DNA of 64,000 bases from Motilibacter aurantiacus (GTDB taxonomy: Bacteria > Actinomycetota > Actinomycetes > Motilibacterales > Motilibacteraceae), in the NCBI RefSeq assembly GCF_011250645.1, contig NZ_JAANNO010000004.1, positions 62,001 to 126,000 on the forward strand, in the 5' to 3' direction. How positions within the stretch are numbered: position 1 is the first letter of the stretch; the number at the start of each line of letters is the position of its first letter. The translations under genes and the position numbers were made by a program. Positions 1 through 64,000 of the stretch are shown here, one piece after another. Below the pieces are notes generated by a model. It was not told the DNA's origin, made no database searches, and saw only the letters and a list, made by a program, of their open reading frames with translations.

Positions 1-685
1 CCGGCTCGAGGTCGCCAACATCGCCGACGTGCGCATGGCGCACATCCACCTCGGCGGCCCGGGCCAGAACGGCCCCATCGCCGTCAACCTGTTCAACGAC
101 CCGGCCGGCGTCACCGTCGACGGCGAGACGCGGATCGCCGAGGGGCGCATCACGCCCGCCGACGTCATCGCACGGGCTCCCGGCTTCGACGGGTCCATGG
201 CCGAACTGCTCCGCCGGATCAAGCAGGGACGGGCGTACGTCAACGTCCACACCGCCGCCCTGCCCGGAGGGGAGATCCGGGGACAGCTCTCGGCCGTCAA
301 CGGGCGCGTCCTGTCGCACTACCAGGACCCGGCCCTGAGCTGGAAGTACGAGCTGGCGCCCATCGGCCTCGGCTTCCAGGACGGCAACGCGCTCGGCAGT
401 GCCTACCACGGTGACCTGTTCGTCGGCGCGGCCCGCAACGTGCTGCTCGGGGGCCAGATCTTCAAGATCGACCTCAACAGCCGGCGTACCGGGATCTCGT
501 CCACCGACAAGCGCCTGCACGACAAGGTCGCCGACAACACCGAGAAGTACGGCATCACCGAGAGCGAGACGCTCCTGTTCGGCCAGGACTTCGGTGTCGC
601 GACCGATATCCGTACCGGCCCGAACGGCAATCTGTACGTCGTCTCGAACAACCTCGGCGACGTCTACGAGATCTACCGCAAGTAG
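1..685 (+). CDS. Secreted PQQ-type sugar dehydrogenase-like propeller with CHRD domain (5' partial)
   Basis: The reading frame is open to the left edge, so the gene begins outside the window; the first in-frame start (GTG at 29) lies inside a domain. The first ~95 visible residues form a CHRD domain (AHIHLGGPGQNGPIAV, then VNVHTAALPGGEIRGQL). The remainder reads like the last blades of a glucose/sorbosone dehydrogenase six-bladed propeller (ELAPIGLGFQDGNALG, YHGDLFVGAARN, IRTGPNGNLYVVSNNLGDVY). The CHRD domain therefore appears inserted within, or just before, the last blade. Proteins of this kind are normally exported, but no signal peptide is visible because the start is missing. The substrate is unknown. 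The CHRD and propeller calls come from recognised motifs; enzymatic activity is inference. Confidence 0.75.
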   Translation, partial: RLEVANIADVRMAHIHLGGPGQNGPIAVNLFNDPAGVTVDGETRIAEGRITPADVIARAPGFDGSMAELLRRIKQGRAYVNVHTAALPGGEIRGQLSAVNGRVLSHYQDPALSWKYELAPIGLGFQDGNALGSAYHGDLFVGAARNVLLGGQIFKIDLNSRRTGISSTDKRLHDKVADNTEKYGITESETLLFGQDFGVATDIRTGPNGNLYVVSNNLGDVYEIYRK

Positions 686-693
686 CCCTGCAT

Positions 694-740
694 AAGGCCG
701 GAGCCCCGGGACGCGACACGTGTCCCGCGGCTCCGGCCTT
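694..740 (+). terminator. Rho-independent-type terminator hairpin
   Basis: Nine bases after the stop codon at 685 a long inverted repeat pairs AAGGCCGGAGCC (694-705) with GGCTCCGGCCTT (729-740), continued inward by CGGGAC/GTCCCG. There is no long T-tract, which is usual in very GC-rich actinobacteria. Confidence 0.75.
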
Positions 741-1000
741 CGTGCGTTGCACTGGCCGGCGTGGCGCCGCCCGAGCTCGACGGCCCCCGGGGACACGCCG
801 CGTGTCGTACGGCGAAGCTCGACCTGGTGAGCGCTACGTGCCACGGGCGCGAGCGAGGCTCGAGGCGTCTCCTGCCGCTCCCACGACACCGCACGCCGCA
901 TGCCACGTGCCGCGCATGGGGACGCGGAAGAGGCCGGGGCCCGCCGCGGACACGCAACGGTGCCGCACGGCGGGCCTCGGCCTCGTCGGTCGAGGGGCGG
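741..1000. other. Intergenic, no gene seen
   Basis: This stretch lies between the terminator and the convergent 3' end of the repeat surface protein. Every frame here reads as low-complexity Arg/Pro/Gly without recognisable domains. A small hairpin (CCTCG, five-base loop, CGAGG at 981-995) just past the stop of the leftward gene could help end its message, but it is weak. Confidence 0.4.
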
Positions 1001-4000
1001 TCAGGCGGGAGCCGGCCCCCTGCGCTGCAGCAGCAGGGCGATCCCGCCTCCCCCGGCCGCCCCGCCGACCAGGGCCGCGCCGGCCATGGCCGCCAGCAGG
1101 ACGCCCCACGGGGGCAGCTCGCCGTCGTCGTCGGAGCCGGTCGCGGCGGCCGCGGCCAGCGTGTCGGCGACGAGGGTGGCCGGGCTCGGGGCAGCACTCG
1201 TGACGAAGTCGACCTTGAGCGAGGCGGACAGGCCGTTCGCCGCGAACGTGAGCCAGTGGTTGCCGATGGGCGTGTCGAGCGGCAGGATCACCGACCCCGC
1301 CAGCCCGCCGGCGGCATCGGCGGCGACCGTGGTGAGGGTGTCGGTGTCGTCGATCGTCACGATGACGTCGGCCGAGGCTGGGAATCCCGAGCCGGTGAAG
1401 GTCAGCTCACCGCCGGCGGTCGCCAACGAGGCGCCCAGGGTGACGGTCGCCCCGCCCGCGCTGGCACTCGCCCCCGTCGCGGAGGTGGTGCCACCGGCAG
1501 CGGCCGCACCACCGGCCGCCCCTCCGGGCGTACTCGCCGAGCCGGTCGAGCCCGCCGCCGCGACCACCGTGAACCCGGCCGTGAGCGTCGTGGGCGGGTT
1601 GGGGGCGAGGAAACGCAGCCAGTGGGCGCCGGCCGAGGTCGTCGCGGGAACCGTGACGGTGCCGGACACGTCGCCCGAGGCCGAGATGGCGAACTGCTGC
1701 AGGATGTCCTGGTCGTCGAGCTTGATCGTCAACTGCTCGCCGGCGGGAAAGCCCCTGCCGGTGAACGAGATCGTGCCGCCCGGCGTCACCGACGAGCCGC
1801 TGAGCGTCGCCTTCGCACCGGTGTTCGCGTCGCTGCCGCTCGACGCGGCGCCCGTGGCCGCGCCCCCCGCCGTCGAGCCCCCGGAGGCACCGCCCGAGCC
1901 CGAGCCCGAGCCGCCCGCAGTCGGCCCGGAGCCGGACGAGCCCGACCCGGAGCCGGACGATCCCGACCCCGCTGAGCCGCCCCCCGACGACCCCGAGGCC
2001 GCCGCCCGACCCGTCACCCGGAACGTGGCGGACTTGACGCTCGTCGCGGGGTCGGGGGCCAGGAAGCGCAGCCAGTGCGTGCCGTTCGCGGTGGCGGCCG
2101 GGATCGTCACGGACCCGGAGACCGAGCCGTCGGCGCCGATCCGGAACGTCTTGAGGATGTCGGCGTCGTCGAGCTTGACCGTCAGCGTCCTGCCGGCCGG
2201 GAACCCCGTCACCGAGAAGCTCATGGCCCGGCCCGCCTGCAGCGTCGTGGCCTTGAGGCTCGCCGCTGCCCGGCCCGCGTCAGCAGGCGTCGACGAGGAC
2301 GGCGTGGGTGACGGCGAGGCGCCGGCGGCGGTGACCGTGAAGTTGTCGGAGCGGACGCTGGTCGACGGGTTGGGCGCCAGGAAGCGCAGCCAATGCGCCC
2401 CCGCCTTCGTCGCCCCGGGGATCGTGACCGTCCCGTCGACCGAGCCGTTCGCCCCCACGGTGAACGTCGTCAGGATCGCGTCGTCGTCGAGCTTGACCGT
2501 CAGGGTCTGGCCCGCGGGGAACCGGCTCGCGCTGAACGTCAGGTCCCCGCCCGCGGTGACCGTGCTCCTGCTCAGGCGGACGGCGGCCGCCGTGGGGGAC
2601 GCGGTGGGCGCGGGGGTGGAGGTCTGCGACGGCCGGGGCTGCGGGGGCGCGGAGACCGTGAAGTCGGCGGACCGGACGCTGGTCGAGGGGTTGGCGGCGA
2701 GGAAGCGCAGCCAGTGGGTGCCGGCGGCGAGGTCCGCGGGGATCGTCACGCTCGCGTCGACCGTGCCGCTGGCGGAGATCGGGTACGTCGACAGGATCGC
2801 GCCGTCGTCGATCTTCACGGTGAGGGTCTGGCCCGCCGGGAAGCCGGTGACGCCGAACGAGAGCGCCGAGCCGGCCTGCACGGAGGCCGCGCCGAGGGAA
2901 GCGGCGGCGGGAGCCGGGGCCGGCGGGGTGGGCGCCCCGGTCACCGTGAAGTCCGCCGACCGGACGCTGGTCGAGGGGTTGGGGGCGAGGAAACGCAGCC
3001 AGTGCGTGCCGGCCGCGACCGTGCCGGCGATGGTCACGGAGCCGCTGACGGTCCCGTCCACGCCGATCGGGAAGGTCGTGAGCGTCGTGCTGTCGTCCAG
3101 CTTCACCGTCAGCGTCTGGGAGGGCGGGAAGCCCGTGCCGCTGAACGAGATCGACTGGCCGGCCTGCACGGCCGACGCTCCGAGGGACACCGCGGCGGGG
3201 GCCGGGGCCGAGGTCACGGAGAAGTCGGCGCTCCTGACGCTCGTCGCGGGGCTCTGTGCGAGGAAGCGCAGGGTGTGCGCCCCCACCGCCACGTCCGACG
3301 GGATCGTGACCGTTCCGGTGAACGAGCCGTCCGCGCCGGCAGTCAGGGCCGTCAGCGTGCGGGCGTCGTCCAGCTTGACGGTGACGGTCGCCCCGGCCGG
3401 GAACCCGACGCCGGACACCGGAATCGCGCTTCCGGCCTGCACCGAGGTCGCGCCGAGGGTCACGGCTGGGGGCACGGGGGCGGCCTGCACGGTGAAGTCC
3501 GCGCTGCGCACGCTGACGCCCGGCGTGGCCAGCAGCTGGAGCCAGTGGGTGCCGGCGGTGGTCGCGCCGGGCACGGTCACGGACGCGGTCAGCGTGCCGT
3601 CCGCGCCCGCGACGAAGCGGCCGTCGGCTTCGGCCGGGTTGCTCAGGGTGGTCGTGCTGTCCAGCTTCACGGCCACGCGCGCCGCTGCAGGGAGTCCCAC
3701 GGCCGTGAGGGTGACCGCGGTCCCGGCCGTGACCGGGGCGGCGGGCACCGTGGCCGCGGCGACCCCGAACGGCGCGCTCTTGATGCTCACGCCTCCGGAC
3801 GCGAGGAAGCGCAGCCAGTGCGAGCCGACCGCGGCGCTCGGCGGCACGGTCACCGAGCCGGCCAGCTTGCCCTCCCCGTCGACCACGAAGCGCCCGTCAC
3901 CCTCGGCCGGGTTGGCGAGCGTCGCCCCGTCGTCGATCGTGACCGCGATGCGCGCGCCCGGCACGAAGCCCGTGCCCGTGAAGCTCTGGGCTCCACCTGC

Positions 4001-4459
4001 GTGCAGGGTCGCGAGCCCGAGGCTCACGCTCGCCACGGTGACGTCGGCCCGGATGCTGACGCCGTTCGCGGCGAGGAAGCGCAGCCAGTGCGGCCCGACC
4101 GGCGTGTCAGCGGGGATGACGACGACGCCCGAGAGCGCGCCGTCGGCCGTGACGCCCCACCGTCCGTCGGACTCCGTGGGGTTCCGCAACTGCAGGCCGT
4201 CGTCGATCTTGACCGCGACCCGCGCGTCCGCGGCGAAGCCCGTGCCGCTGAACGTCACCGTCCCGCCCGCCGGCACGCTGGCGTTGGCGAGGGTGACGGC
4301 AGGCCCGGCGCTCGCGGCGATCGCTGCACCGCCGACGACGGCGCTGCCCGTGGCGAGGACGAGCGCACCGAGCAGGGCGGCCAGCAGGCGCGGCCGGCGT
4401 CCGGTGAGGACGAGCCGCCGTCTCGGGCGCGGCGCGCGGTGGGATCGGGTCGGGCTCAC
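1001..4459 (-). CDS. Membrane-anchored surface protein with ten Ig-like repeats, coupled to the siderophore synthetase
   Basis: 1152 residues. An Arg-rich N-terminus and hydrophobic stretch (residues 24-50) look like a signal peptide. Ten repeats of 84-91 residues follow (about 55-143, 145-235, 238-325, 333-416, 423-508, 520-603, 627-710, 733-816, 883-966, 1005-1088). Each has a GTGFPAG-type turn, a VKLDD/VTIDD strand and a signature near HWLRFLA. A Gly/Ser linker (821-880) separates repeats 8 and 9. The C-terminus has an acidic DDDGE, one hydrophobic segment (1118-1144) and a basic QRR, the pattern of a membrane anchor. There is no LPxTG motif. The GTG start overlaps the synthetase stop (GTGA at 4456-4459), so translation is coupled to it. 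I do not recognise a named family. Surface display is well supported; a role in handling or docking the ferric siderophore is inference from the operon only. Confidence 0.85.
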   Translation of the reverse strand: MSPTRSHRAPRPRRRLVLTGRRPRLLAALLGALVLATGSAVVGGAAIAASAGPAVTLANASVPAGGTVTFSGTGFAADARVAVKIDDGLQLRNPTESDGRWGVTADGALSGVVVIPADTPVGPHWLRFLAANGVSIRADVTVASVSLGLATLHAGGAQSFTGTGFVPGARIAVTIDDGATLANPAEGDGRFVVDGEGKLAGSVTVPPSAAVGSHWLRFLASGGVSIKSAPFGVAAATVPAAPVTAGTAVTLTAVGLPAAARVAVKLDSTTTLSNPAEADGRFVAGADGTLTASVTVPGATTAGTHWLQLLATPGVSVRSADFTVQAAPVPPAVTLGATSVQAGSAIPVSGVGFPAGATVTVKLDDARTLTALTAGADGSFTGTVTIPSDVAVGAHTLRFLAQSPATSVRSADFSVTSAPAPAAVSLGASAVQAGQSISFSGTGFPPSQTLTVKLDDSTTLTTFPIGVDGTVSGSVTIAGTVAAGTHWLRFLAPNPSTSVRSADFTVTGAPTPPAPAPAAASLGAASVQAGSALSFGVTGFPAGQTLTVKIDDGAILSTYPISASGTVDASVTIPADLAAGTHWLRFLAANPSTSVRSADFTVSAPPQPRPSQTSTPAPTASPTAAAVRLSRSTVTAGGDLTFSASRFPAGQTLTVKLDDDAILTTFTVGANGSVDGTVTIPGATKAGAHWLRFLAPNPSTSVRSDNFTVTAAGASPSPTPSSSTPADAGRAAASLKATTLQAGRAMSFSVTGFPAGRTLTVKLDDADILKTFRIGADGSVSGSVTIPAATANGTHWLRFLAPDPATSVKSATFRVTGRAAASGSSGGGSAGSGSSGSGSGSSGSGPTAGGSGSGSGGASGGSTAGGAATGAASSGSDANTGAKATLSGSSVTPGGTISFTGRGFPAGEQLTIKLDDQDILQQFAISASGDVSGTVTVPATTSAGAHWLRFLAPNPPTTLTAGFTVVAAAGSTGSASTPGGAAGGAAAAGGTTSATGASASAGGATVTLGASLATAGGELTFTGSGFPASADVIVTIDDTDTLTTVAADAAGGLAGSVILPLDTPIGNHWLTFAANGLSASLKVDFVTSAAPSPATLVADTLAAAAATGSDDDGELPPWGVLLAAMAGAALVGGAAGGGGIALLLQRRGPAPA
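1196..4297 (-). repeat. Tandem array of ten ~270-bp coding repeats
   Basis: The ten Ig-like units of the surface protein. The His-Trp-Leu signature falls at residues 124, 214, 305, 395 (HTLRFLA), 487, 582, 689, 795, 947 and 1068. Units 4-9 resemble each other more than units 1-3 and 10, suggesting that the centre expanded by duplication. Confidence 0.8.
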
Positions 4460-7400
4460 GGTCGGTCACTCCTCGGGACGGACAGCTTCGGGTCCTGCGT
4501 CAGGCGGTCCGCGACGGCGGCACCGATGGTGCGCAGCACGTCGGGGCGTACGAGCTCGGGATGGGTGCAGGCGACTTCCATGACGTCGAGCTCGCCGGTC
4601 AGGTGAGCCCCCCATCCGGAGCGGTCGAGCGAGCCGTCCGGGACCGCGAAGAGCGGCCGGTCGACGGGCGTGGTGGCGGCCACGAAGAACGCGTCGCCCT
4701 CGAGCGTGCCGTGCCGGTGGGAGCGCATCAGGGCGGCGTTGTTCGCGACGACGCCGACGACCGCGGCGAGCGTGCCGGCGTCGAGGCCGCCCACCGCGCT
4801 GCCCTGGGCGCGCAGGTGCGCGATGACCTCGTCCCGGCGCAACGGCTGCGGCAGCGGCGCCGCCGTCGGGTCCACGCCGGCCATGAGCAGCAGCGCCGTC
4901 AGGGCGTCGGACTCGTCGGGCGGCGGCAGGCTCGCCCACTGCTCGCTCGGGTACGCGTCGAGCAGGGCGACCAGGCCGACCTGCTCGCCCGCCTGCTGCA
5001 GCTGCACCGCCACCTCGTGGGCGATCACGCCGCCGACCGACCACCCCAGCAGGTGGTACGGCCCCGCGGGCTGCGCCGCACGGATGCGCCGCACGTAGTC
5101 GGCCGCCATCTCCTGCAGCGAGGCGGGCAGCGTCGCGGTGCCGTCGAGCCCCTGCGCCTGGACCGCGTAGACGGGCCGGTCCTGCGGGATCTCCTGCAGG
5201 AGCCCGACGTAGCACCAGCCGAGCCCGCCGGCCGGGTGCAGGCAGAACAGCGCCGGCGCCGACCCACCGGAGCGGAGCGGGAGCAGGCCGGCCAGCGCGT
5301 CGCCGGCGCGGCCCTCCTCGACGAGCTCGGCGAGCCCGGCAGGGGTCGGGGCCGCGAACACCGACGCCAGCGGGACGTCGCGCCCCAGCACGGACCGGGC
5401 CCGGGCGGCGAGCTGGGCGGCCAGCAGCGAGTGCCCGCCCAGCTCGAAGAAGCCGTCCTCCGGCCCCACGCGGTCGAGGCCGAGCACGTCCGCGAAGAGG
5501 CCGCAGAAGGCTTCCTGCATGGGCGTGCGGGGGACGGCGTCGGCCCCACGGACGTCCCGCTGCGGCTGCGGCAGCGCCGCGCGGTCGAGCTTCCCGTTGA
5601 CGGTGACGGGCAGCGCGTCCAGGAGGACGTACGCGGTCGGCACCATCGCATCGGGCAGGGCCGCCGTCAGGTGCTCGCGCAGCTCGGACACCTCGAGCGC
5701 GCGGGCGGGAACGACGTACGCGGCCAGGTAGCGGTCGCCCGGCCGGTCCTCGCGCGCGACGACCGCCCCGGTGGCGACGCCGGCGTGCGCCCGCAGCACG
5801 GACTCCACCTCGCCGAGCTCGATGCGCTGGCCGCGGATCTTGACCTGGTCGTCGTTGCGTCCCACGTAATCGAGGGCACCGTCGAACCGCCAGCGGGCGA
5901 GGTCGCCGGTGCGGTACATGCGCTCCCCCGGCACGAACGGGTCGGGCAGGAAGCGCTCCGCGGTGAGCTCGGGGCGGTTGAGGTAGCCGTCCGCGACCTG
6001 GACGCCGGCGAGGTGGAGCTCGCCGGCGGCCCCGATCGGGGCCGGCCGGCCGGCGGCGTCCAGGACGTACGTGCGGGTGTTCCACACCGGTCGCCCGATG
6101 GGGACCGGGCCGGCCGGGGCGTCGGGCCGGCACTCCCAAGCGGTGACGTCGACGGACGCCTCGGTGGGGCCGTACAGGTTGTGCAGGGCGACGCCGGGCA
6201 GCGTGGCGTGGAACCGCCGGGCCGTCGCCTCGGCCAGCGCCTCCCCGCTGCAGACGACGCGCCGCAGCGACCGGGCGGCACCGGCGGCGGCCGGCTCGTC
6301 GAGGAACGCCTCCAGCATCGACGGCACGAAGTGCGCGGTCGTGATCCGCTCGCGCACGAACAGCTCCGCGAGGTACGCCGGGTCACGGTGCGCGCCTGGC
6401 CGGGCCAGCACCAGGGTCGAGCCGGCCAGCAGCGGCCAGAAGAACTCCCAGACCGAGACGTCGAAGCCGGAAGGCGTCTTCTGGACCACGCGGTCGTCCG
6501 GGCCGAGCCGGTACGCGTCCTGCATCCAGAGCAGCCGGTTGACGATGCCGCGGTGCGGCACGACCACGCCCTTGGGGCGCCCGGTCGAGCCGGACGTGTA
6601 GATGACGTACGCGGGGTCGTCGGGCCCGGCCTGCGGGCCGGTCGCGGGGGCGGGTGCCACCTCCGGCGCCTCGTCGACGAGGACCACCGGGGTACCCGCG
6701 GGCAGGCGGGCCGCCGACGAGGCGTCGCACACGACGCACACCGGGTGCGCGTCCTCGAGGACGAAGGCGAGCCGGTCGGCCGGGTGGGCCGGGTCCAGCG
6801 GGAGGTAGGCGGCGCCGGCCCGGTGGGCGGCGTACAGGCTCGCGACGAGCTCGACCGAGCGGTCCAGGGCGACCGCGACCACGCGCCCCGGGCCCGCGCC
6901 CCGGGCGCGCAGCCGGGCCGCGAGCGCTGCGGCCCGCTCGTCGAGCTCGGCGTAGGTCAGCGTGCCGCCGCCGTCGGCGACGAGCGCGACGGCGTCGGGG
7001 GTGCGGGCGGCCTGGTCGGCGAAGAGCCGGGGCAGGGTGGTGGCTGGCACCGGCTGGGCGGTGTCGTTCCAGTCCCGGAGCACGAGGTCGCGCTCGGCTG
7101 CGGGCAACGCGTCCAGCTCCCCGACCCGGGCCTGCGCGCCCGCGTCGGCGATCGCGTCGAGCAGGTGGACGAGCCGGCGCTGATGGGCCTCGACGGCGTC
7201 CGGGGAGTAGAGCGCCGGGTTGGCGTCGACCTCGATCTGCAGGCCCTCGTGCTTGCCGCGCAGGTAGACGTTGACGGTGAGGTCGTCCACCGGCCCGGCG
7301 GACAGGTTGTGGGCGACGGCCGGCAGCCCGGCGAAGCGCAGGTCCGGCTCGAACGGCATCACGTTGACCTGCGGGCCGAAGAGCCGGGCCCCGCCGGGGG

Positions 7401-8463
7401 CCGCTCCCAGGTCGCGCCCGAGCTCCTCGTAGCGGTACCGCCCGTGCCGGGCGGCGGCGCGCGCCTGGTCCCCCACCCGGGCGACGAGCGCGGACAGCGG
7501 CTCGGCGTCGTCCACCAGCAGTCGCAGCGGGGGCACGTTCACGACCATCGCCGGGACCTGCATCGCCACGGAGCCGAGCCGTCCCATGACCGGCCAGCCG
7601 AGGACGACGTCCGGCGAGCCCGTCACCCGGGAGACCAGGAGGCCGGCCGCCGCGGCCACCAGGTGCGGCCAGACCGTCCCCATCCGGGCGGCCGCGGCCT
7701 GCAGCCGGTCGAGCAGGCCGGGCGGGAGCTCGGCCACGCTGCGTGAGAAGCGGTGCGACGTCGGGGCGGACCCGGTGGCGAGGCTGACCTGCGCGGGGCG
7801 GTCGTCGAGCTCGGCGAGCCAGTACGCGCGGTCGGCCGCGTGCCGCTCGGACTGCTCGTAGGCCCTGTCCTCGGCCACCAGGTCGCGCAGCGGCCGGAAC
7901 CGCGCGGGCGGCGGGGGCTCCTGGGCGACGAGCGCCGTGTAGAGCTCCGCGGTCCGGCGGCTCAGCAGCGACATGCCGAAGTAGTCGATGACGACGTGGT
8001 GGAAGCGGTGGTACCAGAGCCAGTGGTCGGCGCCGAGCCGGAAGAGCACATTGGCGAAAAGCACATCGTGTGACAGGTCGAGCGGACGCCAGAGGTCCTG
8101 GCGCATGAGCTCCTCGGCAGCCAGCCTCGGGTCGGGCTCGCCGGCCAGGTCCACGACCGGCATGTCCCCGGGGGCGACGGGGACCGGGTGCTGCCACGGG
8201 ACGCCCGAGGAGTCCTCGACGAGCCGCACGTGGAGGGCGTCGGCCTCGCTGACCGCACGCCGGGCCGCCTCCACGAGGGCGGCGGGCTCGAGCGGCCCGC
8301 GCAACTCGAGGTACTCGCCTGTGTTGAAGACTGGGTTGGACGGGTCCAGCGCCTGCGCGAACCACACCCCGCGCTGCGCGCCGGTCAGCGGCAGGCGCCG
8401 GTCGGCGTCGACGTCGCGGGGGCCGGGCACGGCAGCCGTGGTGGCCGCGTCGAGCGCGGTCAC
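4456..8463 (-). CDS. dhbF: Serine-activating NRPS C-A-T-TE, enterobactin synthetase EntF/DhbF type
   Basis: 1335 residues in the order condensation (about 22-440), adenylation (455-965), thiolation (980-1050, phosphopantetheine Ser1012 in GGHSLL) and thioesterase (1068-1325). The thioesterase triad is Ser1142 (GWSVGG), Asp1169 and His1301. The adenylation core YTSGSTGRPKG is intact. Reading the pocket by position gives D668, V669, W672, H711, V737, S739, L763, V771, D772, K958, that is DVWHVSLVDK, a serine code. The condensation motif is HHVVIDY rather than HHxxxDG: the catalytic His and Asp remain but Gly is Tyr. One Ser module plus a terminal TE matches EntF, which condenses DHB with Ser and cyclises three units. 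The GTG start overlaps the carrier-protein stop (GTGA), and the 3' end overlaps the next gene the same way. EntF-type enzymes often need an MbtH partner; none is encoded in this window. Confidence 0.95.
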   Translation of the reverse strand: MTALDAATTAAVPGPRDVDADRRLPLTGAQRGVWFAQALDPSNPVFNTGEYLELRGPLEPAALVEAARRAVSEADALHVRLVEDSSGVPWQHPVPVAPGDMPVVDLAGEPDPRLAAEELMRQDLWRPLDLSHDVLFANVLFRLGADHWLWYHRFHHVVIDYFGMSLLSRRTAELYTALVAQEPPPPARFRPLRDLVAEDRAYEQSERHAADRAYWLAELDDRPAQVSLATGSAPTSHRFSRSVAELPPGLLDRLQAAAARMGTVWPHLVAAAAGLLVSRVTGSPDVVLGWPVMGRLGSVAMQVPAMVVNVPPLRLLVDDAEPLSALVARVGDQARAAARHGRYRYEELGRDLGAAPGGARLFGPQVNVMPFEPDLRFAGLPAVAHNLSAGPVDDLTVNVYLRGKHEGLQIEVDANPALYSPDAVEAHQRRLVHLLDAIADAGAQARVGELDALPAAERDLVLRDWNDTAQPVPATTLPRLFADQAARTPDAVALVADGGGTLTYAELDERAAALAARLRARGAGPGRVVAVALDRSVELVASLYAAHRAGAAYLPLDPAHPADRLAFVLEDAHPVCVVCDASSAARLPAGTPVVLVDEAPEVAPAPATGPQAGPDDPAYVIYTSGSTGRPKGVVVPHRGIVNRLLWMQDAYRLGPDDRVVQKTPSGFDVSVWEFFWPLLAGSTLVLARPGAHRDPAYLAELFVRERITTAHFVPSMLEAFLDEPAAAGAARSLRRVVCSGEALAEATARRFHATLPGVALHNLYGPTEASVDVTAWECRPDAPAGPVPIGRPVWNTRTYVLDAAGRPAPIGAAGELHLAGVQVADGYLNRPELTAERFLPDPFVPGERMYRTGDLARWRFDGALDYVGRNDDQVKIRGQRIELGEVESVLRAHAGVATGAVVAREDRPGDRYLAAYVVPARALEVSELREHLTAALPDAMVPTAYVLLDALPVTVNGKLDRAALPQPQRDVRGADAVPRTPMQEAFCGLFADVLGLDRVGPEDGFFELGGHSLLAAQLAARARSVLGRDVPLASVFAAPTPAGLAELVEEGRAGDALAGLLPLRSGGSAPALFCLHPAGGLGWCYVGLLQEIPQDRPVYAVQAQGLDGTATLPASLQEMAADYVRRIRAAQPAGPYHLLGWSVGGVIAHEVAVQLQQAGEQVGLVALLDAYPSEQWASLPPPDESDALTALLLMAGVDPTAAPLPQPLRRDEVIAHLRAQGSAVGGLDAGTLAAVVGVVANNAALMRSHRHGTLEGDAFFVAATTPVDRPLFAVPDGSLDRSGWGAHLTGELDVMEVACTHPELVRPDVLRTIGAAVADRLTQDPKLSVPRSDRP

Positions 8464-8732
8464 TCCGCCCTGCCGGCGGCGCTGCCCGCGGGAGCCAGCA
8501 GGCCGGCCCAGGCAGCCACCGTCGGCCGCTCGGCGAGGTCCAGGAAGGAGACCGTCGTGCCGGCTCCCTGCCAGCGGTTGACGAGCGAGAGCAGCCGTAC
8601 CGAGTCCAGACCGGCGTCGATGAGGTCGTCGTCGTCACCGATCTCGGCCGGGGAGACGCCGAGGATTCCCGCGACCTCCGCACGCAGGGACTCGAGGTGC
8701 GCGGGGCGGGGCGCGGCGGTGGGGTCGCTCAT
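8460..8732 (-). CDS. Free-standing aryl carrier protein
   Basis: 90 residues from the ATG at 8732, chosen because AGGAG lies nine bases upstream; a start at 8819 in the same frame would add a non-homologous leader. The motif DDDLIDAGLDSVRLLSL contains the phosphopantetheine serine in the LDSVR context typical of the C-terminal aryl carrier domain of EntB/DhbB. The isochorismatase of this locus (13943-14599) lacks that domain, so the usual fusion is split here. The DHB-AMP ligase should load 2,3-dihydroxybenzoate onto this protein for transfer to the synthetase. It is the first gene of the leftward iron-box operon and ends in a GTGA overlap with the synthetase. Confidence 0.9.
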   Translation of the reverse strand: MSDPTAAPRPAHLESLRAEVAGILGVSPAEIGDDDDLIDAGLDSVRLLSLVNRWQGAGTTVSFLDLAERPTVAAWAGLLAPAGSAAGRAE

Positions 8733-8839
8733 GTGACGGGGCTCCTGAGGGCGAGCGGGTCGGACGTTGGAGGCGAATGCGCAGGTACGTGGCGGTCTGT
8801 CGGAGCGCCGTTGCAGCACGCAACCGCCGGGCGCTTAGC

Positions 8840-8858
8840 TTAGGGCAGGCTGCCCTTA
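8840..8858 (-). promoter_or_regulatory. IdeR/DmdR iron box for the leftward siderophore operon
   Basis: TTAGGGCAGGCTGCCCTTA is a near-perfect inverted repeat that fits the actinobacterial iron-box pattern TTAGGTTAGGCTAACCTAA. It lies 107 bp upstream of the carrier-protein start and 27 bp from a second box facing the other operon. Repression under iron sufficiency by an IdeR/DmdR1/DtxR regulator is expected; the regulator is not in the window. Confidence 0.85.
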
Positions 8859-8885
8859 GCGGATACGGGTTCAGGGGTTGCCAGA

Positions 8886-8904
8886 TTAGGTGAGCCTTGC
8901 CTTA
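8886..8904 (+). promoter_or_regulatory. IdeR/DmdR iron box for the rightward siderophore operon
   Basis: TTAGGTGAGCCTTGCCTTA matches the 19-bp iron-box consensus at most positions. It ends 42 bp before the ATG of the YVTN propeller gene, where a box overlapping the promoter would block transcription of the propeller-dhbACEB operon. Confidence 0.88.
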
Positions 8905-8946
8905 CTCTCAGCGCCGACACTTCTTCCTGACCCCGGAGGCACCCGC

Positions 8947-10242
8947 ATGCCCTTCTCCACGACGCGCTCGACGGGCGCCCGCCTGCGCCGCACGGCCCGC
9001 ATCGCCGCCGTCGCCACCGCGAGCGCAGCGCTCGCCGTGACCGGCCTGTCCGCCTCGTCGGCGTCCGCCGCCGACGGCCCGGTCAAGAGCGGCAGCTTCC
9101 CGGTCGCGCTCGGCGTCTACGAGGTCGTCACCAACCCCTACACGGGCAAGTCCTACGTCGCGAGCGGCGGCACGCGCACCAACACCGCCACCGCGCGGAT
9201 CCAGGAGGTGGACACGAAGACAGGGCAGGTCACCGGCTTCATCGAGTCCTCCGACACCGCGCCGTACGCGCTCGCCATCAACCCGGTGACGAACACGCTG
9301 TACACCGGCAACACCCGCAAGAACTCGGTCTCCGTCTACGACCTCGACACGAACACCGAGGTCACGACCATCGAGCTCGGCGTCCAGAACCGCCAGCTCG
9401 AGGTCGACACGGTGAACAACAAGGTCTACGTGACCGAGATCAACAACCAGCGCGTCGCGGTCATCGACGGCGCGACCAACACCCTCGAGGGGACCTTCGG
9501 CGTCGGCCCCGGGGCCAACGCGATGGACGTCGAGTACGACCCCGCGACCAAGAACTTCTACGTCGTGCACCTGGCCGGCGACGTCACCGTGATCGACGGC
9601 AGGACGAAGAAGATCAAGAAGGTCATCGCGCTCCCCTCGACCTCGCAGAACATCAGCGTCGACCCGAAGACCGGGCTCGGCTTCGTGACCGGCTACAGCA
9701 CGGGGTCGGTCTCCGTCATCGACACCAAGAAGCTGTCGCTGGTCAAGACCGTCGACGCGGGCAACAACAACGGCGGCCTCGGCATCGACCTCGACGAGGG
9801 CAACCACACGGCGTACTTCACCAACCAGGGTGACGGCACGCTGTGGGCGATCGACACCGCCACCGGCGACCTCAAGTGGTCGCTCCCGGTCGGCCCCCGA
9901 GCCAACACCCCGGCCGTCGACACGCTCTACGACCAGGTCTTCGTGACCAACAAGGGCGACGACACGGTCGCGATCGTGAAGCCGGCGGCCAGCGCGGCGG
10001 ACGACCGGTCGACGGCCGCCCGGGTGCTCGCCGCGCTGAGGCCGTACGCGAAGGCCGACACCGACCTGCACAAGGCGCTCAAGGACCTCGAGCGCGCGCT
10101 CTCCCGTGGCAACTGGACGACCGCGGGCGACCTCGTCGCCTCGCGGGAGGGTGTGCGCTACCTCGCGCGCGCGGTGTCCGAGCTGCGCGCCGCCGACGCT
10201 CCCGCGCCGGCCGCGATCCTCGAGGAGATCGCGGGGCTGTGA
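8947..10242 (+). CDS. Secreted YVTN/YncE-family beta-propeller protein
   Basis: 431 residues from the ATG at 8947, preceded by GGAGG at 8935-8939; an upstream in-frame start at 8890 lies inside the iron box. A Tat/Sec-like signal ([20 protein letters not shown]) ends in ASA, with cleavage predicted after residue 41. The body is a run of about seven 40-45-residue blades with YVTN-like strands ([56 protein letters not shown]). A helical tail of about 85 residues (from [20 protein letters not shown]) is not part of the propeller. E. coli YncE is known to be iron-regulated, but its function is unsettled. Here the gene leads the biosynthetic operon and overlaps dhbA by GTGA. An extracellular binding or scaffold role in siderophore use is inference. 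Confidence 0.88.
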
Positions 10243-11033
10243 CCGCCCCCGGTCGTCCAGGTATCGACGGGACCGTCGCCCTCGTGACGGGCGCGGGCCG
10301 CGGCATCGGCGCAGCCGTCGCCTCCGCCCTCGCCCGGGACGGTGCCTCCGTCGCCGTGCTGGACGCCGACGCGAGCGCCGCGGAGGACACCTCCGCGGCG
10401 CTCCGCGCCGTCGGCGCCCGCTCCCTGCCCTACGCGGTGGACGTGCGCGACCGCACCGCCGTCGACGGGGCCATGACCGACCTGGAGCGCCGGCTGGGCC
10501 CGCTCGACACCCTGGTCAACGTCGCCGGGGTGCTGCGCCCCGGCCCCGTCGCGGGCCTGTCCGACGAGGACTGGGACCTCACCTTCGCCGTGAACGCCAC
10601 CGGCGTCTTCGCGGCGTCGCGCGCCGCCGCCCGCCGCATGCTCCCCCGCCGTCGCGGGAGCATCGTCACCGTCGGGTCGAACGCCGCTGGCGTCCCCCGG
10701 GTGAACATGGCCGCGTACGCCGCCTCGAAGGCGGCCGCCGCCCAGTTCACCAAGTGCCTGGGGCTCGAGCTGGCCCCGCACGGGATCCGGTGCAACGTCG
10801 TCTCCCCGGGCTCCACGCTCACCGACATGCAGCGCTCGCTCTGGGCCGGCCCGGACGGCGCCGACGCGGTCATCGCGGGCGACCCGGGGACGTACCGCGT
10901 CGGCATCCCGCTGGGCCGGATCGCGGACCCCGCCGACGTCGCCGAGGCGGTCCTGTTCCTCGTCTCCGACGCCGCACGCCACATCACCATGCACGACCTG
11001 TACGTCGACGGCGGCGCGACTCTTCGCGCCTGA
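10239..11033 (+). CDS. dhbA: 2,3-dihydro-2,3-dihydroxybenzoate dehydrogenase (DhbA/EntA)
   Basis: 264-residue short-chain dehydrogenase. It has the NAD-binding GAGRGIGAA turn, a VNVAGVL strand and the catalytic Ser-Tyr-Lys set (VTVGSNAAG, then YAASK). It oxidises 2,3-dihydro-2,3-dihydroxybenzoate to 2,3-dihydroxybenzoate, the last step of the DHB branch. The GTG start overlaps the propeller stop (GTGA at 10239-10242), so the two are translationally coupled. By sequence alone it could be another SDR; the dhbC/E/B neighbours settle the assignment. Confidence 0.92.
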
Positions 11034-11053
11034 AAGACTCTTCTGGAGAACAC

Positions 11054-12250
11054 GTGACCGCACAGCTGGAGACACCCGCCATGCCCCTGCCGGCGCAGCA
11101 CGCGCTCGCCGGCTACGTGCCGGGAGCGTCGGCGTTCTTCGCCTCGCCGCGGCACACCCTCCTCGCCGAGGGCGTCGTCGCCCGCCTGCCCGACGGGACG
11201 GCGTCGAGCCGGCTCGGCGACGCCGTCCGGCTGCTGCTCGCCGACGCGGTGCTCGCCGGCGGCCCGGGGATCGTCGTCGGCGCGGTGCCCTTCGCACCGG
11301 GCCGCGGTGCTGCCCTGACCGTCCCCGAGCAGGTCACCTGGGGGGCGCCGCTCGCAGCCCCCGCCCCCGCCCCGGCCCTCCCGCCGCCGGCCGCCGGCGA
11401 GGTGGTGGTGCGCCCGGTCCCCGAGCCCGAGCGCTACGCGGCGGGGGTCGCGGCGGCCCTGGAGCGGATGGCAGCCGGCGACGTGGCGAAGGTCGTGCTG
11501 GCGCGTGCCCTGGACGTGCGCACCGCCCGCCCCGTCGACGTGCACGCGCTGCTCACCCGGCTCGCGGCGCGCGACCCGCACGGCTACGCCTTCGCGGTCG
11601 AGCTGCCCGCCGACGACCTCGGCGGGGCCCGCACCCTGGTGGGGGCCAGCCCGGAGCTGCTCGTGTCCCGCACCGACGGCACGGCCCGTGCGAACCCGCT
11701 CGCCGGCTCGGTCCCGCGCAGCCCGGACCCCGAGGAGGACCTGCGGCGCGGGCAGGAGCTGCTGCGCTCGGCCAAGAACCTGCGCGAGCACGCGGTCGTC
11801 ATCGAGGCCGTCGTCGAGGGCCTGCGCCCGCTGTGCCGTTCGGTGTCGGTGACGGGCCCGTCGCTGGTGCAGACCGCCACCATGTGGCACCTCGGCAGCG
11901 GGATCACCGGGCAGCTCACGAGCCGCGAGACCACGTCCCTCGACCTGGCCCTCGCCCTGCACCCGACCCCGGCCGTCTGCGGCACCCCCGTCGACGCGGC
12001 GCGCGGCCTCATCGCCGAGGTGGAGCCGTTCGACCGCGGGTTCTACTCCGGAGCGGTCGGCTGGTGCGACGCCGACGGCGACGGCGAGTGGGTCGTCACC
12101 ATCCGGTGCGGCGAGGTCAGCGGAAGCCGTGTTCGCCTGTACGCCGGGGCGGGCATCGTGCCCGGCTCCCGGCCGGAGGACGAGCTCGCGGAGACCACCG
12201 CCAAGCTCGGCACGTTCCTGCAGGCGCTCGGCCTGGACGGCGTGGCATGA
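11054..12250 (+). CDS. dhbC: Isochorismate synthase (DhbC/EntC)
   Basis: 398 residues from the GTG at 11054, preceded by GGAGA at 11044. It is a chorismate-binding enzyme with the family core [63 protein letters not shown] and a C-terminal [10 protein letters not shown]. It converts chorismate to isochorismate, the entry step to 2,3-DHB. It lies 20 bp after dhbA and overlaps dhbE by ATGA. Menaquinone MenF is the alternative, rejected by context. Confidence 0.94.
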
Positions 12251-13875
12251 GCACCGGCCCCGGCCAACTGCCCGGCTACGTCCCCTGGCCGGTGGAGTTC
12301 GCCGAGCGCTACCGGGCTTCCGGCTACTGGACCGGCGAGACGTTCGGCAGCATGCTGCGCGACCTGGCCGCACGGCACGGCGACCGGGTGGCCGTCGTCG
12401 ACGGCGACCGGCGGTGGACGTACGCCGAGCTGGACGAGCGGGCCGACCAGGTCGCGGCCGGCCTGCACCGGCTGGGCATCCGCCCGCGCGACCGCGTCGT
12501 CCTGCAGCTGCCCAACGTGGCCGAGTTCTTCGAGGTCGTCTTCGGGCTGTGGCGCGTCGGCGCGCTGCCGGTGTTCGCGCTGCCGGCCCACCGCAGCAAC
12601 GAGATCACGTACTTCTGCTCGTTCACCGAGGCCGTCGCCTACGTCGTCCCGGGCCGGCACGGCGGATTCGACTACCGCGGCCTCGCCGGCGAGGCGAGGG
12701 CGGCGGCGCCGACTCTGCGGCACGTGATCGTCGTCGGTGACGCCCCCGGCGACTTCACGGCGCTCGAGGACGTGCGCGCCGAGGCGCGCCCGCTGCCGGC
12801 GCCCGCCCCGTCCGACGTCGCCTTCCTGCAGCTGTCCGGCGGCAGCACGGGTGTGCCGAAGCTCATCCCGCGCACGCACGACGACTACCTCTACAGCGTC
12901 CGGGCCAGCGCCGAGATCTGCGCGCTGGACGAGTCGAGCGTCTACCTCGCGGCCCTTCCGGTGGCGCACAACTTCCCGCTGAGCTCCCCCGGCGCCCTCG
13001 GCACGCTGTACGCCGGGGGCACGGTCGTCCTCGCGCCCGACCCGAGCCCGGCGACCGCGCTCGGGCTGATCGAGCGCGAGCGGGTCACCATCACCGCCGT
13101 CGTGCCGCCGCTGGCGCTGGTCTGGCTCGACTCCGCGCCGGCACTGGGGCACGACCTGTCGAGCCTGCGGGTGCTGCAGGTGGGCGGCTCGAAGCTCAGC
13201 GAGGAGGTGGCCCGCCGGGTCACCCCGACCCTGGGGTGCGGGCTGCAGCAGGTCTTCGGCATGGCCGAGGGGCTGGTCAACTACACGCGGCTCGACGACC
13301 CGGACACGATCGTGCTCACCACCCAGGGCCGGCCCATCTCCCCCGACGACGAGATCAGGGTGGTCGACGACGCGGGCGAGGACGTGCCGCCCGGCGAGGT
13401 GGGGCATCTGCTGACGCGGGGGCCGTACACGATCCGCGGCTACTACCGGGCGGAGGAGCACAACCGCACGGCCTTCACCGTCGACGGCTTCTACCGCACC
13501 GGCGACCTCGTCCGGGTCACTCCCGAGGGCTACCTCGTGGTCACCGGTCGGGACAAGGACCAGATCAACCGCGGCGGGGAGAAGATCGCCGCCGAAGAGA
13601 TCGAGAACCACCTGCTCGCGCACCCCGCGGTGCACGACGCCGCGGTGGTGGCCGTGCCGGACGCCTACCTGGGCGAGCGCAGCTGCGCCGTCGTCGTGCC
13701 CCGCGGCTCCGCGCCGACGGCCCTGGAGCTGAAGAAGTTCCTGCGCGAGCGCGGGCTGGCGGCGTACAAGGTGCCCGACCTCGTGAAGTTCGTCGACGCC
13801 TTCGCCCACACCGGCGTGGGCAAGGTCAGCCGCAAGGAGCTGCGCGAGGCGCTCGCCGCCTCCCTCCGTCGGTGA
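12247..13875 (+). CDS. dhbE: 2,3-dihydroxybenzoate-AMP ligase (DhbE/EntE)
   Basis: 542 residues, stand-alone aryl-acid adenylating enzyme. It has the P-loop [16 protein letters not shown], the aryl-acid pocket strand [12 protein letters not shown] with the Asn characteristic of DHB/salicylate activators, and the highly conserved [19 protein letters not shown]. The hinge/catalytic lysines appear in [14 protein letters not shown] and [12 protein letters not shown]. It forms DHB-AMP and transfers DHB to the phosphopantetheine of the aryl carrier protein. The ATG overlaps the dhbC stop (ATGA at 12247-12250). Confidence 0.95.
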
Positions 13876-13878
13876 CTC

Positions 13879-13899
13879 GCGCGCTTCCCACAAGCGCGC
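13879..13899 (+). other. Intercistronic hairpin between dhbE and dhbB
   Basis: GCGCGCTT, a five-base loop CCCAC, then AAGCGCGC form a perfect 8-bp stem in the 67-bp gap after dhbE. There is no T-tract. It could be a partial terminator or an RNA-processing point lowering dhbB expression; its function is not shown by sequence. Confidence 0.4.
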
Positions 13900-13942
13900 T
13901 TCAGCCAATCCTTCTTCTGCCGTCTCCTGAAAGAGGCCTGCC

Positions 13943-14599
13943 ATGGCGCTGCCGCGCATCGCGCCCTACCCGCTCCCCGCGCTCGGCTCTCTCCCCCAGA
14001 ACCGCGTCGACTGGCGCCCCGACCCCCGCCGCGCCGTGCTGCTCGTGCACGACATGCAGCGCTACTTCCTCGCCGCGTTCGAGCCCGGCACGTCCCCGCT
14101 GACCGATGCGGTCTCGCACATCCGCGCCCTCGCCGCCGGGGCGCGCGCGCTCGGCATGCCGGTCGTCTACAGCGCGCAGCCCGGCGGCCAGACGCGCGAG
14201 CAGCGTGGCCTGCAGCAGGACTTCTGGGGCGACGGCATCCCCGGCGACGAGGGCTCGCAGATCGTCGACGCGCTGGCCCCCGAGCCCGGGGACGTGCTGA
14301 TGACCAAGTGGCGCTACAGCGCGTTCCAGCGCACCCGGCTGGCCGAGCTGCTCGCCGAGACCGGGCGTGACCAGCTCGTCATCACCGGGGTGTACGCCCA
14401 CATCGGCTGCCTCGCCACGGCCAACGAGGCGTTCATGCGCGACGTCCAGGCGTTCGTCGTGGCCGACGCGCTGGCCGACTTCTCCGCGGAGCACCACCGC
14501 CACGCCCTCGAGTACGCCGCCCAGCGCTGCGCGGTCGTCCTCCCCGCCGCCCGGGTGCTGGAGGAGCTGACCGCGAGCACCGCGGTGGCCGGGCGCTGA
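13943..14599 (+). CDS. dhbB: Isochorismatase without carrier domain (DhbB/EntB N-terminal part)
   Basis: 218 residues covering only the isochorismatase domain. It contains VLLVHDMQRYFL with the catalytic Asp, the conserved MTKWRYSAFQRT lysine strand and ITGVYAHIGCLATANEAFMRD with the nucleophilic-position Cys. It hydrolyses isochorismate to pyruvate and 2,3-dihydro-2,3-dihydroxybenzoate for DhbA. Most EntB/DhbB proteins run to about 285-310 residues with a fused aryl carrier domain; here the carrier is a separate gene (8460-8732). AAAGAGG precedes the ATG. Confidence 0.94.
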   Translation: MALPRIAPYPLPALGSLPQNRVDWRPDPRRAVLLVHDMQRYFLAAFEPGTSPLTDAVSHIRALAAGARALGMPVVYSAQPGGQTREQRGLQQDFWGDGIPGDEGSQIVDALAPEPGDVLMTKWRYSAFQRTRLAELLAETGRDQLVITGVYAHIGCLATANEAFMRDVQAFVVADALADFSAEHHRHALEYAAQRCAVVLPAARVLEELTASTAVAGR

Positions 14600-14600
14600 G

Positions 14601-15240
14601 CCACAGGCCGCCCGTGGGCTCCGGCCAGGCGGGCGAGAAGGGCGGGAGGCCCGCGTCCGGCGGCGGCAGCTCGGCGGCGGCCCGCTCCGCCGCGGCCGTC
14701 AGGCTTCCCGCCTCCTCGCCTGCGGCCGACGCGGCTCGCGCGACGGCGGTGGGGAGCACGCGGCCGAGGCCCGCGAGCTCACGCTCGGCCCGCAGGGCGA
14801 GGGCCGCCTGCTCGGCGAGGGCCGTGAGCAGTTCCAGGTCGCCCTCGGCCCCGGGGCGGGACTCGTCGCGGTCGAGCACCGTGAGGCCCCCGAGGACGCG
14901 GTCGTCGTCGACGACGGGCACGGCGAGCATCGCGCGCGGCACGTACCCCGTCCCCTCGGCGACGTCCCGCGCGAACCGGGCGTCCGCCCGCAGGTCCCCC
15001 ACGGCCACCGGCTGCCCGGCCATGACCACCCAGCCAGCGATGCCTCTGCCGGAGGGCAGCCGCCTGCCGGTGACCTCGTCCTCGCCGGCCCCGGAAGCGG
15101 TCGTGTAGACCAGCTCGCGCTCGTCTCGCTGAGCAACGCCAGCGAGACGCCCGGGCGCCGACCGGGTGCACCGCCGGGCCCAGCGCGGCCGCGACCCGGC
15201 CCAGCTCGGCGAGCAGCGCGCCCGCGCTCGGCTCGGTCAC
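14601..15240 (-). pseudogene. GAF-domain protein broken by two frameshifts
   Basis: A GAF-like sequence is spread over three frames. The start reads VTEPSAGALLAELGRVAAAL from a GTG at 15240. The next strand, GVSLALLSET, is in a second frame. The rest, RELVYTTASGAGEDEVTGRR then LPSGRGIAGWVV and DRVLGGLTVLDRDES, is in a third. No frame encodes the full domain, and the 3' end runs to the dhbB stop. It follows the FepB-like gene on the same strand. Either it has decayed or two indel errors exist in the assembly. Confidence 0.65.
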
Positions 15241-15292
15241 GCCGCCCCCTCCGGATCCCCGGGGAAGGGCCCGAGGGCGCCTCACGCCCCGC

Positions 15293-16315
15293 TCAGGCCC
15301 CCGACGCCAGCGTCTGCTGCACGGTGTCCAGGATCGTCGTGGCGGCGAGCGGGCCACCGGCGCTCATCCACGCCGAGCCGTCGACGGGCACGATCCGGTG
15401 CGCCGCGTAGGCCTCCAAGTCGGAGAAGCCGGGCGTCTGCCCCGCCTGCACCAGGGCCTTGGCGCTCGCCTCCGCGCCCGTGCCGGTCTGGCTGGCGCCC
15501 CCGCCCGGGCCGGCGCCGCCGCCGCCGAGGGTGCCGAAGAAGACCCAGTCGGCGTCGATGTCCTGCAGGTTCTCCAAGCTGATCGGCACCGAGTGGCCGG
15601 GGCCGTCCATGTCCTGGGAGGCCGGGCGGGTCAGCCCGAGGTCGGCCACGACCTTGCCGGGCAGCAGCTCCTTCATGAGGACCTGGGGCTGGCCGGACCA
15701 GCGCACGATGCTCACGCTCGCCCCGGCGTTCGGGCCGAGCGCGGCCTTCACCTGCTCGACCCGGGTCTCGTAGTCGGCCAGGACCTTCTCTCCCTCCGCG
15801 GCGCGGCCGAGGGCCTCGGCCTCGGCGGCGAAGGCGGCCTTCCAGTCCTGGCCGCCCTCGCTGACGAAGACCGTGGGCGCGATGCCGCGCAGCTTGCCGA
15901 TGACGGACTCGTCGGAGGAGGTCGTTCCGTCGACCAGGATCAGGTCGGGCTGCAGCGCCGCGATCTTCTCCAGGTCCGGGGAGCCGATGCCGGCGACGAC
16001 GGGGATGGCCTTCGCCTGCGCCCCCAGGTAGTTCGGCACGCTGCTCTGACCGCGCCCGTTCGTCGTGCCCACCGGGGTCACCCCGAGGGCCAGCGCCCCG
16101 TCCAGTGTGGGCTCGCTCAGGGCGACGACGCGGGACGGCCGCGCCGGGACCTCCACCCGGGCGCCGGACGCGTCCGTGATCGTGCGGGTGCCCCCCGTGG
16201 GGGTCGACGACCCGGTCGACGCGTTGTCGGCGTCGTTCCCGGACGAGCAGCCGGTGACGGCGAGGGCGGCGAGGGCGGCGCCCAGCAGCAGGCGGGAGAA
16301 GCGCGAGGCCAACAT
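15293..16315 (-). CDS. fepB: FepB-like ferric siderophore-binding lipoprotein
   Basis: 340 residues. The leader ends in a lipobox V-T-G-C at residues 20-23, so the protein should be lipid-anchored outside the membrane. The body is a periplasmic-binding-protein type 2 (BtuF/FepB/FhuD) fold: TRTITDASGARVEVPARPSR, VVALSEPTLDGALALGVTPV, EKIAALQPDLILVDGTTS and a C-terminal YAAHRIVPVDGSAWMSAGG. It should deliver the ferric catecholate to an ABC permease. No FepD/G/C genes are present in the window, so the permease must be elsewhere. An iron box lies 24 bp upstream of the start. Confidence 0.9.
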   Translation of the reverse strand: MLASRFSRLLLGAALAALAVTGCSSGNDADNASTGSSTPTGGTRTITDASGARVEVPARPSRVVALSEPTLDGALALGVTPVGTTNGRGQSSVPNYLGAQAKAIPVVAGIGSPDLEKIAALQPDLILVDGTTSSDESVIGKLRGIAPTVFVSEGGQDWKAAFAAEAEALGRAAEGEKVLADYETRVEQVKAALGPNAGASVSIVRWSGQPQVLMKELLPGKVVADLGLTRPASQDMDGPGHSVPISLENLQDIDADWVFFGTLGGGGAGPGGGASQTGTGAEASAKALVQAGQTPGFSDLEAYAAHRIVPVDGSAWMSAGGPLAATTILDTVQQTLASGA

Positions 16316-16338
16316 GGGGGCACAGCGTAGCCGACAGG

Positions 16339-16357
16339 TTAGGGATGCCTTACCTAT
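16339..16357 (-). promoter_or_regulatory. IdeR/DmdR iron box upstream of the binding-protein gene
   Basis: TTAGGGATGCCTTACCTAT matches the iron-box pattern. It overlaps the TAG stop codon of the upstream esterase gene (16354-16356), so the operator is partly coding. It lets the binding protein be iron-controlled separately from fes. Confidence 0.85.
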
Positions 16358-17622
16358 CCTGACCTACCTGCTGTGCTCAGCAGCGTCGTCAGCCCTTCGG
16401 CGATCCCGCCCCGCCAGCAGGCCTGGTCGTGCCCGCCGGCGAACTCGCGGTAGTCCAGCGCGTACCCCCGCGCGGCGAGCGCGTCGCGCAGGCGGCGCGC
16501 CGGCTCCAGGCTGACCCACTCGTCGGTGCCGTTCTCCAGGAAGAAGCGCACCGGCACCGGCTCGGCGCGCAGCACGTGCCGCGTGACCGCCTCGGGCCCG
16601 GGCAGCGGGTCGTTGGGCCACCACCACGAGCCGGACTGGGCCAGGACCGCGCCGAGGCGCTCCGGGGCGTGCAGCGCCGCGTGCGCCGCGGCCAGCCCCC
16701 CGAGGCTCTGCCCCGCGACCACGGTGAGCGCGGGGTCCGCCGTCGCTGCCAGCTCGGCGGTGGCCCACGGCGCCAGCTCGCGCGCGAGGAACTGCGCGAA
16801 GCCCTCGGAGCAGGACAGGTCCCGGAACCGCTCCTGCCTGCTCCCGGCTTCGGGCAGCACCGCGACGAGCGGCGGGACCAGCCCCTCGGCCACCAGGTTG
16901 TCCAGGGTCGGGACGATCGAGAGCCGCTCGAGCCACATCTCCCCGTCGAGCAGGACCAGCAGCGGGTACGGCCCCCCGCCCGCGCGATGCCCCGCCGGCG
17001 TGTACGCCCACACCGCCCGCGCCGGCCCGTACGCCGCGCTCGCCACCTCGTGCCGCGTCACGCTGCCGCGGCGCACGCCCGGCCGCGCGCGCAGGTACGG
17101 CTGGGCGGGCGCGTCCGGCAGCTCCGCGACCGACCGCGCACCGACCCCCGGCGGCTGAAGCAGGATTCGCCCGTTCAGCGGGTCCGGTACGCCACGCCCC
17201 GCCGCCAGGGCCCGCAGCGCGGCGGCGTCCCCGTCGGGCCCGGGCACGAAGACGTAGCTCCCCCGCCACGTCGCGGGCAGCCGGTACGACAGGTGCCACA
17301 GGTCCGTGCCCGGCACCCGCTCCATGAGGCTCTGCTCGAGCCGGCTGCGGTCGGTGAGCTTGTTGGCCAGCAGCAGGACCCGTCCCGCGTCCCCGCGCCA
17401 GAGGAACGTCACGACGCAGTAGCCGGCGGCGTCGACGGCGCCGATCAACGGCGTGCCCTGCTCGGCGGCCTCCGCCCAGAGCCGCTCGACCGCGTCCGGG
17501 TCGTGTGCGAGCTCGCGGCGCAGGGTGGCGATGCGCGGCCCGGCGCAGACGGGGGCGGGCCAGGGCCGCGGGAGGCGCGGCGGCGTGCTCCCCGCGGGCA
17601 GCCCGACGCTGCGGTCGCTCAT
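16354..17622 (-). CDS. fes: Enterochelin esterase (Fes family)
   Basis: 422 residues from the ATG at 17622, preceded by GGAGGGAGGGG; longer in-frame starts lack homology. An N-terminal beta-sandwich (WRGDAGRVLLLANKLTDRS, LWHLSYRLPATWRGSYVF) is followed by an alpha/beta hydrolase domain. That domain has the nucleophile motif VAGQSLGGLAA, the strand GSWWWPND and the Fes-type histidine motif GGHDQACWRGG. Fes enzymes cut the trilactone of ferric enterobactin in the cytoplasm to release iron; no signal peptide is seen here, in agreement. It lies 38 bp upstream of the FepB-like gene on the same strand. Its presence supports a cyclic DHB-Ser ester product. No iron box is seen directly upstream of fes. 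Confidence 0.92.
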   Translation of the reverse strand: MSDRSVGLPAGSTPPRLPRPWPAPVCAGPRIATLRRELAHDPDAVERLWAEAAEQGTPLIGAVDAAGYCVVTFLWRGDAGRVLLLANKLTDRSRLEQSLMERVPGTDLWHLSYRLPATWRGSYVFVPGPDGDAAALRALAAGRGVPDPLNGRILLQPPGVGARSVAELPDAPAQPYLRARPGVRRGSVTRHEVASAAYGPARAVWAYTPAGHRAGGGPYPLLVLLDGEMWLERLSIVPTLDNLVAEGLVPPLVAVLPEAGSRQERFRDLSCSEGFAQFLARELAPWATAELAATADPALTVVAGQSLGGLAAAHAALHAPERLGAVLAQSGSWWWPNDPLPGPEAVTRHVLRAEPVPVRFFLENGTDEWVSLEPARRLRDALAARGYALDYREFAGGHDQACWRGGIAEGLTTLLSTAGRSG

Positions 17623-17663
17623 GGCCCCTCCCTCCGCCGCGGCGGGGAAGCGTACCCAGCACA

Positions 17664-18221
17664 ATGCGCCCCGTGGCAGACGCGTTGACCTTCTTCCCCG
17701 CGCACGAGCGCACCGACCTGCTCGCCGCACCGGTGGCCGCGGCGGTATCGGCCTGGTCCCCGTCGTTCCCTGTGGAGGACGTGGTCGTCGCCGAGATCGA
17801 CGCAGCGGCCGCGGACACGGCCGAGTTCTGCGCGCGCTACGGGGTCGGCCTCGAGGAGTCGGCCAACTGCGTGGTCGTCAGCGGCAAGCGGGAGGGCGAG
17901 GAGCGCTTCGCCGCCTGCATGGTGCTGGCCACGACCCGGGCCGATGTCAACGGCGTGGCCCGCAAGCGGCTCGGGGTCCGCAAGGCCTCCTTCGCCCCGA
18001 TGGACGCCGCGGTCTCGCTGACCGGCATGGAGTACGGCGGCATCACGCCCGTCGGCCTGCCCGCAGGCTGGGCGATCTATGTGGACGTGGCGGTCGCGTC
18101 GTCGCCCCGCGTCGTCGTCGGAAGCGGGATACGTGGCTCCAAGCTCTGGCTTCCGGGTGCGGCACTCGCTGCCCTGCCCGGGGCCGAGGTGGTCGAGGGC
18201 CTGGGGCGCCCGGTCGCCTGA
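17664..18221 (+). CDS. YbaK/aminoacyl-tRNA deacylase-like protein
   Basis: 185 residues from the ATG at 17664 (a GTG nine bases later is possible). It resembles the YbaK/ProRS-INS editing fold: CVVVSGKREGEERFAACMVL, then RKRLGVRKASFAPMDAAVSL, the GGITPVGLPAGW loop and a C-terminal GSGIRGSKLWLPG. Such proteins deacylate mischarged tRNA. The gene is divergent from fes with only 41 bp between them and no clear ribosome-binding site, so a leaderless message is possible. Exact tRNA specificity is unknown. Confidence 0.82.
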   Translation: MRPVADALTFFPAHERTDLLAAPVAAAVSAWSPSFPVEDVVVAEIDAAAADTAEFCARYGVGLEESANCVVVSGKREGEERFAACMVLATTRADVNGVARKRLGVRKASFAPMDAAVSLTGMEYGGITPVGLPAGWAIYVDVAVASSPRVVVGSGIRGSKLWLPGAALAALPGAEVVEGLGRPVA

Positions 18222-18242
18222 GGGCTCGCGGCCTGCGAACCG

Positions 18243-19136
18243 TCAGTCAGGAGTCCGCGTTCGGCCGTCGAGCTGCCCGCCGAGCGCGCCACCGATCCCC
18301 TTGAGCGCCTCGCCCAGCTCACTGGGCACGATCCACACCTTGTTTGAGCTGCCCTCGGCGATCTTCGGGAGCACCTGGAGGTACTGGTAGGCCAGCAGCT
18401 TCTCGTCCGGGTCCCCGGCATGGATGGCCTCGAACACCTGCGAGATCGCCCGCGCCTCGCCCTCGGCGCGCAGCACCGCGGCCCGCGCCTCGCCCTCCGC
18501 CCGCAGGACGGCCGACTGCTTGGCGCCCTCTGCCGTGAGGATCGCGGCCTGCTTCTGTCCCTCGGCCTGCAGGATCGCCGCGCGCCGGTCGCGCTCGGCC
18601 CGCATCTGCTTCTCCATCGAGTCCTGGATGCTGCTCGGCGGGTCGATCCCCTTGAGCTCCACCCGGTTGACCCGGATGCCCCAGCGGCCCGTCGCCTCGT
18701 CGAGCACGCCGCGCAGCTGGCCGTTGATCTGGTCGCGCGAGGTGAGCGTCGCCTCGAGGTTCATCCCGCCGACCACGTTGCGCAGCGTCGTCACGGTCAG
18801 CTGCTCGACGCCCTGGATGTAGTTGGCGATCTCGTAGCTCGCGGCCTTCGGGTCGGTCACCTGGAAGTAGATGACGGTGTCGATCCCGACGACGAGGTTG
18901 TCCTCGGTGATGACGGGCTGGGGCGGGAACGACACGACCTGCTCGCGCAGGTCGATCAGCGGCCGCACCCGGTCGACGAACGGCACGACGAGCGCGAGCC
19001 CGGGCCCGAGCGTCCGGTGGAAGCGCCCCAGCCGCTCCACGACGCCGGCCCGCGCCTGGGGGACGATCCGTACCGAGCGGTAGAGCACCAGCAACGCCGC
19101 GAGTGCGACGACGGCGAGGACGATCAGGCCGACCAT
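18243..19136 (-). CDS. SPFH/Band 7 membrane protein (stomatin/QmcA type)
   Basis: 297 residues with one N-terminal membrane segment (3-22), then the band-7 core (VPQARAGVVERLGRFHRTL, YFQVTDPKAASYEIANYI, GMNLEATLTSRDQINGQL). A coiled-coil with repeated AEGxxQAAxL units follows (about 188-240). Such proteins oligomerise on membrane microdomains and are often paired with an NfeD protein, as here three bases upstream. The client of the complex is unknown. Confidence 0.93.
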   Translation of the reverse strand: MVGLIVLAVVALAALLVLYRSVRIVPQARAGVVERLGRFHRTLGPGLALVVPFVDRVRPLIDLREQVVSFPPQPVITEDNLVVGIDTVIYFQVTDPKAASYEIANYIQGVEQLTVTTLRNVVGGMNLEATLTSRDQINGQLRGVLDEATGRWGIRVNRVELKGIDPPSSIQDSMEKQMRAERDRRAAILQAEGQKQAAILTAEGAKQSAVLRAEGEARAAVLRAEGEARAISQVFEAIHAGDPDEKLLAYQYLQVLPKIAEGSSNKVWIVPSELGEALKGIGGALGGQLDGRTRTPD

Positions 19137-19139
19137 GGG

Positions 19140-19589
19140 TCAGGCTCCCGTTCCGTAGACGACTGCGGTGGCGCCCTCGACGGCCATGACGTCCACCGTC
19201 TGGCCGGGCTCGAGGACGAGGGCGGGGTCGTACGACCGGGCGGACCAGACCTCTCCGGCGAGCTTGATGCGCCCGCCGCGGCCGTCCGTACGCTCCAGGA
19301 CCACGGCCTGCTGCCCGACCAGCGCCTCGATGCCGGTGCGGGTGAGCGAGGAGGGCCGCAGGTGGCGCAGGGCCACCGGGCGGACGACGAGCAGCATCGC
19401 GAGGGCACTGACGCACGCGACCAGGACCTGGACGGCACCGGGGGCGCCGGCTGCCGCGGCCGCTGCGGCGGCAGCCGCGCCGGCCGCCAGCATGAGCGCG
19501 ACCAGGTCCAGCGTCAGCGTCTCGACCGCGACAAGCAGCAGCGCGACGGCGAGCCATGCCGCCCACGCGTGCTCACCCAGCCATCCCAT
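19140..19589 (-). CDS. NfeD-like membrane protein
   Basis: 149 residues: two to three hydrophobic helices in the first half (ALLLVAVETLTLDLVALMLA, then an Ala-rich helix and an AMLLVVRPVAL helix), then an OB-fold C-terminal domain (GIEALVGQQAVVLERTDGR, GQTVDVMAVEGATAVV). NfeD and SPFH proteins work as a pair; this gene precedes the SPFH gene with a 3-bp gap, so they form an operon. Confidence 0.9.
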   Translation of the reverse strand: MGWLGEHAWAAWLAVALLLVAVETLTLDLVALMLAAGAAAAAAAAAAGAPGAVQVLVACVSALAMLLVVRPVALRHLRPSSLTRTGIEALVGQQAVVLERTDGRGGRIKLAGEVWSARSYDPALVLEPGQTVDVMAVEGATAVVYGTGA

Positions 19590-19647
19590 TGACAGAGCTT
19601 ATGCGCGGTTCGCCCGATTCTCGACCGGTGGACGGGGAGCCAACGGG

Positions 19648-20523
19648 TCAGCTCGCGGCGCGCGCGCTCCAGCGGCCGTCGATGTGGTCGACGTGCAGCC
19701 GCAGGCCGAAGGCGTCCGAGAGCGGCTCGGCCGTGAGGACCTCCTCGACCGGCCCGGCGACCACGACGCCCCCCGCGCGCATGAGCATGGCGTGGGTGAA
19801 GCCCGGCGGGACCTCCTCGACGTGGTGCGTCACCAGCACCAGGGCCGGGGCGGCAGGGTCGGCGGCGAGGGCGGAGAGCCGGCGCACCAGGTCCTCCCTG
19901 CCGCCGAGGTCGAGGCCCGCGGCCGGCTCGTCGAGGAGCATGAGCTCCGGGTCGCTCATCAGCGCGCGGGCGATCTGCACGCGCTTGCGCTCGCCCTCGC
20001 TCAAGGTGCCGAACCGCCGGTCGGCCAGGTGGGCCGCGCCCATGGCCGACAGGAGGGCTGCCGCCCGGGTCTCGTCGACCCGGTCGTAGGCCTCGCGCCA
20101 GCGCCCGACGACCGCGTAGGACGCGGTGAGCACGACGTCACGGACGCGCTCGTCGGCGGGCAGCCGGGAGGCGAGCGCGGCGCTGGCCAGCCCGATGCGG
20201 GGGCGCAGCTCGAAGACGTCGACCGCGCCGAGCGTCTCGCCGAGGATCTCGACGGTGCCCCGCGTCGGGTGGACGAGGGCGCCGGCGACCTGCAGCATCG
20301 TCGTCTTGCCGGCGCCGTTCGGCCCGAGGACGACCCAGCGCTCCCCCTCGCGCACCCGCCAGTCGACCGAGTCCAGGATCGGGTTGCCCTCCCGGACCAC
20401 CGTGACGCCGGACAGCCGCAGCACGTCCTCGCGGCCGTCCTCGAGGCCGTCCTCGAGGCCGTCCTCGAAGGCATGGTCGTCGCGGGCAGGCAGCCGATCC
20501 GTCACGCCGCGCACCTTACCCAC
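19648..20523 (-). CDS. ABC transporter ATP-binding protein
   Basis: 291-residue single ATPase domain with Walker A GPNGAGKTT, signature LSEGERKRVQIARAL, Walker B LMLLDEPAAGLDL and switch His in VTHHVEEVP. It resembles ModF/YlmA-type ATPases with no adjacent permease. The N-terminus carries an acidic repeat (FEDGLEDGLEDGRED) encoded by a 12-bp tandem repeat. The transported substrate, if any, cannot be told. The NfeD gene starts 58 bp downstream on the same strand. Confidence 0.88.
   Translation of the reverse strand: MGKVRGVTDRLPARDDHAFEDGLEDGLEDGREDVLRLSGVTVVREGNPILDSVDWRVREGERWVVLGPNGAGKTTMLQVAGALVHPTRGTVEILGETLGAVDVFELRPRIGLASAALASRLPADERVRDVVLTASYAVVGRWREAYDRVDETRAAALLSAMGAAHLADRRFGTLSEGERKRVQIARALMSDPELMLLDEPAAGLDLGGREDLVRRLSALAADPAAPALVLVTHHVEEVPPGFTHAMLMRAGGVVVAGPVEEVLTAEPLSDAFGLRLHVDHIDGRWSARAAS
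20424..20471. repeat. 12-bp tandem repeat, four copies
   Basis: Units of the form CGTCCTCGAGGC (first and last with one or two changes) repeat four times inside the 5' coding end of the ABC ATPase gene. They encode DGLE-type tetrapeptides, a likely slippage-prone site that keeps frame. Confidence 0.7.
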
Positions 20524-20564
20524 GGCTGCGCGCCGCCCGGCGGCCCCTCCTACGCTGTGACGCC

Positions 20565-21335
20565 GTGCTGGAACTGCCGCGCTCCGCCCGCCTGGCCGCC
20601 TGGGGCGGCGCCGTCCTGCGTGGGGAGGTCAGCCCCGACGACGCGGTCGACGCGGTCGTCGGCGAGGACACCCGCCACGTCGTCCTCGGCCTGCCCGGAG
20701 CCGACGGGGAGGTCGGCCTCGCCCTCGCCCTCGGCCTGCTGCGGGTCGAGCGGGCGACCGGCCTGACGCTCGCGCTGCCGGTCCCCGGCGACCCGCGCGG
20801 GCTCGCCGGGCCGCCGGCCTTCACCGCCGCCGCCGTCGAGGCCGGCGAAGCCGTGGTCAGCGCGGGCAGCCCGGACGGCACGGCACACGGCCTCGTGCCG
20901 GAGGTGCTCGCGCTCGGGTCGAGCGGAACTCTCGTCCGCTGGCACGCGCAGCCCGCCCGGCCGGTGCCCTTCGGCTCGGCCCCCTCGCTGCGGGAGGCGG
21001 ACGCGGAGCTGACCGTCGCGCTGCGGGAGGCGACCGAGGAGCTGGTGCGCCTGGACGTGGCGCGCTGGCGCCCGGAGCTGGCCGAGGCGCTGGCCCAGCT
21101 GCGCGGCAACGGCCAGGCCGACCCGCTCGGCCCGGGCTACTCGCAGCGGGCGCGGCGCGTTCTCGCGACCGCCTCCCGGGTCGCGGCCATCGCCCGCCTC
21201 GCCGGCGAGGAGCCCGGCGCGGCGGTGAGCGCCGGCCAGATCGGCATGCGCAGCGCCGCCCTCGGCCGACTGGCGGCGGCTGGGCGGCGGGCGGTCGCCG
21301 CGGCCGTCAACTCCCCGCTGGAGCCGACGGGCTGA
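20565..21335 (+). CDS. Conserved actinobacterial protein of unknown function
   Basis: 256 residues from a GTG start, soluble, without signal or membrane segments. The first part reads LAAWGGAVLRGEVSPDDAVD and VVLGLPGADGEVGLALALG. The C-terminal half is helical and Ala/Arg-rich, ending in ARRAVAAAVNSPLEPTG. I recall similar proteins in other actinobacteria but no assigned role. It is divergent from the ABC ATPase (41 bp apart) and convergent with the glycogen synthase gene. Confidence 0.75.
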   Translation: MLELPRSARLAAWGGAVLRGEVSPDDAVDAVVGEDTRHVVLGLPGADGEVGLALALGLLRVERATGLTLALPVPGDPRGLAGPPAFTAAAVEAGEAVVSAGSPDGTAHGLVPEVLALGSSGTLVRWHAQPARPVPFGSAPSLREADAELTVALREATEELVRLDVARWRPELAEALAQLRGNGQADPLGPGYSQRARRVLATASRVAAIARLAGEEPGAAVSAGQIGMRSAALGRLAAAGRRAVAAAVNSPLEPTG

Positions 21336-21351
21336 CGGCGGGCCGCCCCGG

Positions 21352-22536
21352 CTACAGCACCGACCGGTAGACCTCCAGCGTGCGCTGGGCGATCGAGTCC
21401 CAGGAGAAGTGCTCGACGGCACGCTTCCGGCCCGCCTGGCCCATGGCCCGCGCCAAGGCGGGGTCCTCGACCAGCGCCTGGATGGCGGCGGCCAGGTCGC
21501 CCACGAACCGGCCGGGGTCGGTCGGCGTGCCCGAGCCGTCGGGGACCTGGGAGATCGGCACCAGCGTGCCGCACTCACCGTCCGCCACCACCTCGGGGAT
21601 GCCGCCGGTGGCGGTCGCCACGACCGCCGTCTCGCAGGCCATCGCCTCCAGGTTGACGATGCCCATCGGCTCGTAGATCGACGGGCACACGAAGACCGTT
21701 GCGTGTGTCAGGACCTGGATCACCTGCGGCCGGGGCAGCATCTCCTGCACCCAGACCACACCGGAGCGCTCCCGCTTCAGCTCGCCGACAAGGGTCTCGA
21801 CCTCGGCGGCGATCTCGTTGGTGTCCGGGGCGCCGGCCAGCAGCACCACCTGCACGTCGCGGTCGAGCCGTTCGGCAGCGCGGAGCAGATATGGCAGCCC
21901 CTTCTGCCGGGTTATGCGGCCGACAAAGACGATGTACGGGCGCTCGGTGGAGATGCCGAGCCGCTCGAGCACGTCCGTGCCCGCGTCCGGCGCGTACAAC
22001 TCCGTATCGATTCCGTTATAAACGACCTGCACGCGGTCGGGGTCGAGCGCCGGATAGGCCCGCAGCACGTCGGCCCGCATTCCTTCGCTCACCGAGATCA
22101 CCGCGGCCGCCGACTCCAGCGCCGTCTTCTCCACCCAGGAGGAGAGGGCGTACCCACCGCCGAGCTGCTCGGCCTTCCACGGCCGGTCGGGCTCGAGGCT
22201 GTGCGTCGTCGCCACGTGCGGGATGCCGTGCAGCAGCGACGCCACGTGCCCGGCGAAGTTCGCGTACCAGGTGTGGCTGTGCACCAGCTGCGCGCCCGCG
22301 CAGTCGTTGGCGATCGCGAGGTCCACGGCCATCGTGCGCAGCGCGGCGTTCGCGCCGGGCAGGACGGCGGAGTCGTCGTACGCGGTGACGCCCTCCTCCT
22401 CCCGACCGGCGCCGAAACACCTGACGCGCAGATCGGTCCCCGCACGTCTCAGGGCGGCCGAGAGGTACTCGACGTGGACGCCGGCACCTCCGTAGACCTC
22501 GGGCGGGTACTCACGGGTCAGCAGATCGGCGCGCAC
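21352..22536 (-). CDS. glgA: GT4 glycogen synthase family, maltose-1-phosphate synthase GlgM type
   Basis: 394-residue GT-B glycosyltransferase: LTREYPPEVYGGAGVHVEYL, HSHTWYANFAGHVA, VVYNGIDTELY, VFVGRITRQKGLPYLLRA and the EX7E motif in CPSIYEPMGIVNLEAMAC. Length and motifs fit the actinobacterial GlgA/GlgM group (mycobacterial Rv1212c). The mycobacterial enzyme transfers glucose from ADP-glucose to glucose-1-phosphate to make maltose-1-phosphate for GlgE. It is divergent from glgC, which supplies ADP-glucose. Whether it elongates glycogen directly or makes maltose-1-phosphate cannot be decided here. Confidence 0.92.
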   Translation of the reverse strand: MRADLLTREYPPEVYGGAGVHVEYLSAALRRAGTDLRVRCFGAGREEEGVTAYDDSAVLPGANAALRTMAVDLAIANDCAGAQLVHSHTWYANFAGHVASLLHGIPHVATTHSLEPDRPWKAEQLGGGYALSSWVEKTALESAAAVISVSEGMRADVLRAYPALDPDRVQVVYNGIDTELYAPDAGTDVLERLGISTERPYIVFVGRITRQKGLPYLLRAAERLDRDVQVVLLAGAPDTNEIAAEVETLVGELKRERSGVVWVQEMLPRPQVIQVLTHATVFVCPSIYEPMGIVNLEAMACETAVVATATGGIPEVVADGECGTLVPISQVPDGSGTPTDPGRFVGDLAAAIQALVEDPALARAMGQAGRKRAVEHFSWDSIAQRTLEVYRSVL

Positions 22537-22580
22537 GGGAGGGAGGTTAGACCCTCGACGCGGACGAGCAAGAGGGGCAA

Positions 22581-22596
22581 GGTGACTGAGGTCACC
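22581..22596. promoter_or_regulatory. Palindrome between glgA and glgC
   Basis: GGTGAC-TGAG-GTCACC is a perfect 6-bp inverted repeat in the 83-bp divergent promoter region, 23 bp before the glgC start. It could be an operator controlling both genes; no regulator is identified. Confidence 0.4.
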
Positions 22597-22619
22597 TCCA
22601 GAGGGGTAGCGTGCGGATC

Positions 22620-23864
22620 ATGGCTGACGTCCTCGCGATCGTGCTGGCCGGCGGGGAAGGCAAGCGGCTCATGCCGCTCACCGCCGACCGTGCAAAACCC
22701 GCTGTTCCCTTCGGCGGCAATTACCGCCTGATCGACTTCGTGCTGTCGAACCTCGTGAACGGCGGGTTCCTCAAGATCGTGGTGCTGACGCAGTACAAGA
22801 GCCACAGTCTGGACCGTCACATCACCCAGACCTGGCGCATGTCCACGCTGCTCGGCAACTACGTGACGCCGGTCCCCGCGCAGCAGCGGCTCGGCCCGCG
22901 CTGGTTCGCCGGCAGCGCCGACGCGATCTACCAGAACCTCAACCTGATCGACGACGAGCGGCCCAAGTACGTCATCGTCTTCGGCGCGGACCACATCTAC
23001 CGCATGGACCCGCGGCAGATGCTCCAGCAGCACATCGAGTCCGGCGTCGGCCTGACGATCGCGGCCGTCCGCCAGCCGCTGTCGCAGGCCGACCAGTTCG
23101 GGGTGATCGAGACCGAGACCGAGGGCCCGGACGCGGGGCGGCGCATCTCCCGGTTCCGGGAGAAGCCGAAGGACGCGGTCGGGCTGCAGGACGCCCCCGA
23201 CCAGGTCTACGCCTCCATGGGCAACTACATCTTCACCACGCGGGCGCTCGTCGACGCGGTGACCCGGGACGCCATGACCCCGGAGAGCAAGCACGACGTC
23301 GGCGGCAACCTGGTCCCGATGTTCGTGGACAAGGGCGACGCGCAGGTCTACGACTTCACCCAGAACGTCGTCCCCGGCTCGACCGAGCGGGACCACGCCT
23401 ACTGGCGGGACGTCGGGACGCTGGACTCGTTCTACGACGCGAACATGGACCTGATCTCGGTCCACCCGGTCTTCAACATGTACAACTACGACTGGCCGAT
23501 CCTCTCGATCTACGACCCGATGCCCGCGGCGAAGATCGTGCGCGGCGACGAGGGCCAGGAGGGCCAGGCGCGCGGGTCCATGGTCTCCCCCGGCGCGATC
23601 ATCTCCGGCTCGTGCGTCTCGGACTCGGTGATCTTCCCCCGCGTCCAGGTGCGCAGCGGCGCCAACGTGTCGGCCTCGGTGGTGATGGACGACGTCGTCG
23701 TGGAGCGTGGAGCGGACGTACGCCGGGCCATCCTCGACAAGGGCGTGGTCGTCGCGCCGGGCGCGCAGCTGGGGATCGACCACGAGTACGACCGTGCCCG
23801 CGGCTACACGGTGTCCGAGTCCGGCATCGTCGTCGTCGGCAAGGGGCAGCGCGTCACGCCCTGA
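22620..23864 (+). CDS. glgC: Glucose-1-phosphate adenylyltransferase
   Basis: 414 residues from the ATG at 22620; a GTG three codons earlier is possible. The nucleotidyltransferase signature [20 protein letters not shown] opens the protein. [10 protein letters not shown] and [10 protein letters not shown] sit in the catalytic core, and a left-handed beta-helix follows ([20 protein letters not shown]). It makes ADP-glucose from ATP and glucose-1-phosphate and is divergent from its consumer gene. Confidence 0.96.
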
Positions 23865-23880
23865 CACCTGGCCGGCGGGG

Positions 23881-23910
23881 GGCGCCGCGGGGCGGCCTCG
23901 GCCCCGCGCC
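23881..23910 (+). terminator. Probable glgC terminator hairpin
   Basis: Seventeen bases after the glgC stop, GCGGGGC (23887-23893) pairs with GCCCCGC (23901-23907), extended outward by GGCGC/GCGCC with a bulge. There is no T-tract. Confidence 0.4.
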
Positions 23911-24036
23911 CGGTGGTGCCCCGACCCGGCCCTGGGACGGTGGCCGGGCTCGACCTCCCGGCGCCCGGGAGCGGAGGGGCCGGACGCTGGGGTGGCCCGG
24001 GCCCGGTCGCGCCGTGGCGCCGGTAGCCTGCCGCCC

Positions 24037-25242
24037 GTGCCCGCGCCTCGTACGTTGCTCGTCACCCTCACCGGCACGGACCGCCCCGGCGTGACGTCCC
24101 GGCTCTTCGCCGGCCTCGCCGCCGCGGACGTGGCCGTGCTGGACGTCGAGCAGGTCGTGATCCGCGGGCGGCTGCTGCTCGGCGCGCTCCTCGAGGCCCC
24201 GGGCGCCGCGCAGGCCTCGGCGATCACCACCGCGGTGGAGGCCGTGGCCACCGAGCTCGGCATGGAGGCCGTCGTCTCGGCGGGAGCCGACGAGGCGCCA
24301 GAGGCGCTGGGCTCGCGCAGCCTGGTCACGGTCCTCGGGCAGCCGCTGGTCCCGGCCGCGCTCTCGGCCATCACGGGCCGCATCGCCGACAGCGGCGCCA
24401 ACATCGACCGGATCAAGCGCATCGCCCGCTACCCGGTGACCGCGGTCGAGCTGGAGGTCTCCGGGTCCGACCCGCTCCGGCTGCGGACCGTCCTCGCCCG
24501 CGAGGCCGCCAACCAGCGCGTCGACGTCGCCGTGCAGCGGGTCGGGCTGCACCGGCGCGGCAAGCGGCTGGTCGTCATGGACGTCGACTCGACCCTCATC
24601 CAGGGTGAGGTCATCGAGATGCTCGCCGAGCACGCCGGGGCGGAGGCCGAGGTCGCGAAGGTCACCGAGGCCGCCATGCGCGGCGAGCTGGACTTCGCCG
24701 CCTCGCTGCACGCCCGGGTGGCTCTGTTGGAGGGGCTGCCCGAGTCGGTGTTCGGCGAGGTGCGCGCCGCCGTGCGCCTCACGCCCGGCGCGCGCACGCT
24801 CGTCCGCACCCTCAAGCGCCTCGACCACCGGGTCGCGGTGGTGAGCGGCGGCTTCACCCAGGTCGTCGACCCGCTCGCCGCCGAGCTCGGCCTCGACTTC
24901 GCCGCCGCCAACACCCTCGAGGTCGTCGACGGCCGCCTGACCGGCCGGATCGTCGGCGACGTCGTCGACCGGGCGGGCAAGGCCACCGCGCTGGAGCGGT
25001 TCGCCCGCGAGTGCGACGTGCCGCTGGAGCAGACCGTCGCGATCGGGGACGGGGCCAACGACCTCGACATGCTGGCGCGCGCCGGCCTCGGCGTCGCCTT
25101 CAACGCCAAGCCGGTGGTCCGGGCGGCGGCGGACACGGCGGTCACCGTGCCGTACCTCGACGCGGTCCTCTACCTGCTCGGCATCCCGCGCGAGGAGGTC
25201 GAGGAGGCCGACGCCCTCGACGCGGCCGCGTCCGCCGTCTGA
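24037..25242 (+). CDS. serB: Phosphoserine phosphatase with two ACT-like domains
   Basis: 401 residues from the GTG at 24037. Two N-terminal ACT-like regions (LLVTLTGTDRPGVTSRLFAG; SLVTVLGQPLVPAALSAITG) precede a HAD phosphatase with the nucleophile motif VVMDVDSTLIQGEVIE, the Ser motif VAVVSGGFTQ and the metal-binding AIGDGANDLDMLARA. It dephosphorylates phosphoserine, the last step of serine synthesis. The double-ACT layout is the actinobacterial SerB2 type and may bind serine as a regulator. Serine is also a building block of the siderophore encoded here, but no common regulation is visible. Confidence 0.95.
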   Translation: MPAPRTLLVTLTGTDRPGVTSRLFAGLAAADVAVLDVEQVVIRGRLLLGALLEAPGAAQASAITTAVEAVATELGMEAVVSAGADEAPEALGSRSLVTVLGQPLVPAALSAITGRIADSGANIDRIKRIARYPVTAVELEVSGSDPLRLRTVLAREAANQRVDVAVQRVGLHRRGKRLVVMDVDSTLIQGEVIEMLAEHAGAEAEVAKVTEAAMRGELDFAASLHARVALLEGLPESVFGEVRAAVRLTPGARTLVRTLKRLDHRVAVVSGGFTQVVDPLAAELGLDFAAANTLEVVDGRLTGRIVGDVVDRAGKATALERFARECDVPLEQTVAIGDGANDLDMLARAGLGVAFNAKPVVRAAADTAVTVPYLDAVLYLLGIPREEVEEADALDAAASAV

Positions 25243-25295
25243 CCAGCGGCTAGGCTCGACCGGCCGTACCCACCGTCGACGCCCCAGGAGCCCGG

Positions 25296-25583
25296 GTGAT
25301 CCGCAACGTCGTGCTCGGGAAGCTGCGAGCCGGTGCCGACCCGGCCGTGCTCGAGGAGGGGCTCGACGGCATCCGGCGGCTGCAGGTGGACGGGATGCTC
25401 TCGGTCACGGCCGGCCGGGACGCCGGGCTGCGCGAGGGCAACTGGGACTACGTCATCACCGCCGACTTCGCCGACGCCGACGCCTACCGCAGGTACGACC
25501 TGGACGAGGAGCACAACCGGCTGCGCCGCGAGTGCTTCGCCGTCGTCTCGGAGCAGGTCGCGCGGGCGCAGTTCGCCTTCTGA
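25296..25583 (+). CDS. Dabb (stress-responsive A/B barrel) domain protein
   Basis: 95 residues, GTG start. A ferredoxin-like Dabb fold is suggested by MIRNVVLGKLRAG, the WDYVITADFADADAYRRYDL stretch and the helix EEHNRLRRECF. Family members include stress proteins and polyketide-cyclase-like enzymes; no specific activity can be assigned. It lies 53 bp after serB on the same strand. Confidence 0.85.
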   Translation: MIRNVVLGKLRAGADPAVLEEGLDGIRRLQVDGMLSVTAGRDAGLREGNWDYVITADFADADAYRRYDLDEEHNRLRRECFAVVSEQVARAQFAF

Positions 25584-25625
25584 GGCGCAGCGCAGAACAC
25601 CGAACCACGAAGCGCGAACTGGGCT

Positions 25626-26105
25626 TCAGGCGCGCGGCGTCTCCGCCCGCACGAGCCGGCACGAGGACGACGGCGTGTCGGCCCACGCGGAGGGGACCTC
25701 GATGACCGCGATCCCCGTCGTGCGCAGCTCGGTCGGCTGCCCGGTCAGCTCCGAGACCAGCTCGCTCACGGAGGGGTTGTGCCCGACGAGGACGGTCAGG
25801 CCCGCGTCGTCGTCGAGGCCGCGCACCACGCGCAGCATGTCGCCCAGCGAGGCCTCGTAGAGGCTCTCCTCGTAGACGATCGGGGGCACGTCGGTGCCGT
25901 ACGGGCTGATCAGCCCCTCGACCGTCTCCGCCGTCCGGCGGGCGGGCGAGGAGACGATCAGGCCGGGCTTGCCGACAGCGCCGGCCAGCCACTCCCCCGC
26001 GGCCTTCGCGTCCTCCCGGCCCCGGGGCAGCAGCGGGCGGCCGAAGTCCTCCACCGCGATAGGACGGTCGGCCTTGGCGTGGCGCACGACGACGAGGGTG
26101 GGCAT
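25626..26105 (-). CDS. SixA-type phosphohistidine phosphatase (histidine phosphatase superfamily)
   Basis: 159 residues with the catalytic RHG-like motif VVRHAKADRP at the N-terminus, a second conserved Arg in SSPARRTAETVE and the late His in VLVGHNPSVSEL. SixA enzymes remove phosphate from histidine on signalling or phosphotransfer proteins. It is convergent with the Dabb gene and transcribed in the same direction as fabG-fabI, 48 bp downstream of fabI. Confidence 0.9.
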   Translation of the reverse strand: MPTLVVVRHAKADRPIAVEDFGRPLLPRGREDAKAAGEWLAGAVGKPGLIVSSPARRTAETVEGLISPYGTDVPPIVYEESLYEASLGDMLRVVRGLDDDAGLTVLVGHNPSVSELVSELTGQPTELRTTGIAVIEVPSAWADTPSSSCRLVRAETPRA

Positions 26106-26153
26106 GACGTCAGCCTGCCACCAGCGCGCCGCCGGGTGACGACCCGGGGTGGA

Positions 26154-26921
26154 TCACGCCCCGATGGCGTGGACCCCGCCGTCGACGTGGACGATCTCGC
26201 CGGTCGTGGCGGGGAACCAGTCCGACAGCAGCGCCGCGACCGCCCGGGCGGCGGGCTCCATGTCCGTGACGTCCCAGCCGAGCGGCGCGCGGTCGTTCCA
26301 CACGTCGGTCAGCTGGTCGAACCCGGGGATGTGCTTGGCCGCGGTGGTGCCGAGCGGGCCGGCGGACACCAGGTTGACGCGCACGCCCTCCTTGCCCAGG
26401 TCACGCGCCAGGTAGCGGGCGGTCGACTCGAAGGCGGCCTTGGCGACGCCCATCCAGTCGTACTGCGGCCACGCCACGGTGGCGTCGAAGTCGAGGCCGA
26501 CGACCGAGGCGCGCTCACCGAACAGCGGCTTGCAGGCCATCGTGAGCGACTTCAGGGAGTACGCCGAGGTGTGCAGGGCGACCGAGACGTCGTCCCAGGA
26601 GGTGTTGAGGAAGTTGCCGCCGAGCGCCGCCTGGGGGGCGAAGCCGATCGCGTGGACGACCCCGTCCAGCCCGTCGACGTGCTCGCGCAGCCGGTCGGCG
26701 AGGGTGTCCAGGTGCCCGCTGTCGGTCACGTCGAGCTCGACGACCGGGGCCTTCTGCGGCAGCCGGCCGGAGATCGCCCCGGTCAGGCGCAGCGCCTTGC
26801 CGAACGAGGACAGGACGACCTGGGCACCCTCCTCCTGCGCGATGCGCGCCACCGAGAAGGCGATGGAGCTCTCGACCAGCACGCCGGTGACGAGAAGGCG
26901 CTTGCCCTCGAGGATTCCCAC
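26154..26921 (-). CDS. fabI: Enoyl-ACP reductase (NADH) FabI/InhA type
   Basis: 255 residues from the GTG at 26921, placed seven bases after AAGGAGCG; a longer in-frame start inside fabG is unlikely. It has LLVTGVLVESSIAFSVARIA at the cofactor site and the Tyr-x6-Lys catalytic pair in YDWMGVAKAAFES. The substrate-loop segment is LGTTAAKHIPGF and the C-terminus ends in GEIVHVDGGVHAIGA. It reduces enoyl-ACP in the last step of each fatty-acid elongation round. It follows fabG by 58 bp, the order of mycobacterial mabA-inhA. Confidence 0.95.
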   Translation of the reverse strand: MGILEGKRLLVTGVLVESSIAFSVARIAQEEGAQVVLSSFGKALRLTGAISGRLPQKAPVVELDVTDSGHLDTLADRLREHVDGLDGVVHAIGFAPQAALGGNFLNTSWDDVSVALHTSAYSLKSLTMACKPLFGERASVVGLDFDATVAWPQYDWMGVAKAAFESTARYLARDLGKEGVRVNLVSAGPLGTTAAKHIPGFDQLTDVWNDRAPLGWDVTDMEPAARAVAALLSDWFPATTGEIVHVDGGVHAIGA

Positions 26922-26979
26922 AGCGAACGCTCCTTCTGGTGTCTTGCGTTGACTGGACGGCTCGGACGCGCCGAGCCCG

Positions 26980-27696
26980 TCAGTGGCCCATGCCGAGGCC
27001 GCCGTCCACCGGCAGCACCGCGCCCGTGACGTACGCACCGGCGGGCCCGGCGAGGAACCCGACCACGCCGGCCACCTCGTCGGGGGTGGCGAGGCGGCCG
27101 AGCGGGACCGAGCCGAGGATCTCGGCCCGCCGGGCCTCGCCGAGCACCGCGGTCATGTCCGTCTCCACGAAGCCGGGGGCGACGACGTTGACCGTGATCC
27201 CGCGCGAGCCGACCTCGCGGGCGAGCGACCGGGCGAGGCCGACGAGGCCGGCCTTGGACGAGGCGTAGTTGACCTGCCCCGCGCTGCCGGTGAGCGCGAC
27301 GACCGAGCCGACGAGCACGATGCGGCCGCGGCGCAGGCGGAGCATGCCCTTCGTGGCCCGGCGCGCCACCCGGAAGGCGCCGGTGAGGTTGGTGTCCAGC
27401 ACGTCGCTGAAGTCCTCGTCGGGCATGCGCATGACCAGCTGGTCGCGGGTGACGCCGGCGTTGGCCACGGCCACCTCGACCGGGCCGGCCACCTGCTCCG
27501 CGGCCGCGAAGGCGGCGTCCACGTCCGCGCTGCTGGTCACGTCGCAGCGCACCCACGTGACCCCGGCGGGCGCGTCGGCCGGCGGCTCGCCGGACCGGTA
27601 CGTCGCCGTCACGGTGTCCCCGGACTCCACGAACGAGCGGACGACGGACAGCCCGATCCCGCGGTTGCCCCCGGTGACCAGCACGGACCGGCTCAT
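26980..27696 (-). CDS. fabG: 3-oxoacyl-ACP reductase
   Basis: 238-residue SDR with VLVTGGNRGIGLSVVRSF, the VANAGVTRDQL strand and catalytic Ser-Tyr-Lys in VGSVVALTGSAGQVNYASSK. It closes with TGAVLPVDGGLGMGH. It reduces 3-oxoacyl-ACP with NADPH and is the first gene of the fabG-fabI pair, matching mycobacterial mabA. It is divergent from the DUF3099 gene 130 bp away. Confidence 0.94.
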   Translation of the reverse strand: MSRSVLVTGGNRGIGLSVVRSFVESGDTVTATYRSGEPPADAPAGVTWVRCDVTSSADVDAAFAAAEQVAGPVEVAVANAGVTRDQLVMRMPDEDFSDVLDTNLTGAFRVARRATKGMLRLRRGRIVLVGSVVALTGSAGQVNYASSKAGLVGLARSLAREVGSRGITVNVVAPGFVETDMTAVLGEARRAEILGSVPLGRLATPDEVAGVVGFLAGPAGAYVTGAVLPVDGGLGMGH

Positions 27697-27826
27697 CGTT
27701 CTCCCTCGTCGTGGCGTCGCTCGGCTCTCCGCCGCGGCCCGGACCCTACCGGGCGGGCGGTGCCCCGAGGCAGACGGGCGCGGCTCCGGGGTGCCAACGG
27801 CGCCACGGCGACGTAGCGTTGACGAC

Positions 27827-28156
27827 GTGGCAGGCGCAAGCCGGCGTACGGAGCCGGTCTATCAGATCACCGGCGCGGCGCGCGGCCTCCAGGAGGACCA
27901 GGGCGGCCGGGCGCGGCGCTACGCGATCTCCATGGGGATCCGCACGGTCTGCTTCCTGCTCGCGGTCGTGACCGACGGGTGGCTCCGCTGGGCGTTCGTC
28001 GCCGGAGCGGTCGCGCTGCCCTACCTCGCTGTCGTCCTCGCCAATGCCGGCCGGGAGACGGTGCGTGACCTGCCCGGCACGATCCTGCGGCCGGAGCGGC
28101 GTGCCCTCTCGGCTGGTACGGCAGCACCACTGGAGAAGGGGCGTTCGGAGGGCTGA
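27827..28156 (+). CDS. DUF3099 family small membrane protein
   Basis: 109 residues, GTG start. Two adjacent hydrophobic helices (GIRTVCFLLAVVTDGWLRWA and FVAGAVALPYLAVVLANAG) follow the conserved actinobacterial lead YQITGAARGLQEDQGGRARR. The function of DUF3099 is unknown. The gene stands alone, divergent from fabG. Confidence 0.85.
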   Translation: MAGASRRTEPVYQITGAARGLQEDQGGRARRYAISMGIRTVCFLLAVVTDGWLRWAFVAGAVALPYLAVVLANAGRETVRDLPGTILRPERRALSAGTAAPLEKGRSEG

Positions 28157-28220
28157 CCTCGACGCCGGTTGGTGCTTCACTTTCCTCACGCGCTTCGCAC
28201 CCCCGTCGGAGCGTGTGGTG

Positions 28221-28258
28221 CGGTGCCGGGCGGCCTCCCCCGTGGCAGCCCGGCATCG
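28221..28258. terminator. Hairpin between convergent genes
   Basis: CGGTGCCGGGC (28221-28231) pairs with GCCCGGCATCG (28248-28258), an 11-bp stem with one G-T pair. It lies in the 147-bp gap between the convergent DUF3099 and exporter genes, so it may stop both. Confidence 0.45.
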
Positions 28259-28303
28259 CCCCCGGGGGCCGCAGGACCCCTCTTGCCGGGCGTGCGAGGC
28301 GCC

Positions 28304-29791
28304 TCAGCCGACGTGGACGACCGCGTCCGTCGGCAGCTCGCTCTTGGCCACCCGCACCAGCGCCAGGACGACCACCGCAGCCAGCGCCAGGATCCCCGCG
28401 CCCCACCAGAAGGCCGTGCTGTAGCCGTGCACGAAGGCCTCGAACTGCAGTTCCGGGCTCGGGGTGCGGCTCTCCAGGTAGCCGGTGACCGAGCTGGAGT
28501 AGAACGAGCTCAGCAGCGCGGTGCCCACCGCGCCACCCACCTGCTGCGTGGCGTTGACGAGGGCGCTCGCGGCCCCCGCGTCGTGCTCCTCGACGCCGAC
28601 CAGGGCGACGTTCGAGAGCGGCACGAAGAGCAGGCCGAGCCCCATGCCGATGAGGATCAGGCCCGGCAGCACGTGCGTGGCGTACGCGGTGTCGACCCCG
28701 ATCTGCGACAGGACCGCCATGCCGCTGCCGGCCACCAGCCCACCGGCCACCATGAGCGGCTTCGGCCCGGTCCGCGTCATCATCCCGGTGGCGAACGCGG
28801 CGGTCGCCAGCACCGCGGCGGTCAGCGGCAGCGAGGCGACACCGGACCTGATCGGGCTGTAGCCCAGCACGATCTGGAAGTAGAACGTCAGGAAGAGCAG
28901 CGCCCCGAGCAGTCCCGCGCCGGCGAGCAGCGAGGCGATGTACGTGCCGCCGCGCGAGGGGTGCAGCGGGATCCGCAGCGGGAGCAGCGGGTGGTTGCTG
29001 CGCCGCTCGATGAGCACGAAGCCGGCCAGCAGGACGACGCCCGCCGCGATGAAGCCCAGGGACACGGCCGAGCTCCAGCCGTAGGCCTCCTCGCCGGCCT
29101 TGGTGAAGCCGTAGACCAGCGCGACGAGCCCGGCGCTGACGACGACGGCGCCGGGGACGTCGTAGCGGGTGTCGCCGTGCGCCTTGCTCTCGGAGACCAG
29201 CGGGACGGCGGCGGTGACGGCGATCGCTGCGACCGGGATGTTGACGAGCAGGCACCAGCGCCAGTCGGCGTACTCGGTGAGCACGCCGCCGAGGACCAGG
29301 CCGATGGCAGCGCCGCCGCCGGCGATCGCGCCGTAGACGCCGAACGCCTTGGCCCGCTCCTTGCCCTCGGTGAAGGCCACTGTCAGCAGCGCGAGCGAGG
29401 CCGGGGCGAGCAGCGCGCCGAAGACGCCCTGCAGGGCGCGCGCGGCGTACAGCTCGACGCCGCTCTGCGCCAGCCCGCCGACCGCCGAGGCGATGGCGAA
29501 CCCGGCCATGCCGACGATGAAGGTGCGCTTGCGGCCCCAGTAGTCGGCGATGCGGCCGCCGAGCAGCAGCAGGCCGCCGAAGGCGAGGGCGTACGCCGTG
29601 ACGACCCACTGCCGGTCGACGTCGGAGATGCCGAGCTCGCGCTGCGCGTCCGGCAGGGCGATGTTCACGATGGTGCCGTCGAGCACGACCATGAGCTGGG
29701 CGAGCGCGATGACGGCCAGCGCCCACCAGCGGCGCGGGTCGGGCGGCGCGGCCTGGGCAGCGGCCGGGCTTGTCGCAGCGGGATAAGACAC
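28304..29791 (-). CDS. DHA2-family 14-TM drug/proton antiporter (EmrB/QacA type)
   Basis: 495 residues, GTG start. It shows the MFS DHA motifs: LAQLMVVLDGTIVNIALPD (helix 1), LLLLGGRIADYWGRKRTF (motif A) and GGGAAIGLVLGGVLTEYADW (motif C). Hydrophobic segments fit 14 helices. It should expel hydrophobic or cationic compounds using the proton gradient. It lies 58 bp downstream of a TetR gene on the same strand, forming a regulator-exporter pair with the operator upstream at 30424-30468. Siderophore export is conceivable but not supported by position. Confidence 0.93.
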   Translation of the reverse strand: MSYPAATSPAAAQAAPPDPRRWWALAVIALAQLMVVLDGTIVNIALPDAQRELGISDVDRQWVVTAYALAFGGLLLLGGRIADYWGRKRTFIVGMAGFAIASAVGGLAQSGVELYAARALQGVFGALLAPASLALLTVAFTEGKERAKAFGVYGAIAGGGAAIGLVLGGVLTEYADWRWCLLVNIPVAAIAVTAAVPLVSESKAHGDTRYDVPGAVVVSAGLVALVYGFTKAGEEAYGWSSAVSLGFIAAGVVLLAGFVLIERRSNHPLLPLRIPLHPSRGGTYIASLLAGAGLLGALLFLTFYFQIVLGYSPIRSGVASLPLTAAVLATAAFATGMMTRTGPKPLMVAGGLVAGSGMAVLSQIGVDTAYATHVLPGLILIGMGLGLLFVPLSNVALVGVEEHDAGAASALVNATQQVGGAVGTALLSSFYSSSVTGYLESRTPSPELQFEAFVHGYSTAFWWGAGILALAAVVVLALVRVAKSELPTDAVVHVG

Positions 29792-29849
29792 GGTCTACCT
29801 CGGTTCACAGGTGCAGGTGGGGCGATGGGCGGGGAGCGCCCACCGCCGG

Positions 29850-30410
29850 TCAGGCGGAGCGGAGGACCGGCAGCAGCACGGTGTCGACGACCTCGGCGCA
29901 GAACGCCTCGTCCACCGGCTGGCCGGCGGTCAGCCGGGCGAGGACGAGGGACGGGCCCAGGTCGTGGAAGAGCCGGACGCCGGAGGCGCCGGGCCCGAGC
30001 TCACCGCGCTCGACCGCACGCTCGACGACGCGCGCGCTGGTCCGGCGGTGCGGCTCGGCCAGCCGCTGCTGCACCGCCTCGCACATGCGCGGGTCGGTGC
30101 GGACGGCGTGCGCGACCGCGGCGAAGATCTCCGGAGCCCGGTCGCCGGCGGCGAACGCTCCGAGGAGGGCCAGCAGGTCGCCGCGGAGCGTGCCCGTGTC
30201 GGGCACCTCCTCCGGCCGGTGCTCGTGCGCCAGCGCGTCGACGATCAGCTCGGCCTTGCCGGCCCAGCGGCGGTAGATGGTCGCCTTGCTGGCGCGCGCC
30301 CGCTTCGCGAGCGCGTCCATCGTCAGCGCCTCGTAGCCGACGTCGACGAGCAGGTCGAGGGCGGCTCGGCACAGCTCCGCCTCACGGCTCGTCTCGGTCG
30401 TCGCCGTCAC
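29850..30410 (-). CDS. TetR-family repressor of the DHA2 exporter
   Basis: 186 residues from the GTG at 30410; a longer in-frame start runs through the operator palindrome. The N-terminal helix-turn-helix is typical (EALTMDALAKRARASKATIY then RRWAGKAELIVDAL). The ligand domain carries a TetR C-terminal region (RTDPRMCEAVQQRLAEPHRR). It probably represses itself and the exporter until a drug-like ligand binds. The operator lies 14-58 bp upstream. Confidence 0.92.
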   Translation of the reverse strand: MTATTETSREAELCRAALDLLVDVGYEALTMDALAKRARASKATIYRRWAGKAELIVDALAHEHRPEEVPDTGTLRGDLLALLGAFAAGDRAPEIFAAVAHAVRTDPRMCEAVQQRLAEPHRRTSARVVERAVERGELGPGASGVRLFHDLGPSLVLARLTAGQPVDEAFCAEVVDTVLLPVLRSA

Positions 30411-30423
30411 GCGGCCCCCGTTC

Positions 30424-30468
30424 CTGTGTACGGAACGGTTCCGTACACAGAACGGTACGGTTCCGTAC
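30424..30468. promoter_or_regulatory. TetR operator: perfect 13-bp-arm palindrome plus partial second site
   Basis: CTGTGTACGGAAC (30424-30436), a central G, then GTTCCGTACACAG (30438-30450) form a perfect inverted repeat. A second, shorter palindrome GTACGG-TT-CCGTAC follows at 30455-30468 and repeats the half-site TTCCGTACAC. The position just upstream of the tetR start is that of an autoregulatory operator. Confidence 0.8.
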
Positions 30469-30510
30469 ACCACTCCGTCGAAGACCTCCCACGATCGGGC
30501 GCCCGGAGCG

Positions 30511-31503
30511 TCAGCCGCCGATGGCGGACATCGGACGCGGCGGCTGGAGGAAGCCCGGCTCGTCGATGCCGTGCCCGGCCAGCTTGGCCTGCGTGGCGCC
30601 CCGCAGCAGAGCGGCGAGGGCGGCGTCGTCGCACCCCGAGCGCAGCGGGCCGCGCAGGTCGACCTCCCCCCGGGAGAACAGGCAGTTGCGGATCTGGCCG
30701 TCCGCGGTGAGCCGGATGCGGTCGCACGCGCCGCAGAACGGGCGGGTGACCGAGCCGACGACGCCGACCGGCCCGAGCAGTCGGCCGTTCTCGTAGACCT
30801 GCCACCGCTCGGCGGGCGCGCTCCCCCGATGGGCGGGGTCGGGCTCGAGGTCGAGCTCGGCGCGCAGCAGGCCGAGGATCTCCTCGGCGGTGACCATCTG
30901 GGCGCGGTCCCACGCGTGCTGGGCGTCGAGCGGCATCTGCTCGATGAAGCGCGGCTCGTAGCCGGCTCCCAGGGCCCAGCGGGTGAGGGAGGCCGCCTCG
31001 TCGTCGTTGACCCCGCGCAGCAGGACCGCGTTGACCTTGACCGGCGCCAGCCCCGCCGCGGCAGCCGACGCCAGGCCGCTGAGCACGTCGTCCAGCCGGT
31101 CCCGGTGCGTGATGGCGCGGAAGCGGGCCGGGTCGAGGGTGTCCAGCGAGACGTTGACCCGGTCCAGCCCGGCGGCGGCTAGCGGCCCGGCCAGGCGCTC
31201 CAGGCCGATGCCGTTGCTGGTCAGGGAGAGGGCGGGCCGCGGGGTGAGCGTCGACAGCCGCTCGACCAGGCCGACGATCCCCCGGCGCAGCAGGGGCTCG
31301 CCGCCGGTCAGCCGGACGTCGCGGACGCCGAGTCCGACCGCGACCGTCACGACCCGCACGACCTCGTCGTCGGTGAGCAGGTGCGGCTTCGCCAGCCAGT
31401 CCAGGCCCTCGGCCGGCATGCAGTACGTGCACCGCAGGTTGCAGCGGTCGGTCAGGGAGACGCGCAGCGAGGTCGCGACCCGCCCGTACCGATCCGAGAG
31501 CAT
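30511..31503 (-). CDS. moaA: GTP 3',8-cyclase MoaA (molybdenum cofactor)
   Basis: 330-residue radical-SAM enzyme with the N-terminal cluster motif Cys21-x3-Cys25-x2-Cys28. The C-terminal second cluster sits in CGACDRIRLTADGQIRNCLF, and the essential Gly-Gly tail is SAIGG. It rearranges GTP to 3',8-cyclo-GTP in the first step of molybdopterin synthesis. No other moa genes are near. It is divergent from SURF1, 26 bp apart. Confidence 0.97.
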   Translation of the reverse strand: MLSDRYGRVATSLRVSLTDRCNLRCTYCMPAEGLDWLAKPHLLTDDEVVRVVTVAVGLGVRDVRLTGGEPLLRRGIVGLVERLSTLTPRPALSLTSNGIGLERLAGPLAAAGLDRVNVSLDTLDPARFRAITHRDRLDDVLSGLASAAAAGLAPVKVNAVLLRGVNDDEAASLTRWALGAGYEPRFIEQMPLDAQHAWDRAQMVTAEEILGLLRAELDLEPDPAHRGSAPAERWQVYENGRLLGPVGVVGSVTRPFCGACDRIRLTADGQIRNCLFSRGEVDLRGPLRSGCDDAALAALLRGATQAKLAGHGIDEPGFLQPPRPMSAIGG

Positions 31504-31529
31504 GCCCCCAGCCTAGGTACCGTCGAAGG

Positions 31530-32324
31530 GTGCTGCGCACCCTCCGGCAGCCGCGCTGGCTCGGGCTGAGCGCGGTCATCGTCGTCGCCTGCCTGGTCTT
31601 CGCGCGGCTGGGCATGTGGCAATGGCACCGCGCCGAGGGCAAGTGGGACGCGAACGACGCCATCACCGCGGCCTCCCGCGCCGAGCCCGTCCCGGCCGGC
31701 GAGCTGCTGTCCGTCGACGCCGGGCCTGCCAAGAGCGTGCAGTGGCGACAGGTGACGCTGACCGGCACCTACCGCACGGACGACACCGTCCTGGTGCGCA
31801 ACCGCAGCCAGGACGGCGAGCGCGGCTTCCACGTCCTGGTCCCGCTGCAGCCGGCCGACGGGCCGGCCCTCCTCGTCGACCGCGGGTTCGTCCCGGCCGG
31901 TGCGAGCGCGACGACGAGCCCGAAGGTGCCCGCGCCGCCGACCGGCACCGTGACCGTCGTGGGGCAGATCCGCCCCGCGGAGCCCTCGAACGAGCGGCAG
32001 TCCAAGCTCGAGCAGGTGGGCGACTACCCGACCGTCACCCGCATCGACCCGGCCCGCCTGGTCCCGCAGCTGTCGCTCGCCCAGGCGTACGCCGGGTACG
32101 TCCAGCGGACGGCGGAGACGCCCGCGCCGGCCGAGGTGCCCGCCGCCCTCGACCTGCCCGAGGCCGACGTCGGCATCAACCTCGCCTACGCCTTCCAGTG
32201 GTTCGTGTTCATCGGCGTCGCCCTGGTCGGCTGGTTCGTGCTGCTGCGGCGGGACACCCGCGAGGCCGCTCAGGCCGGCGGGAACGGCAGCGCTCCGACG
32301 CCGAGCACAGCGGCCGTCGGCTGA
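31530..32324 (+). CDS. SURF1-family cytochrome oxidase assembly protein
   Basis: 264 residues, GTG start. One membrane helix at each end (about 12-30 and 218-238) flanks an extracytoplasmic domain with the SURF1 motifs MWQWHRAEGK, VRNRSQDGERGFHVLVPLQ and LLVDRGFVPAG. SURF1 proteins help insert heme a into cytochrome c oxidase. The layout and length are those of actinobacterial members. Confidence 0.92.
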   Translation: MLRTLRQPRWLGLSAVIVVACLVFARLGMWQWHRAEGKWDANDAITAASRAEPVPAGELLSVDAGPAKSVQWRQVTLTGTYRTDDTVLVRNRSQDGERGFHVLVPLQPADGPALLVDRGFVPAGASATTSPKVPAPPTGTVTVVGQIRPAEPSNERQSKLEQVGDYPTVTRIDPARLVPQLSLAQAYAGYVQRTAETPAPAEVPAALDLPEADVGINLAYAFQWFVFIGVALVGWFVLLRRDTREAAQAGGNGSAPTPSTAAVG

Positions 32325-32452
32325 CCGCATCGCGCGGTAGACCGGACGCGTGGTTCCGGCGCGTCCTCCCGCTCCAGCGGCGGGGCCGGCGGTTCCCTGA
32401 TGTACGTGACGAGGGACACAGCCCCTCCTAGCCTCACGAGGAGGTGAGCGCA

Positions 32453-32572
32453 GTGGGAGAGCTACCGCGACGGACCGCCGAGCAGGAACGCCACGCCGGC
32501 GAGCACGTGCACGTGCCCGGCCGGGTGCGCGTCGGGTCGCCCGGCGACGGGGAGCCCGGCGAGGACGACTGA
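32453..32572 (+). CDS. Possible 39-residue acidic small protein
   Basis: A short frame starts at the GTG at 32453, eight bases after AGGAGG, and ends at TGA 32572; a GTG nine bases earlier is in frame. The peptide is charged (TAEQERHAGEHVHVPGRVRV then an acidic GEPGEDD tail). I know no family. A good ribosome-binding site is the main support. The 118 bases before it, after SURF1, hold nothing else I can identify. Confidence 0.35.
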   Translation: MGELPRRTAEQERHAGEHVHVPGRVRVGSPGDGEPGEDD

Positions 32573-32630
32573 GGCGGGCCGGGCACGCCGGGGTGGCGCA
32601 GGCGCAGGGCCGCAGCGGCGTGGAGCCCGG

Positions 32631-33431
32631 TCAGCCTTCCGCGTTGGCTGCCGGCATCACCAGCGCGGGCAGCGCCTGCCCGATCGGCGCGTGCACGATC
32701 GCGTCGGCGGTGTCGTCGTACGCGGTCTCCCCCTGGTTGACGACGACGAGGGCCGCGCCCGCGGCCTGCGCCGCCCCCGGCAGCGAGGCGGCGGGCAGGA
32801 CCTGCAGCGTCGTGCCGATGGCCAGGAAGAGGTCGCAGGAGCGCGCGGCGGCGAAGGCGCGGGCCAGCACCTGCTCGTCGAGCGACTGGCCGAAGCTCAC
32901 GGTCGCCGACTTCAGCACGCCGCCGCAGACGAGGCAGGCGGGGTCCTCCTCACCGGCCTCGACGCGCGCCAGCACCTCCGCCATGGGGACGTGCCGGTGG
33001 CAGCTCAGGCACTCGGCTTCCCACATGGTCCCGTGCAGCTCGAGGACGAGGCCCGGTGAGCTGCCGGCACGCTGGTGCAGGCCGTCGATGTTCTGCGTGG
33101 CGAGGGACACCAGGCGCCCCTGCCGCTCGAGCTCCACGAGCGCGAGGTGCCCCGCGTTGGGCTGGGCGGCCCAGCCGGCGTTGTCACGGCGCAGCGCCCA
33201 CGCGCGCCGGCGCAACTCGGGGTCGGCGACGTACTCGTCGATGTCGAGCATCCGCACGGCCGACGGGTCCCGTGTCCAGATGCCGTTCGGGCCACGGAAG
33301 TCCGGGATCCCCGACTCGGTGGATATACCCGCGCCGGTGAGCACTGCGATCCGTCCCGCGGCGGCCACCAGCCCCGCCGCGTCCTCGATGCCGTCCTGCG
33401 CCTCCATCACGGGCGACGGTACGTGCCGCAT
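32631..33431 (-). CDS. Sir2-family NAD-dependent protein deacylase (sirtuin)
   Basis: 266 residues from the ATG at 33431 (an ATG at 33407 gives 258). It has the NAD motif VLTGAGISTESGIPDFRG, the catalytic TQNIDGLHQRAG, the active-site His in LELHGTMWEAECL and a Cys4 zinc site (CLSC...CLVC). GTTLQVLPAA and VVNQGETAYDD follow. It removes acyl groups from protein lysines using NAD+. The actinobacterial Asp-rich substrate loop suggests a deacetylase, but targets are unknown. Confidence 0.94.
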   Translation of the reverse strand: MRHVPSPVMEAQDGIEDAAGLVAAAGRIAVLTGAGISTESGIPDFRGPNGIWTRDPSAVRMLDIDEYVADPELRRRAWALRRDNAGWAAQPNAGHLALVELERQGRLVSLATQNIDGLHQRAGSSPGLVLELHGTMWEAECLSCHRHVPMAEVLARVEAGEEDPACLVCGGVLKSATVSFGQSLDEQVLARAFAAARSCDLFLAIGTTLQVLPAASLPGAAQAAGAALVVVNQGETAYDDTADAIVHAPIGQALPALVMPAANAEG

Positions 33432-33497
33432 CGCCAGCGCGCACGAGAGGCTCCTTCGAGGTGCCCCCAGCCGCGCGGCCGGGAAGGATGCCCCGTC

Positions 33498-35324
33498 GTG
33501 ACCGTGTCTCCGGAGGAACCAGCGGGCGCGCACGCCGACGAGCGCCCGACGCGGGAAGACGGCTTCGCCCCTCTCGCCGACTACGCGGGGATCGGCGACG
33601 GCCGCTCGGTGGCGCTGATCGCACGGGACGGCTCGATCGACTGGTGGGCCGTGCCCGACCTGCACGGCGTCCCGGCGTTCGCCGCCCTGCTGGACCCGGA
33701 GGACGGCGGGCGTGTCGCGCTGCGCCCGGTCGAGCCGTTCACTGCCGAGCGTGGCTACGTGGGGGACACGAACGTCGTCGCCACCGAGTTCACGACCCCC
33801 TCCGGACGCGTCCGGGTCACCGACTCGCTGAACACCGGCGTGGCGGGCCGGCTGCCGTGGTCCGAGCTGGTCCGCCGGGTCGAGGGCCTGGACGGCTCGG
33901 TGGAGCTCGCGTGGGACGTCGCGCCGGGCACCGCGCTGGGCGTGCTCGCCCCTTGGGCCGAGGAGACCGCGTCGGGGGCGCTGCTCGCGCTGGACGACAC
34001 GACCATGGGCGTGCGGTTCAGCGGGGAGCAGGGGCACGAGGTCACCGGCCGCTCGGTCCGCGGCTCGTTCGTCACGTCCCCCGGCTCGCGCAGCCTGCTG
34101 GCCGTGGTCGCGACGTCCGGCGAGCCGCTCTACCTGCCCGACGCCGAGCAGCTGGACGCACGGATCGAGCGCACGATCCGCGGCTGGCAGGACTGGTCGG
34201 ACACGCTGTCCTGGTCCGGCTCGTGGGAGAAGGCCGTACGCCGGGCGGCACTCGCCCTCAAGCTGCTGCTCTACTCCCCCACCGGCGCGATCGCCGCGGC
34301 GGCCACGACGTCCCTGCCCGAGCGGCTCGAGGGCGGCAAGAACTGGGACTACCGCTACACCTGGGTGCGGGACACGGCGTACACGCTCGACGCCTTCGTC
34401 CGGCTGGGGCTCCACGAGGAGGTGCACGCCGCCGTCTCGTGGCTGCTCGCGACGGTGGAGCGGCACGGCCCCAGCCTGCAGCCCTTCTACACCCTCGACG
34501 GGGAGCTGCCCGCCGGCAGCAGGCGGCGTGACGCGCCGGGCTACCGACGGAGCGCACCGGTGGTCGACGGCAACGACGCGGCCGGGCAGCTGCAGCTCGG
34601 GCCCTACGGCGACCTGTTCCAGACCGTCTTCCTGTGCGTGCAGGAGGGCCACGTGCTGGACATGCGCACCGCCCGGCTGCTGGCGGACCTCGCCGACCGC
34701 TGCTGCGACGACTGGCAGCGCCGCGACGCCGGGATGTGGGAGCTGCACGACGAGCAGCACTTCACGCTGTCGAAGATGAGCTGCTGGCAGGCGCTCGACC
34801 GGGCGTCCCGGCTGGCCGACTCCGGCCACCTGCCCGGCAACCCGGGCCGGTGGCGGGCCGAGGCCGGGCGGGCCCGCGACTGGGTCGCCGAGCACTGCTG
34901 GTCCGAGCGCCGCCAGGCCTACACCCTGCACGCGGGCACCGACGAGCTGGACGCGGGCGTCCTGCTGGGAGCGCGCTTCGGCTTCGACCGCGGCCCGCGC
35001 ATGGCCGCGACGATCGACGCGGTCCGGGAAGAGCTCGGCACCGGCCCATTGCTGCACCGCTATTCCGGAATGCAAGAAGAGGAAGGCGCCTTCCTGGCCT
35101 GTTCGTTCTGGGCGGTGGAGGCACTGGCCTTCACGGGCCGGCTCGAGGACGCCAGGAGGCTGATGGACGACGTGCTCGCGCTCACGGACGGGCCGGGGCT
35201 CCTCAGCGAGATGATCGACCCGCGCGACGGCAGCCTTCTCGGCAATCTCCCTCAGGCGTTGAGCTACCTCGCTCTCGTCAACGCGGCATGCGCTGTCGAC
35301 GAGGCCGAGCGCGGGGAGGCCTAG
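33498..35324 (+). CDS. GH15 glucoamylase/trehalase-like glycoside hydrolase
   Basis: 608 residues from the GTG at 33498. The N-terminal beta-sandwich (LADYAGIGDGRSVALIARDG, SIDWWAVPD) precedes an (alpha/alpha)6 catalytic domain with EGGKNWDYRYTWVRDTAYTL, the catalytic Glu region of this family, and GMQEEEGAFLACSFWAVEAL near the C-terminus. It lacks a signal peptide and so acts in the cytoplasm. Actinobacterial members include trehalases and glucoamylases; which one this is cannot be told. It is divergent from the sirtuin gene. Confidence 0.9.
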   Translation: MTVSPEEPAGAHADERPTREDGFAPLADYAGIGDGRSVALIARDGSIDWWAVPDLHGVPAFAALLDPEDGGRVALRPVEPFTAERGYVGDTNVVATEFTTPSGRVRVTDSLNTGVAGRLPWSELVRRVEGLDGSVELAWDVAPGTALGVLAPWAEETASGALLALDDTTMGVRFSGEQGHEVTGRSVRGSFVTSPGSRSLLAVVATSGEPLYLPDAEQLDARIERTIRGWQDWSDTLSWSGSWEKAVRRAALALKLLLYSPTGAIAAAATTSLPERLEGGKNWDYRYTWVRDTAYTLDAFVRLGLHEEVHAAVSWLLATVERHGPSLQPFYTLDGELPAGSRRRDAPGYRRSAPVVDGNDAAGQLQLGPYGDLFQTVFLCVQEGHVLDMRTARLLADLADRCCDDWQRRDAGMWELHDEQHFTLSKMSCWQALDRASRLADSGHLPGNPGRWRAEAGRARDWVAEHCWSERRQAYTLHAGTDELDAGVLLGARFGFDRGPRMAATIDAVREELGTGPLLHRYSGMQEEEGAFLACSFWAVEALAFTGRLEDARRLMDDVLALTDGPGLLSEMIDPRDGSLLGNLPQALSYLALVNAACAVDEAERGEA

Positions 35325-35469
35325 CCTCACCACCGGCCGCCCGGGACCTGCTGCCGAGTGTTCAAGGACTGACGGTCCGAGCGTCTCCCGCGGAACAGTC
35401 GGATGCGGCGGAAGCTCCTAGCGTCCTCCTCGTCAGCAGTACCCACCGGCGAATCCCGAGGAGCTCGAG

Positions 35470-37041
<1,572 letters not shown>

Positions 37042-37057
37042 GCCCCGGCCCCGGTCC

Positions 37058-37099
37058 GAGCCGCACCCGGCGCCGCGCGAGCGGCACCGGGTGCGGCTC
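37058..37099 (+). terminator. Terminator hairpin after the subtilase
   Basis: GAGCCGCACCCGG (37058-37070) and CCGGGTGCGGCTC (37087-37099) are perfect 13-bp arms around a 16-base loop, 16 bases after the stop codon. There is no T-run. Confidence 0.75.
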
Positions 37100-37136
37100 G
37101 TCGCGTCGTCGCGATCTGCCCGGGCAGGATGGACCC

Positions 37137-37901
37137 ATGGACCTCGGTTTGCAGGAGCGGGCGTACGTCGTCACGGGCGGGAGCAGCGGGCTCGGCTTCG
37201 CGACCGCGCAAGCGCTGGTGGCGGACGGGGCGCGGGTCTCGCTGTGCGCCCGCGACGAGGACGCGCTGCGGGCGGCCTGCGACCAGCTCGGCGGCCCCGA
37301 CCGGGCCCTTCCCATCGCCGGTGACCTCGGCGAGCCCGGCACCGGCACCCGCGTCGCGGCCGCGGCCGTCGCCCGGTACGGCCGCCTGGACGGCGCGCTC
37401 ATCAGCGTCGGCGGGCCGAAGCCCGGCACGGCCCTCTCCCACCCCGACGAGGAGTGGCGCGCCGCGTTCGAGACCGTGTTCCTCGGCGCCGTCCGGACCG
37501 CGCGCGCCGTCGTCAACGCCATGTCGCCCGAGGGCGGGTCGATCGTCTTCGTGCTGTCGTCGTCGGTGCGCTCCCCGATCGAGGGCCTGGCGCTGAGCAA
37601 CGGGCTCCGCCCCGGCCTGGCGATGGTCGCCAAGAGCCTCGCCGACGAGCTCGCGGGGCGGCACATCCGCGTGAACGGGCTGCTGCCCGGGCGCATCGAC
37701 ACCCCCCGGATCCAGCAGACCGACGCCGCCAGCGGCCGGCCCGTCACCTCCCGGCGGGAGTGGGAGCGGCAGATCCCGCTCGGCCGGTACGGCGAGCCGG
37801 AGGAGTTCGGCCGGGTCGCGGCCTTCCTGCTCTCGCCCGCGGCGTCCTACGTCACCGGCACGATGCTCGCCGTGGACGGCGGCCTGCTCAGGTCGTACTG
37901 A
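37137..37901 (+). CDS. Short-chain dehydrogenase-like protein with altered active site
   Basis: 254 residues from the ATG at 37137. The Rossmann features are normal ([48 protein letters not shown]). Where SDRs carry YSASK, this protein reads LSNGLRP (residues in [20 protein letters not shown]), so the catalytic Tyr is Ser and Lys is Arg by alignment. It may bind a dinucleotide without classical reductase chemistry, or belong to a divergent SDR subgroup. Its 3' end overlaps the convergent GGDEF-EAL gene by 14 bp. The substrate is unknown. Confidence 0.88.
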
Positions 37902-40900
37902 GCACCGCCGACGCCGGCCCTGCCGCGCGCAGCTCGGTGATGCGCTCGGCCGGGAGCGGCCTGCCGAAGTGGTAGCCCTGGGCCTTCTCGCAGCCGAGGG
38001 CCTTCAGCTCGAGCGCCTGGTCCCGCGTCTCGACCCCCTCGGCCACCGCGACGAGGCCGAGGCTGTGCGCCAGGCTCACCACCGCGCCGACGATCTGGCC
38101 GTCGCGCCCGGCCGTGCCCATGCGGGCCACGAAGGACCGGTCCACCTTCAGCTCGTCCACCGGCAGGCGGTGCAGGTAGCTCAGCGACGAGTACCCGGTG
38201 CCGAAGTCGTCCACGTAGAGCCGCACGCCCAGGCCCTTGAGGCTGTGCAGCATCGCCTCACTGGCCGCGACGTCCTCCATGACGGAGGTCTCGGTCAGCT
38301 CGAGCGCGATCGCCGACGGGCGAACGCCACTTCCGGAGATCGCGGTACGCACGATGTCGGGCAGGAGCGGGTCGTCGAGCTGGCGGGGCGAGAGGTTGAC
38401 GCTCACCGTCAGCCCCGGCCCGTCGCCGCTCGACCACGCGCGTGCCTGCCGGCAGGCGTCCTGCAGGACCTGCGCGCCGATCGGCACGATGAGCCCGGTC
38501 TCCTCGGCCAGCGGGATGAAGCGGTCGGGCGCGAGCAGCCCCTCCTCCGGGTGCTGCCAGCGGACCAGCGCCTCGACGCCCACGAGCCGGCCGGTGGGCA
38601 GCGACACGATGGGCTGGTAGAAGAGCCGGAACTCGCGGCGCTCGACCGCCCGGTGCAGCGCGCTGCGCGTCGCGAGCCGTCGGCTCGCCCGCTCCCGCAT
38701 GGCCTGGTCGAACACCTCGAAGGACATGTCCCCGCGCTGCTTGGCGCGGTACATCGCGGCGTCAGCGTTCTCGATCAGGGCCTCGGGGCTGTCCAGCGGG
38801 CTGCGGCCCAGCGCCATCCCGATGCTGGCCGTCACGAAGAGCTCGGTGCCCCCGAGGACGAACGGGCGCGCGAGCACCTCCTTGACCCGCTCCGCGATCT
38901 CGACCGCGTGCGGCTCGTTGCGCACCCCCTCGCACAGGATGATGAACTCGTCACCGCCGAAGCGCGCAACGGTGTCGTGCGGGCGTACCGCCGAGCAGAG
39001 CCGGCCCGCGACAGCCCGGATGAGCTCGTCCCCCACGCGGTGCCCGAGGCTGTCGTTGACGTCCTTGAACCGGTTGAGGTCCAGGAAGAGCACGAGCGTC
39101 CCGGTCCCGTCGCGTCGCGACCGCTCCAGCGCAAGGGTGAGCCGGTCGAGGAAGACGGTGCGGTTCGGCAGGTCGGTCAGCGGGTCGTGCGCGGCCTGGT
39201 GCGCGAGCCGGGCCTGTGCCCGCGAGTGCTCGACCGCGAGGTGGGCGAGGCGGGCTCCCGTCGCCGCGGCGCGCAGCGCCTCGCGGGACGGGGCTCCGGG
39301 GGTCGAGCGCACCAGCGCGAGCGCGACGTGCGTGCCCCCCTCGGCCACCGGCGCGGAGACGAGCGTCAGCCCCCGCACTCCGGCCGCGCGCGCCGCGGCG
39401 CCCGTGGACGGGCAGCGCCGGTCGGTCCCGACGTCGGTGATGACGGCCAGCCGGTCCGCCCCGCCGCCGGCCCCACCCTGCAGGAGCAGCTCCGCGGCGA
39501 CTTCGCGCACGCACCGCTGGTGGTCCGCGGGAAGGGTCGGCGCCACGACGGCCGACACGTCGGACAGCGTCCCGAGCAGGACCGCGCACCCCACACCCTC
39601 GAGCTGCTCCTCCAGGGCGGTGGCCAGCTCGCCGAGGACCGAGTCCACCGGCTCACCGCGGGCCAGCAGCTCCAGCACGCGGGCCTGATGCGTCTGGAAG
39701 GCGTCGGAGCGGCGGCGCTCGGTGATGTCGCGCAGGCTGAGCACGATGCCGTCGACCGCGGCGTCCCCCCGCAGGTCGGTCACGCCGGCCTCGGTGTGCT
39801 TCCACGCACCCGGCCGGCCGAGCCGGAGCTCGATCCGCTCCGCCGGTGACCCGTCGCGCGGCAGCCGCGTCAGCCGGTCCCGCGCCTCCTCGGCGTCGTC
39901 CGGGTGGACGAAGGCGAGCAGCGGCTCCCCCTCCAGCGCGCCGGCGGGAACCCCGAGCAGCGGCCGTGCCGCCGGGCTGGCGTAGCGCACCCGCAGCTCC
40001 TCGTCGAGGACCACGACGAGGTCGGACACGTCCTGCACGAGAGCCCGCCACCGCGCCTCGGACCGGCCGAGCGCGTCCATCACCTCGGCGCGGGCGAGGA
40101 CCTCGCCGAGCACCCCGGCGGCCGCGTCGAGCACGGCGAGCTCACCGCGCTCGAAGCCCTCGGCCCCCTGCCGGTCGAAGGTGCACAGCACGCCCACCTG
40201 CCGGCCTCGCACCCGGACCGGAGCGGCCAGGCAGTCCTGCCAGCCGGCGGCCTGCAGCAGGGCCGGGATCGGGGGCTGGATCGGGGGCTGGATCGGGGGC
40301 TGGGGGGCGGTGCGCCCGGCCCGACCGGGCAGCCGGCCCACCAGCAGGGCGGCGAGGGAGCCGGCCCGGGGCCGGACCACCCGCACCGGCTCCCGCTGGC
40401 GCAGCAGGGCAGCGGCGAGCGGTGGGGCCGCGGCGGCGTCGCAGCTCCAGCGGCTCGGGCCGCCCGGCCCGGCGGCGTACGTCGTCACCACGCGGTCAGC
40501 GACGACGTGCAGCCGGGCGGCGGAGCACTCGAAGGCCGGCAGCAGCTCGTGCAGGAAGCCGGTGAGGGCCTCGTGCGGGTCGCTCGCCCCGGCGAGCATC
40601 CCGTGGGCCTTCGTCAGCCCCAGCAGCCGGACGGAGCCCACGTGCTGGGCAGCGACGGCGCGGCTGCCCAGGTGCAGGACCGCGAGCGCCACGATGCAGC
40701 CCGGGGCCACGAACGGCGACCAGAGCCACGCGCCGAGGAAGAGCACGCCGAAGGCGATCGTCATCGCCGCGTTCAGCAGGGAGCGGCCGAGGCCGGCCCG
40801 CGTCGCCCCCTCGGCGGGCGCGCCTCCGGTCAGCCGGATCGCCACGCCCACGCTCGCGGAGTTGACGACCAGCATCAACCCGACGGCCAGCAGCAGGGGC

Positions 40901-41364
40901 GGGAGGTCGTCCGGCGTGAGCGGGCCGGCGCCGCGCATGGCGCTGAAGACCCAACTGGCCAGCCCCACCGCGGCGCCCCACTGGGCTGCGTTGAACGCGG
41001 CCTTGCCGGCCGGGACGCGCAGCGCGGCCTGCGACACGACCTTCGCGACTCCCACGAGAACGACGAGCAGCTCTCCCGGCAGCAGGGCGAGCGCCGGAAG
41101 GACGGCCGCTTCGAACAGGTCGAGCCGGTCGGCCTGGCGCCCGGTCGTGATCTTCAGGCAGAGCGCCCCCGCGACGGCGAGGCACGCTGTCAGGGCCACC
41201 ACGGCGAGCGGGGCGGGAACGTCCGGTGCGTGCGCGGTCCGGCCCGCCGCGACCCCGGCGCCGGCCGCCACCACGGCGAGCACGATGCCGAGCGCGGCGA
41301 CCTCCAGCCGCGGATGTCGCGGGCGTCCGGCGCGCTCGACCTGCTGGTGCAGGGCCTGGGCCAC
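37888..41364 (-). CDS. Membrane multidomain diguanylate cyclase/phosphodiesterase (GAF-PAS-GAF-GGDEF-EAL)
   Basis: 1158 residues from the GTG at 41364, chosen for a GGGAG site and because it starts two bases after the subtilase stop; a GTG at 41388 would overlap that gene. The N-terminal ~240 residues hold several membrane helices. Then come a GAF-like region, a PAS domain ([20 protein letters not shown]), a second GAF-like region, GGDEF (motif intact at 803-807) and EAL (motif intact at 931-933, with [13 protein letters not shown] and AEGVET). Both catalytic motifs are intact, so it may make and degrade c-di-GMP. The tight spacing indicates an operon with the subtilase, a possible sensing or processing partner (inference). 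Confidence 0.93.
40268..40303. repeat. Three perfect 12-bp tandem repeats
   Basis: ATCGGGGGCTGG occurs three times without change in the linker between the first sensory domains of the GGDEF-EAL gene, encoding Gln-Pro-Pro-Ile repeats. Copy number could vary by slippage without changing frame. Confidence 0.8.
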
Positions 41365-41366
41365 GC

Positions 41367-43142
41367 CTACTCCCAGGCTCCGTACCACGCCGAGCCGGGG
41401 CCGGTGGCGCCGTACGGCCGGTCGTCCGCGCGCCGCTCGGAGAAGGACGCGCCGCTCCAGTTGCGACCGCTCCAGTTGTGGCCGCTCCAGTTGTGGCCGC
41501 TCCAGTTGTGGCCGTTGGGCCAGGTGACGTCGGTGAACGCCACCCGCCCGAGCGGGGAGGCGAGCCAGGTCGGGGCCGCCCAGACGCCGGTGGTGTAGCC
41601 GACGGGGTCCCACGTGGCCAACTGGGCGGTGATCAGGCCGTCGAGCAGCAGGCCGTGCAGCAGCCCGCCGACGCCCACCGTGCGCATCTGCAGGCTCCCG
41701 CGGCTCAGCACCAGGGACCCGAGGCCGCTGGACCGCTCCAGGCCGACGTTGGCCTTGCCCGCCGGCGCCTCGCGCGCGGCCGCGTACGCGTCGACGATGC
41801 CGGCCCCGGCCCCGGCCTCGACACTCGCCGCCGCCTCGTCGTCCGGCGCCGTCGCGTCGCCGGGGGCCGGCGGCCGGGCCGTGGCGACGAGCGCGTGCTT
41901 CACCTCGTCCGGGCCCCAGCCCGGGCGGGCCTGCACGACCAGCGCGGCAATGCCCGACACGACGGCGGCGGACATGGAGGTGCCGCTGCCCGAGCGGTAC
42001 GCCCCCTGCTCCGCAGGCGGGTACCTGGCGTCCAGCGTGCTCCCGGGCGCGCGCAGCGACCGGAGCCGCGCCCCCGGGGCGACGATGTCCGGCTTGGCGA
42101 AGCCGTCGCGCGTGGGGCCGCGGGAGGAGAAGGCGGGCAGCACGTCGTCATCGATGGGCGCGGTGCCGCGGTCGTCGACGGCGCCGACGGAGAGCACGAA
42201 CGGGTCGTCGGCCGGCTTCGTGACCGAGCCTGCCGCCGGCCCGACGTTGCCGGCGGCGACCACCACGACCACGCCGGCCTCCCAGGCCCGCTCGACCGCG
42301 TAGTTCAACGGGTCCGTGCGGTAGGACTGCTGGGAGTCGGTGCCGAGGGAGAGGTTCAGCACGTCGATGCCGTAGACGTCGCGGAAGGACACGACCCACT
42401 GGATCGCGGCGAGCACGGTGCTCACGTCGGTGGCACCGTCGCGGCCGGCCACCTTCACCGACAGCACGCGGGCGCCCGGGGCGACCCCCGGCTCGCTGCC
42501 GGTGCCCGCGATCAGGCCCGCGAGGAACGTCCCGTGGCCGTAGCCGTCGGCGCAGCTGCGCTCGCCGGACAGGTCGTAGCAGGAGTCCACCCGGCCGGTG
42601 CGCTCGTCGCGGACCTGGACGAGCCGCCCGGCCAGCTCGGGAACGTCGGACACGCCGGTGTCGACGACGGCGACCGTGCTGCCCGTCCCGTCCTTCCCCT
42701 CGGCGGCGAGCTCGGCCACCCGGGTCGCGGCCTGGTACGCCGCGACCCCCGGAGCCGCCGGTCCCGCCCCTGCCGCCCCACCCAGCACTCGCATCGGGCG
42801 GTCGGGCGAGACGTCGACCACGCCGGGGGCGCTCGCGACAGCGCGTGCCGCGTCCGGCGGGACGGTGGCGACGACCCCCGAGACGATCGGCAGCCGGTCG
42901 CGCACCGTGCCGCCGACGGCTCGCACGGCGTCGGCGGCGGCTCGCACCGAGCGCGCGCGCACCACGACGTCCAGATCGCGCGCGACCTGGCCCTGCTGTG
43001 TGCTCGGTGGCTGCGCGGCGGCGGAAGGGCCGCCCGCACGCTGTGCCGCCGCCGTCTGCTGTGCCCCTGCCTGCACCCCTGCCATGGCGAGGCACCCGGC
43101 CGCCAGGGCCAGGCCGGTACCCCGCACCGCTCGAGCGACCAT
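41367..43142 (-). CDS. Secreted S8 subtilase with C-terminal HNWSG repeats
   Basis: 591 residues from the ATG at 43142, preceded by AGGGAGGGCGG; a longer start at 43205 lacks a site. The signal segment is [20 protein letters not shown]. The catalytic residues are Asp161 ([14 protein letters not shown]), His203 ([14 protein letters not shown]) and Ser389 ([16 protein letters not shown]). The C-terminus carries four HNWSG-like pentapeptides ([16 protein letters not shown] region) and ends in [13 protein letters not shown] and WYGAWE. Trp-Ser repeats of this kind occur in some actinobacterial S8 proteins; their role is not known to me. The stop is two bases from the GGDEF-EAL start, so both are co-transcribed. 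Confidence 0.93.
41452..41511. repeat. Four 15-bp tandem repeats encoding HNWSG
   Basis: Units CCGCTCCAGTTGTGG (three identical, the first ending TTGCGA) encode the C-terminal His/Arg-Asn-Trp-Ser-Gly pentapeptides of the subtilase. Confidence 0.85.
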
Positions 43143-43236
43143 GAACCGCCCTCCCTCGTCGGAGGTGCCGTACCCCGCGACGTCGCATCGCCTAACATTG
43201 CGCACTCAGTGGACCACGCAACGTCACTCGCGCGGC

Positions 43237-44085
43237 TCAGGCGTCGAGGCCGCCGACCCTCAGCGTCTCCCCCTCGCACGCGATGCGCACCTGCAGAGAG
43301 GGCCGGGCGGACGTGGCCGCGAGCCGGCGCGCCCCGTGCAGCAGCGCGTCGAGGTCGTCGTCCACCCGCGCGGGAGCGTGATGGGTCAGCACGAGCGTCC
43401 GAGCCCGGGCCTGCACGGCGAGCGCCACCGCGTCGGCGACGGTGGCGTGGCCGTACGCGTCGGCCAGCGCGCGCTCGGAGGCGAGGAACTGCGCGTCGTG
43501 CAGCAGGACGTCGACGTCGCGCACCAGGTCCCCGACCTCCGGCGGGCAGCCGAGCGCGGGGGCGTGGTCGGGCACGTAGGCGCAGGACGAGACGCCGTCG
43601 GACACCCGGTAGCCGTACGTGCGCCCGCCCTTGTGCGTGACCTCGGCCGCATGCACCAGGAAGCCCGCGATCACGTGGCGGCCCGGCTCGAGGCCGCGGA
43701 AGCGCCAGCTGCCCCGGAGCCCCTCGGGCGTGATGGGGAAGGCGGGCGGCGACATCGACTGGCTTAGCAGGTCCCTGGCGCTGCGGCCGTCCTGCGCCGG
43801 CAGGTAGACGTCGACCTGCGACCCGCTGCGGTCCCCCGCCGCGAAGAACGGGATCCCCTGCACGTGGTCCCAGTGCAGATGGGTGAGCAGGATCGCCCCG
43901 GAGTACGCACGGCCGCCCAACAGCCCCGACAGCCGGCGCAGGCCGGTCCCCGCGTCGAGGCAGAGCGTGGGCGCGAGCTCGTCGTCCCGGCAGACGGCGA
44001 CGCACGAGGTGTTGCCGCCGTAGCGGACGTGGTCCGCCCCCGGGGCCGCGAGCGACCCGCGGACGCCGAGCAGCAGCAGTCTCAC
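43237..44085 (-). CDS. MBL-fold metallo-hydrolase
   Basis: 282 residues, GTG start. The metal-binding signature is ILLTHLHWDHVQGIPFF. Further motifs are the N-terminal GVRGSLAAPGADHVRYGGNT, VDVLLHDAQF and VLTHHAPARVDDD. The start GVRGS...GGNTSC resembles proteins related to cyclic-nucleotide phosphodiesterases, but a phosphodiesterase role is not proven. It is divergent from a protein with nucleotide-cyclase domains, which makes a link to cyclic nucleotides worth testing. The subtilase gene follows 94 bp downstream on the same strand. Confidence 0.85.
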   Translation of the reverse strand: MRLLLLGVRGSLAAPGADHVRYGGNTSCVAVCRDDELAPTLCLDAGTGLRRLSGLLGGRAYSGAILLTHLHWDHVQGIPFFAAGDRSGSQVDVYLPAQDGRSARDLLSQSMSPPAFPITPEGLRGSWRFRGLEPGRHVIAGFLVHAAEVTHKGGRTYGYRVSDGVSSCAYVPDHAPALGCPPEVGDLVRDVDVLLHDAQFLASERALADAYGHATVADAVALAVQARARTLVLTHHAPARVDDDLDALLHGARRLAATSARPSLQVRIACEGETLRVGGLDA

Positions 44086-44309
44086 GGCGTACCTCGACTT
44101 CCCCCGTGACCCGCTGCTGCGGGCCTCGGCCGGCCCGGACGCCGAGCGCGTCGCCGCCGAGGCTAGCGACGCAATTCCGGCGTCCGCGACCTCTGGGCGA
44201 TTATGCTGGCGCGAGCCCGGGAGGGGCCTCGATCACCCCTGGCCCCGGGCGACGGCTGCGCCCGCCGGGCGACGGCCGTGCATCGCGCGCTCAGCTAGCT
44301 GGAGGCAGC

Positions 44310-47300
44310 GTGCCCGGCCTTGCGCTCGAGACGGGTGCGTCGGCCGCGCCCTGGGGCTACGACAACCCTGAGGCATACATCCCGGGCGACCGCCGGGCCG
44401 CGCTCTCGGCGGGGATGCCGATGCCCGAGCGGGTCGTCGGCGCGGCGCTGTTCGCCGACATCTCCGGCTTCACCCGGCTGACCGAGGCGCTGGTCGAGGA
44501 CCTTGGCGCGCAGCGGGGGGCCGAGGAGCTGGCTGCCACTCTGGGGCGGGTCTTCGACCGGCTGCTCGGCGAGCTCCACCGCTTCGGCGGAAGCGTCATC
44601 TACTTCAGCGGCGACGCGGTCACCTGCTGGCTGAACGGCGACGACGGACTGCTCGCCGCTGCCTGCGCGCTGGCGATGCAGTCCGCGCTCGACGACGTCG
44701 GCCTGGTGACGACGCCGTCCGGGATGCGGGTCCGGCTCGGCATGAAGATCGCCATCGCCGTCGGCCCCGCGCGCCGGTTCGTCGTCGGCGACCCGGACAT
44801 CCAGCTGATCGACGTGCTCGCCGGCTCGCTCATGGACCACCTGGCCGACGTCGAGAGGACGGCCGGGCGGGGGGAGGTCGTCCTCGACTCCTCCGCCCTG
44901 ACCACCCTCGACGGGCGCGTCGTCGTGGCCGGGCGACGGACGCTCCCGTCCGGCCGGGAAGCGGCGGCGCTGCGAGCGGTCGTCGTCGACGTGCAGCCCC
45001 CGCCGCTGCGGGCCGAGCAGGCCGAACTGCCCGAGCAGGTGGTCCGGCAATGGCTGCTACCGGCGGTCTACGAACGGATGCGCGCCGGGCACGGGGAGTT
45101 CCTCGCGGAGATCCGGCCCGCCATCCCGCTCTTCCTGCGCTTCGGAGGCATCGACTACGACAACTCCCCCACCGCGGCCGCGGACCTCGACGAGCTCATC
45201 GTCCAGGCGCAACGGGTCATCCACCGCTTCGGCGGAAGCGCGCTTCAGCTGACGCTCGGGGACAAGGGGGCGTACCTCTATGCGGTCTTCGGCTCGCCGA
45301 TAGCGCACGAGGACGACGCGGCGCGCGCCTGCGCCGCCGCGCTGGAGCTGCGCTGCCTCGAGAGCCGGACGGCGGCGACCGGGATCTCGATCGGGATCGC
45401 GCAGGGCCGGCTGCGCAGCGGCACGTACGGGCACGCGACGCGGCGCACCTTCTGCTGCCTCGGGGACGCGGTCAACCTCGCGGCCCGGCTGATGGCGGCC
45501 TGCCCGCCCGGGGAGGTGTACGTCTCCGCGGCCGTCGCGCGGTCGGCCGGCGACGGCTACACCTGGGCGGCGGTGCCCGACCTCCCGGTGAAGGGCAAGG
45601 CGGTCCCGGTCGCGGTCCGCCGGCTCGTGGGCGACTGCCGACGGGCCGTCCCCGCCGCTCGACGCCATGCCCTTCCCATCGTCGGCCGCGAGGAGGAGCT
45701 CGCGCTGCTGCGCGACCGCCTGCACCGCGCCGTCACCGGTGCCGGCCAGGTCGTGGCGGTCAGCGCCGAGGCGGGGATGGGCAAGTCCCGGTTGATCTCC
45801 GAGCTCCTGGAGCAGGCACGTGCCGAGGGCGTCCACGCCTACGTCGGCGAGGCGCAGGCCTTCGGGACGAGCACGAGCTACGCGGCCTGGCAGGACATCT
45901 GGGCCGGGCTGCTGCGCGTGGACCGGGAGGCGTCGGCGCAGGACCAGCTGCTGGCGCTCGAGTGGCACTTCCGGCTCAGCAACGCCGAGCTGCTTCCACG
46001 TCTGCCGCTGCTCGGGCCGGTGCTCGGCACGTCGTTGCCGGACAACGACCTCACCCGGTCCTTCGAGGGCAAGCTGCGCAAGGCCTCCCTGGAGGCCATG
46101 CTGGCCCAGTACCTCACCCGCCGCGCCGCCGACGAGCCGCTCGTGCTCGTGCTCGAGGACTGCCACCGGCTGGACCCGCTCTCCCGCGACCTGCTGGACG
46201 TGGTCGTCGCGGCGGCCGCCTCCCTGCGCGTTCTGCTGGTCCTCGCGTACCGCCCGACCGACGACACCGTGAACGCCCTGGGGCTGGGCCGGGCGGCGCA
46301 CGTGAGCGAGCTGGCCCTCGGCGAGCTCGGCGAGCACGCCGCGCGTCGGCTCATCGAGGTCAAGCTCGAGCAGCTCTTCGGGGTGCGCGAGCCCTCGACG
46401 GCGCTCGTGCCGCTGGTGGCCGAGCGGTCGGAGGGCAACCCCTTCTACATCGAGGAGCTGCTCAGCTACCTGCGCAGTCAGGGGGTGGCCCCTGACGACG
46501 AGGCCGCGATCGCCGGGCTCGACCTGCCCGAGAGCCTGCAGAGCCTGGTCCTCAGCCGCATCGACACGCTGACCGAGAGCCCGCGGCGCACCCTCAAGGT
46601 GGCCAGCGTCGTGGGCCGGTCGTTCTCGACCCGGACGTTGCGCGGCGCCTATCCCGAGCTCGCCGACGAGGGGCTCGACGACAGCCTGGACGCGCTCAGC
46701 GCGAACGAGCTCGTGCTGCCCGACCCGGGCGCGGAGCTCGCGTCGTACGTCTTCAAGCACGGGGTGACGCGCGAGGTCGCCTACGAGAGCATCCCCTACG
46801 CCGTCCGCGCGGTCCTGCACGAGCAGGTCGCGCGCCACATCGAGGCGGTCGAGGGCCCTGGCGTCGAGCGCCGGCTGGACCTGCTGGCCCACCACTACTG
46901 GCACAGCGGCAACGACGGCAAGAAGCGCGAGTACCTCGCCCGCGCCGCCGAGGCGGCCCGGACGGCATACGCGAACGCCGCCGCCATCGACTACTACGGC
47001 CGCCTGACGCCGCTGCTCGACGAGGCCCACCGGGCCGAGACGCTGCTCAAGCTGGGCAAGGTGCTCGAGCTCACCGGGGCGTGGACGGAGGCGGAGGCGG
47101 TCTACCGCGAGGCCCTCGACCTCGGCGAGCGGCACGAGGACCGGCTGACCGTGGCGTGGGCCCTCACCGCCCTGGCCGAGGTCGCGCGCAAGCAGGGCCG
47201 CTACGACGAGGCCGCCGACGGGCTGGAGCTCGCCGGGCTGGCCTTCGCCGCCCTCGACCACCCGGCCGGCACCGGGCAGGTCCTCCACCAGCGCGGGACG

Positions 47301-48017
47301 CTGGCCGCCCAGCGCGGCAACTACGCCGAGGCCAGCGCGTCGTACGAGCAGAGCCTGGTGATCCGGCGCCGCCTCGGCGACAAGGCGAGCGCCGCGTCGC
47401 TGCTGAGCAACCTCGGGGTCATCGCCGAGTACGCCGGGGACTATGCCCGCGCCCGGGAGCTCAACGAGCGGGCGCTGGCCCTGCGTACCGAGATCGGGGA
47501 CCGGTGGGCGATCGGCGTCTCGCAGAACAACCTCGGCATGATCGCCCTGCTCGAGTCCGACTGCGCGACCGCTCGACGGCACTTCGAGGAGTCGATGCGG
47601 ATCAACGTCGAGGTGGGCGACGTCTGGATGGTGGCCATCTCGCACAACAACCTGGGCAACGCGAACCGCGGTCTGCAGGAGTACGCCGCCGCCCGCCACC
47701 ACTACGCGCAGAGCCTGCGGTCCTACCGCGCCTACGAGGACAAGTGGGCGCTGAGCATCCTCTACGAGGACGTGGCCGTGCTCGCGGGGCTCGTGGGCTC
47801 GCCCGGGCCTGCGCTCCGTCTGGTGGCGGCGGCCGAGCGGCTGCGCGACGAGATCGGCAGCCCCCGCTCCCCCGCCCAGCAGGCCCAGCTGGAGGAGGCG
47901 CTCGGCCCCGCGCGCGAGGAGCTCGGGAATCGGGCCGAGAAAGAGTGCTCCGCAGGCCAGGCCCTCGACCCGGCGGAGGCCTTCGCGCTCGCGCTCCGGG
48001 TGTGCACTGCGGGATAG
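44310..48017 (+). CDS. Nucleotide cyclase-AAA ATPase-TPR multidomain regulator
   Basis: 1235 residues from the GTG at 44310, with GGAGG eight bases... upstream at 44301. The first class III cyclase domain (about 43-215) has metal-ligand positions Asp50 (FADISGF) and Asp102 (SGDAV). A second cyclase-like domain (about 260-460) keeps LGDKGAYLYAVFG and CCLGDAVNLAARLM but lacks the first Asp motif. A NACHT/MalT-like ATPase follows, with Walker A near 486 (AEAGMGKSRL) and LVLVLEDCHRLD. The C-terminal third is TPR-like (for example EYAGDYARARELNERALALR). The layout matches actinobacterial cyclase-ATPase proteins of unsettled function. Only the first cyclase centre looks complete. Confidence 0.88.
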   Translation: MPGLALETGASAAPWGYDNPEAYIPGDRRAALSAGMPMPERVVGAALFADISGFTRLTEALVEDLGAQRGAEELAATLGRVFDRLLGELHRFGGSVIYFSGDAVTCWLNGDDGLLAAACALAMQSALDDVGLVTTPSGMRVRLGMKIAIAVGPARRFVVGDPDIQLIDVLAGSLMDHLADVERTAGRGEVVLDSSALTTLDGRVVVAGRRTLPSGREAAALRAVVVDVQPPPLRAEQAELPEQVVRQWLLPAVYERMRAGHGEFLAEIRPAIPLFLRFGGIDYDNSPTAAADLDELIVQAQRVIHRFGGSALQLTLGDKGAYLYAVFGSPIAHEDDAARACAAALELRCLESRTAATGISIGIAQGRLRSGTYGHATRRTFCCLGDAVNLAARLMAACPPGEVYVSAAVARSAGDGYTWAAVPDLPVKGKAVPVAVRRLVGDCRRAVPAARRHALPIVGREEELALLRDRLHRAVTGAGQVVAVSAEAGMGKSRLISELLEQARAEGVHAYVGEAQAFGTSTSYAAWQDIWAGLLRVDREASAQDQLLALEWHFRLSNAELLPRLPLLGPVLGTSLPDNDLTRSFEGKLRKASLEAMLAQYLTRRAADEPLVLVLEDCHRLDPLSRDLLDVVVAAAASLRVLLVLAYRPTDDTVNALGLGRAAHVSELALGELGEHAARRLIEVKLEQLFGVREPSTALVPLVAERSEGNPFYIEELLSYLRSQGVAPDDEAAIAGLDLPESLQSLVLSRIDTLTESPRRTLKVASVVGRSFSTRTLRGAYPELADEGLDDSLDALSANELVLPDPGAELASYVFKHGVTREVAYESIPYAVRAVLHEQVARHIEAVEGPGVERRLDLLAHHYWHSGNDGKKREYLARAAEAARTAYANAAAIDYYGRLTPLLDEAHRAETLLKLGKVLELTGAWTEAEAVYREALDLGERHEDRLTVAWALTALAEVARKQGRYDEAADGLELAGLAFAALDHPAGTGQVLHQRGTLAAQRGNYAEASASYEQSLVIRRRLGDKASAASLLSNLGVIAEYAGDYARARELNERALALRTEIGDRWAIGVSQNNLGMIALLESDCATARRHFEESMRINVEVGDVWMVAISHNNLGNANRGLQEYAAARHHYAQSLRSYRAYEDKWALSILYEDVAVLAGLVGSPGPALRLVAAAERLRDEIGSPRSPAQQAQLEEALGPAREELGNRAEKECSAGQALDPAEAFALALRVCTAG

Positions 48018-48166
48018 GCGTCTGGCGTGCCGCCTGTTGCTGTGCGCTGGCGATGTTCACCATCCACCCGGTGCCGAAACGGTCGATGCACCTGCCGAGC
48101 TCGTCGCCCCGCTCGACACGCTGCGCCGCGAGGCGGCCCAGCACGGCGCGTCCCGGTTGACCGCAG

Positions 48167-48718
48167 ATGTGGGGCCAGTCGCTCGGCCGGGAGGCGTTGG
48201 CCGGGTGTGCGGCGACCCCGCCGTCAGCACCGTGGTGGTTGGCAAGCACGGTGGTGGGCGGGGACGGAGCGATGCTCGACGTCGAGGAATACGGGCACCT
48301 GGACGGGGGAGGGACGTTCCTCGGCCCGGGGAACCCGCTCGCGGTCGATGACACGGCGCGCACGGTCGCCGGTGCTCAACGCGGAGCGCTGAGCGTGCGG
48401 GACGGCGGATGTGTGTTTCCCGGGCGCGCCCGGCCGCCGGCGTGGACGGACGCCCATGACGTCGTTCATCGGGCCGATCACGGCCCGACCGATGTGGACA
48501 ACTTGATACTGCTGTGCCGGAGTCATCACCGGACCGCGCACGAGGACAAGTGGCCTGTCGAGCACGACCCACGCGCCCCGGCCTGTTCCGGTTCCGCCAC
48601 CCCCCGCCAGGACGCCTGGCTCCGCGCCCGGCGCACCGTCGACCGCAACCGCGGAGGAACCCTGCCCCCACCTGGCTCGACGAGTGAGCCGCTCCCCCGC
48701 CCCCGCCACACTTGCCCC
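48167..48718 (+). pseudogene. Truncated HNH endonuclease of the 13E12/DUF222 repeat family
   Basis: Only the C-terminal HNH part is recognisable: GALSVRDGGCVFPGRARPP, AWTDAHDVVHRADHGPTDVD, NLILLCRSHHRTAHEDKW. The DUF222 domain that should precede it is absent, and upstream sequence (48018-48200) has no matching frame. There is no stop before the next gene, so the frame runs into it. This family is multicopy in actinobacterial genomes, and remnants are common. Confidence 0.65.
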
Positions 48719-49189
48719 GTGACCGAACGCCGGCTTCAGGCCCACGCCAGGGTCCGCCACGAGCCGGACCGCTCGTACACCGTGCTCGTGCAGGGGCCCG
48801 ACGGCGAGCGGGAGGTCGGCACCACGGCCGAGACCGGCCGGCTCGGCCCGCTCGCCCGCAGCGGTGCCGCGCGCCTGCACGGGGTGGACGAGGCCGAGGT
48901 GGAGCTGGTGTCCCTGGACGTGCCGAGGCCGCCGTACGGCCGGGACGGGCAGTGGGTGCGCGTGGTCCAGGTGGAGAACCTGCTCGACCCGTCGGAGGCG
49001 GAGCTTCTCGGACGCCCGGGCCGCGCGAGCTGGCTCGGGGGCGAGGGAGCCTGGCTCGTGCTGCTGTCCGGTGGCGCGGGTGTCTTCCCCGGCGAGCACC
49101 TCGACTTCGACCCGGACGTGACGCCGGCCGAGGCCGCCGAGATGGAGGCCTACGTCGACGGGGACCGGAGCTGGGACCAGCAGCGTTAG
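48719..49189 (+). CDS. Hypothetical protein
   Basis: 156 residues from the GTG at 48719. It is soluble and acidic toward the end (DVTPAEAAEMEAYVDGDRSW). Internal sequence such as HARVRHEPDRSYTVLVQGPD and GREVGTT-like strands suggests a small beta-rich domain. I do not recognise a family. There is no clear ribosome-binding site; it may be leaderless or read from the HNH remnant frame. Codon use is like its neighbours. Confidence 0.6.
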   Translation: MTERRLQAHARVRHEPDRSYTVLVQGPDGEREVGTTAETGRLGPLARSGAARLHGVDEAEVELVSLDVPRPPYGRDGQWVRVVQVENLLDPSEAELLGRPGRASWLGGEGAWLVLLSGGAGVFPGEHLDFDPDVTPAEAAEMEAYVDGDRSWDQQR

Positions 49190-49284
49190 CGGCTCAGGCC
49201 CACAGCTCCGCGACGAGCACGTGGGCGATCGCGAACGCGCCGGCGCTGTGGAACAAAGGCAGCGGCGAGCAGCTGTGCCGGCGA

Positions 49285-51174
49285 TCACCCCGAGGCCGAC
49301 AGCTCCGCGTCGTCCTGGAGCCGGAACTGGGTCCGGTAGAGCTCGGCGTAGAGGCCGCCCTGGGCGAGCAGCTCCTCGTGCGTCCCGCGCTCGCGGACCC
49401 GGCCGCCGTCGACGACGAGGATCAGGTCCGCCTCGCGGACGGTGGAGAGCCGGTGGGCGACGACGATGCTCGTACGCCCGGCCAGGGCGGTGTCGAACGC
49501 GCGCTGCACCGCCGCCTCGGACTCGCTGTCCAGGTGCGCCGTCGCCTCGTCCAGCACGACGACCCGCGGCGCCTTGAGCAGCAGCCGGGCGATCGCGAAC
49601 CGCTGCTTCTCACCCCCGGAGAGCCGGTAGCCGCGGTCCCCCACGACCGTGTCCAGCCCGTCGGGCAGGGCCTCGACCAGGTCCCAGACCTGTGCCGCGC
49701 GCAGCGCCTCGGCCAGCTCCGCGTCCGAGGCGCCGGGGCGGGCGTACAGCAGGTTCGCCCGGAGCGTGTCGTGGAACATGTGGGCGTCCTGCGTCACGAC
49801 GCCGATCGCGGCCCGCAGCGAGCGCTGCGTGAGGTCGCGGACGTCGACACCGCCGACGCGCACCATCCCGCTCGTGGCGTCGTAGAGCCGGCTGACCAGC
49901 GCGGTGATCGTCGTCTTCCCCGCCCCGGACGGCCCGACGAGCGCCACGAGCTGGCCGGGCTCGACGCGGAAGGAGACCTCGTGCAGGACGTCCGCGGACG
50001 TCCGGGAGTCGTGCGTCCCGGCCGCCTCCAGCGACGCGAGCGACACCTCGCTCCCCGCCGGGTAGCGGAAGGTCACCGCCTCCAGCTCCACGCTGGCGGG
50101 GGCGTCGGCGGGCAGGTCGCGGGCGCCGGGCCGGTCGTCCACCATCGGCTTGAGGTCGAGCACCTCGAAGACACGCTCGAAGCTCACGAGCGCGGTCATG
50201 ACGTCCACGTGCACGTTGGACAGCGCGGTCAGCGGGCCGTACAGCCGGATGAGCAGCGCCGACAGGGCGACGAGCGTGCCGACCTCGAGCGCTCCGTCGA
50301 TGGCCAGGATCCCGCCGATGCCGTACACGAGCGCGGTGGCCAGTGCGGCGATGAGCGTGAGCGCGGTGAAGAAGACGCGGCTGTACATCGCGGAGATGAC
50401 GCCGATGTCGCGCACCCGGGCTGCCTTGGCGGAGAAGTCGCGCTGCTCCTCGTCCGGACGGCCGAAGACCTTCACCAGCAGGGCGCCGGAGACGTTGAAG
50501 CGCTCGGTCATCGTCTGGCTCATCGCAGCGTTCAGCTGCATCGACTCCTGAGCGATCGCCTGCAGCTTGCGGCCCACCCAGCGCGCGGGAAGGACGAAGA
50601 CCGGCAGCAGCAGCAGTGCGACCAGCGTGATCTGCCAGGACAGGTACGCCATCGTCGCGACGACCAGCACCAGGCTCACGACGTTGCTGACGACCGCGGA
50701 CAGCGTCGTCGTGAACGCCTGCTGCGCGCCGATGACGTCGCTGTTGAGCCGGCTGACGAGCGAGCCGGTCTGCGCCCGGGTGAAGAACGCGATGGGCATC
50801 GCGGACACGTGGCCGAAGACCCGGCTGCGCAGGTCGTAGATCAGGCCCTCGCCGATGCGCGCGGAGTACCAGCGCTGGACGAGCCCGACCACGGCGTCGA
50901 GCAGGGCGAGCCCGGCGACGGCCAACGCTCCGATCACCACGACGCGCCTGGCCTGCGGGACGACCCCGTCGTCGATGATGACCTTGAAGAGCAGGGGCGT
51001 GACGACGCTGATCGCGGCGCTCGCGACGGTCAGCGCGAGGAACACGGTCAGCTCGAACCGGTACGGCCTGCCGAAGCGCAGGATCCGCACCAACGTGCCG
51101 CGCGACAGCTTGTGCCCGGCGACCTTGCCTGCGTTCTGGTACGAGCGCAGGGCCATCCACTGCGAGTGCGACAC
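49285..51174 (-). CDS. ABC exporter half-transporter (membrane plus ATPase)
   Basis: 629 residues, GTG start after GGAGGAGG. Six-helix ABC membrane domain (about 40-330) with RFELTVFLALTVASAAISVV, then an ATPase domain with Walker A GPSGAGKTT, signature LSGGEKQRFAIARLL, Walker B VVVLDEATAHLD and His in VAHRLSTVREAD. It should act as a homodimer, or as a heterodimer with an unseen partner, exporting lipid, drug or peptide. No cue to substrate is present. The region 49190-49284 after the preceding gene is empty. Confidence 0.93.
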   Translation of the reverse strand: MSHSQWMALRSYQNAGKVAGHKLSRGTLVRILRFGRPYRFELTVFLALTVASAAISVVTPLLFKVIIDDGVVPQARRVVVIGALAVAGLALLDAVVGLVQRWYSARIGEGLIYDLRSRVFGHVSAMPIAFFTRAQTGSLVSRLNSDVIGAQQAFTTTLSAVVSNVVSLVLVVATMAYLSWQITLVALLLLPVFVLPARWVGRKLQAIAQESMQLNAAMSQTMTERFNVSGALLVKVFGRPDEEQRDFSAKAARVRDIGVISAMYSRVFFTALTLIAALATALVYGIGGILAIDGALEVGTLVALSALLIRLYGPLTALSNVHVDVMTALVSFERVFEVLDLKPMVDDRPGARDLPADAPASVELEAVTFRYPAGSEVSLASLEAAGTHDSRTSADVLHEVSFRVEPGQLVALVGPSGAGKTTITALVSRLYDATSGMVRVGGVDVRDLTQRSLRAAIGVVTQDAHMFHDTLRANLLYARPGASDAELAEALRAAQVWDLVEALPDGLDTVVGDRGYRLSGGEKQRFAIARLLLKAPRVVVLDEATAHLDSESEAAVQRAFDTALAGRTSIVVAHRLSTVREADLILVVDGGRVRERGTHEELLAQGGLYAELYRTQFRLQDDAELSASG

Positions 51175-51230
51175 GTGCCTCCTCCGGCCGTCCGGGACCG
51201 TTGACAGGACGACCGGTCAACACAACACAG

Positions 51231-51262
51231 GGCCCGCGGGCGGGAAGTCCCGCCCGCGGGCC
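51231..51262 (-). terminator. Strong hairpin between the HTH gene and the ABC exporter
   Basis: GGCCCGCGGGCGGGA (51231-51245) and TCCCGCCCGCGGGCC (51248-51262) are perfect 15-bp arms with a two-base loop. It lies 45 bp after the HTH stop and 57 bp before the exporter start, so it ends the HTH message or attenuates read-through. Confidence 0.75.
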
Positions 51263-51306
51263 TGTTTCTCGCTGAGCGGACGGCCCGTCAGGGCCGCGCG
51301 GTCCCG

Positions 51307-51522
51307 TTACGAGGCTTTCTTCCCGCGCGTGGCTCCCCCACGGCCGCGCAGCTGGACCCCGGACTCGGTGAGCATCCGATGGACGAAGCCGTACGAACGG
51401 CCCGTCTCCTCGGCGAGGGCCCGGATGCTCGAGCCGCTCGAGTACTTCCGCTTCAGCTCGGTGGCGAGTTTCGCCCGGTCGTTGCCTGTGACCCGGGCGC
51501 CCTTCCTCAACTGATCGGCCAC
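51307..51522 (-). CDS. Small helix-turn-helix protein conserved in actinobacteria
   Basis: 71 residues: basic N-terminus, then a HTH KYSSGSSIRALAEETGRSYG followed by FVHRMLTESGVQLRGRGG and a basic tail GATRGKKAS. Near-identical proteins are widespread in actinobacteria and are presumed DNA-binding; their function is not known to me. Confidence 0.88.
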   Translation of the reverse strand: MADQLRKGARVTGNDRAKLATELKRKYSSGSSIRALAEETGRSYGFVHRMLTESGVQLRGRGGATRGKKAS

Positions 51523-51718
51523 TCCGTCGCCTCCTCGGGCGTCCCACCGTCGGTCGTGCCGGCCCCTCCCGACGATCAGGAGCGGCGTGTCCGGGGTGTA
51601 CCCGAATGATCGCCCCGAACACGTCTCGAAGCGGTCACAGAGCGAAAACTTCTAGTGATCCAGTGTGCAAACGTTCCCGGTGGGCCTTCGGCCACCGAGG
51701 ACGTGCCGCACGCTGCTC

Positions 51719-53326
51719 TCAGGCCAGGGCGACGAGGTCGGCGTACTCCGGGTTCCAGAGGTCCTCGACCCCGTCGGGCAGCAGCAGGACGCGCTCCGGG
51801 TCGAGCGCGTCGACGGCCCCCTCGTCGTGGGTCACGAGGACCACGGCGCCCTTGTAGCCGGCGAGCGCGGCGAGCACCTCGTCGCGGCTGGCCGGGTCGA
51901 GGTTGTTGGTCGGCTCGTCGAGCAGCAGCACGTTCGCGCTCGACACGACGAGGGTCGCGAGCGCGAGCCGGGTCTTCTCGCCGCCGGACAGCACGCCCGC
52001 CGGCTTGTCGACGTCCTCGCCCGAGAACAGGAAGGACCCCAGCACGCGGCGGGCCTCCAGCTCGGGAAGGTCCGGGGCGGCCGAGCGCATGTTCTCCAGC
52101 ACGGTCCGCCCGGGGTCGAGCGTCTCGTGCTCCTGGGCGTAGTAGCCGAGGCGCAGCCCGTGGCCGGGCTGGATCTCGCCGGTGTCCGCCTTCTCGACGC
52201 CGCCGAGGATGCGCAGCAGCGTCGTCTTGCCGGCGCCGTTGAGCCCGAGCACGACGACCCGGCTGCCCTTGTCGATCGCGAGGTCGACGTCCGTGAAGAT
52301 CTCCAGCGAGCCGTACGACTTCGACAGCCCCGCCGCCATGAGCGGGGTCTTTCCGCACGGCGCCGGCTCCGGGAACCGCAGCTTGGCCACCTTGTCCGAG
52401 GCGCGGATGTCCTCGAGCCCGGACAGCATCTTCTCGGCCCGCTTGGCCATGCCCTGGGCGGCCTTGGCCTTGGTGGCCTTGGCGCCCATCTTCGCGGCCT
52501 GGGCGAGCAGCACCGACGCCTGCTTCTCCGCGTTGGCCCGCTCGCGCTTGCGGCGCCGCTCGTCCGCCTCGCGGGCCTCGAGGTACGCCTTCCAGCCCAC
52601 GTTGTAGGTGTCGATCGTCGCGCGGTTCGCGTCCAGGTGGAGCACCCGGTTGACCGTCGCCTCGAGCAGGCCGACGTCGTGGCTGATGACGACCAGCCCT
52701 CCCTTGTGCCGCGGGAGGAACTCGCGCAGCCAGGCGATCGAGTCGGCGTCCAGGTGGTTGGTCGGCTCGTCGAGCAGCAACGTGGTGTCCGAGTCGGTCC
52801 CCGAGAAGAGGATGCGCGCGAGCTCGACACGGCGACGCTGGCCGCCGGACAGGGTGTGCAGCGGCTGGCCCAGCACACGGTCGGGCAGCCCGAGGCTCGA
52901 GGCGATCGTGGCCGCCTCGGCCTCTGCCGCGTAGCCGCCCTTGGCGGTGAACTCCGCGTCGAGGCGGGAGTAGCGGCGCATGGCGCGCTCGTGCGTCTCG
53001 GGGTCGACGCTCGCCATCTGGCCCTCGGCCTCGCGCAGGCCGCGCACGACCTCGTCGAGGCCGCGCGCGGAGAGGATCCGGTCACGGGCCAGCACGTCGA
53101 GATTGCCGGTGCGAGGGTCCTGGGGGAGGTAGCCGATCGCCCCCGAGTGCGTCACCGTGCCGGCCGCGGGCAGCCCCTCGCCCGCGAGCACCTTGGTGAG
53201 CGTCGTCTTGCCGGCCCCATTGCGGCCGACGAGCCCGACCCGGTCACCAGGGGCGATACGGAAGGAGACTTCCGACATCAGAATGCGGGAGCCGGCGCGC
53301 AGCTCCAGGCCAGTTGCGGTGATCAC
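51719..53326 (-). CDS. ABC-F family ATPase (ribosome-associated type)
   Basis: 535 residues with two ATPase domains and no membrane segment: Walker A GRNGAGKTT and GLNGAGKTT, signatures LSGGQRRRVELARIL and LSGGEKTRLALATLV. Between them lies the charged linker arm (YLEAREADERRRKRERANAE) typical of ABC-F proteins. These act on the ribosome, rescuing or protecting it (EttA/Uup/antibiotic-resistance types); the subtype is not clear. The 196-bp gap downstream (51523-51718) holds no gene. Confidence 0.92.
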   Translation of the reverse strand: MITATGLELRAGSRILMSEVSFRIAPGDRVGLVGRNGAGKTTLTKVLAGEGLPAAGTVTHSGAIGYLPQDPRTGNLDVLARDRILSARGLDEVVRGLREAEGQMASVDPETHERAMRRYSRLDAEFTAKGGYAAEAEAATIASSLGLPDRVLGQPLHTLSGGQRRRVELARILFSGTDSDTTLLLDEPTNHLDADSIAWLREFLPRHKGGLVVISHDVGLLEATVNRVLHLDANRATIDTYNVGWKAYLEAREADERRRKRERANAEKQASVLLAQAAKMGAKATKAKAAQGMAKRAEKMLSGLEDIRASDKVAKLRFPEPAPCGKTPLMAAGLSKSYGSLEIFTDVDLAIDKGSRVVVLGLNGAGKTTLLRILGGVEKADTGEIQPGHGLRLGYYAQEHETLDPGRTVLENMRSAAPDLPELEARRVLGSFLFSGEDVDKPAGVLSGGEKTRLALATLVVSSANVLLLDEPTNNLDPASRDEVLAALAGYKGAVVLVTHDEGAVDALDPERVLLLPDGVEDLWNPEYADLVALA

Positions 53327-53512
53327 GAGGGGCTCTCCGGTACGGCGGGTCGACGGGCGGACGGGGGCGGCGTCCCGCAGCGGGCGGGGCCGGACGCCGG
53401 CGCGTCAGGGCGTACGGACGGAAGGCACGACAGCAGTCTACGCCAGCACGCAGCGGCGGCTCGGCCTGGTTTTCCGGCCTCACAATCAGCGCGTGACGTA
53501 CCTAACGTCGCT

Positions 53513-53546
53513 GAACGGACGGTCAGGTACGGCGCATCCTTTGTCA
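53513..53546 (+). promoter_or_regulatory. Shared upstream motif, copy 1
   Basis: GAACG, ten bases, then TACGGCGCATCCTTT. The same arrangement, with identical 10-base spacing, occurs upstream of the next paralogous gene at 54929. It starts 86 bp before the TTG start. It could be a promoter or operator; I do not recognise it as a known box. Confidence 0.45.
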
Positions 53547-53598
53547 GGGGCGGCGATCCGCCCGCCCTCGACAATCTCGCACTCCGAGGAGTAGCCCT

Positions 53599-54906
53599 TT
53601 GCAGTTCCGACGGCTCCCGCTCCCCCGCCCCTGGACCTCCCGCACCGCCCCCGGCCGCGCGACCTCGCTGCGCTCGCGCGGCGCCGCACTGCTGACCGCG
53701 GGGGCCACGGCCCTCCCCCTCGTCGCCGCCCTCCCCGCGCCCGCCGCCTCGGCGGCCACGGTGACGGTTCCCAAGGCGTACTTCGGGATGCACCAGACCG
53801 CCCTCGGCAACGGCGTCTTCCCCGGCGTCCCCGTCGGCTCGGTGCGGCTCTGGGACGTCGGGGCCCTCTGGCGCGACGTCGAGCCCTCCCGGAACCGGTG
53901 GGACTTCAGCAAGCTCGACACCGCCGTCGCCACGAGCATCGCCAAGAAGGCCCAGCCGATGATCGTGCTCGGCCAGACGCCCACCTGGGCCGCCTCCCGG
54001 CCGACGCAGGCCAGCCCGTACGGGCCGGGCGCGGCGTCGATGCCGCGCAGCCTCGCCTACTGGAGGGAGTACGTCACGAAGGTCGCCCAGCGCTACAAGG
54101 GCCGCGTCCGCACGTACCAGATCTGGAACGAGCCGAACGTCGAGACGTTCTGGACCGGGACGCCCGCGCAGATGGCCCAGCTGACCCGGGAGGCGAGCAG
54201 GATCATCAAGCGCGTCGACAGGAACGCCACCGTCGTGAGCCCGGGCTTCGCGACGCGCCGCCCGACCAACATCCCGTGGATGACCCGGTTCCTCAAGGCC
54301 GGAGGCGGCGCCGCCGTCGACGTCGTCGCCCTGCACCTCTACCCCGCTCCGACCGCCGGCCCGGAGGGCTCGGTCGCGCTGCTCAACTCGGCCAGGCAGG
54401 CGCTGCGCAGAGCCCGCGTCTCCAAGCCGATCTGGAACACCGAGGTCAACTACGGCGCCGGCTACAACGGCGCGCCGCCGCGCAGCTACTCGGACTCGAC
54501 CGCCGCCTCGTACGTCTCGCGGACCCTGCTGCTGAATGCAGCCAACGGGGTGTCGCGCGTGTTCTGGTACGGCTGGGACACCCGCGGCTTCCTCGGCATC
54601 GACCTGAGCCGCGACAACCGGCAGACCCGGGCCGGGCAGGCCTACCGGATCACGCAGAAGTGGATGCAGGGAGCACGGCTGCAGGGGTGCACGGTGGACG
54701 GCCGACGTACCTACACCTGCACGCTGCGCTACTCGAGCCGCTCGTACGCCACGGTGATGTGGAACCCCTCGCGCGCCGTGCGCGTCCGAACCACGAAGTT
54801 CACGACAGGTGTCGAGTTCGTCAACGGCCGCACGCTGCGGTTCCGCGGCGCGCGCAACCAGACGGTCATCGGGAGCCCGGTGCTCCTGCGCAGCACCCGG
54901 CTCTGA
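53599..54906 (+). CDS. Secreted GH-A clan (GH39/GH5-like) glycoside hydrolase, paralog 1
   Basis: 435 residues from a TTG start supported by GAGGAG seven bases upstream. The signal peptide ends ASA before ATVTVPKAYFGMH. The (beta/alpha)8 fold shows the acid/base Glu in [16 protein letters not shown] and the nucleophile Glu in [14 protein letters not shown], in the order of clan GH-A retaining enzymes. A C-terminal beta domain of about 75 residues (CTVDGRRTYTCTLRYSSRSY to SPVLLRSTRL) follows. The substrate is unknown. It is a tandem paralog of 55010-56263. GH39 enzymes such as PslG act on exopolysaccharide, but that is only an analogy. Confidence 0.9.
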   Translation: MQFRRLPLPRPWTSRTAPGRATSLRSRGAALLTAGATALPLVAALPAPAASAATVTVPKAYFGMHQTALGNGVFPGVPVGSVRLWDVGALWRDVEPSRNRWDFSKLDTAVATSIAKKAQPMIVLGQTPTWAASRPTQASPYGPGAASMPRSLAYWREYVTKVAQRYKGRVRTYQIWNEPNVETFWTGTPAQMAQLTREASRIIKRVDRNATVVSPGFATRRPTNIPWMTRFLKAGGGAAVDVVALHLYPAPTAGPEGSVALLNSARQALRRARVSKPIWNTEVNYGAGYNGAPPRSYSDSTAASYVSRTLLLNAANGVSRVFWYGWDTRGFLGIDLSRDNRQTRAGQAYRITQKWMQGARLQGCTVDGRRTYTCTLRYSSRSYATVMWNPSRAVRVRTTKFTTGVEFVNGRTLRFRGARNQTVIGSPVLLRSTRL

Positions 54907-54928
54907 CGTATCGCGTCGGAACGCGGAT

Positions 54929-54962
54929 GAACGTTTCCCCCGCTACGGCGCGTCTTTCGCAA
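54929..54962 (+). promoter_or_regulatory. Shared upstream motif, copy 2
   Basis: GAACG, ten bases, then TACGGCGCGTCTTTC, matching the copy at 53513 in sequence and spacing. It begins 81 bp before the GTG of the second paralog. Conservation between the two upstream regions outside it is low, which makes the motif stand out. Confidence 0.45.
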
Positions 54963-55009
54963 TAGGGCCCAGACGGCCCGCTAGAAAAGGACTCGTGAGG
55001 AGAAACCCA

Positions 55010-56263
55010 GTGCCACACCGTCCGCTCCGTGCCCGCCTCGCCGGCCTCGCCGCCGCCGCGGTCGCAGCCCCGCTGCTCGCAGCCCTTCCCGCGTCCACCG
55101 CGTCGGCCGCCACCGTCACCGTCCCCCGCGCGTACTTCGGCCTGCACCAGGCCACGCTCGCCAAGGGCGTCCAGCCCGGCCTCCCCGTCGGGTCCGCCCG
55201 CCTCTGGGACGTCGGCGGGCGCTGGAACGAGGTGTCGCCCGCCCGCGGAACCTGGAACTTCACGGCCCTCGACACCGCCGTGAACACGGCGAACCGGTAC
55301 GGCGCGTCGCCGCTGGTCGTCCTCGGCGCGACGCCGGCCTGGGCGTCGTCGAAGGCCACGTCCCAGGACGTCTACGGCCTCGGCGCCGCGGCGATGCCCC
55401 GCAGCGTGACCTACTGGCGCGAGTACGTCACCGAGGTGGCGCAGCGCTACAAGGGCCGGGTCCGGGCCTACCAGATCTGGAACGAGCCGAACCTCTCCAC
55501 GTTCTGGACCGGCACGGTCGCCCAGATGGTGCAGCTCACCCGCGAGGCGCGAACGATCATCAAGCGGGTCGACCCGACCGCCACGGTGGTGAGCCCCGGC
55601 TTCTCGCTGCGCAACCCGAGCGACCAGGCGTACTTCCGCACCTTCCTGCAGGCCGGCGGCGCGAGGTACTCCGACGTGATCGGGCTGCACCCCTACCCGG
55701 CGCCGACCGCCGGCCCGGAGGGCTCGCTCGCGCTGATCAACACCGCCAAGGCGGCGATGGCGACCAGCCGGGTGAGCAAGCCGATCTGGAACACCGAGAT
55801 CAACTACGGCGCGCAGCTGAACAACGCAGGCGCGCCGCGGACGTACAACGACGCCAACGCCGCGTCGTACGTCGCCCGCACGCTGCTGCTCAACGCCGCC
55901 AACGGCGTCTCCCGCGTGTACTGGTACGCCTGGGACACGAAGGGCTACATGGGGATCGACCTGAGCCGTAACGGCCAGCCGACGCGGGCCGCCGAGTCCT
56001 ACCGCATCGTCGAGCAGTGGATGCTCAACAACCAGCTGCAGGGCTGCACGACGGACCGGGCGCGGACCTACACCTGCGTCCTGCGGTTCCGCGACGGCAG
56101 CTACGGCAAGGTGATGTGGAACCCGTCGCGCACCATCCGGGTCCGCACGACGGCGTCCACGACCGGCATCCAGTTCATCAACGGGCGGACGCTCACCTTC
56201 AAGGGCGCCCGCAACCAGACGGTCATCGCCAGCCCGGTGCTCATCCGCTCGACGCGGCTCTGA
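55010..56263 (+). CDS. Secreted GH-A clan glycoside hydrolase, paralog 2
   Basis: 417 residues from the GTG at 55010, with GAGGAG seven bases upstream as in its paralog. The signal is [20 protein letters not shown], ending ASA. The catalytic residues are conserved ([30 protein letters not shown]), and the C-terminal beta domain is retained ([20 protein letters not shown]). The two proteins align along their whole length, so this is a tandem duplication. A 14-bp-class terminator follows and a c-di-GMP enzyme gene lies downstream. Confidence 0.9.
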
Positions 56264-56281
56264 CGCTCCCGTCCCCCCGCA

Positions 56282-56316
56282 CGGGCGGGCACCTGCATCC
56301 CGCAGGTGCTCGCCCG
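56282..56316 (+). terminator. Terminator hairpin after paralog 2
   Basis: CGGGCGGGCACCTGC (56282-56296) pairs with GCAGGTGCTCGCCCG (56302-56316): 15 bp with one G-T pair and a five-base loop, 18 bases past the stop codon. Confidence 0.75.
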
Positions 56317-56342
56317 TTCGTGCGAGTGAGGCGCGTTCCGAC

Positions 56343-56369
56343 CAAAGTCGTGGCGCCGGCTGCCGATCT
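56343..56369 (+). promoter_or_regulatory. Sigma-28 (FliA/WhiG)-like promoter
   Basis: CAAAGTCG, exactly 11 bases, then GCCGATCT. The sigma-28 consensus is TAAAGTTT-N11-GCCGATAA, so six of eight -10 positions and the AAAGT core match with correct spacing. The GTG start at 56376 is only six bases after the -10 element, so the transcript probably begins at or next to the start codon. Confidence 0.65.
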
Positions 56370-56375
56370 GCGGGC

Positions 56376-58634
56376 GTGACCCCCGCCCGCCCGCGCGACC
56401 TGCTGGACGCCCCGCGCCCGGTACGCGTGGTCCTCGTGGCGGTGCTGGCCGGCTACACGCTCCACTTCGTCGTGGCCTCCCTGGGGCTGAACCGGAGCGG
56501 AGCGGGCGCGAGCGTCGACGCGCTCGCCGAGCTCTGCCTCTCCGTCACCGGCACGGTGCTGATCCTCGTGCGCGGCGCCGGGCGGTCGCGGAGCGGGCGG
56601 CTGCCCTGGCTCGTGTTCGGCGGCGGGCTGCTCGTCTACGGCATCGGCTCGCTCGCCATGTCCGGGCTCGTCCCGAACCGCACGCTCGTGGGCTCGGTCC
56701 GGGTGTCCGAGGCGTGCTGGCTCGCGCTCTTCCCGTGCTCGTTCGTCGCGGCCATGCTCATGCTGCGGGACCGGGTGTCCCGCCTGCCCTCCACCTTGTG
56801 GCTCGACGGCGTGATCGCCGGCCTGAGCGCCGCCGGGCTCGGCGTGCTGCTCGGCGCCTGGGCTCCTACCTCGGCCGGGGGCCGGCTCTCCACGGCGATG
56901 TTCCCGATCGCCGACCTGCTGCTCGTCATGCTCGTCGCCCTGATGTTCGCCGTCGCGGACTGGCGGCCCGAGCGCAACCTGCTCCTGCTCGGCCTCGGCC
57001 TGCTGGCCCAGACCCTGGGTGACACGGTGTGGCTGGCGCAGTCGGCTGCGGGCACCTACACCCCGCACAACCTGCTGCCCGACCTGCTCTACGGCAGCGC
57101 GGTGTGCCTGTGCCTGCTGGCCGCCTGGGCACGGCCGCGTGACCGGGTCACGCGGCCGCTGGCGTGGTGGGCGGTCCTCGCCGTGCCGACGGCGCTGGGC
57201 ACCGTCGCCGTCGTCACCCTCGTGCTCGCGGGGCTGAGCCGGCAGCCGGCCTCCTGCGTGGCGCTCGCCGCCGCGGCGGTCGTGGGCGTCCTTGCGCGCG
57301 CGGTCCTCGCCGTGCGGGACGTGCACTCGCTGGCGCAGAGCAGGAAGGAGGCGCGGACCGACGAGCTCACCGGGTTGGCGAACCGGCGCGCCTTCCACGA
57401 GGCGGCCGAGCGCCACTTCGGCGACCATCCCGACGTGCCGGCGGCGGTGCTGCTCTTCGACGTCGACCGCTTCAAGGAGGTCAACGACTCGCTGGGGCAC
57501 AGCGTGGGCGACGAGCTGCTCGTCGAGCTCGCCGCCCGCTGGTCGGCGTGCATCCCGGGCTCCGGGCTGCTCACCCGGCTGGGAGGTGACGAGTTCGCCG
57601 TGCTGATCCCCGCCGCGGGCGAGCAGGAAGGGCTCGCGCTGGCCAGCAGGCTGCGGCGGAGCCTCGACGGCCCGGTCGCCCTGGCCGGCATCGCCGTCCA
57701 CGTGTCGGCCTCCGTGGGGGTCGCGGCGGGTGGGGCGGGCGAAGGCGTGGCGGAGCTGCTGCGCAGGGCCGACATCGCGATGTACGCCGCCAAGGCCGGC
57801 CCGGGAGCCCGGGCGTACTCCACCGTCGACGACGAGCGGCTGGACCGGCTGCGCCTCGGGGAGAGCCTGCGCGCGGTCCTCGGCGGCGAGGCGGGGCACG
57901 GGCGCCTCGTGCTGCACTACCAGCCCCAGCTGTGCCTGCGCAGCGGCGCGGTCCTCGGGCTGGAGGCGCTCGTCCGCTGGAGCCACCCGGGGCGCGGCCT
58001 GGTCGGCCCGGCGGAGATCCTGCCGCTGGCCGAGCTCATCGGGCGCGGGCGCGACCTGGCGCGCGCGGTCCTGGGGCAGGCGGTCGAGCAGGCCGCCCGG
58101 TGGCACGGCGCCGGGGCCCGGCCGAAGCTGTCGGTCAACCTCGCGCCGGCCGACCTGCTGATGCCCGACCTGCCCGACCTGGTGGCGTCGCTCCTGTGGC
58201 GGCACGGGCTCGAGCCCGAGTTCCTGGTACTCGAGATCACCGAAGACAGCTTCATGAAGGAGCGTGCGCAGACGCTGCGTGCGTTGGAGGCCCTGCGGAG
58301 GATCGGCGTGACGATCTCCATCGACGACTACGGGACGGGCTACAGCTCGCTGAGCTACCTGCGGGACCTGACGGCGTCCGAGCTGAAGATGGACCGCAGC
58401 TTCGTCGGCGACATGACCACGTGCCCCCGCTCGGCCGCGATCGTCCGCTCCACCATCGCGCTCGCCCACGACCTCGGCCTCGTCGTCGTGGCCGAGGGGG
58501 TCGAGACGCCCGAGACGGAGGAGGAGCTGCGCCTGGCCGGGTGCGACGTCGCCCAGGGCTACCTCTACGCGCGGCCGCTGCCCGCCGAGCAGGTCTCCCT
58601 GGAGGCGCGCGCCCTGCCGGCGCCGCTGCGCTGA
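56376..58634 (+). CDS. Membrane GGDEF-EAL protein (c-di-GMP synthesis/breakdown)
   Basis: 752 residues. About 300 N-terminal residues hold 7-9 hydrophobic helices resembling a membrane sensor. The GGDEF domain follows (motif intact at 403-407, with [20 protein letters not shown]) and then EAL (motif at 530-532, [27 protein letters not shown]). Both catalytic centres look complete. The GTG start immediately follows a sigma-28-like promoter, so the message is likely leaderless and tied to a motility or developmental regulon. The gene ends one base from the convergent DinB gene. Confidence 0.94.
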
Positions 58635-58635
58635 G

Positions 58636-59166
58636 CTACGGGCCGGTGACCCCGTCGAGCAGCTGGCGGGCGGCGTCCAACTGCCCGAGATGACGGGCGT
58701 ACTCCTGCAGCAGGTGGAAGAGGATGCGCCCCATGGGCGGCGCGGCCTCGGGCGTCGGGAACCGGCCCCCGACGGCCGACGGCTCGTCGAGCCCGGCAGC
58801 CGCGGTGATGGCACGCGACCGCTCCACCTGCGCGCGGTAGGCCGCGACGACGTCCGCGGTCGGCTCGTCCGGCTCGATGCGCCACTCGGCCGGCGTCCCG
58901 CCCGGCGGCCGGCCGAGGACGTCCTCGGCCAGAAAGCCCCACCGCAGCCAGCGGCGCTCGACCCACCCCAGGTGCTTGACGAGCGCCAGCACCGGCCAGC
59001 CGAGCCCCTCCACCGGGGTGCGCAGCTGCTCCTCGGTCAGGCCATCGAGCTTGCGGAAGAGCGCCTCGCGGTACCAGTCGAGGTAGCCCAGCAGCAGCGC
59101 CCGCGGGTCGGACTCCCCGACCGGCGGGCCGGCCAGCAGCGGGCCGGTGTCGGGTGGCGTCTGCAC
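58636..59166 (-). CDS. DinB/DUF664 family protein
   Basis: 176-residue four-helix protein of the DinB/YfiT superfamily: GYLDWYREALFRKLDGLTEE, then the His-containing LVKHLGWVERRWL and a late helix HLLQEYARHLGQLDAARQLL. The histidines fit metal ligands. Actinobacterial members include mycothiol-dependent enzymes; the activity here is unknown. It starts 24 bp after the sufT stop, so it may be the last gene of the SUF operon. Confidence 0.88.
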   Translation of the reverse strand: MQTPPDTGPLLAGPPVGESDPRALLLGYLDWYREALFRKLDGLTEEQLRTPVEGLGWPVLALVKHLGWVERRWLRWGFLAEDVLGRPPGGTPAEWRIEPDEPTADVVAAYRAQVERSRAITAAAGLDEPSAVGGRFPTPEAAPPMGRILFHLLQEYARHLGQLDAARQLLDGVTGP

Positions 59167-59190
59167 GCCGGCGACCCTAGCGGGCGACGG

Positions 59191-59559
59191 TCAGACGTTG
59201 AAGCCGAGCGCGCGCAGCTGGTCGCGGCCGTCGTCGGTGATCTTGTCCGGCCCCCACGGCGGCATCCACACCCAGTTGATGCGGACGTCGTCGACCATGC
59301 CGTGCAGCACCGAGCGGGTCTGGTCCTCGATGACGTCGGTCAGCGGGCAGGCCGCCGACGTGAGCGTCATGTCGAGGACGGCGGTCCGCGAGCGGTCGTC
59401 CACGGTGATGCCGTAGACCAGCCCCAGGTCGACCACGTTGATGCCGAGCTCGGGGTCGACGACGTCGCGCAGGGCCTCCTCGACCTCGTCGACGGTCGCC
59501 AGATCGACCGCGTCGACCGCAGCGTCCGTCCCGGTCGGCTGCGTCACGGGCTCCGTCAT
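59191..59559 (-). CDS. sufT: SufT/MIP18-family Fe-S assembly factor
   Basis: 122 residues from the ATG at 59559, with GGAGG upstream. DUF59 core VEEALRDVVDPELGINVVDL, the conserved Cys in LTSAACPLTDVIEDQ and the C-terminal WVWMPPWGPDKIT. Such proteins aid maturation of Fe-S proteins. The start overlaps the sufU stop (ATGA). Confidence 0.92.
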   Translation of the reverse strand: MTEPVTQPTGTDAAVDAVDLATVDEVEEALRDVVDPELGINVVDLGLVYGITVDDRSRTAVLDMTLTSAACPLTDVIEDQTRSVLHGMVDDVRINWVWMPPWGPDKITDDGRDQLRALGFNV

Positions 59560-60038
59560 CGCACTGCCTCCTGCTCGTCGTTCGTGCTCTCGTGTGCAAC
59601 CGCGCGGGCGGTCGCGTCCTTCCATGCCATCCAGCCGAGCAGGGCGCACTTCACCCGGGCCGGGTAGCGGGCGACGCCGGCGAACGCGACACCGTCGCCG
59701 AGCACGTCCTCGTCGGCCTCCGCGGCGGTGCCGCCCTGCAGGAGCGCCAGGAAGGAGTCGGCCGCCTGCATGCCCTCGGCCACGGTGCGGCCGGTCACCA
59801 GCTCGCTGAGCACCGAGGTCGACGCCTGGCTGATCGAGCAGCCCTCCCCGGCGTACGAGACGTCCTCGACGGTGGCCGAGTCGCCCGAGCCGGACAGCCT
59901 CACCCGCAGCGTGACCTCGTCACCACATGTGGGGTTCACGTGATGCGCTTCGGTCGTGAAAGGCTCGCGCAGGCCCTTGTGCCGCGGGTTGCGGTAGTGG
60001 TCGAGGATGATCTCCTGGTAGAGCGCGTCGACGCTCAC
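59556..60038 (-). CDS. sufU: SufU sulfur-relay protein
   Basis: 160 residues, GTG start. Three conserved cysteines appear in NPTCGDEVTLRV, EGCSISQAS and VKCALLGW, with Asp in the first motif, giving the zinc-binding SufU set; YQEIILDHYRNPRHKG opens the fold. It accepts sulfur from SufS. It overlaps sufS (GTGA) and sufT (ATGA). Confidence 0.95.
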   Translation of the reverse strand: MSVDALYQEIILDHYRNPRHKGLREPFTTEAHHVNPTCGDEVTLRVRLSGSGDSATVEDVSYAGEGCSISQASTSVLSELVTGRTVAEGMQAADSFLALLQGGTAAEADEDVLGDGVAFAGVARYPARVKCALLGWMAWKDATARAVAHESTNDEQEAVR

Positions 60039-61342
60039 CCGAACCACTCCTTCACCTTCGCCAGCCCCGTGACCAGCGCGTCGACCTCGTCCGTCGTGGA
60101 GTAGACGTAGAACGACGCGCGCGTGGTCGCGGGCACGCCGAACCGGTCGCACACCGGGCGGGCGCAGTGGTTGCCGACCCGCACGGCCACGCCCTGGGCG
60201 TCCAGCACCTGGCCGACGTCGTGCGAGTGGACCGGGCCACGGGCGGTGTCGAGCACGAACGAGACGGCTCCCCCGCGGTCGACCGGCGACCACGGGCCGA
60301 TGACGCGCAGCCCCTCGACCTCCTGCAGCCGCTCCAGCGCGTACGCGGTGAGCGCCTGCTCGTGCGCGGCCACCGCGGCCATGCCGAGCTCGGTGAGGTA
60401 GTCGACCGCGGCGCCGAGGCCGACGGCCTGCGCGATCGGCGGGGTCCCGGCCTCGAACTTGTGCGGCAGCGCCGCGTAGGTCGAGCCGGCCATGGTGACG
60501 ACCGAGATCATCTCGCCGCCGCCGAGGAAGGGCGGAAGCTCCTCGAGGACCGCGCGCCGGCCCCAGAGCACGCCGATGCCGGTCGGCGCGAGCATCTTGT
60601 GACCGGTGAACGCGACGAGGTCGACGCCGTCGGCGGCGAGCGCGGCGACGTCGTACGGCAGCTGCGGCACCGCCTGCGAGGCGTCCACGACCACGAGCGC
60701 GCCGGAGACGGCCTTGGCCCGGCGGGCGATCTCGGACACCGGGTTCACGGTCCCGAGGATGTTGGACACGTGCACCAGCGAGACGACCTTCGTCCGCTCG
60801 GTGAGCAGCTCGTCGAGCTGGGCCAGGTCGAGCCGGCCGTCGTCGGTGATGCCGATCCAGCGCAGGGTGGCGCCGGTCCGCTCGCACAGCAGCTGCCACG
60901 GGACGATGTTGGAGTGGTGCTCCATCTCGGTGACGAGCACCTCGTCGCCCGGGCCCACGCGGTACGGCCCCGCGCCCCACACCAGCACGTTGGCCACCAG
61001 GTTGAGCGCCTCGGTGGAGTTCTTCGTGAAGACGATCTCCTCGCGGGCCGCGCCGACGAAGGCGGCGACCTTGTCGCGGGCGCCCTCGTAGAGCGCCGTG
61101 GCCTCCTCCGCGAGGGCGTGCACGCCACGGTGGACGTTGGCGTTGTGCAGCGCGTAGTAGCGGTCGAGCGCCTCGAGGACCTGCCGCGGCTTCTGCGAGG
61201 TCGCGGCGCTGTCGAGGTAGACCAGCGGCTTGCCGTCGTGGACCGTGCGCGCGAGGACCGGGAAGTCCGCGCGCACGCGGGCGACGTCCAGCGGCGGCTC
61301 CGCGAACGGAGCCGCCGGGCCGGTGACGGCAGGAGACGTCAC
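60035..61342 (-). CDS. sufS: Cysteine desulfurase SufS
   Basis: 435 residues, GTG start. Class V aminotransferase fold with VYLDSAATSQKPRQVLEALD, the PLP lysine in VAFTGHKMLAPTGIGVLWG, VTEMEHHSNIVPW and the active Cys in RVGNHCARPVCDRFG. It takes sulfur from cysteine and passes it to SufU. Overlaps with sufC and sufU are both GTGA, indicating coupled translation. Confidence 0.96.
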   Translation of the reverse strand: MTSPAVTGPAAPFAEPPLDVARVRADFPVLARTVHDGKPLVYLDSAATSQKPRQVLEALDRYYALHNANVHRGVHALAEEATALYEGARDKVAAFVGAAREEIVFTKNSTEALNLVANVLVWGAGPYRVGPGDEVLVTEMEHHSNIVPWQLLCERTGATLRWIGITDDGRLDLAQLDELLTERTKVVSLVHVSNILGTVNPVSEIARRAKAVSGALVVVDASQAVPQLPYDVAALAADGVDLVAFTGHKMLAPTGIGVLWGRRAVLEELPPFLGGGEMISVVTMAGSTYAALPHKFEAGTPPIAQAVGLGAAVDYLTELGMAAVAAHEQALTAYALERLQEVEGLRVIGPWSPVDRGGAVSFVLDTARGPVHSHDVGQVLDAQGVAVRVGNHCARPVCDRFGVPATTRASFYVYSTTDEVDALVTGLAKVKEWFG

Positions 61343-62100
61343 GAAGCCTTCTTCACGTACCGCTCGTAGCCCTCGGCCTCGAGCCGGTCGGCGAGCTCCT
61401 TGCCACCCTCCTCCACGACCTTGCCCTCGACGAAGACGTGGACGAAGTCGGGCTGGATGTAGCGCAGGATGCGGGTGTAGTGCGTGATCAGCAGGACGCC
61501 GGTGTCGCCGGTGGCGCGCACCCGGTTGACCCCGTCGCTGACGACCTTGAGGGCGTCGATGTCGAGGCCGGAGTCGGTCTCGTCGAGCACGGCCATCTTC
61601 GGCTTGAGCAGCTCGAGCTGGAGGATCTCGTGGCGCTTCTTCTCACCGCCGGAGAAGCCCTCGTTGACGTTGCGCTCGGCGAAGGCCGGGTCGATGCCGA
61701 GCCGGTCCATCGCCTCGCGGACCTCCTTGACCCAGGTGCGCAGCGCGGGGGCCTGGCCGCGCACGGCGGTGGCCGCGGTGCGCAGGAAGTTCGACACGGA
61801 GACGCCAGGGACCTCGACGGGGTACTGCATCGCGAGGAAGAGGCCCGCCCGCGCGCGCTCGTCCACGCTCATCGCGAGGACGTCCTCGCCGTCGAGCGTG
61901 ACCGACCCGCCGGTGACGGTGTACTTGGGGTGGCCCGCGATCGAGTAGGCCAGCGTGGACTTGCCGGAGCCGTTCGGGCCCATGATCGCGTGCGTCTCGC
62001 CGGAGCGGATCGTGAGGTCGACCCCCCGCAGGATCTGCTTGGCACCCGTCTCGCCGGTGTCGACGGTGACCTGGAGGTCGCGGACCTCGAGCGTGGACAT
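61339..62100 (-). CDS. sufC: SUF ATPase SufC
   Basis: 253 residues from the ATG at 62100. ABC ATPase with Walker A MGPNGSGKSTL, signature GFSGGEKKRHEILQL, and Walker B MAVLDETDSGLDIDALK, whose Glu-Thr-Asp sequence is SufC-specific. It drives the SufB-SufC-SufD scaffold. Its stop overlaps sufS, and it starts 14 bp after the Rieske gene. Confidence 0.97.
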   Translation of the reverse strand: MSTLEVRDLQVTVDTGETGAKQILRGVDLTIRSGETHAIMGPNGSGKSTLAYSIAGHPKYTVTGGSVTLDGEDVLAMSVDERARAGLFLAMQYPVEVPGVSVSNFLRTAATAVRGQAPALRTWVKEVREAMDRLGIDPAFAERNVNEGFSGGEKKRHEILQLELLKPKMAVLDETDSGLDIDALKVVSDGVNRVRATGDTGVLLITHYTRILRYIQPDFVHVFVEGKVVEEGGKELADRLEAEGYERYVKKAS

Positions 62101-62114
62101 TGGAAGAAGGCTCC

Positions 62115-62441
62115 TCAGCTGGCTTCGTTGAGCGCGACCTCGACGTCGACGAAGACGTCGTCGCCGTCGACGGTCACGGGGTAGACGGGAACGGGCTTGG
62201 TCGCGGGCAGGCCGGACGGCTCGCCGGTGCGCAGGTCGAACATCGACCCGTGCAGCCAGCACTCGATCCGGCAGTCCTCGACCTCGCCCTGCGACAGCGG
62301 CACGTTCGCGTGGCTGCAGGTGTCGTGAATGGCGAAGACGCCCTCGGCGGTGCGCACGACGGCGACGGCGGTGCCGTCGACCGTCACGCGCTTGGGCTCG
62401 TCGAGCTCGAGCTCGCCGAGCGCGCAGACGCGCGAGCTCAT
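62115..62441 (-). CDS. Rieske-type [2Fe-2S] ferredoxin of the SUF operon
   Basis: 108 residues with the Rieske motif Cys-x-His in DTCSHANVPLSQGEVED and Cys-x2-His in ECWLHGSMFDLRTGEPSG. It resembles NirD/BphA3-type ferredoxins found inside actinobacterial suf operons, where it may supply electrons. The start overlaps sufD (ATGA). Confidence 0.95.
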   Translation of the reverse strand: MSSRVCALGELELDEPKRVTVDGTAVAVVRTAEGVFAIHDTCSHANVPLSQGEVEDCRIECWLHGSMFDLRTGEPSGLPATKPVPVYPVTVDGDDVFVDVEVALNEAS

Positions 62442-63685
62442 GCGCCCTGCTCCGCGGGGGCGTACGCGGACGCGAGCTCGGCCTCGATCGAGCCGAGCAG
62501 CCGCTCCTGCAGCTCCGGCACGCGCACGCGCTGGACGAGCTCGGCGAAGAAGCCGAGCACGACGAGGCGGCGGGCCTCGATCTCCGGGATGCCGCGGGCC
62601 TGAAGGTAGAACAGCTGCTCGTCGTCGAAGCGGCCGGTGGCGCTGGCGTGGCCGGCACCCTCGATCTCGCCGGTCTCGATCTCGAGGTTCGGCACCGAAT
62701 CCGCGCGCGCCCCGTCGGTGAGGACGAGGTTGCGGTTGAGCTCGTAGGTGTCGGTGCCCTCGGCCTCGGCCCGGATCAGCACGTCGCCGACCCAGACGGT
62801 GTGCGCCGAGTCGCCCTGCAGCGCGCCCTTGTAGAGCACGTTGCTGCGGCAGTTCGGGACCGCGTGGTCGACGAAGAGCCGGTGCTCCTGGTGCTGGCCG
62901 GCGTCGGCGAAGTAGAGGCCGAGCAGCTCGACGTCGCCGCCGGGGGCGTCGAACGCGACCTGCGGGGTCACCCGGACGACGTCGCCGCCGAGGGTGACCA
63001 CCAAGTGCTTGAGCGTGGCGTCCCGGCCCAGCCGGATCGTGTGCTGGGACAGGTGCACGCCGTCGTCGTCCCAGTCCTGGACGGACACGAGAGTCAGCTG
63101 CGCGCTGTCGCTGACGAGCACCTCGAGGCCGGCGGCGTACGCCCCGCTGCCCCGGTGGTCGAGCACGACCGTCGCCTGGGCGAACGGGCCGAGCTCGACG
63201 AGGGTGTGCCCGAACGCGGTGCCGCCCTGGCCCTGCACGGTGAGGTAGGTCGGGCGCGAGGCCACGGCCTCGGCGGGGAACGAGACGACCGTCGCCTTCT
63301 CGAAGCCCGCCCACGCGCGCGCCGCGACCCGGTCGCCGGGCTTGCCGGCGCGGCCGAGCCGCTCGTCGTCGCGGCCGACGACCTCCACGCGCGCCTCGGG
63401 GGCGGCGTCGACGTCGACCCTGGCCTCGCCGTCGGCCCCAGCAGCGGCATCGCCGTCGCCCTGCAGGCCGCGCAGCCGGTCCAGCGGCGTGAACCGCCAG
63501 TCCTCCTCCCGGCCGGTCAGGGCCGGGAAGTCCGCCGGGTCGAACGACGCGGGACGGTCCGCGCGGTTGCGGACGTCGATCGCCGCACCGCCGTGGGAGT
63601 GCTCCTTGACGGCCACGCCCCCGGCGGGGGCCGCCACGACGGCCCCCGCGATCTCGGTACCGCTGGGAATTGCCTGCTCGGTCAT
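62438..63685 (-). CDS. sufD: Fe-S scaffold protein SufD
   Basis: 415 residues. A SufB/D-type beta-helix ([40 protein letters not shown]) is followed by the C-terminal [20 protein letters not shown]. It forms the scaffold with SufB and SufC. It overlaps sufB and the Rieske gene by ATGA. Confidence 0.95.
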
Positions 63686-64000
63686 CCGACCGCGCCCTCC
63701 ATCTGAAGCTCGATGAGCCGGTTGAGCTCGAGCGCGTACTCCATGGGCAGCTCGCGCGCGATCGGCTCGATGAAGCCGCGCACGATCATGGCCATGGCCT
63801 CTTCCTCGCTCATGCCGCGGGACATGAGGTAGAAGAGCTGGTCCTCGCTGACCTTGGAGACCGTGGCCTCGTGCCCCATCTGCACGTCGTCCTCGCGGAC
63901 GTCGACGTAGGGGTAGGTGTCCGAGCGGCTGATCGTGTCGACCAGCAGCGCGTCGCAGCGGACCGTGCTCTTGCTGTGGTGCGCGCCCTCCAGGACCTGG
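63682..64000 (-). CDS. sufB: Fe-S scaffold protein SufB (C-terminal part, 5' truncated by the window edge)
   Basis: The frame is open to the right edge. Visible residues include [20 protein letters not shown], the [20 protein letters not shown] stretch, and the SufB C-terminus [20 protein letters not shown]. About the last 105 residues of the gene are present. The stop overlaps the sufD start (ATGA). Confidence 0.96.

Follow-up and report, generated by a model that had tools for sequence, protein, structure and literature searches.

A ten-module surface protein of the soil actinobacterium Motilibacter aurantiacus, encoded on the minus strand at 1001..4459 of the 64,000-nucleotide stretch of contig NZ_JAANNO010000004.1 that we analyzed (the window), very likely takes part in siderophore iron acquisition and is probably an undescribed part of the actinobacterial iron-uptake machinery. 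On balance, we favor a role as a wall-spanning, iron-regulated, membrane-anchored surface component of catecholate uptake that captures or relays the ferric siderophore. The usual picture of siderophore uptake in Gram-positive bacteria is a lipoprotein with an ABC importer, with nothing needed across the wall. A module family that is preceded by iron boxes and almost confined to siderophore loci suggests an extra surface stage in many actinobacteria, and we thus offer a function hypothesis for a protein family for which we found no specific Pfam or NCBIfam model.

The gene starts with GTG and codes for 1152 amino acids. Its open reading frame, ten aligned modules and a homologue in Motilibacter deserti define the protein; together with hydropathy, frame and alignment agree with a previous sequence-only reading as an exported ten-repeat protein with a membrane anchor. 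The N-terminal signal peptide region (about residues 1-50; 4310..4459, on the minus strand like all parts of this protein) consists of a basic N-terminus and a hydrophobic stretch at residues 23-51. It is followed by ten Ig-like modules of about 90 amino acids each, as placed by alignment. Modules 1-3 (3479..4297; residues 55-147, 143-237 and 234-327) make up a subtype: they share a 7-residue loop insertion and have nearly no linkers between them. Modules 4-10 (1193..3472; residues 330-417, 421-508, 517-604, 624-711, 730-817, 881-968 and 1003-1089) are joined by linkers that are at first Pro/Ser/Thr-rich and then Gly/Ser-rich, and that grow in length towards the membrane. Hydropathy places an anchor at residues 1118-1145 (1025..1108), from which a short basic tail continues. 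The C-terminus (ELPPWG...QRRGPAPA) lacks an LPxTG/LAxTG sorting signal and gave no sorting-signal family match, Pfam and NCBIfam searches found no signalling domain in the protein, and a plasmid search was without a match.

The HWLRFLA motif, which had been described as conserved in the repeats, is exact in seven of the ten modules, and the other three carry the close variants HWLQLLA, HTLRFLA and HWLTFAA; its His is found in all ten modules and its Trp in nine. An AlphaFold2 model of the module is an Ig-like sandwich (pLDDT 97.6), as had been expected for the repeats. Searching solved structures with VIA-align gave macromomycin and neocarzinostatin as top folds (Z 11.2 and 10.9, over 85-86 residues), i.e., small-molecule carriers are among the closest solved folds, followed by macroglobulin domains and other Ig folds with Z up to 9.9. 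When the module profile was run against PDB sequences, no significant match was found, and the best profile matches of the whole protein are generic Ig/adhesin families. Residues G64, H66 and P58 are general fold features shared with generic Ig modules, whereas K33 (100% in the family, rare in generic modules), D35, W67, R69, F70, L71 and A72 are family-specific; the conservation of W67 to A72 partly reflects the motif used for searching, that of K33 and D35 does not. The single conserved His of each module lies in G-x-H-W-L. The Motilibacter protein carries the KxDD and GxHWLRFLA signature and is encoded in a siderophore locus, the features that define the proposed family.

In Motilibacter, the start of the module gene overlaps the stop codon of an EntF-type NRPS gene (C-A-T-TE; 4456..8463, minus strand; identified by Pfam and NCBIfam, PDB EntF match E 1.5e-238) by the GTGA noted earlier. 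The start of the EntF gene is overlapped in the same way by a gene for an aryl carrier protein (8460..8732, minus strand; Pfam PP-binding 7.7e-13). Module and EntF genes are not translationally fused, as had been stated, but overlapping and probably translationally coupled. M. deserti has a 67% identical module protein in the same gene order; there, the stop codon of the EntF gene and the start of the module gene have one base in common (TAGTG). A divergent operon on the plus strand begins with the gene for an exported YncE-type seven-bladed propeller with a C-terminal helical domain (8947..10242; Pfam YNCE and model) and continues with the Pfam-assigned DHB genes (9843..14599), i.e., a DhbA-like SDR (reading frame to 11033), DhbC (reading frame to 12250), DhbE (to 13875) and DhbB (13943-14599). 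A FepB-like siderophore-binding lipoprotein (15293..16315; Pfam Peripla_BP_2, NCBIfam ferric dicitrate/enterobactin substrate-binding families) and the enterochelin esterase Fes (16354..17730; NCBIfam NF007758, 277.7 bits at a cut-off of 222) follow on the minus strand. Two FecCD genes and an ABC ATPase gene lie about 2.5 kb from the module gene, just left of the window, where a secreted GSDH+CHRD protein is also encoded. With DHB, NRPS, FepB, Fes, FecCD and ATPase genes together, we conclude that the locus is a complete catecholate-siderophore system.

Scoring for DtxR/IdeR-type motifs revealed an iron box, TTAGGTGAGCCTTGCCTTA, at 8886..8904 (15/19 to the DtxR consensus) and a second one at 8840..8858 (14/19). 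Both sit between the divergent operons, and the module gene, previously placed under one iron box, is downstream of these two. A further box (14/19; 16339..16357) lies upstream of fepB. Shuffled windows contained no box scoring 14 or more. Of 14 Streptomyces loci, 13 have a box of at least 16/19 that precedes the module gene by about 58-120 bp; generic control DNA contained eight boxes of this quality in 650 kb. The boxes ahead of their genes suggest that module proteins of this family are iron-regulated.

We searched about 85,000 genomes of bacteria and archaea for the peptide pattern GxHWL[RQ]FLA alone, blind to genomic context. The scan yielded 48 confirmed loci, all in Actinomycetota and spread over 19 genus-level or higher groups, and 47 of them had at least one of the FepB, Fes, FecCD/ATPase or catechol NRPS genes. 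In the one exception (L002), an 18/19 iron box precedes the module gene by 105 bp, and the neighbouring propeller gene likewise has a box (17/19). Gene order varies among clades while the siderophore link persists; the link is hence not one inherited block.

Independently, we surveyed 394 genomes with a 50-module profile, scoring the best candidates per genome, so that absences are lower bounds. Upon rescoring, strong hits reached at least 77 bits and weak ones stayed below about 51 bits. Outside the host, strong modules were siderophore-linked in 6/6 loci, whereas none of 34 loci with weak look-alikes, i.e., generic Ig modules, had a siderophore gene nearby (p = 2.6e-7, shared ancestry ignored). 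Fes was present in all seven genomes with strong modules compared with 35/394 overall (p = 2.4e-8, again ignoring shared ancestry). In the host genome, the profile gave ten matches above 100 bits, all in the module gene, and the next best had 27 bits. A phylum-wide survey with matches at E 1e-8 in 5/197 genomes was too sparse to use. Homologues scattered without a siderophore link, named beforehand as what would count against the assignment, were thus not what we found, and the proposal of a surface component of ferric-siderophore acquisition with iron boxes ahead, both here and at homologous genes, was upheld.

The converse relation is much looser. Of the regions of about 20 kb that surround the Fes genes in the 394-genome survey, only a few had the module (L157, L168, L171 and L177), and many Streptomyces EntF/Dhb/Fes loci were without it. 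Conversely, many module loci have transport genes and no NRPS or synthetase nearby. The expected recurrence beside siderophore genes therefore holds across 19 actinobacterial groups when starting from the module, but not when starting from Fes/DHB loci, most of which lack it. We conclude that the module is an uptake accessory in some lineages and that siderophore use in general does not depend on it. A requirement of EntF for the module protein was rejected on these grounds, and the view of the protein as a partner of the EntF-type synthetase is not supported.

Architectures among relatives are diverse. Where Motilibacter has ten modules, the proteins of Streptomyces DHB loci have four or five; S. 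griseoviridis JCM 4250 is among the strains with the four-module version. In Corynebacterium, Nocardioides, Nesterenkonia, Microbacterium and others, a large (roughly 600-2400 aa) and a small (roughly 240-400 aa) anchored module protein are paired between FepB and FecCD. Thermoleophilia encode secreted proteins with a single module (about 130-200 aa) next to FepB/Fes, and a 128-aa secreted single-module protein adjoins FepB-Fes in L018, a locus of a Conexibacter MAG. A Streptomyces protein (L006) has the module fused to a heme-binding HtaA domain, with FepB adjoining, and its homologues carry LASTG/LADTG.

Extra surface stages that feed ABC importers are already known for heme and zinc (HtaA/ChtA, NEAT/Isd, ZnuE/F/G). 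In the NEAT-domain Isd relay of Bacillota, tandem Ig-like modules across the wall pass the heme iron source inward. The module protein shares the tandem Ig-like modules, but phylum and proposed ligand differ, and a Pfam search listing matches up to E 10 showed no NEAT family. HtaA/ChtA of Corynebacterium are heme-binding, iron-regulated surface proteins with the CR domain PF04213 (PMC12494546). Like the module protein, they are actinobacterial and exported, with a C-terminal membrane anchor and one or more beta-sandwich domains in the wall; they also feed a lipoprotein-dependent ABC importer under iron regulation, which for the module protein would be the corresponding arrangement (PMC12494546). 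In contrast to them, the module protein is linked to catecholate siderophore genes and, even at E 10, gave no PF04213 match. In HtaA domains the heme is coordinated by a Tyr (PMC12494546); the 50-module alignment shows no conserved Tyr. The zinc-binding envelope proteins ZnuE/ZnuF/ZnuG of Corynebacterium diphtheriae are likewise additional surface proteins whose genes accompany those of a metal ABC importer, in single- and multi-domain versions, and ZnuF lacks a sortase signal as the ten-module protein does (PMC12445094). They are, however, zinc-regulated and have an HxD/HxH motif, which was not found in the 50-module alignment, whereas the module gene has iron boxes. The family thus resembles HtaA and ZnuF/G and is distinct in sequence from HtaA, NEAT and Znu proteins, whose defining sequence features it lacks.

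Neocarzinostatin and macromomycin apoproteins (PF00960) are actinomycete small-molecule carriers that share 12-15% identity with the module and are neither tandem nor anchored. Weak matches were obtained with PF00960 in 3/50 modules (best 5.5e-4) and with NF040680 in 14/50 (best 3.6e-4). As NF040680 also matches 9/36 generic control modules, sequence kinship to neocarzinostatin is weakened as a family-specific clue, and we treat the likeness as a lead only. The GxPGS Ig-like domain (NF058592) matches the whole protein at 59.6 bits (cut-off 45) via summed repeats, and a six-frame genome search gave a single match below the cut-off. NF058592 is generic, i.e., the commonest NCBIfam match of the non-iron control modules, and does not capture the KxD / HWLRFLA signature. 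We found no paper describing the module family in the openly licensed literature. RUSTI islands of cheese actinobacteria import siderophores with substrate-binding proteins, permeases and an ATPase; in the parts of that report that we consulted, substrate-binding proteins are the only surface components described, without mention of an Ig-module protein (PMC5526665).

We propose the following mechanism. The C-terminal segment would fix the protein in the membrane, and the ten beads on their flexible linkers would extend through the peptidoglycan. The beads are Ig-like beta-sandwiches, and the family-specific K-x-D / W-x-R-F-L-A surface of each may bind the ferric catecholate, or its carrier protein, weakly. 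With many weakly binding beads, the array could capture the ferric siderophore, keep it near the cell and hand it on to the FepB-like lipoprotein and the FecCD ABC importer; after import, Fes would free the iron. A likely extracellular partner of the array is the YncE-type propeller, whose gene shares these iron boxes with the module gene. Tentatively, we extend this to a dedicated surface relay in Actinomycetota, in which neocarzinostatin-like HWLRFLA tandem modules and a YncE-type propeller would capture ferric catecholate on the outer side of the wall and pass it to FepB. If true, this relay would be the siderophore counterpart of the heme Isd/Hta relays.

Ig-like repeats are often mere spacers or adhesins, which speaks against a role in capture, and so does the fact that the neocarzinostatin-like fold score is common to other Ig folds. 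The array could instead be a wall-spanning stalk that spaces the propeller, or FepB, with the propeller and not the modules binding the siderophore. Stalks are commonly built from Ig repeats with Gly/Ser/Pro linkers, a YncE-like propeller is encoded at 28/48 family loci and at none of the 34 controls, and one Corynebacterium propeller protein itself holds weak module copies. We nevertheless regard a mere scaffold as unlikely: at many family loci, no propeller could be recognised within 10 kb, the family-specific residues are unlike those of generic Ig modules, and the secreted single-module proteins of Thermoleophilia imply that a module is of use on its own and so speak against a pure stalk. 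That the array retains siderophore on its producer against cheaters or signals the ligand, with no hand-over to FepB, appears less probable still. Iron-box control and the overlap with the synthetase gene in Motilibacter would fit, but the Pfam and NCBIfam searches showed no signalling domain, and retention of self-made siderophore is not general, because so many family loci have transport genes and no synthetase nearby.

A surface receptor for heme or hemoproteins of the HtaA/ChtA type, co-regulated with siderophore genes by chance, is very improbable, even though HtaA proteins share the anchored architecture (PMC12494546) and the module is fused to an HtaA domain in L006. The neighbours are Fes and DHB genes, and the absence of both HtaA or NEAT matches and a conserved ligand Tyr led us to reject an identity as HtaA or NEAT heme protein. 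Hardly any weight can be given to an ordinary adhesin or surface-layer protein linked to iron genes by chance: the Ig-like fold and the generic top profile matches would agree with it, but the linkage found in both searches and the iron boxes ahead of homologues do not, and the 34 control loci reject chance linkage of a generic adhesin. Capture or relay of the ferric siderophore remains our preferred reading.

To our knowledge, YncE-type propellers, which are iron-regulated in E. coli, have no settled role; their occurrence at the family loci ties them to siderophore use. Several propeller genes at these loci are preceded by their own 17/19 iron box. In Motilibacter, the longest propeller reading frame runs from 8890 across an iron box, and the likelier start is the ATG at 8947, after GGAGG. 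The model of the protein has 28 strands in seven blades, followed by the helical domain at the C-terminus, and among PDB structures it matches E. coli YncE best. In E. coli, YncE is under Fur regulation (PMC5120174).

Large anchored proteins were found close to both the siderophore-binding lipoprotein FepB and a small module protein in three loci from the GxHWL[RQ]FLA motif scan (L025:7563-9881, L019:5103-7796 and L047:4866-9659). All three contain a G-x-HTLRLL motif related to the HWLRFLA signature; two of them had no Pfam family, and the L047 protein has I-set Ig domains too. These G-x-HTLRLL proteins possibly form a second, divergent module family. L025 also encodes a GntR/FCD-type regulator (5851-6513; cluster c6, 13 loci), the gene of which repeatedly adjoins FepB or the enterochelin esterase Fes in Nocardioides, Cellulomonas, Nesterenkonia and others.

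In Streptomyces, anchored proteins with a single HWLRFLA module adjoin FepB (L006:9008-10546 and L010:9251-10471). In the L006 protein, the C-terminus of which is a LADTG-like sorting signal, the module is fused with a heme-binding HtaA domain (PF04213, 1.1e-10).

WxL-type systems are known chiefly in Firmicutes. Phytohabitans encodes a protein (L037:6635-7780) whose peptidoglycan-binding domain is of the WxL-interacting-protein type (PF06030); its gene is flanked by those for a propeller and FepB. Same-cluster relatives were found in L039 and L020, and Spirilliplanes has relatives. The YncE-type propeller encoded in the window has an all-helical C-terminal domain past its seven blades (window 10000-10239, residues 371-450), which weakly matched DUF7902.

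At the left edge of the window, the host genome encodes a secreted GSDH + CHRD protein of 706 aa (L178:10565-12685, corresponding to C4:60565-62685 on the host contig; gene end at window 1-685), fourth in a row after FecCD-FecCD-ATPase importer genes. M. deserti (L001) has a similarly sized 707-aa gene in the matching position.
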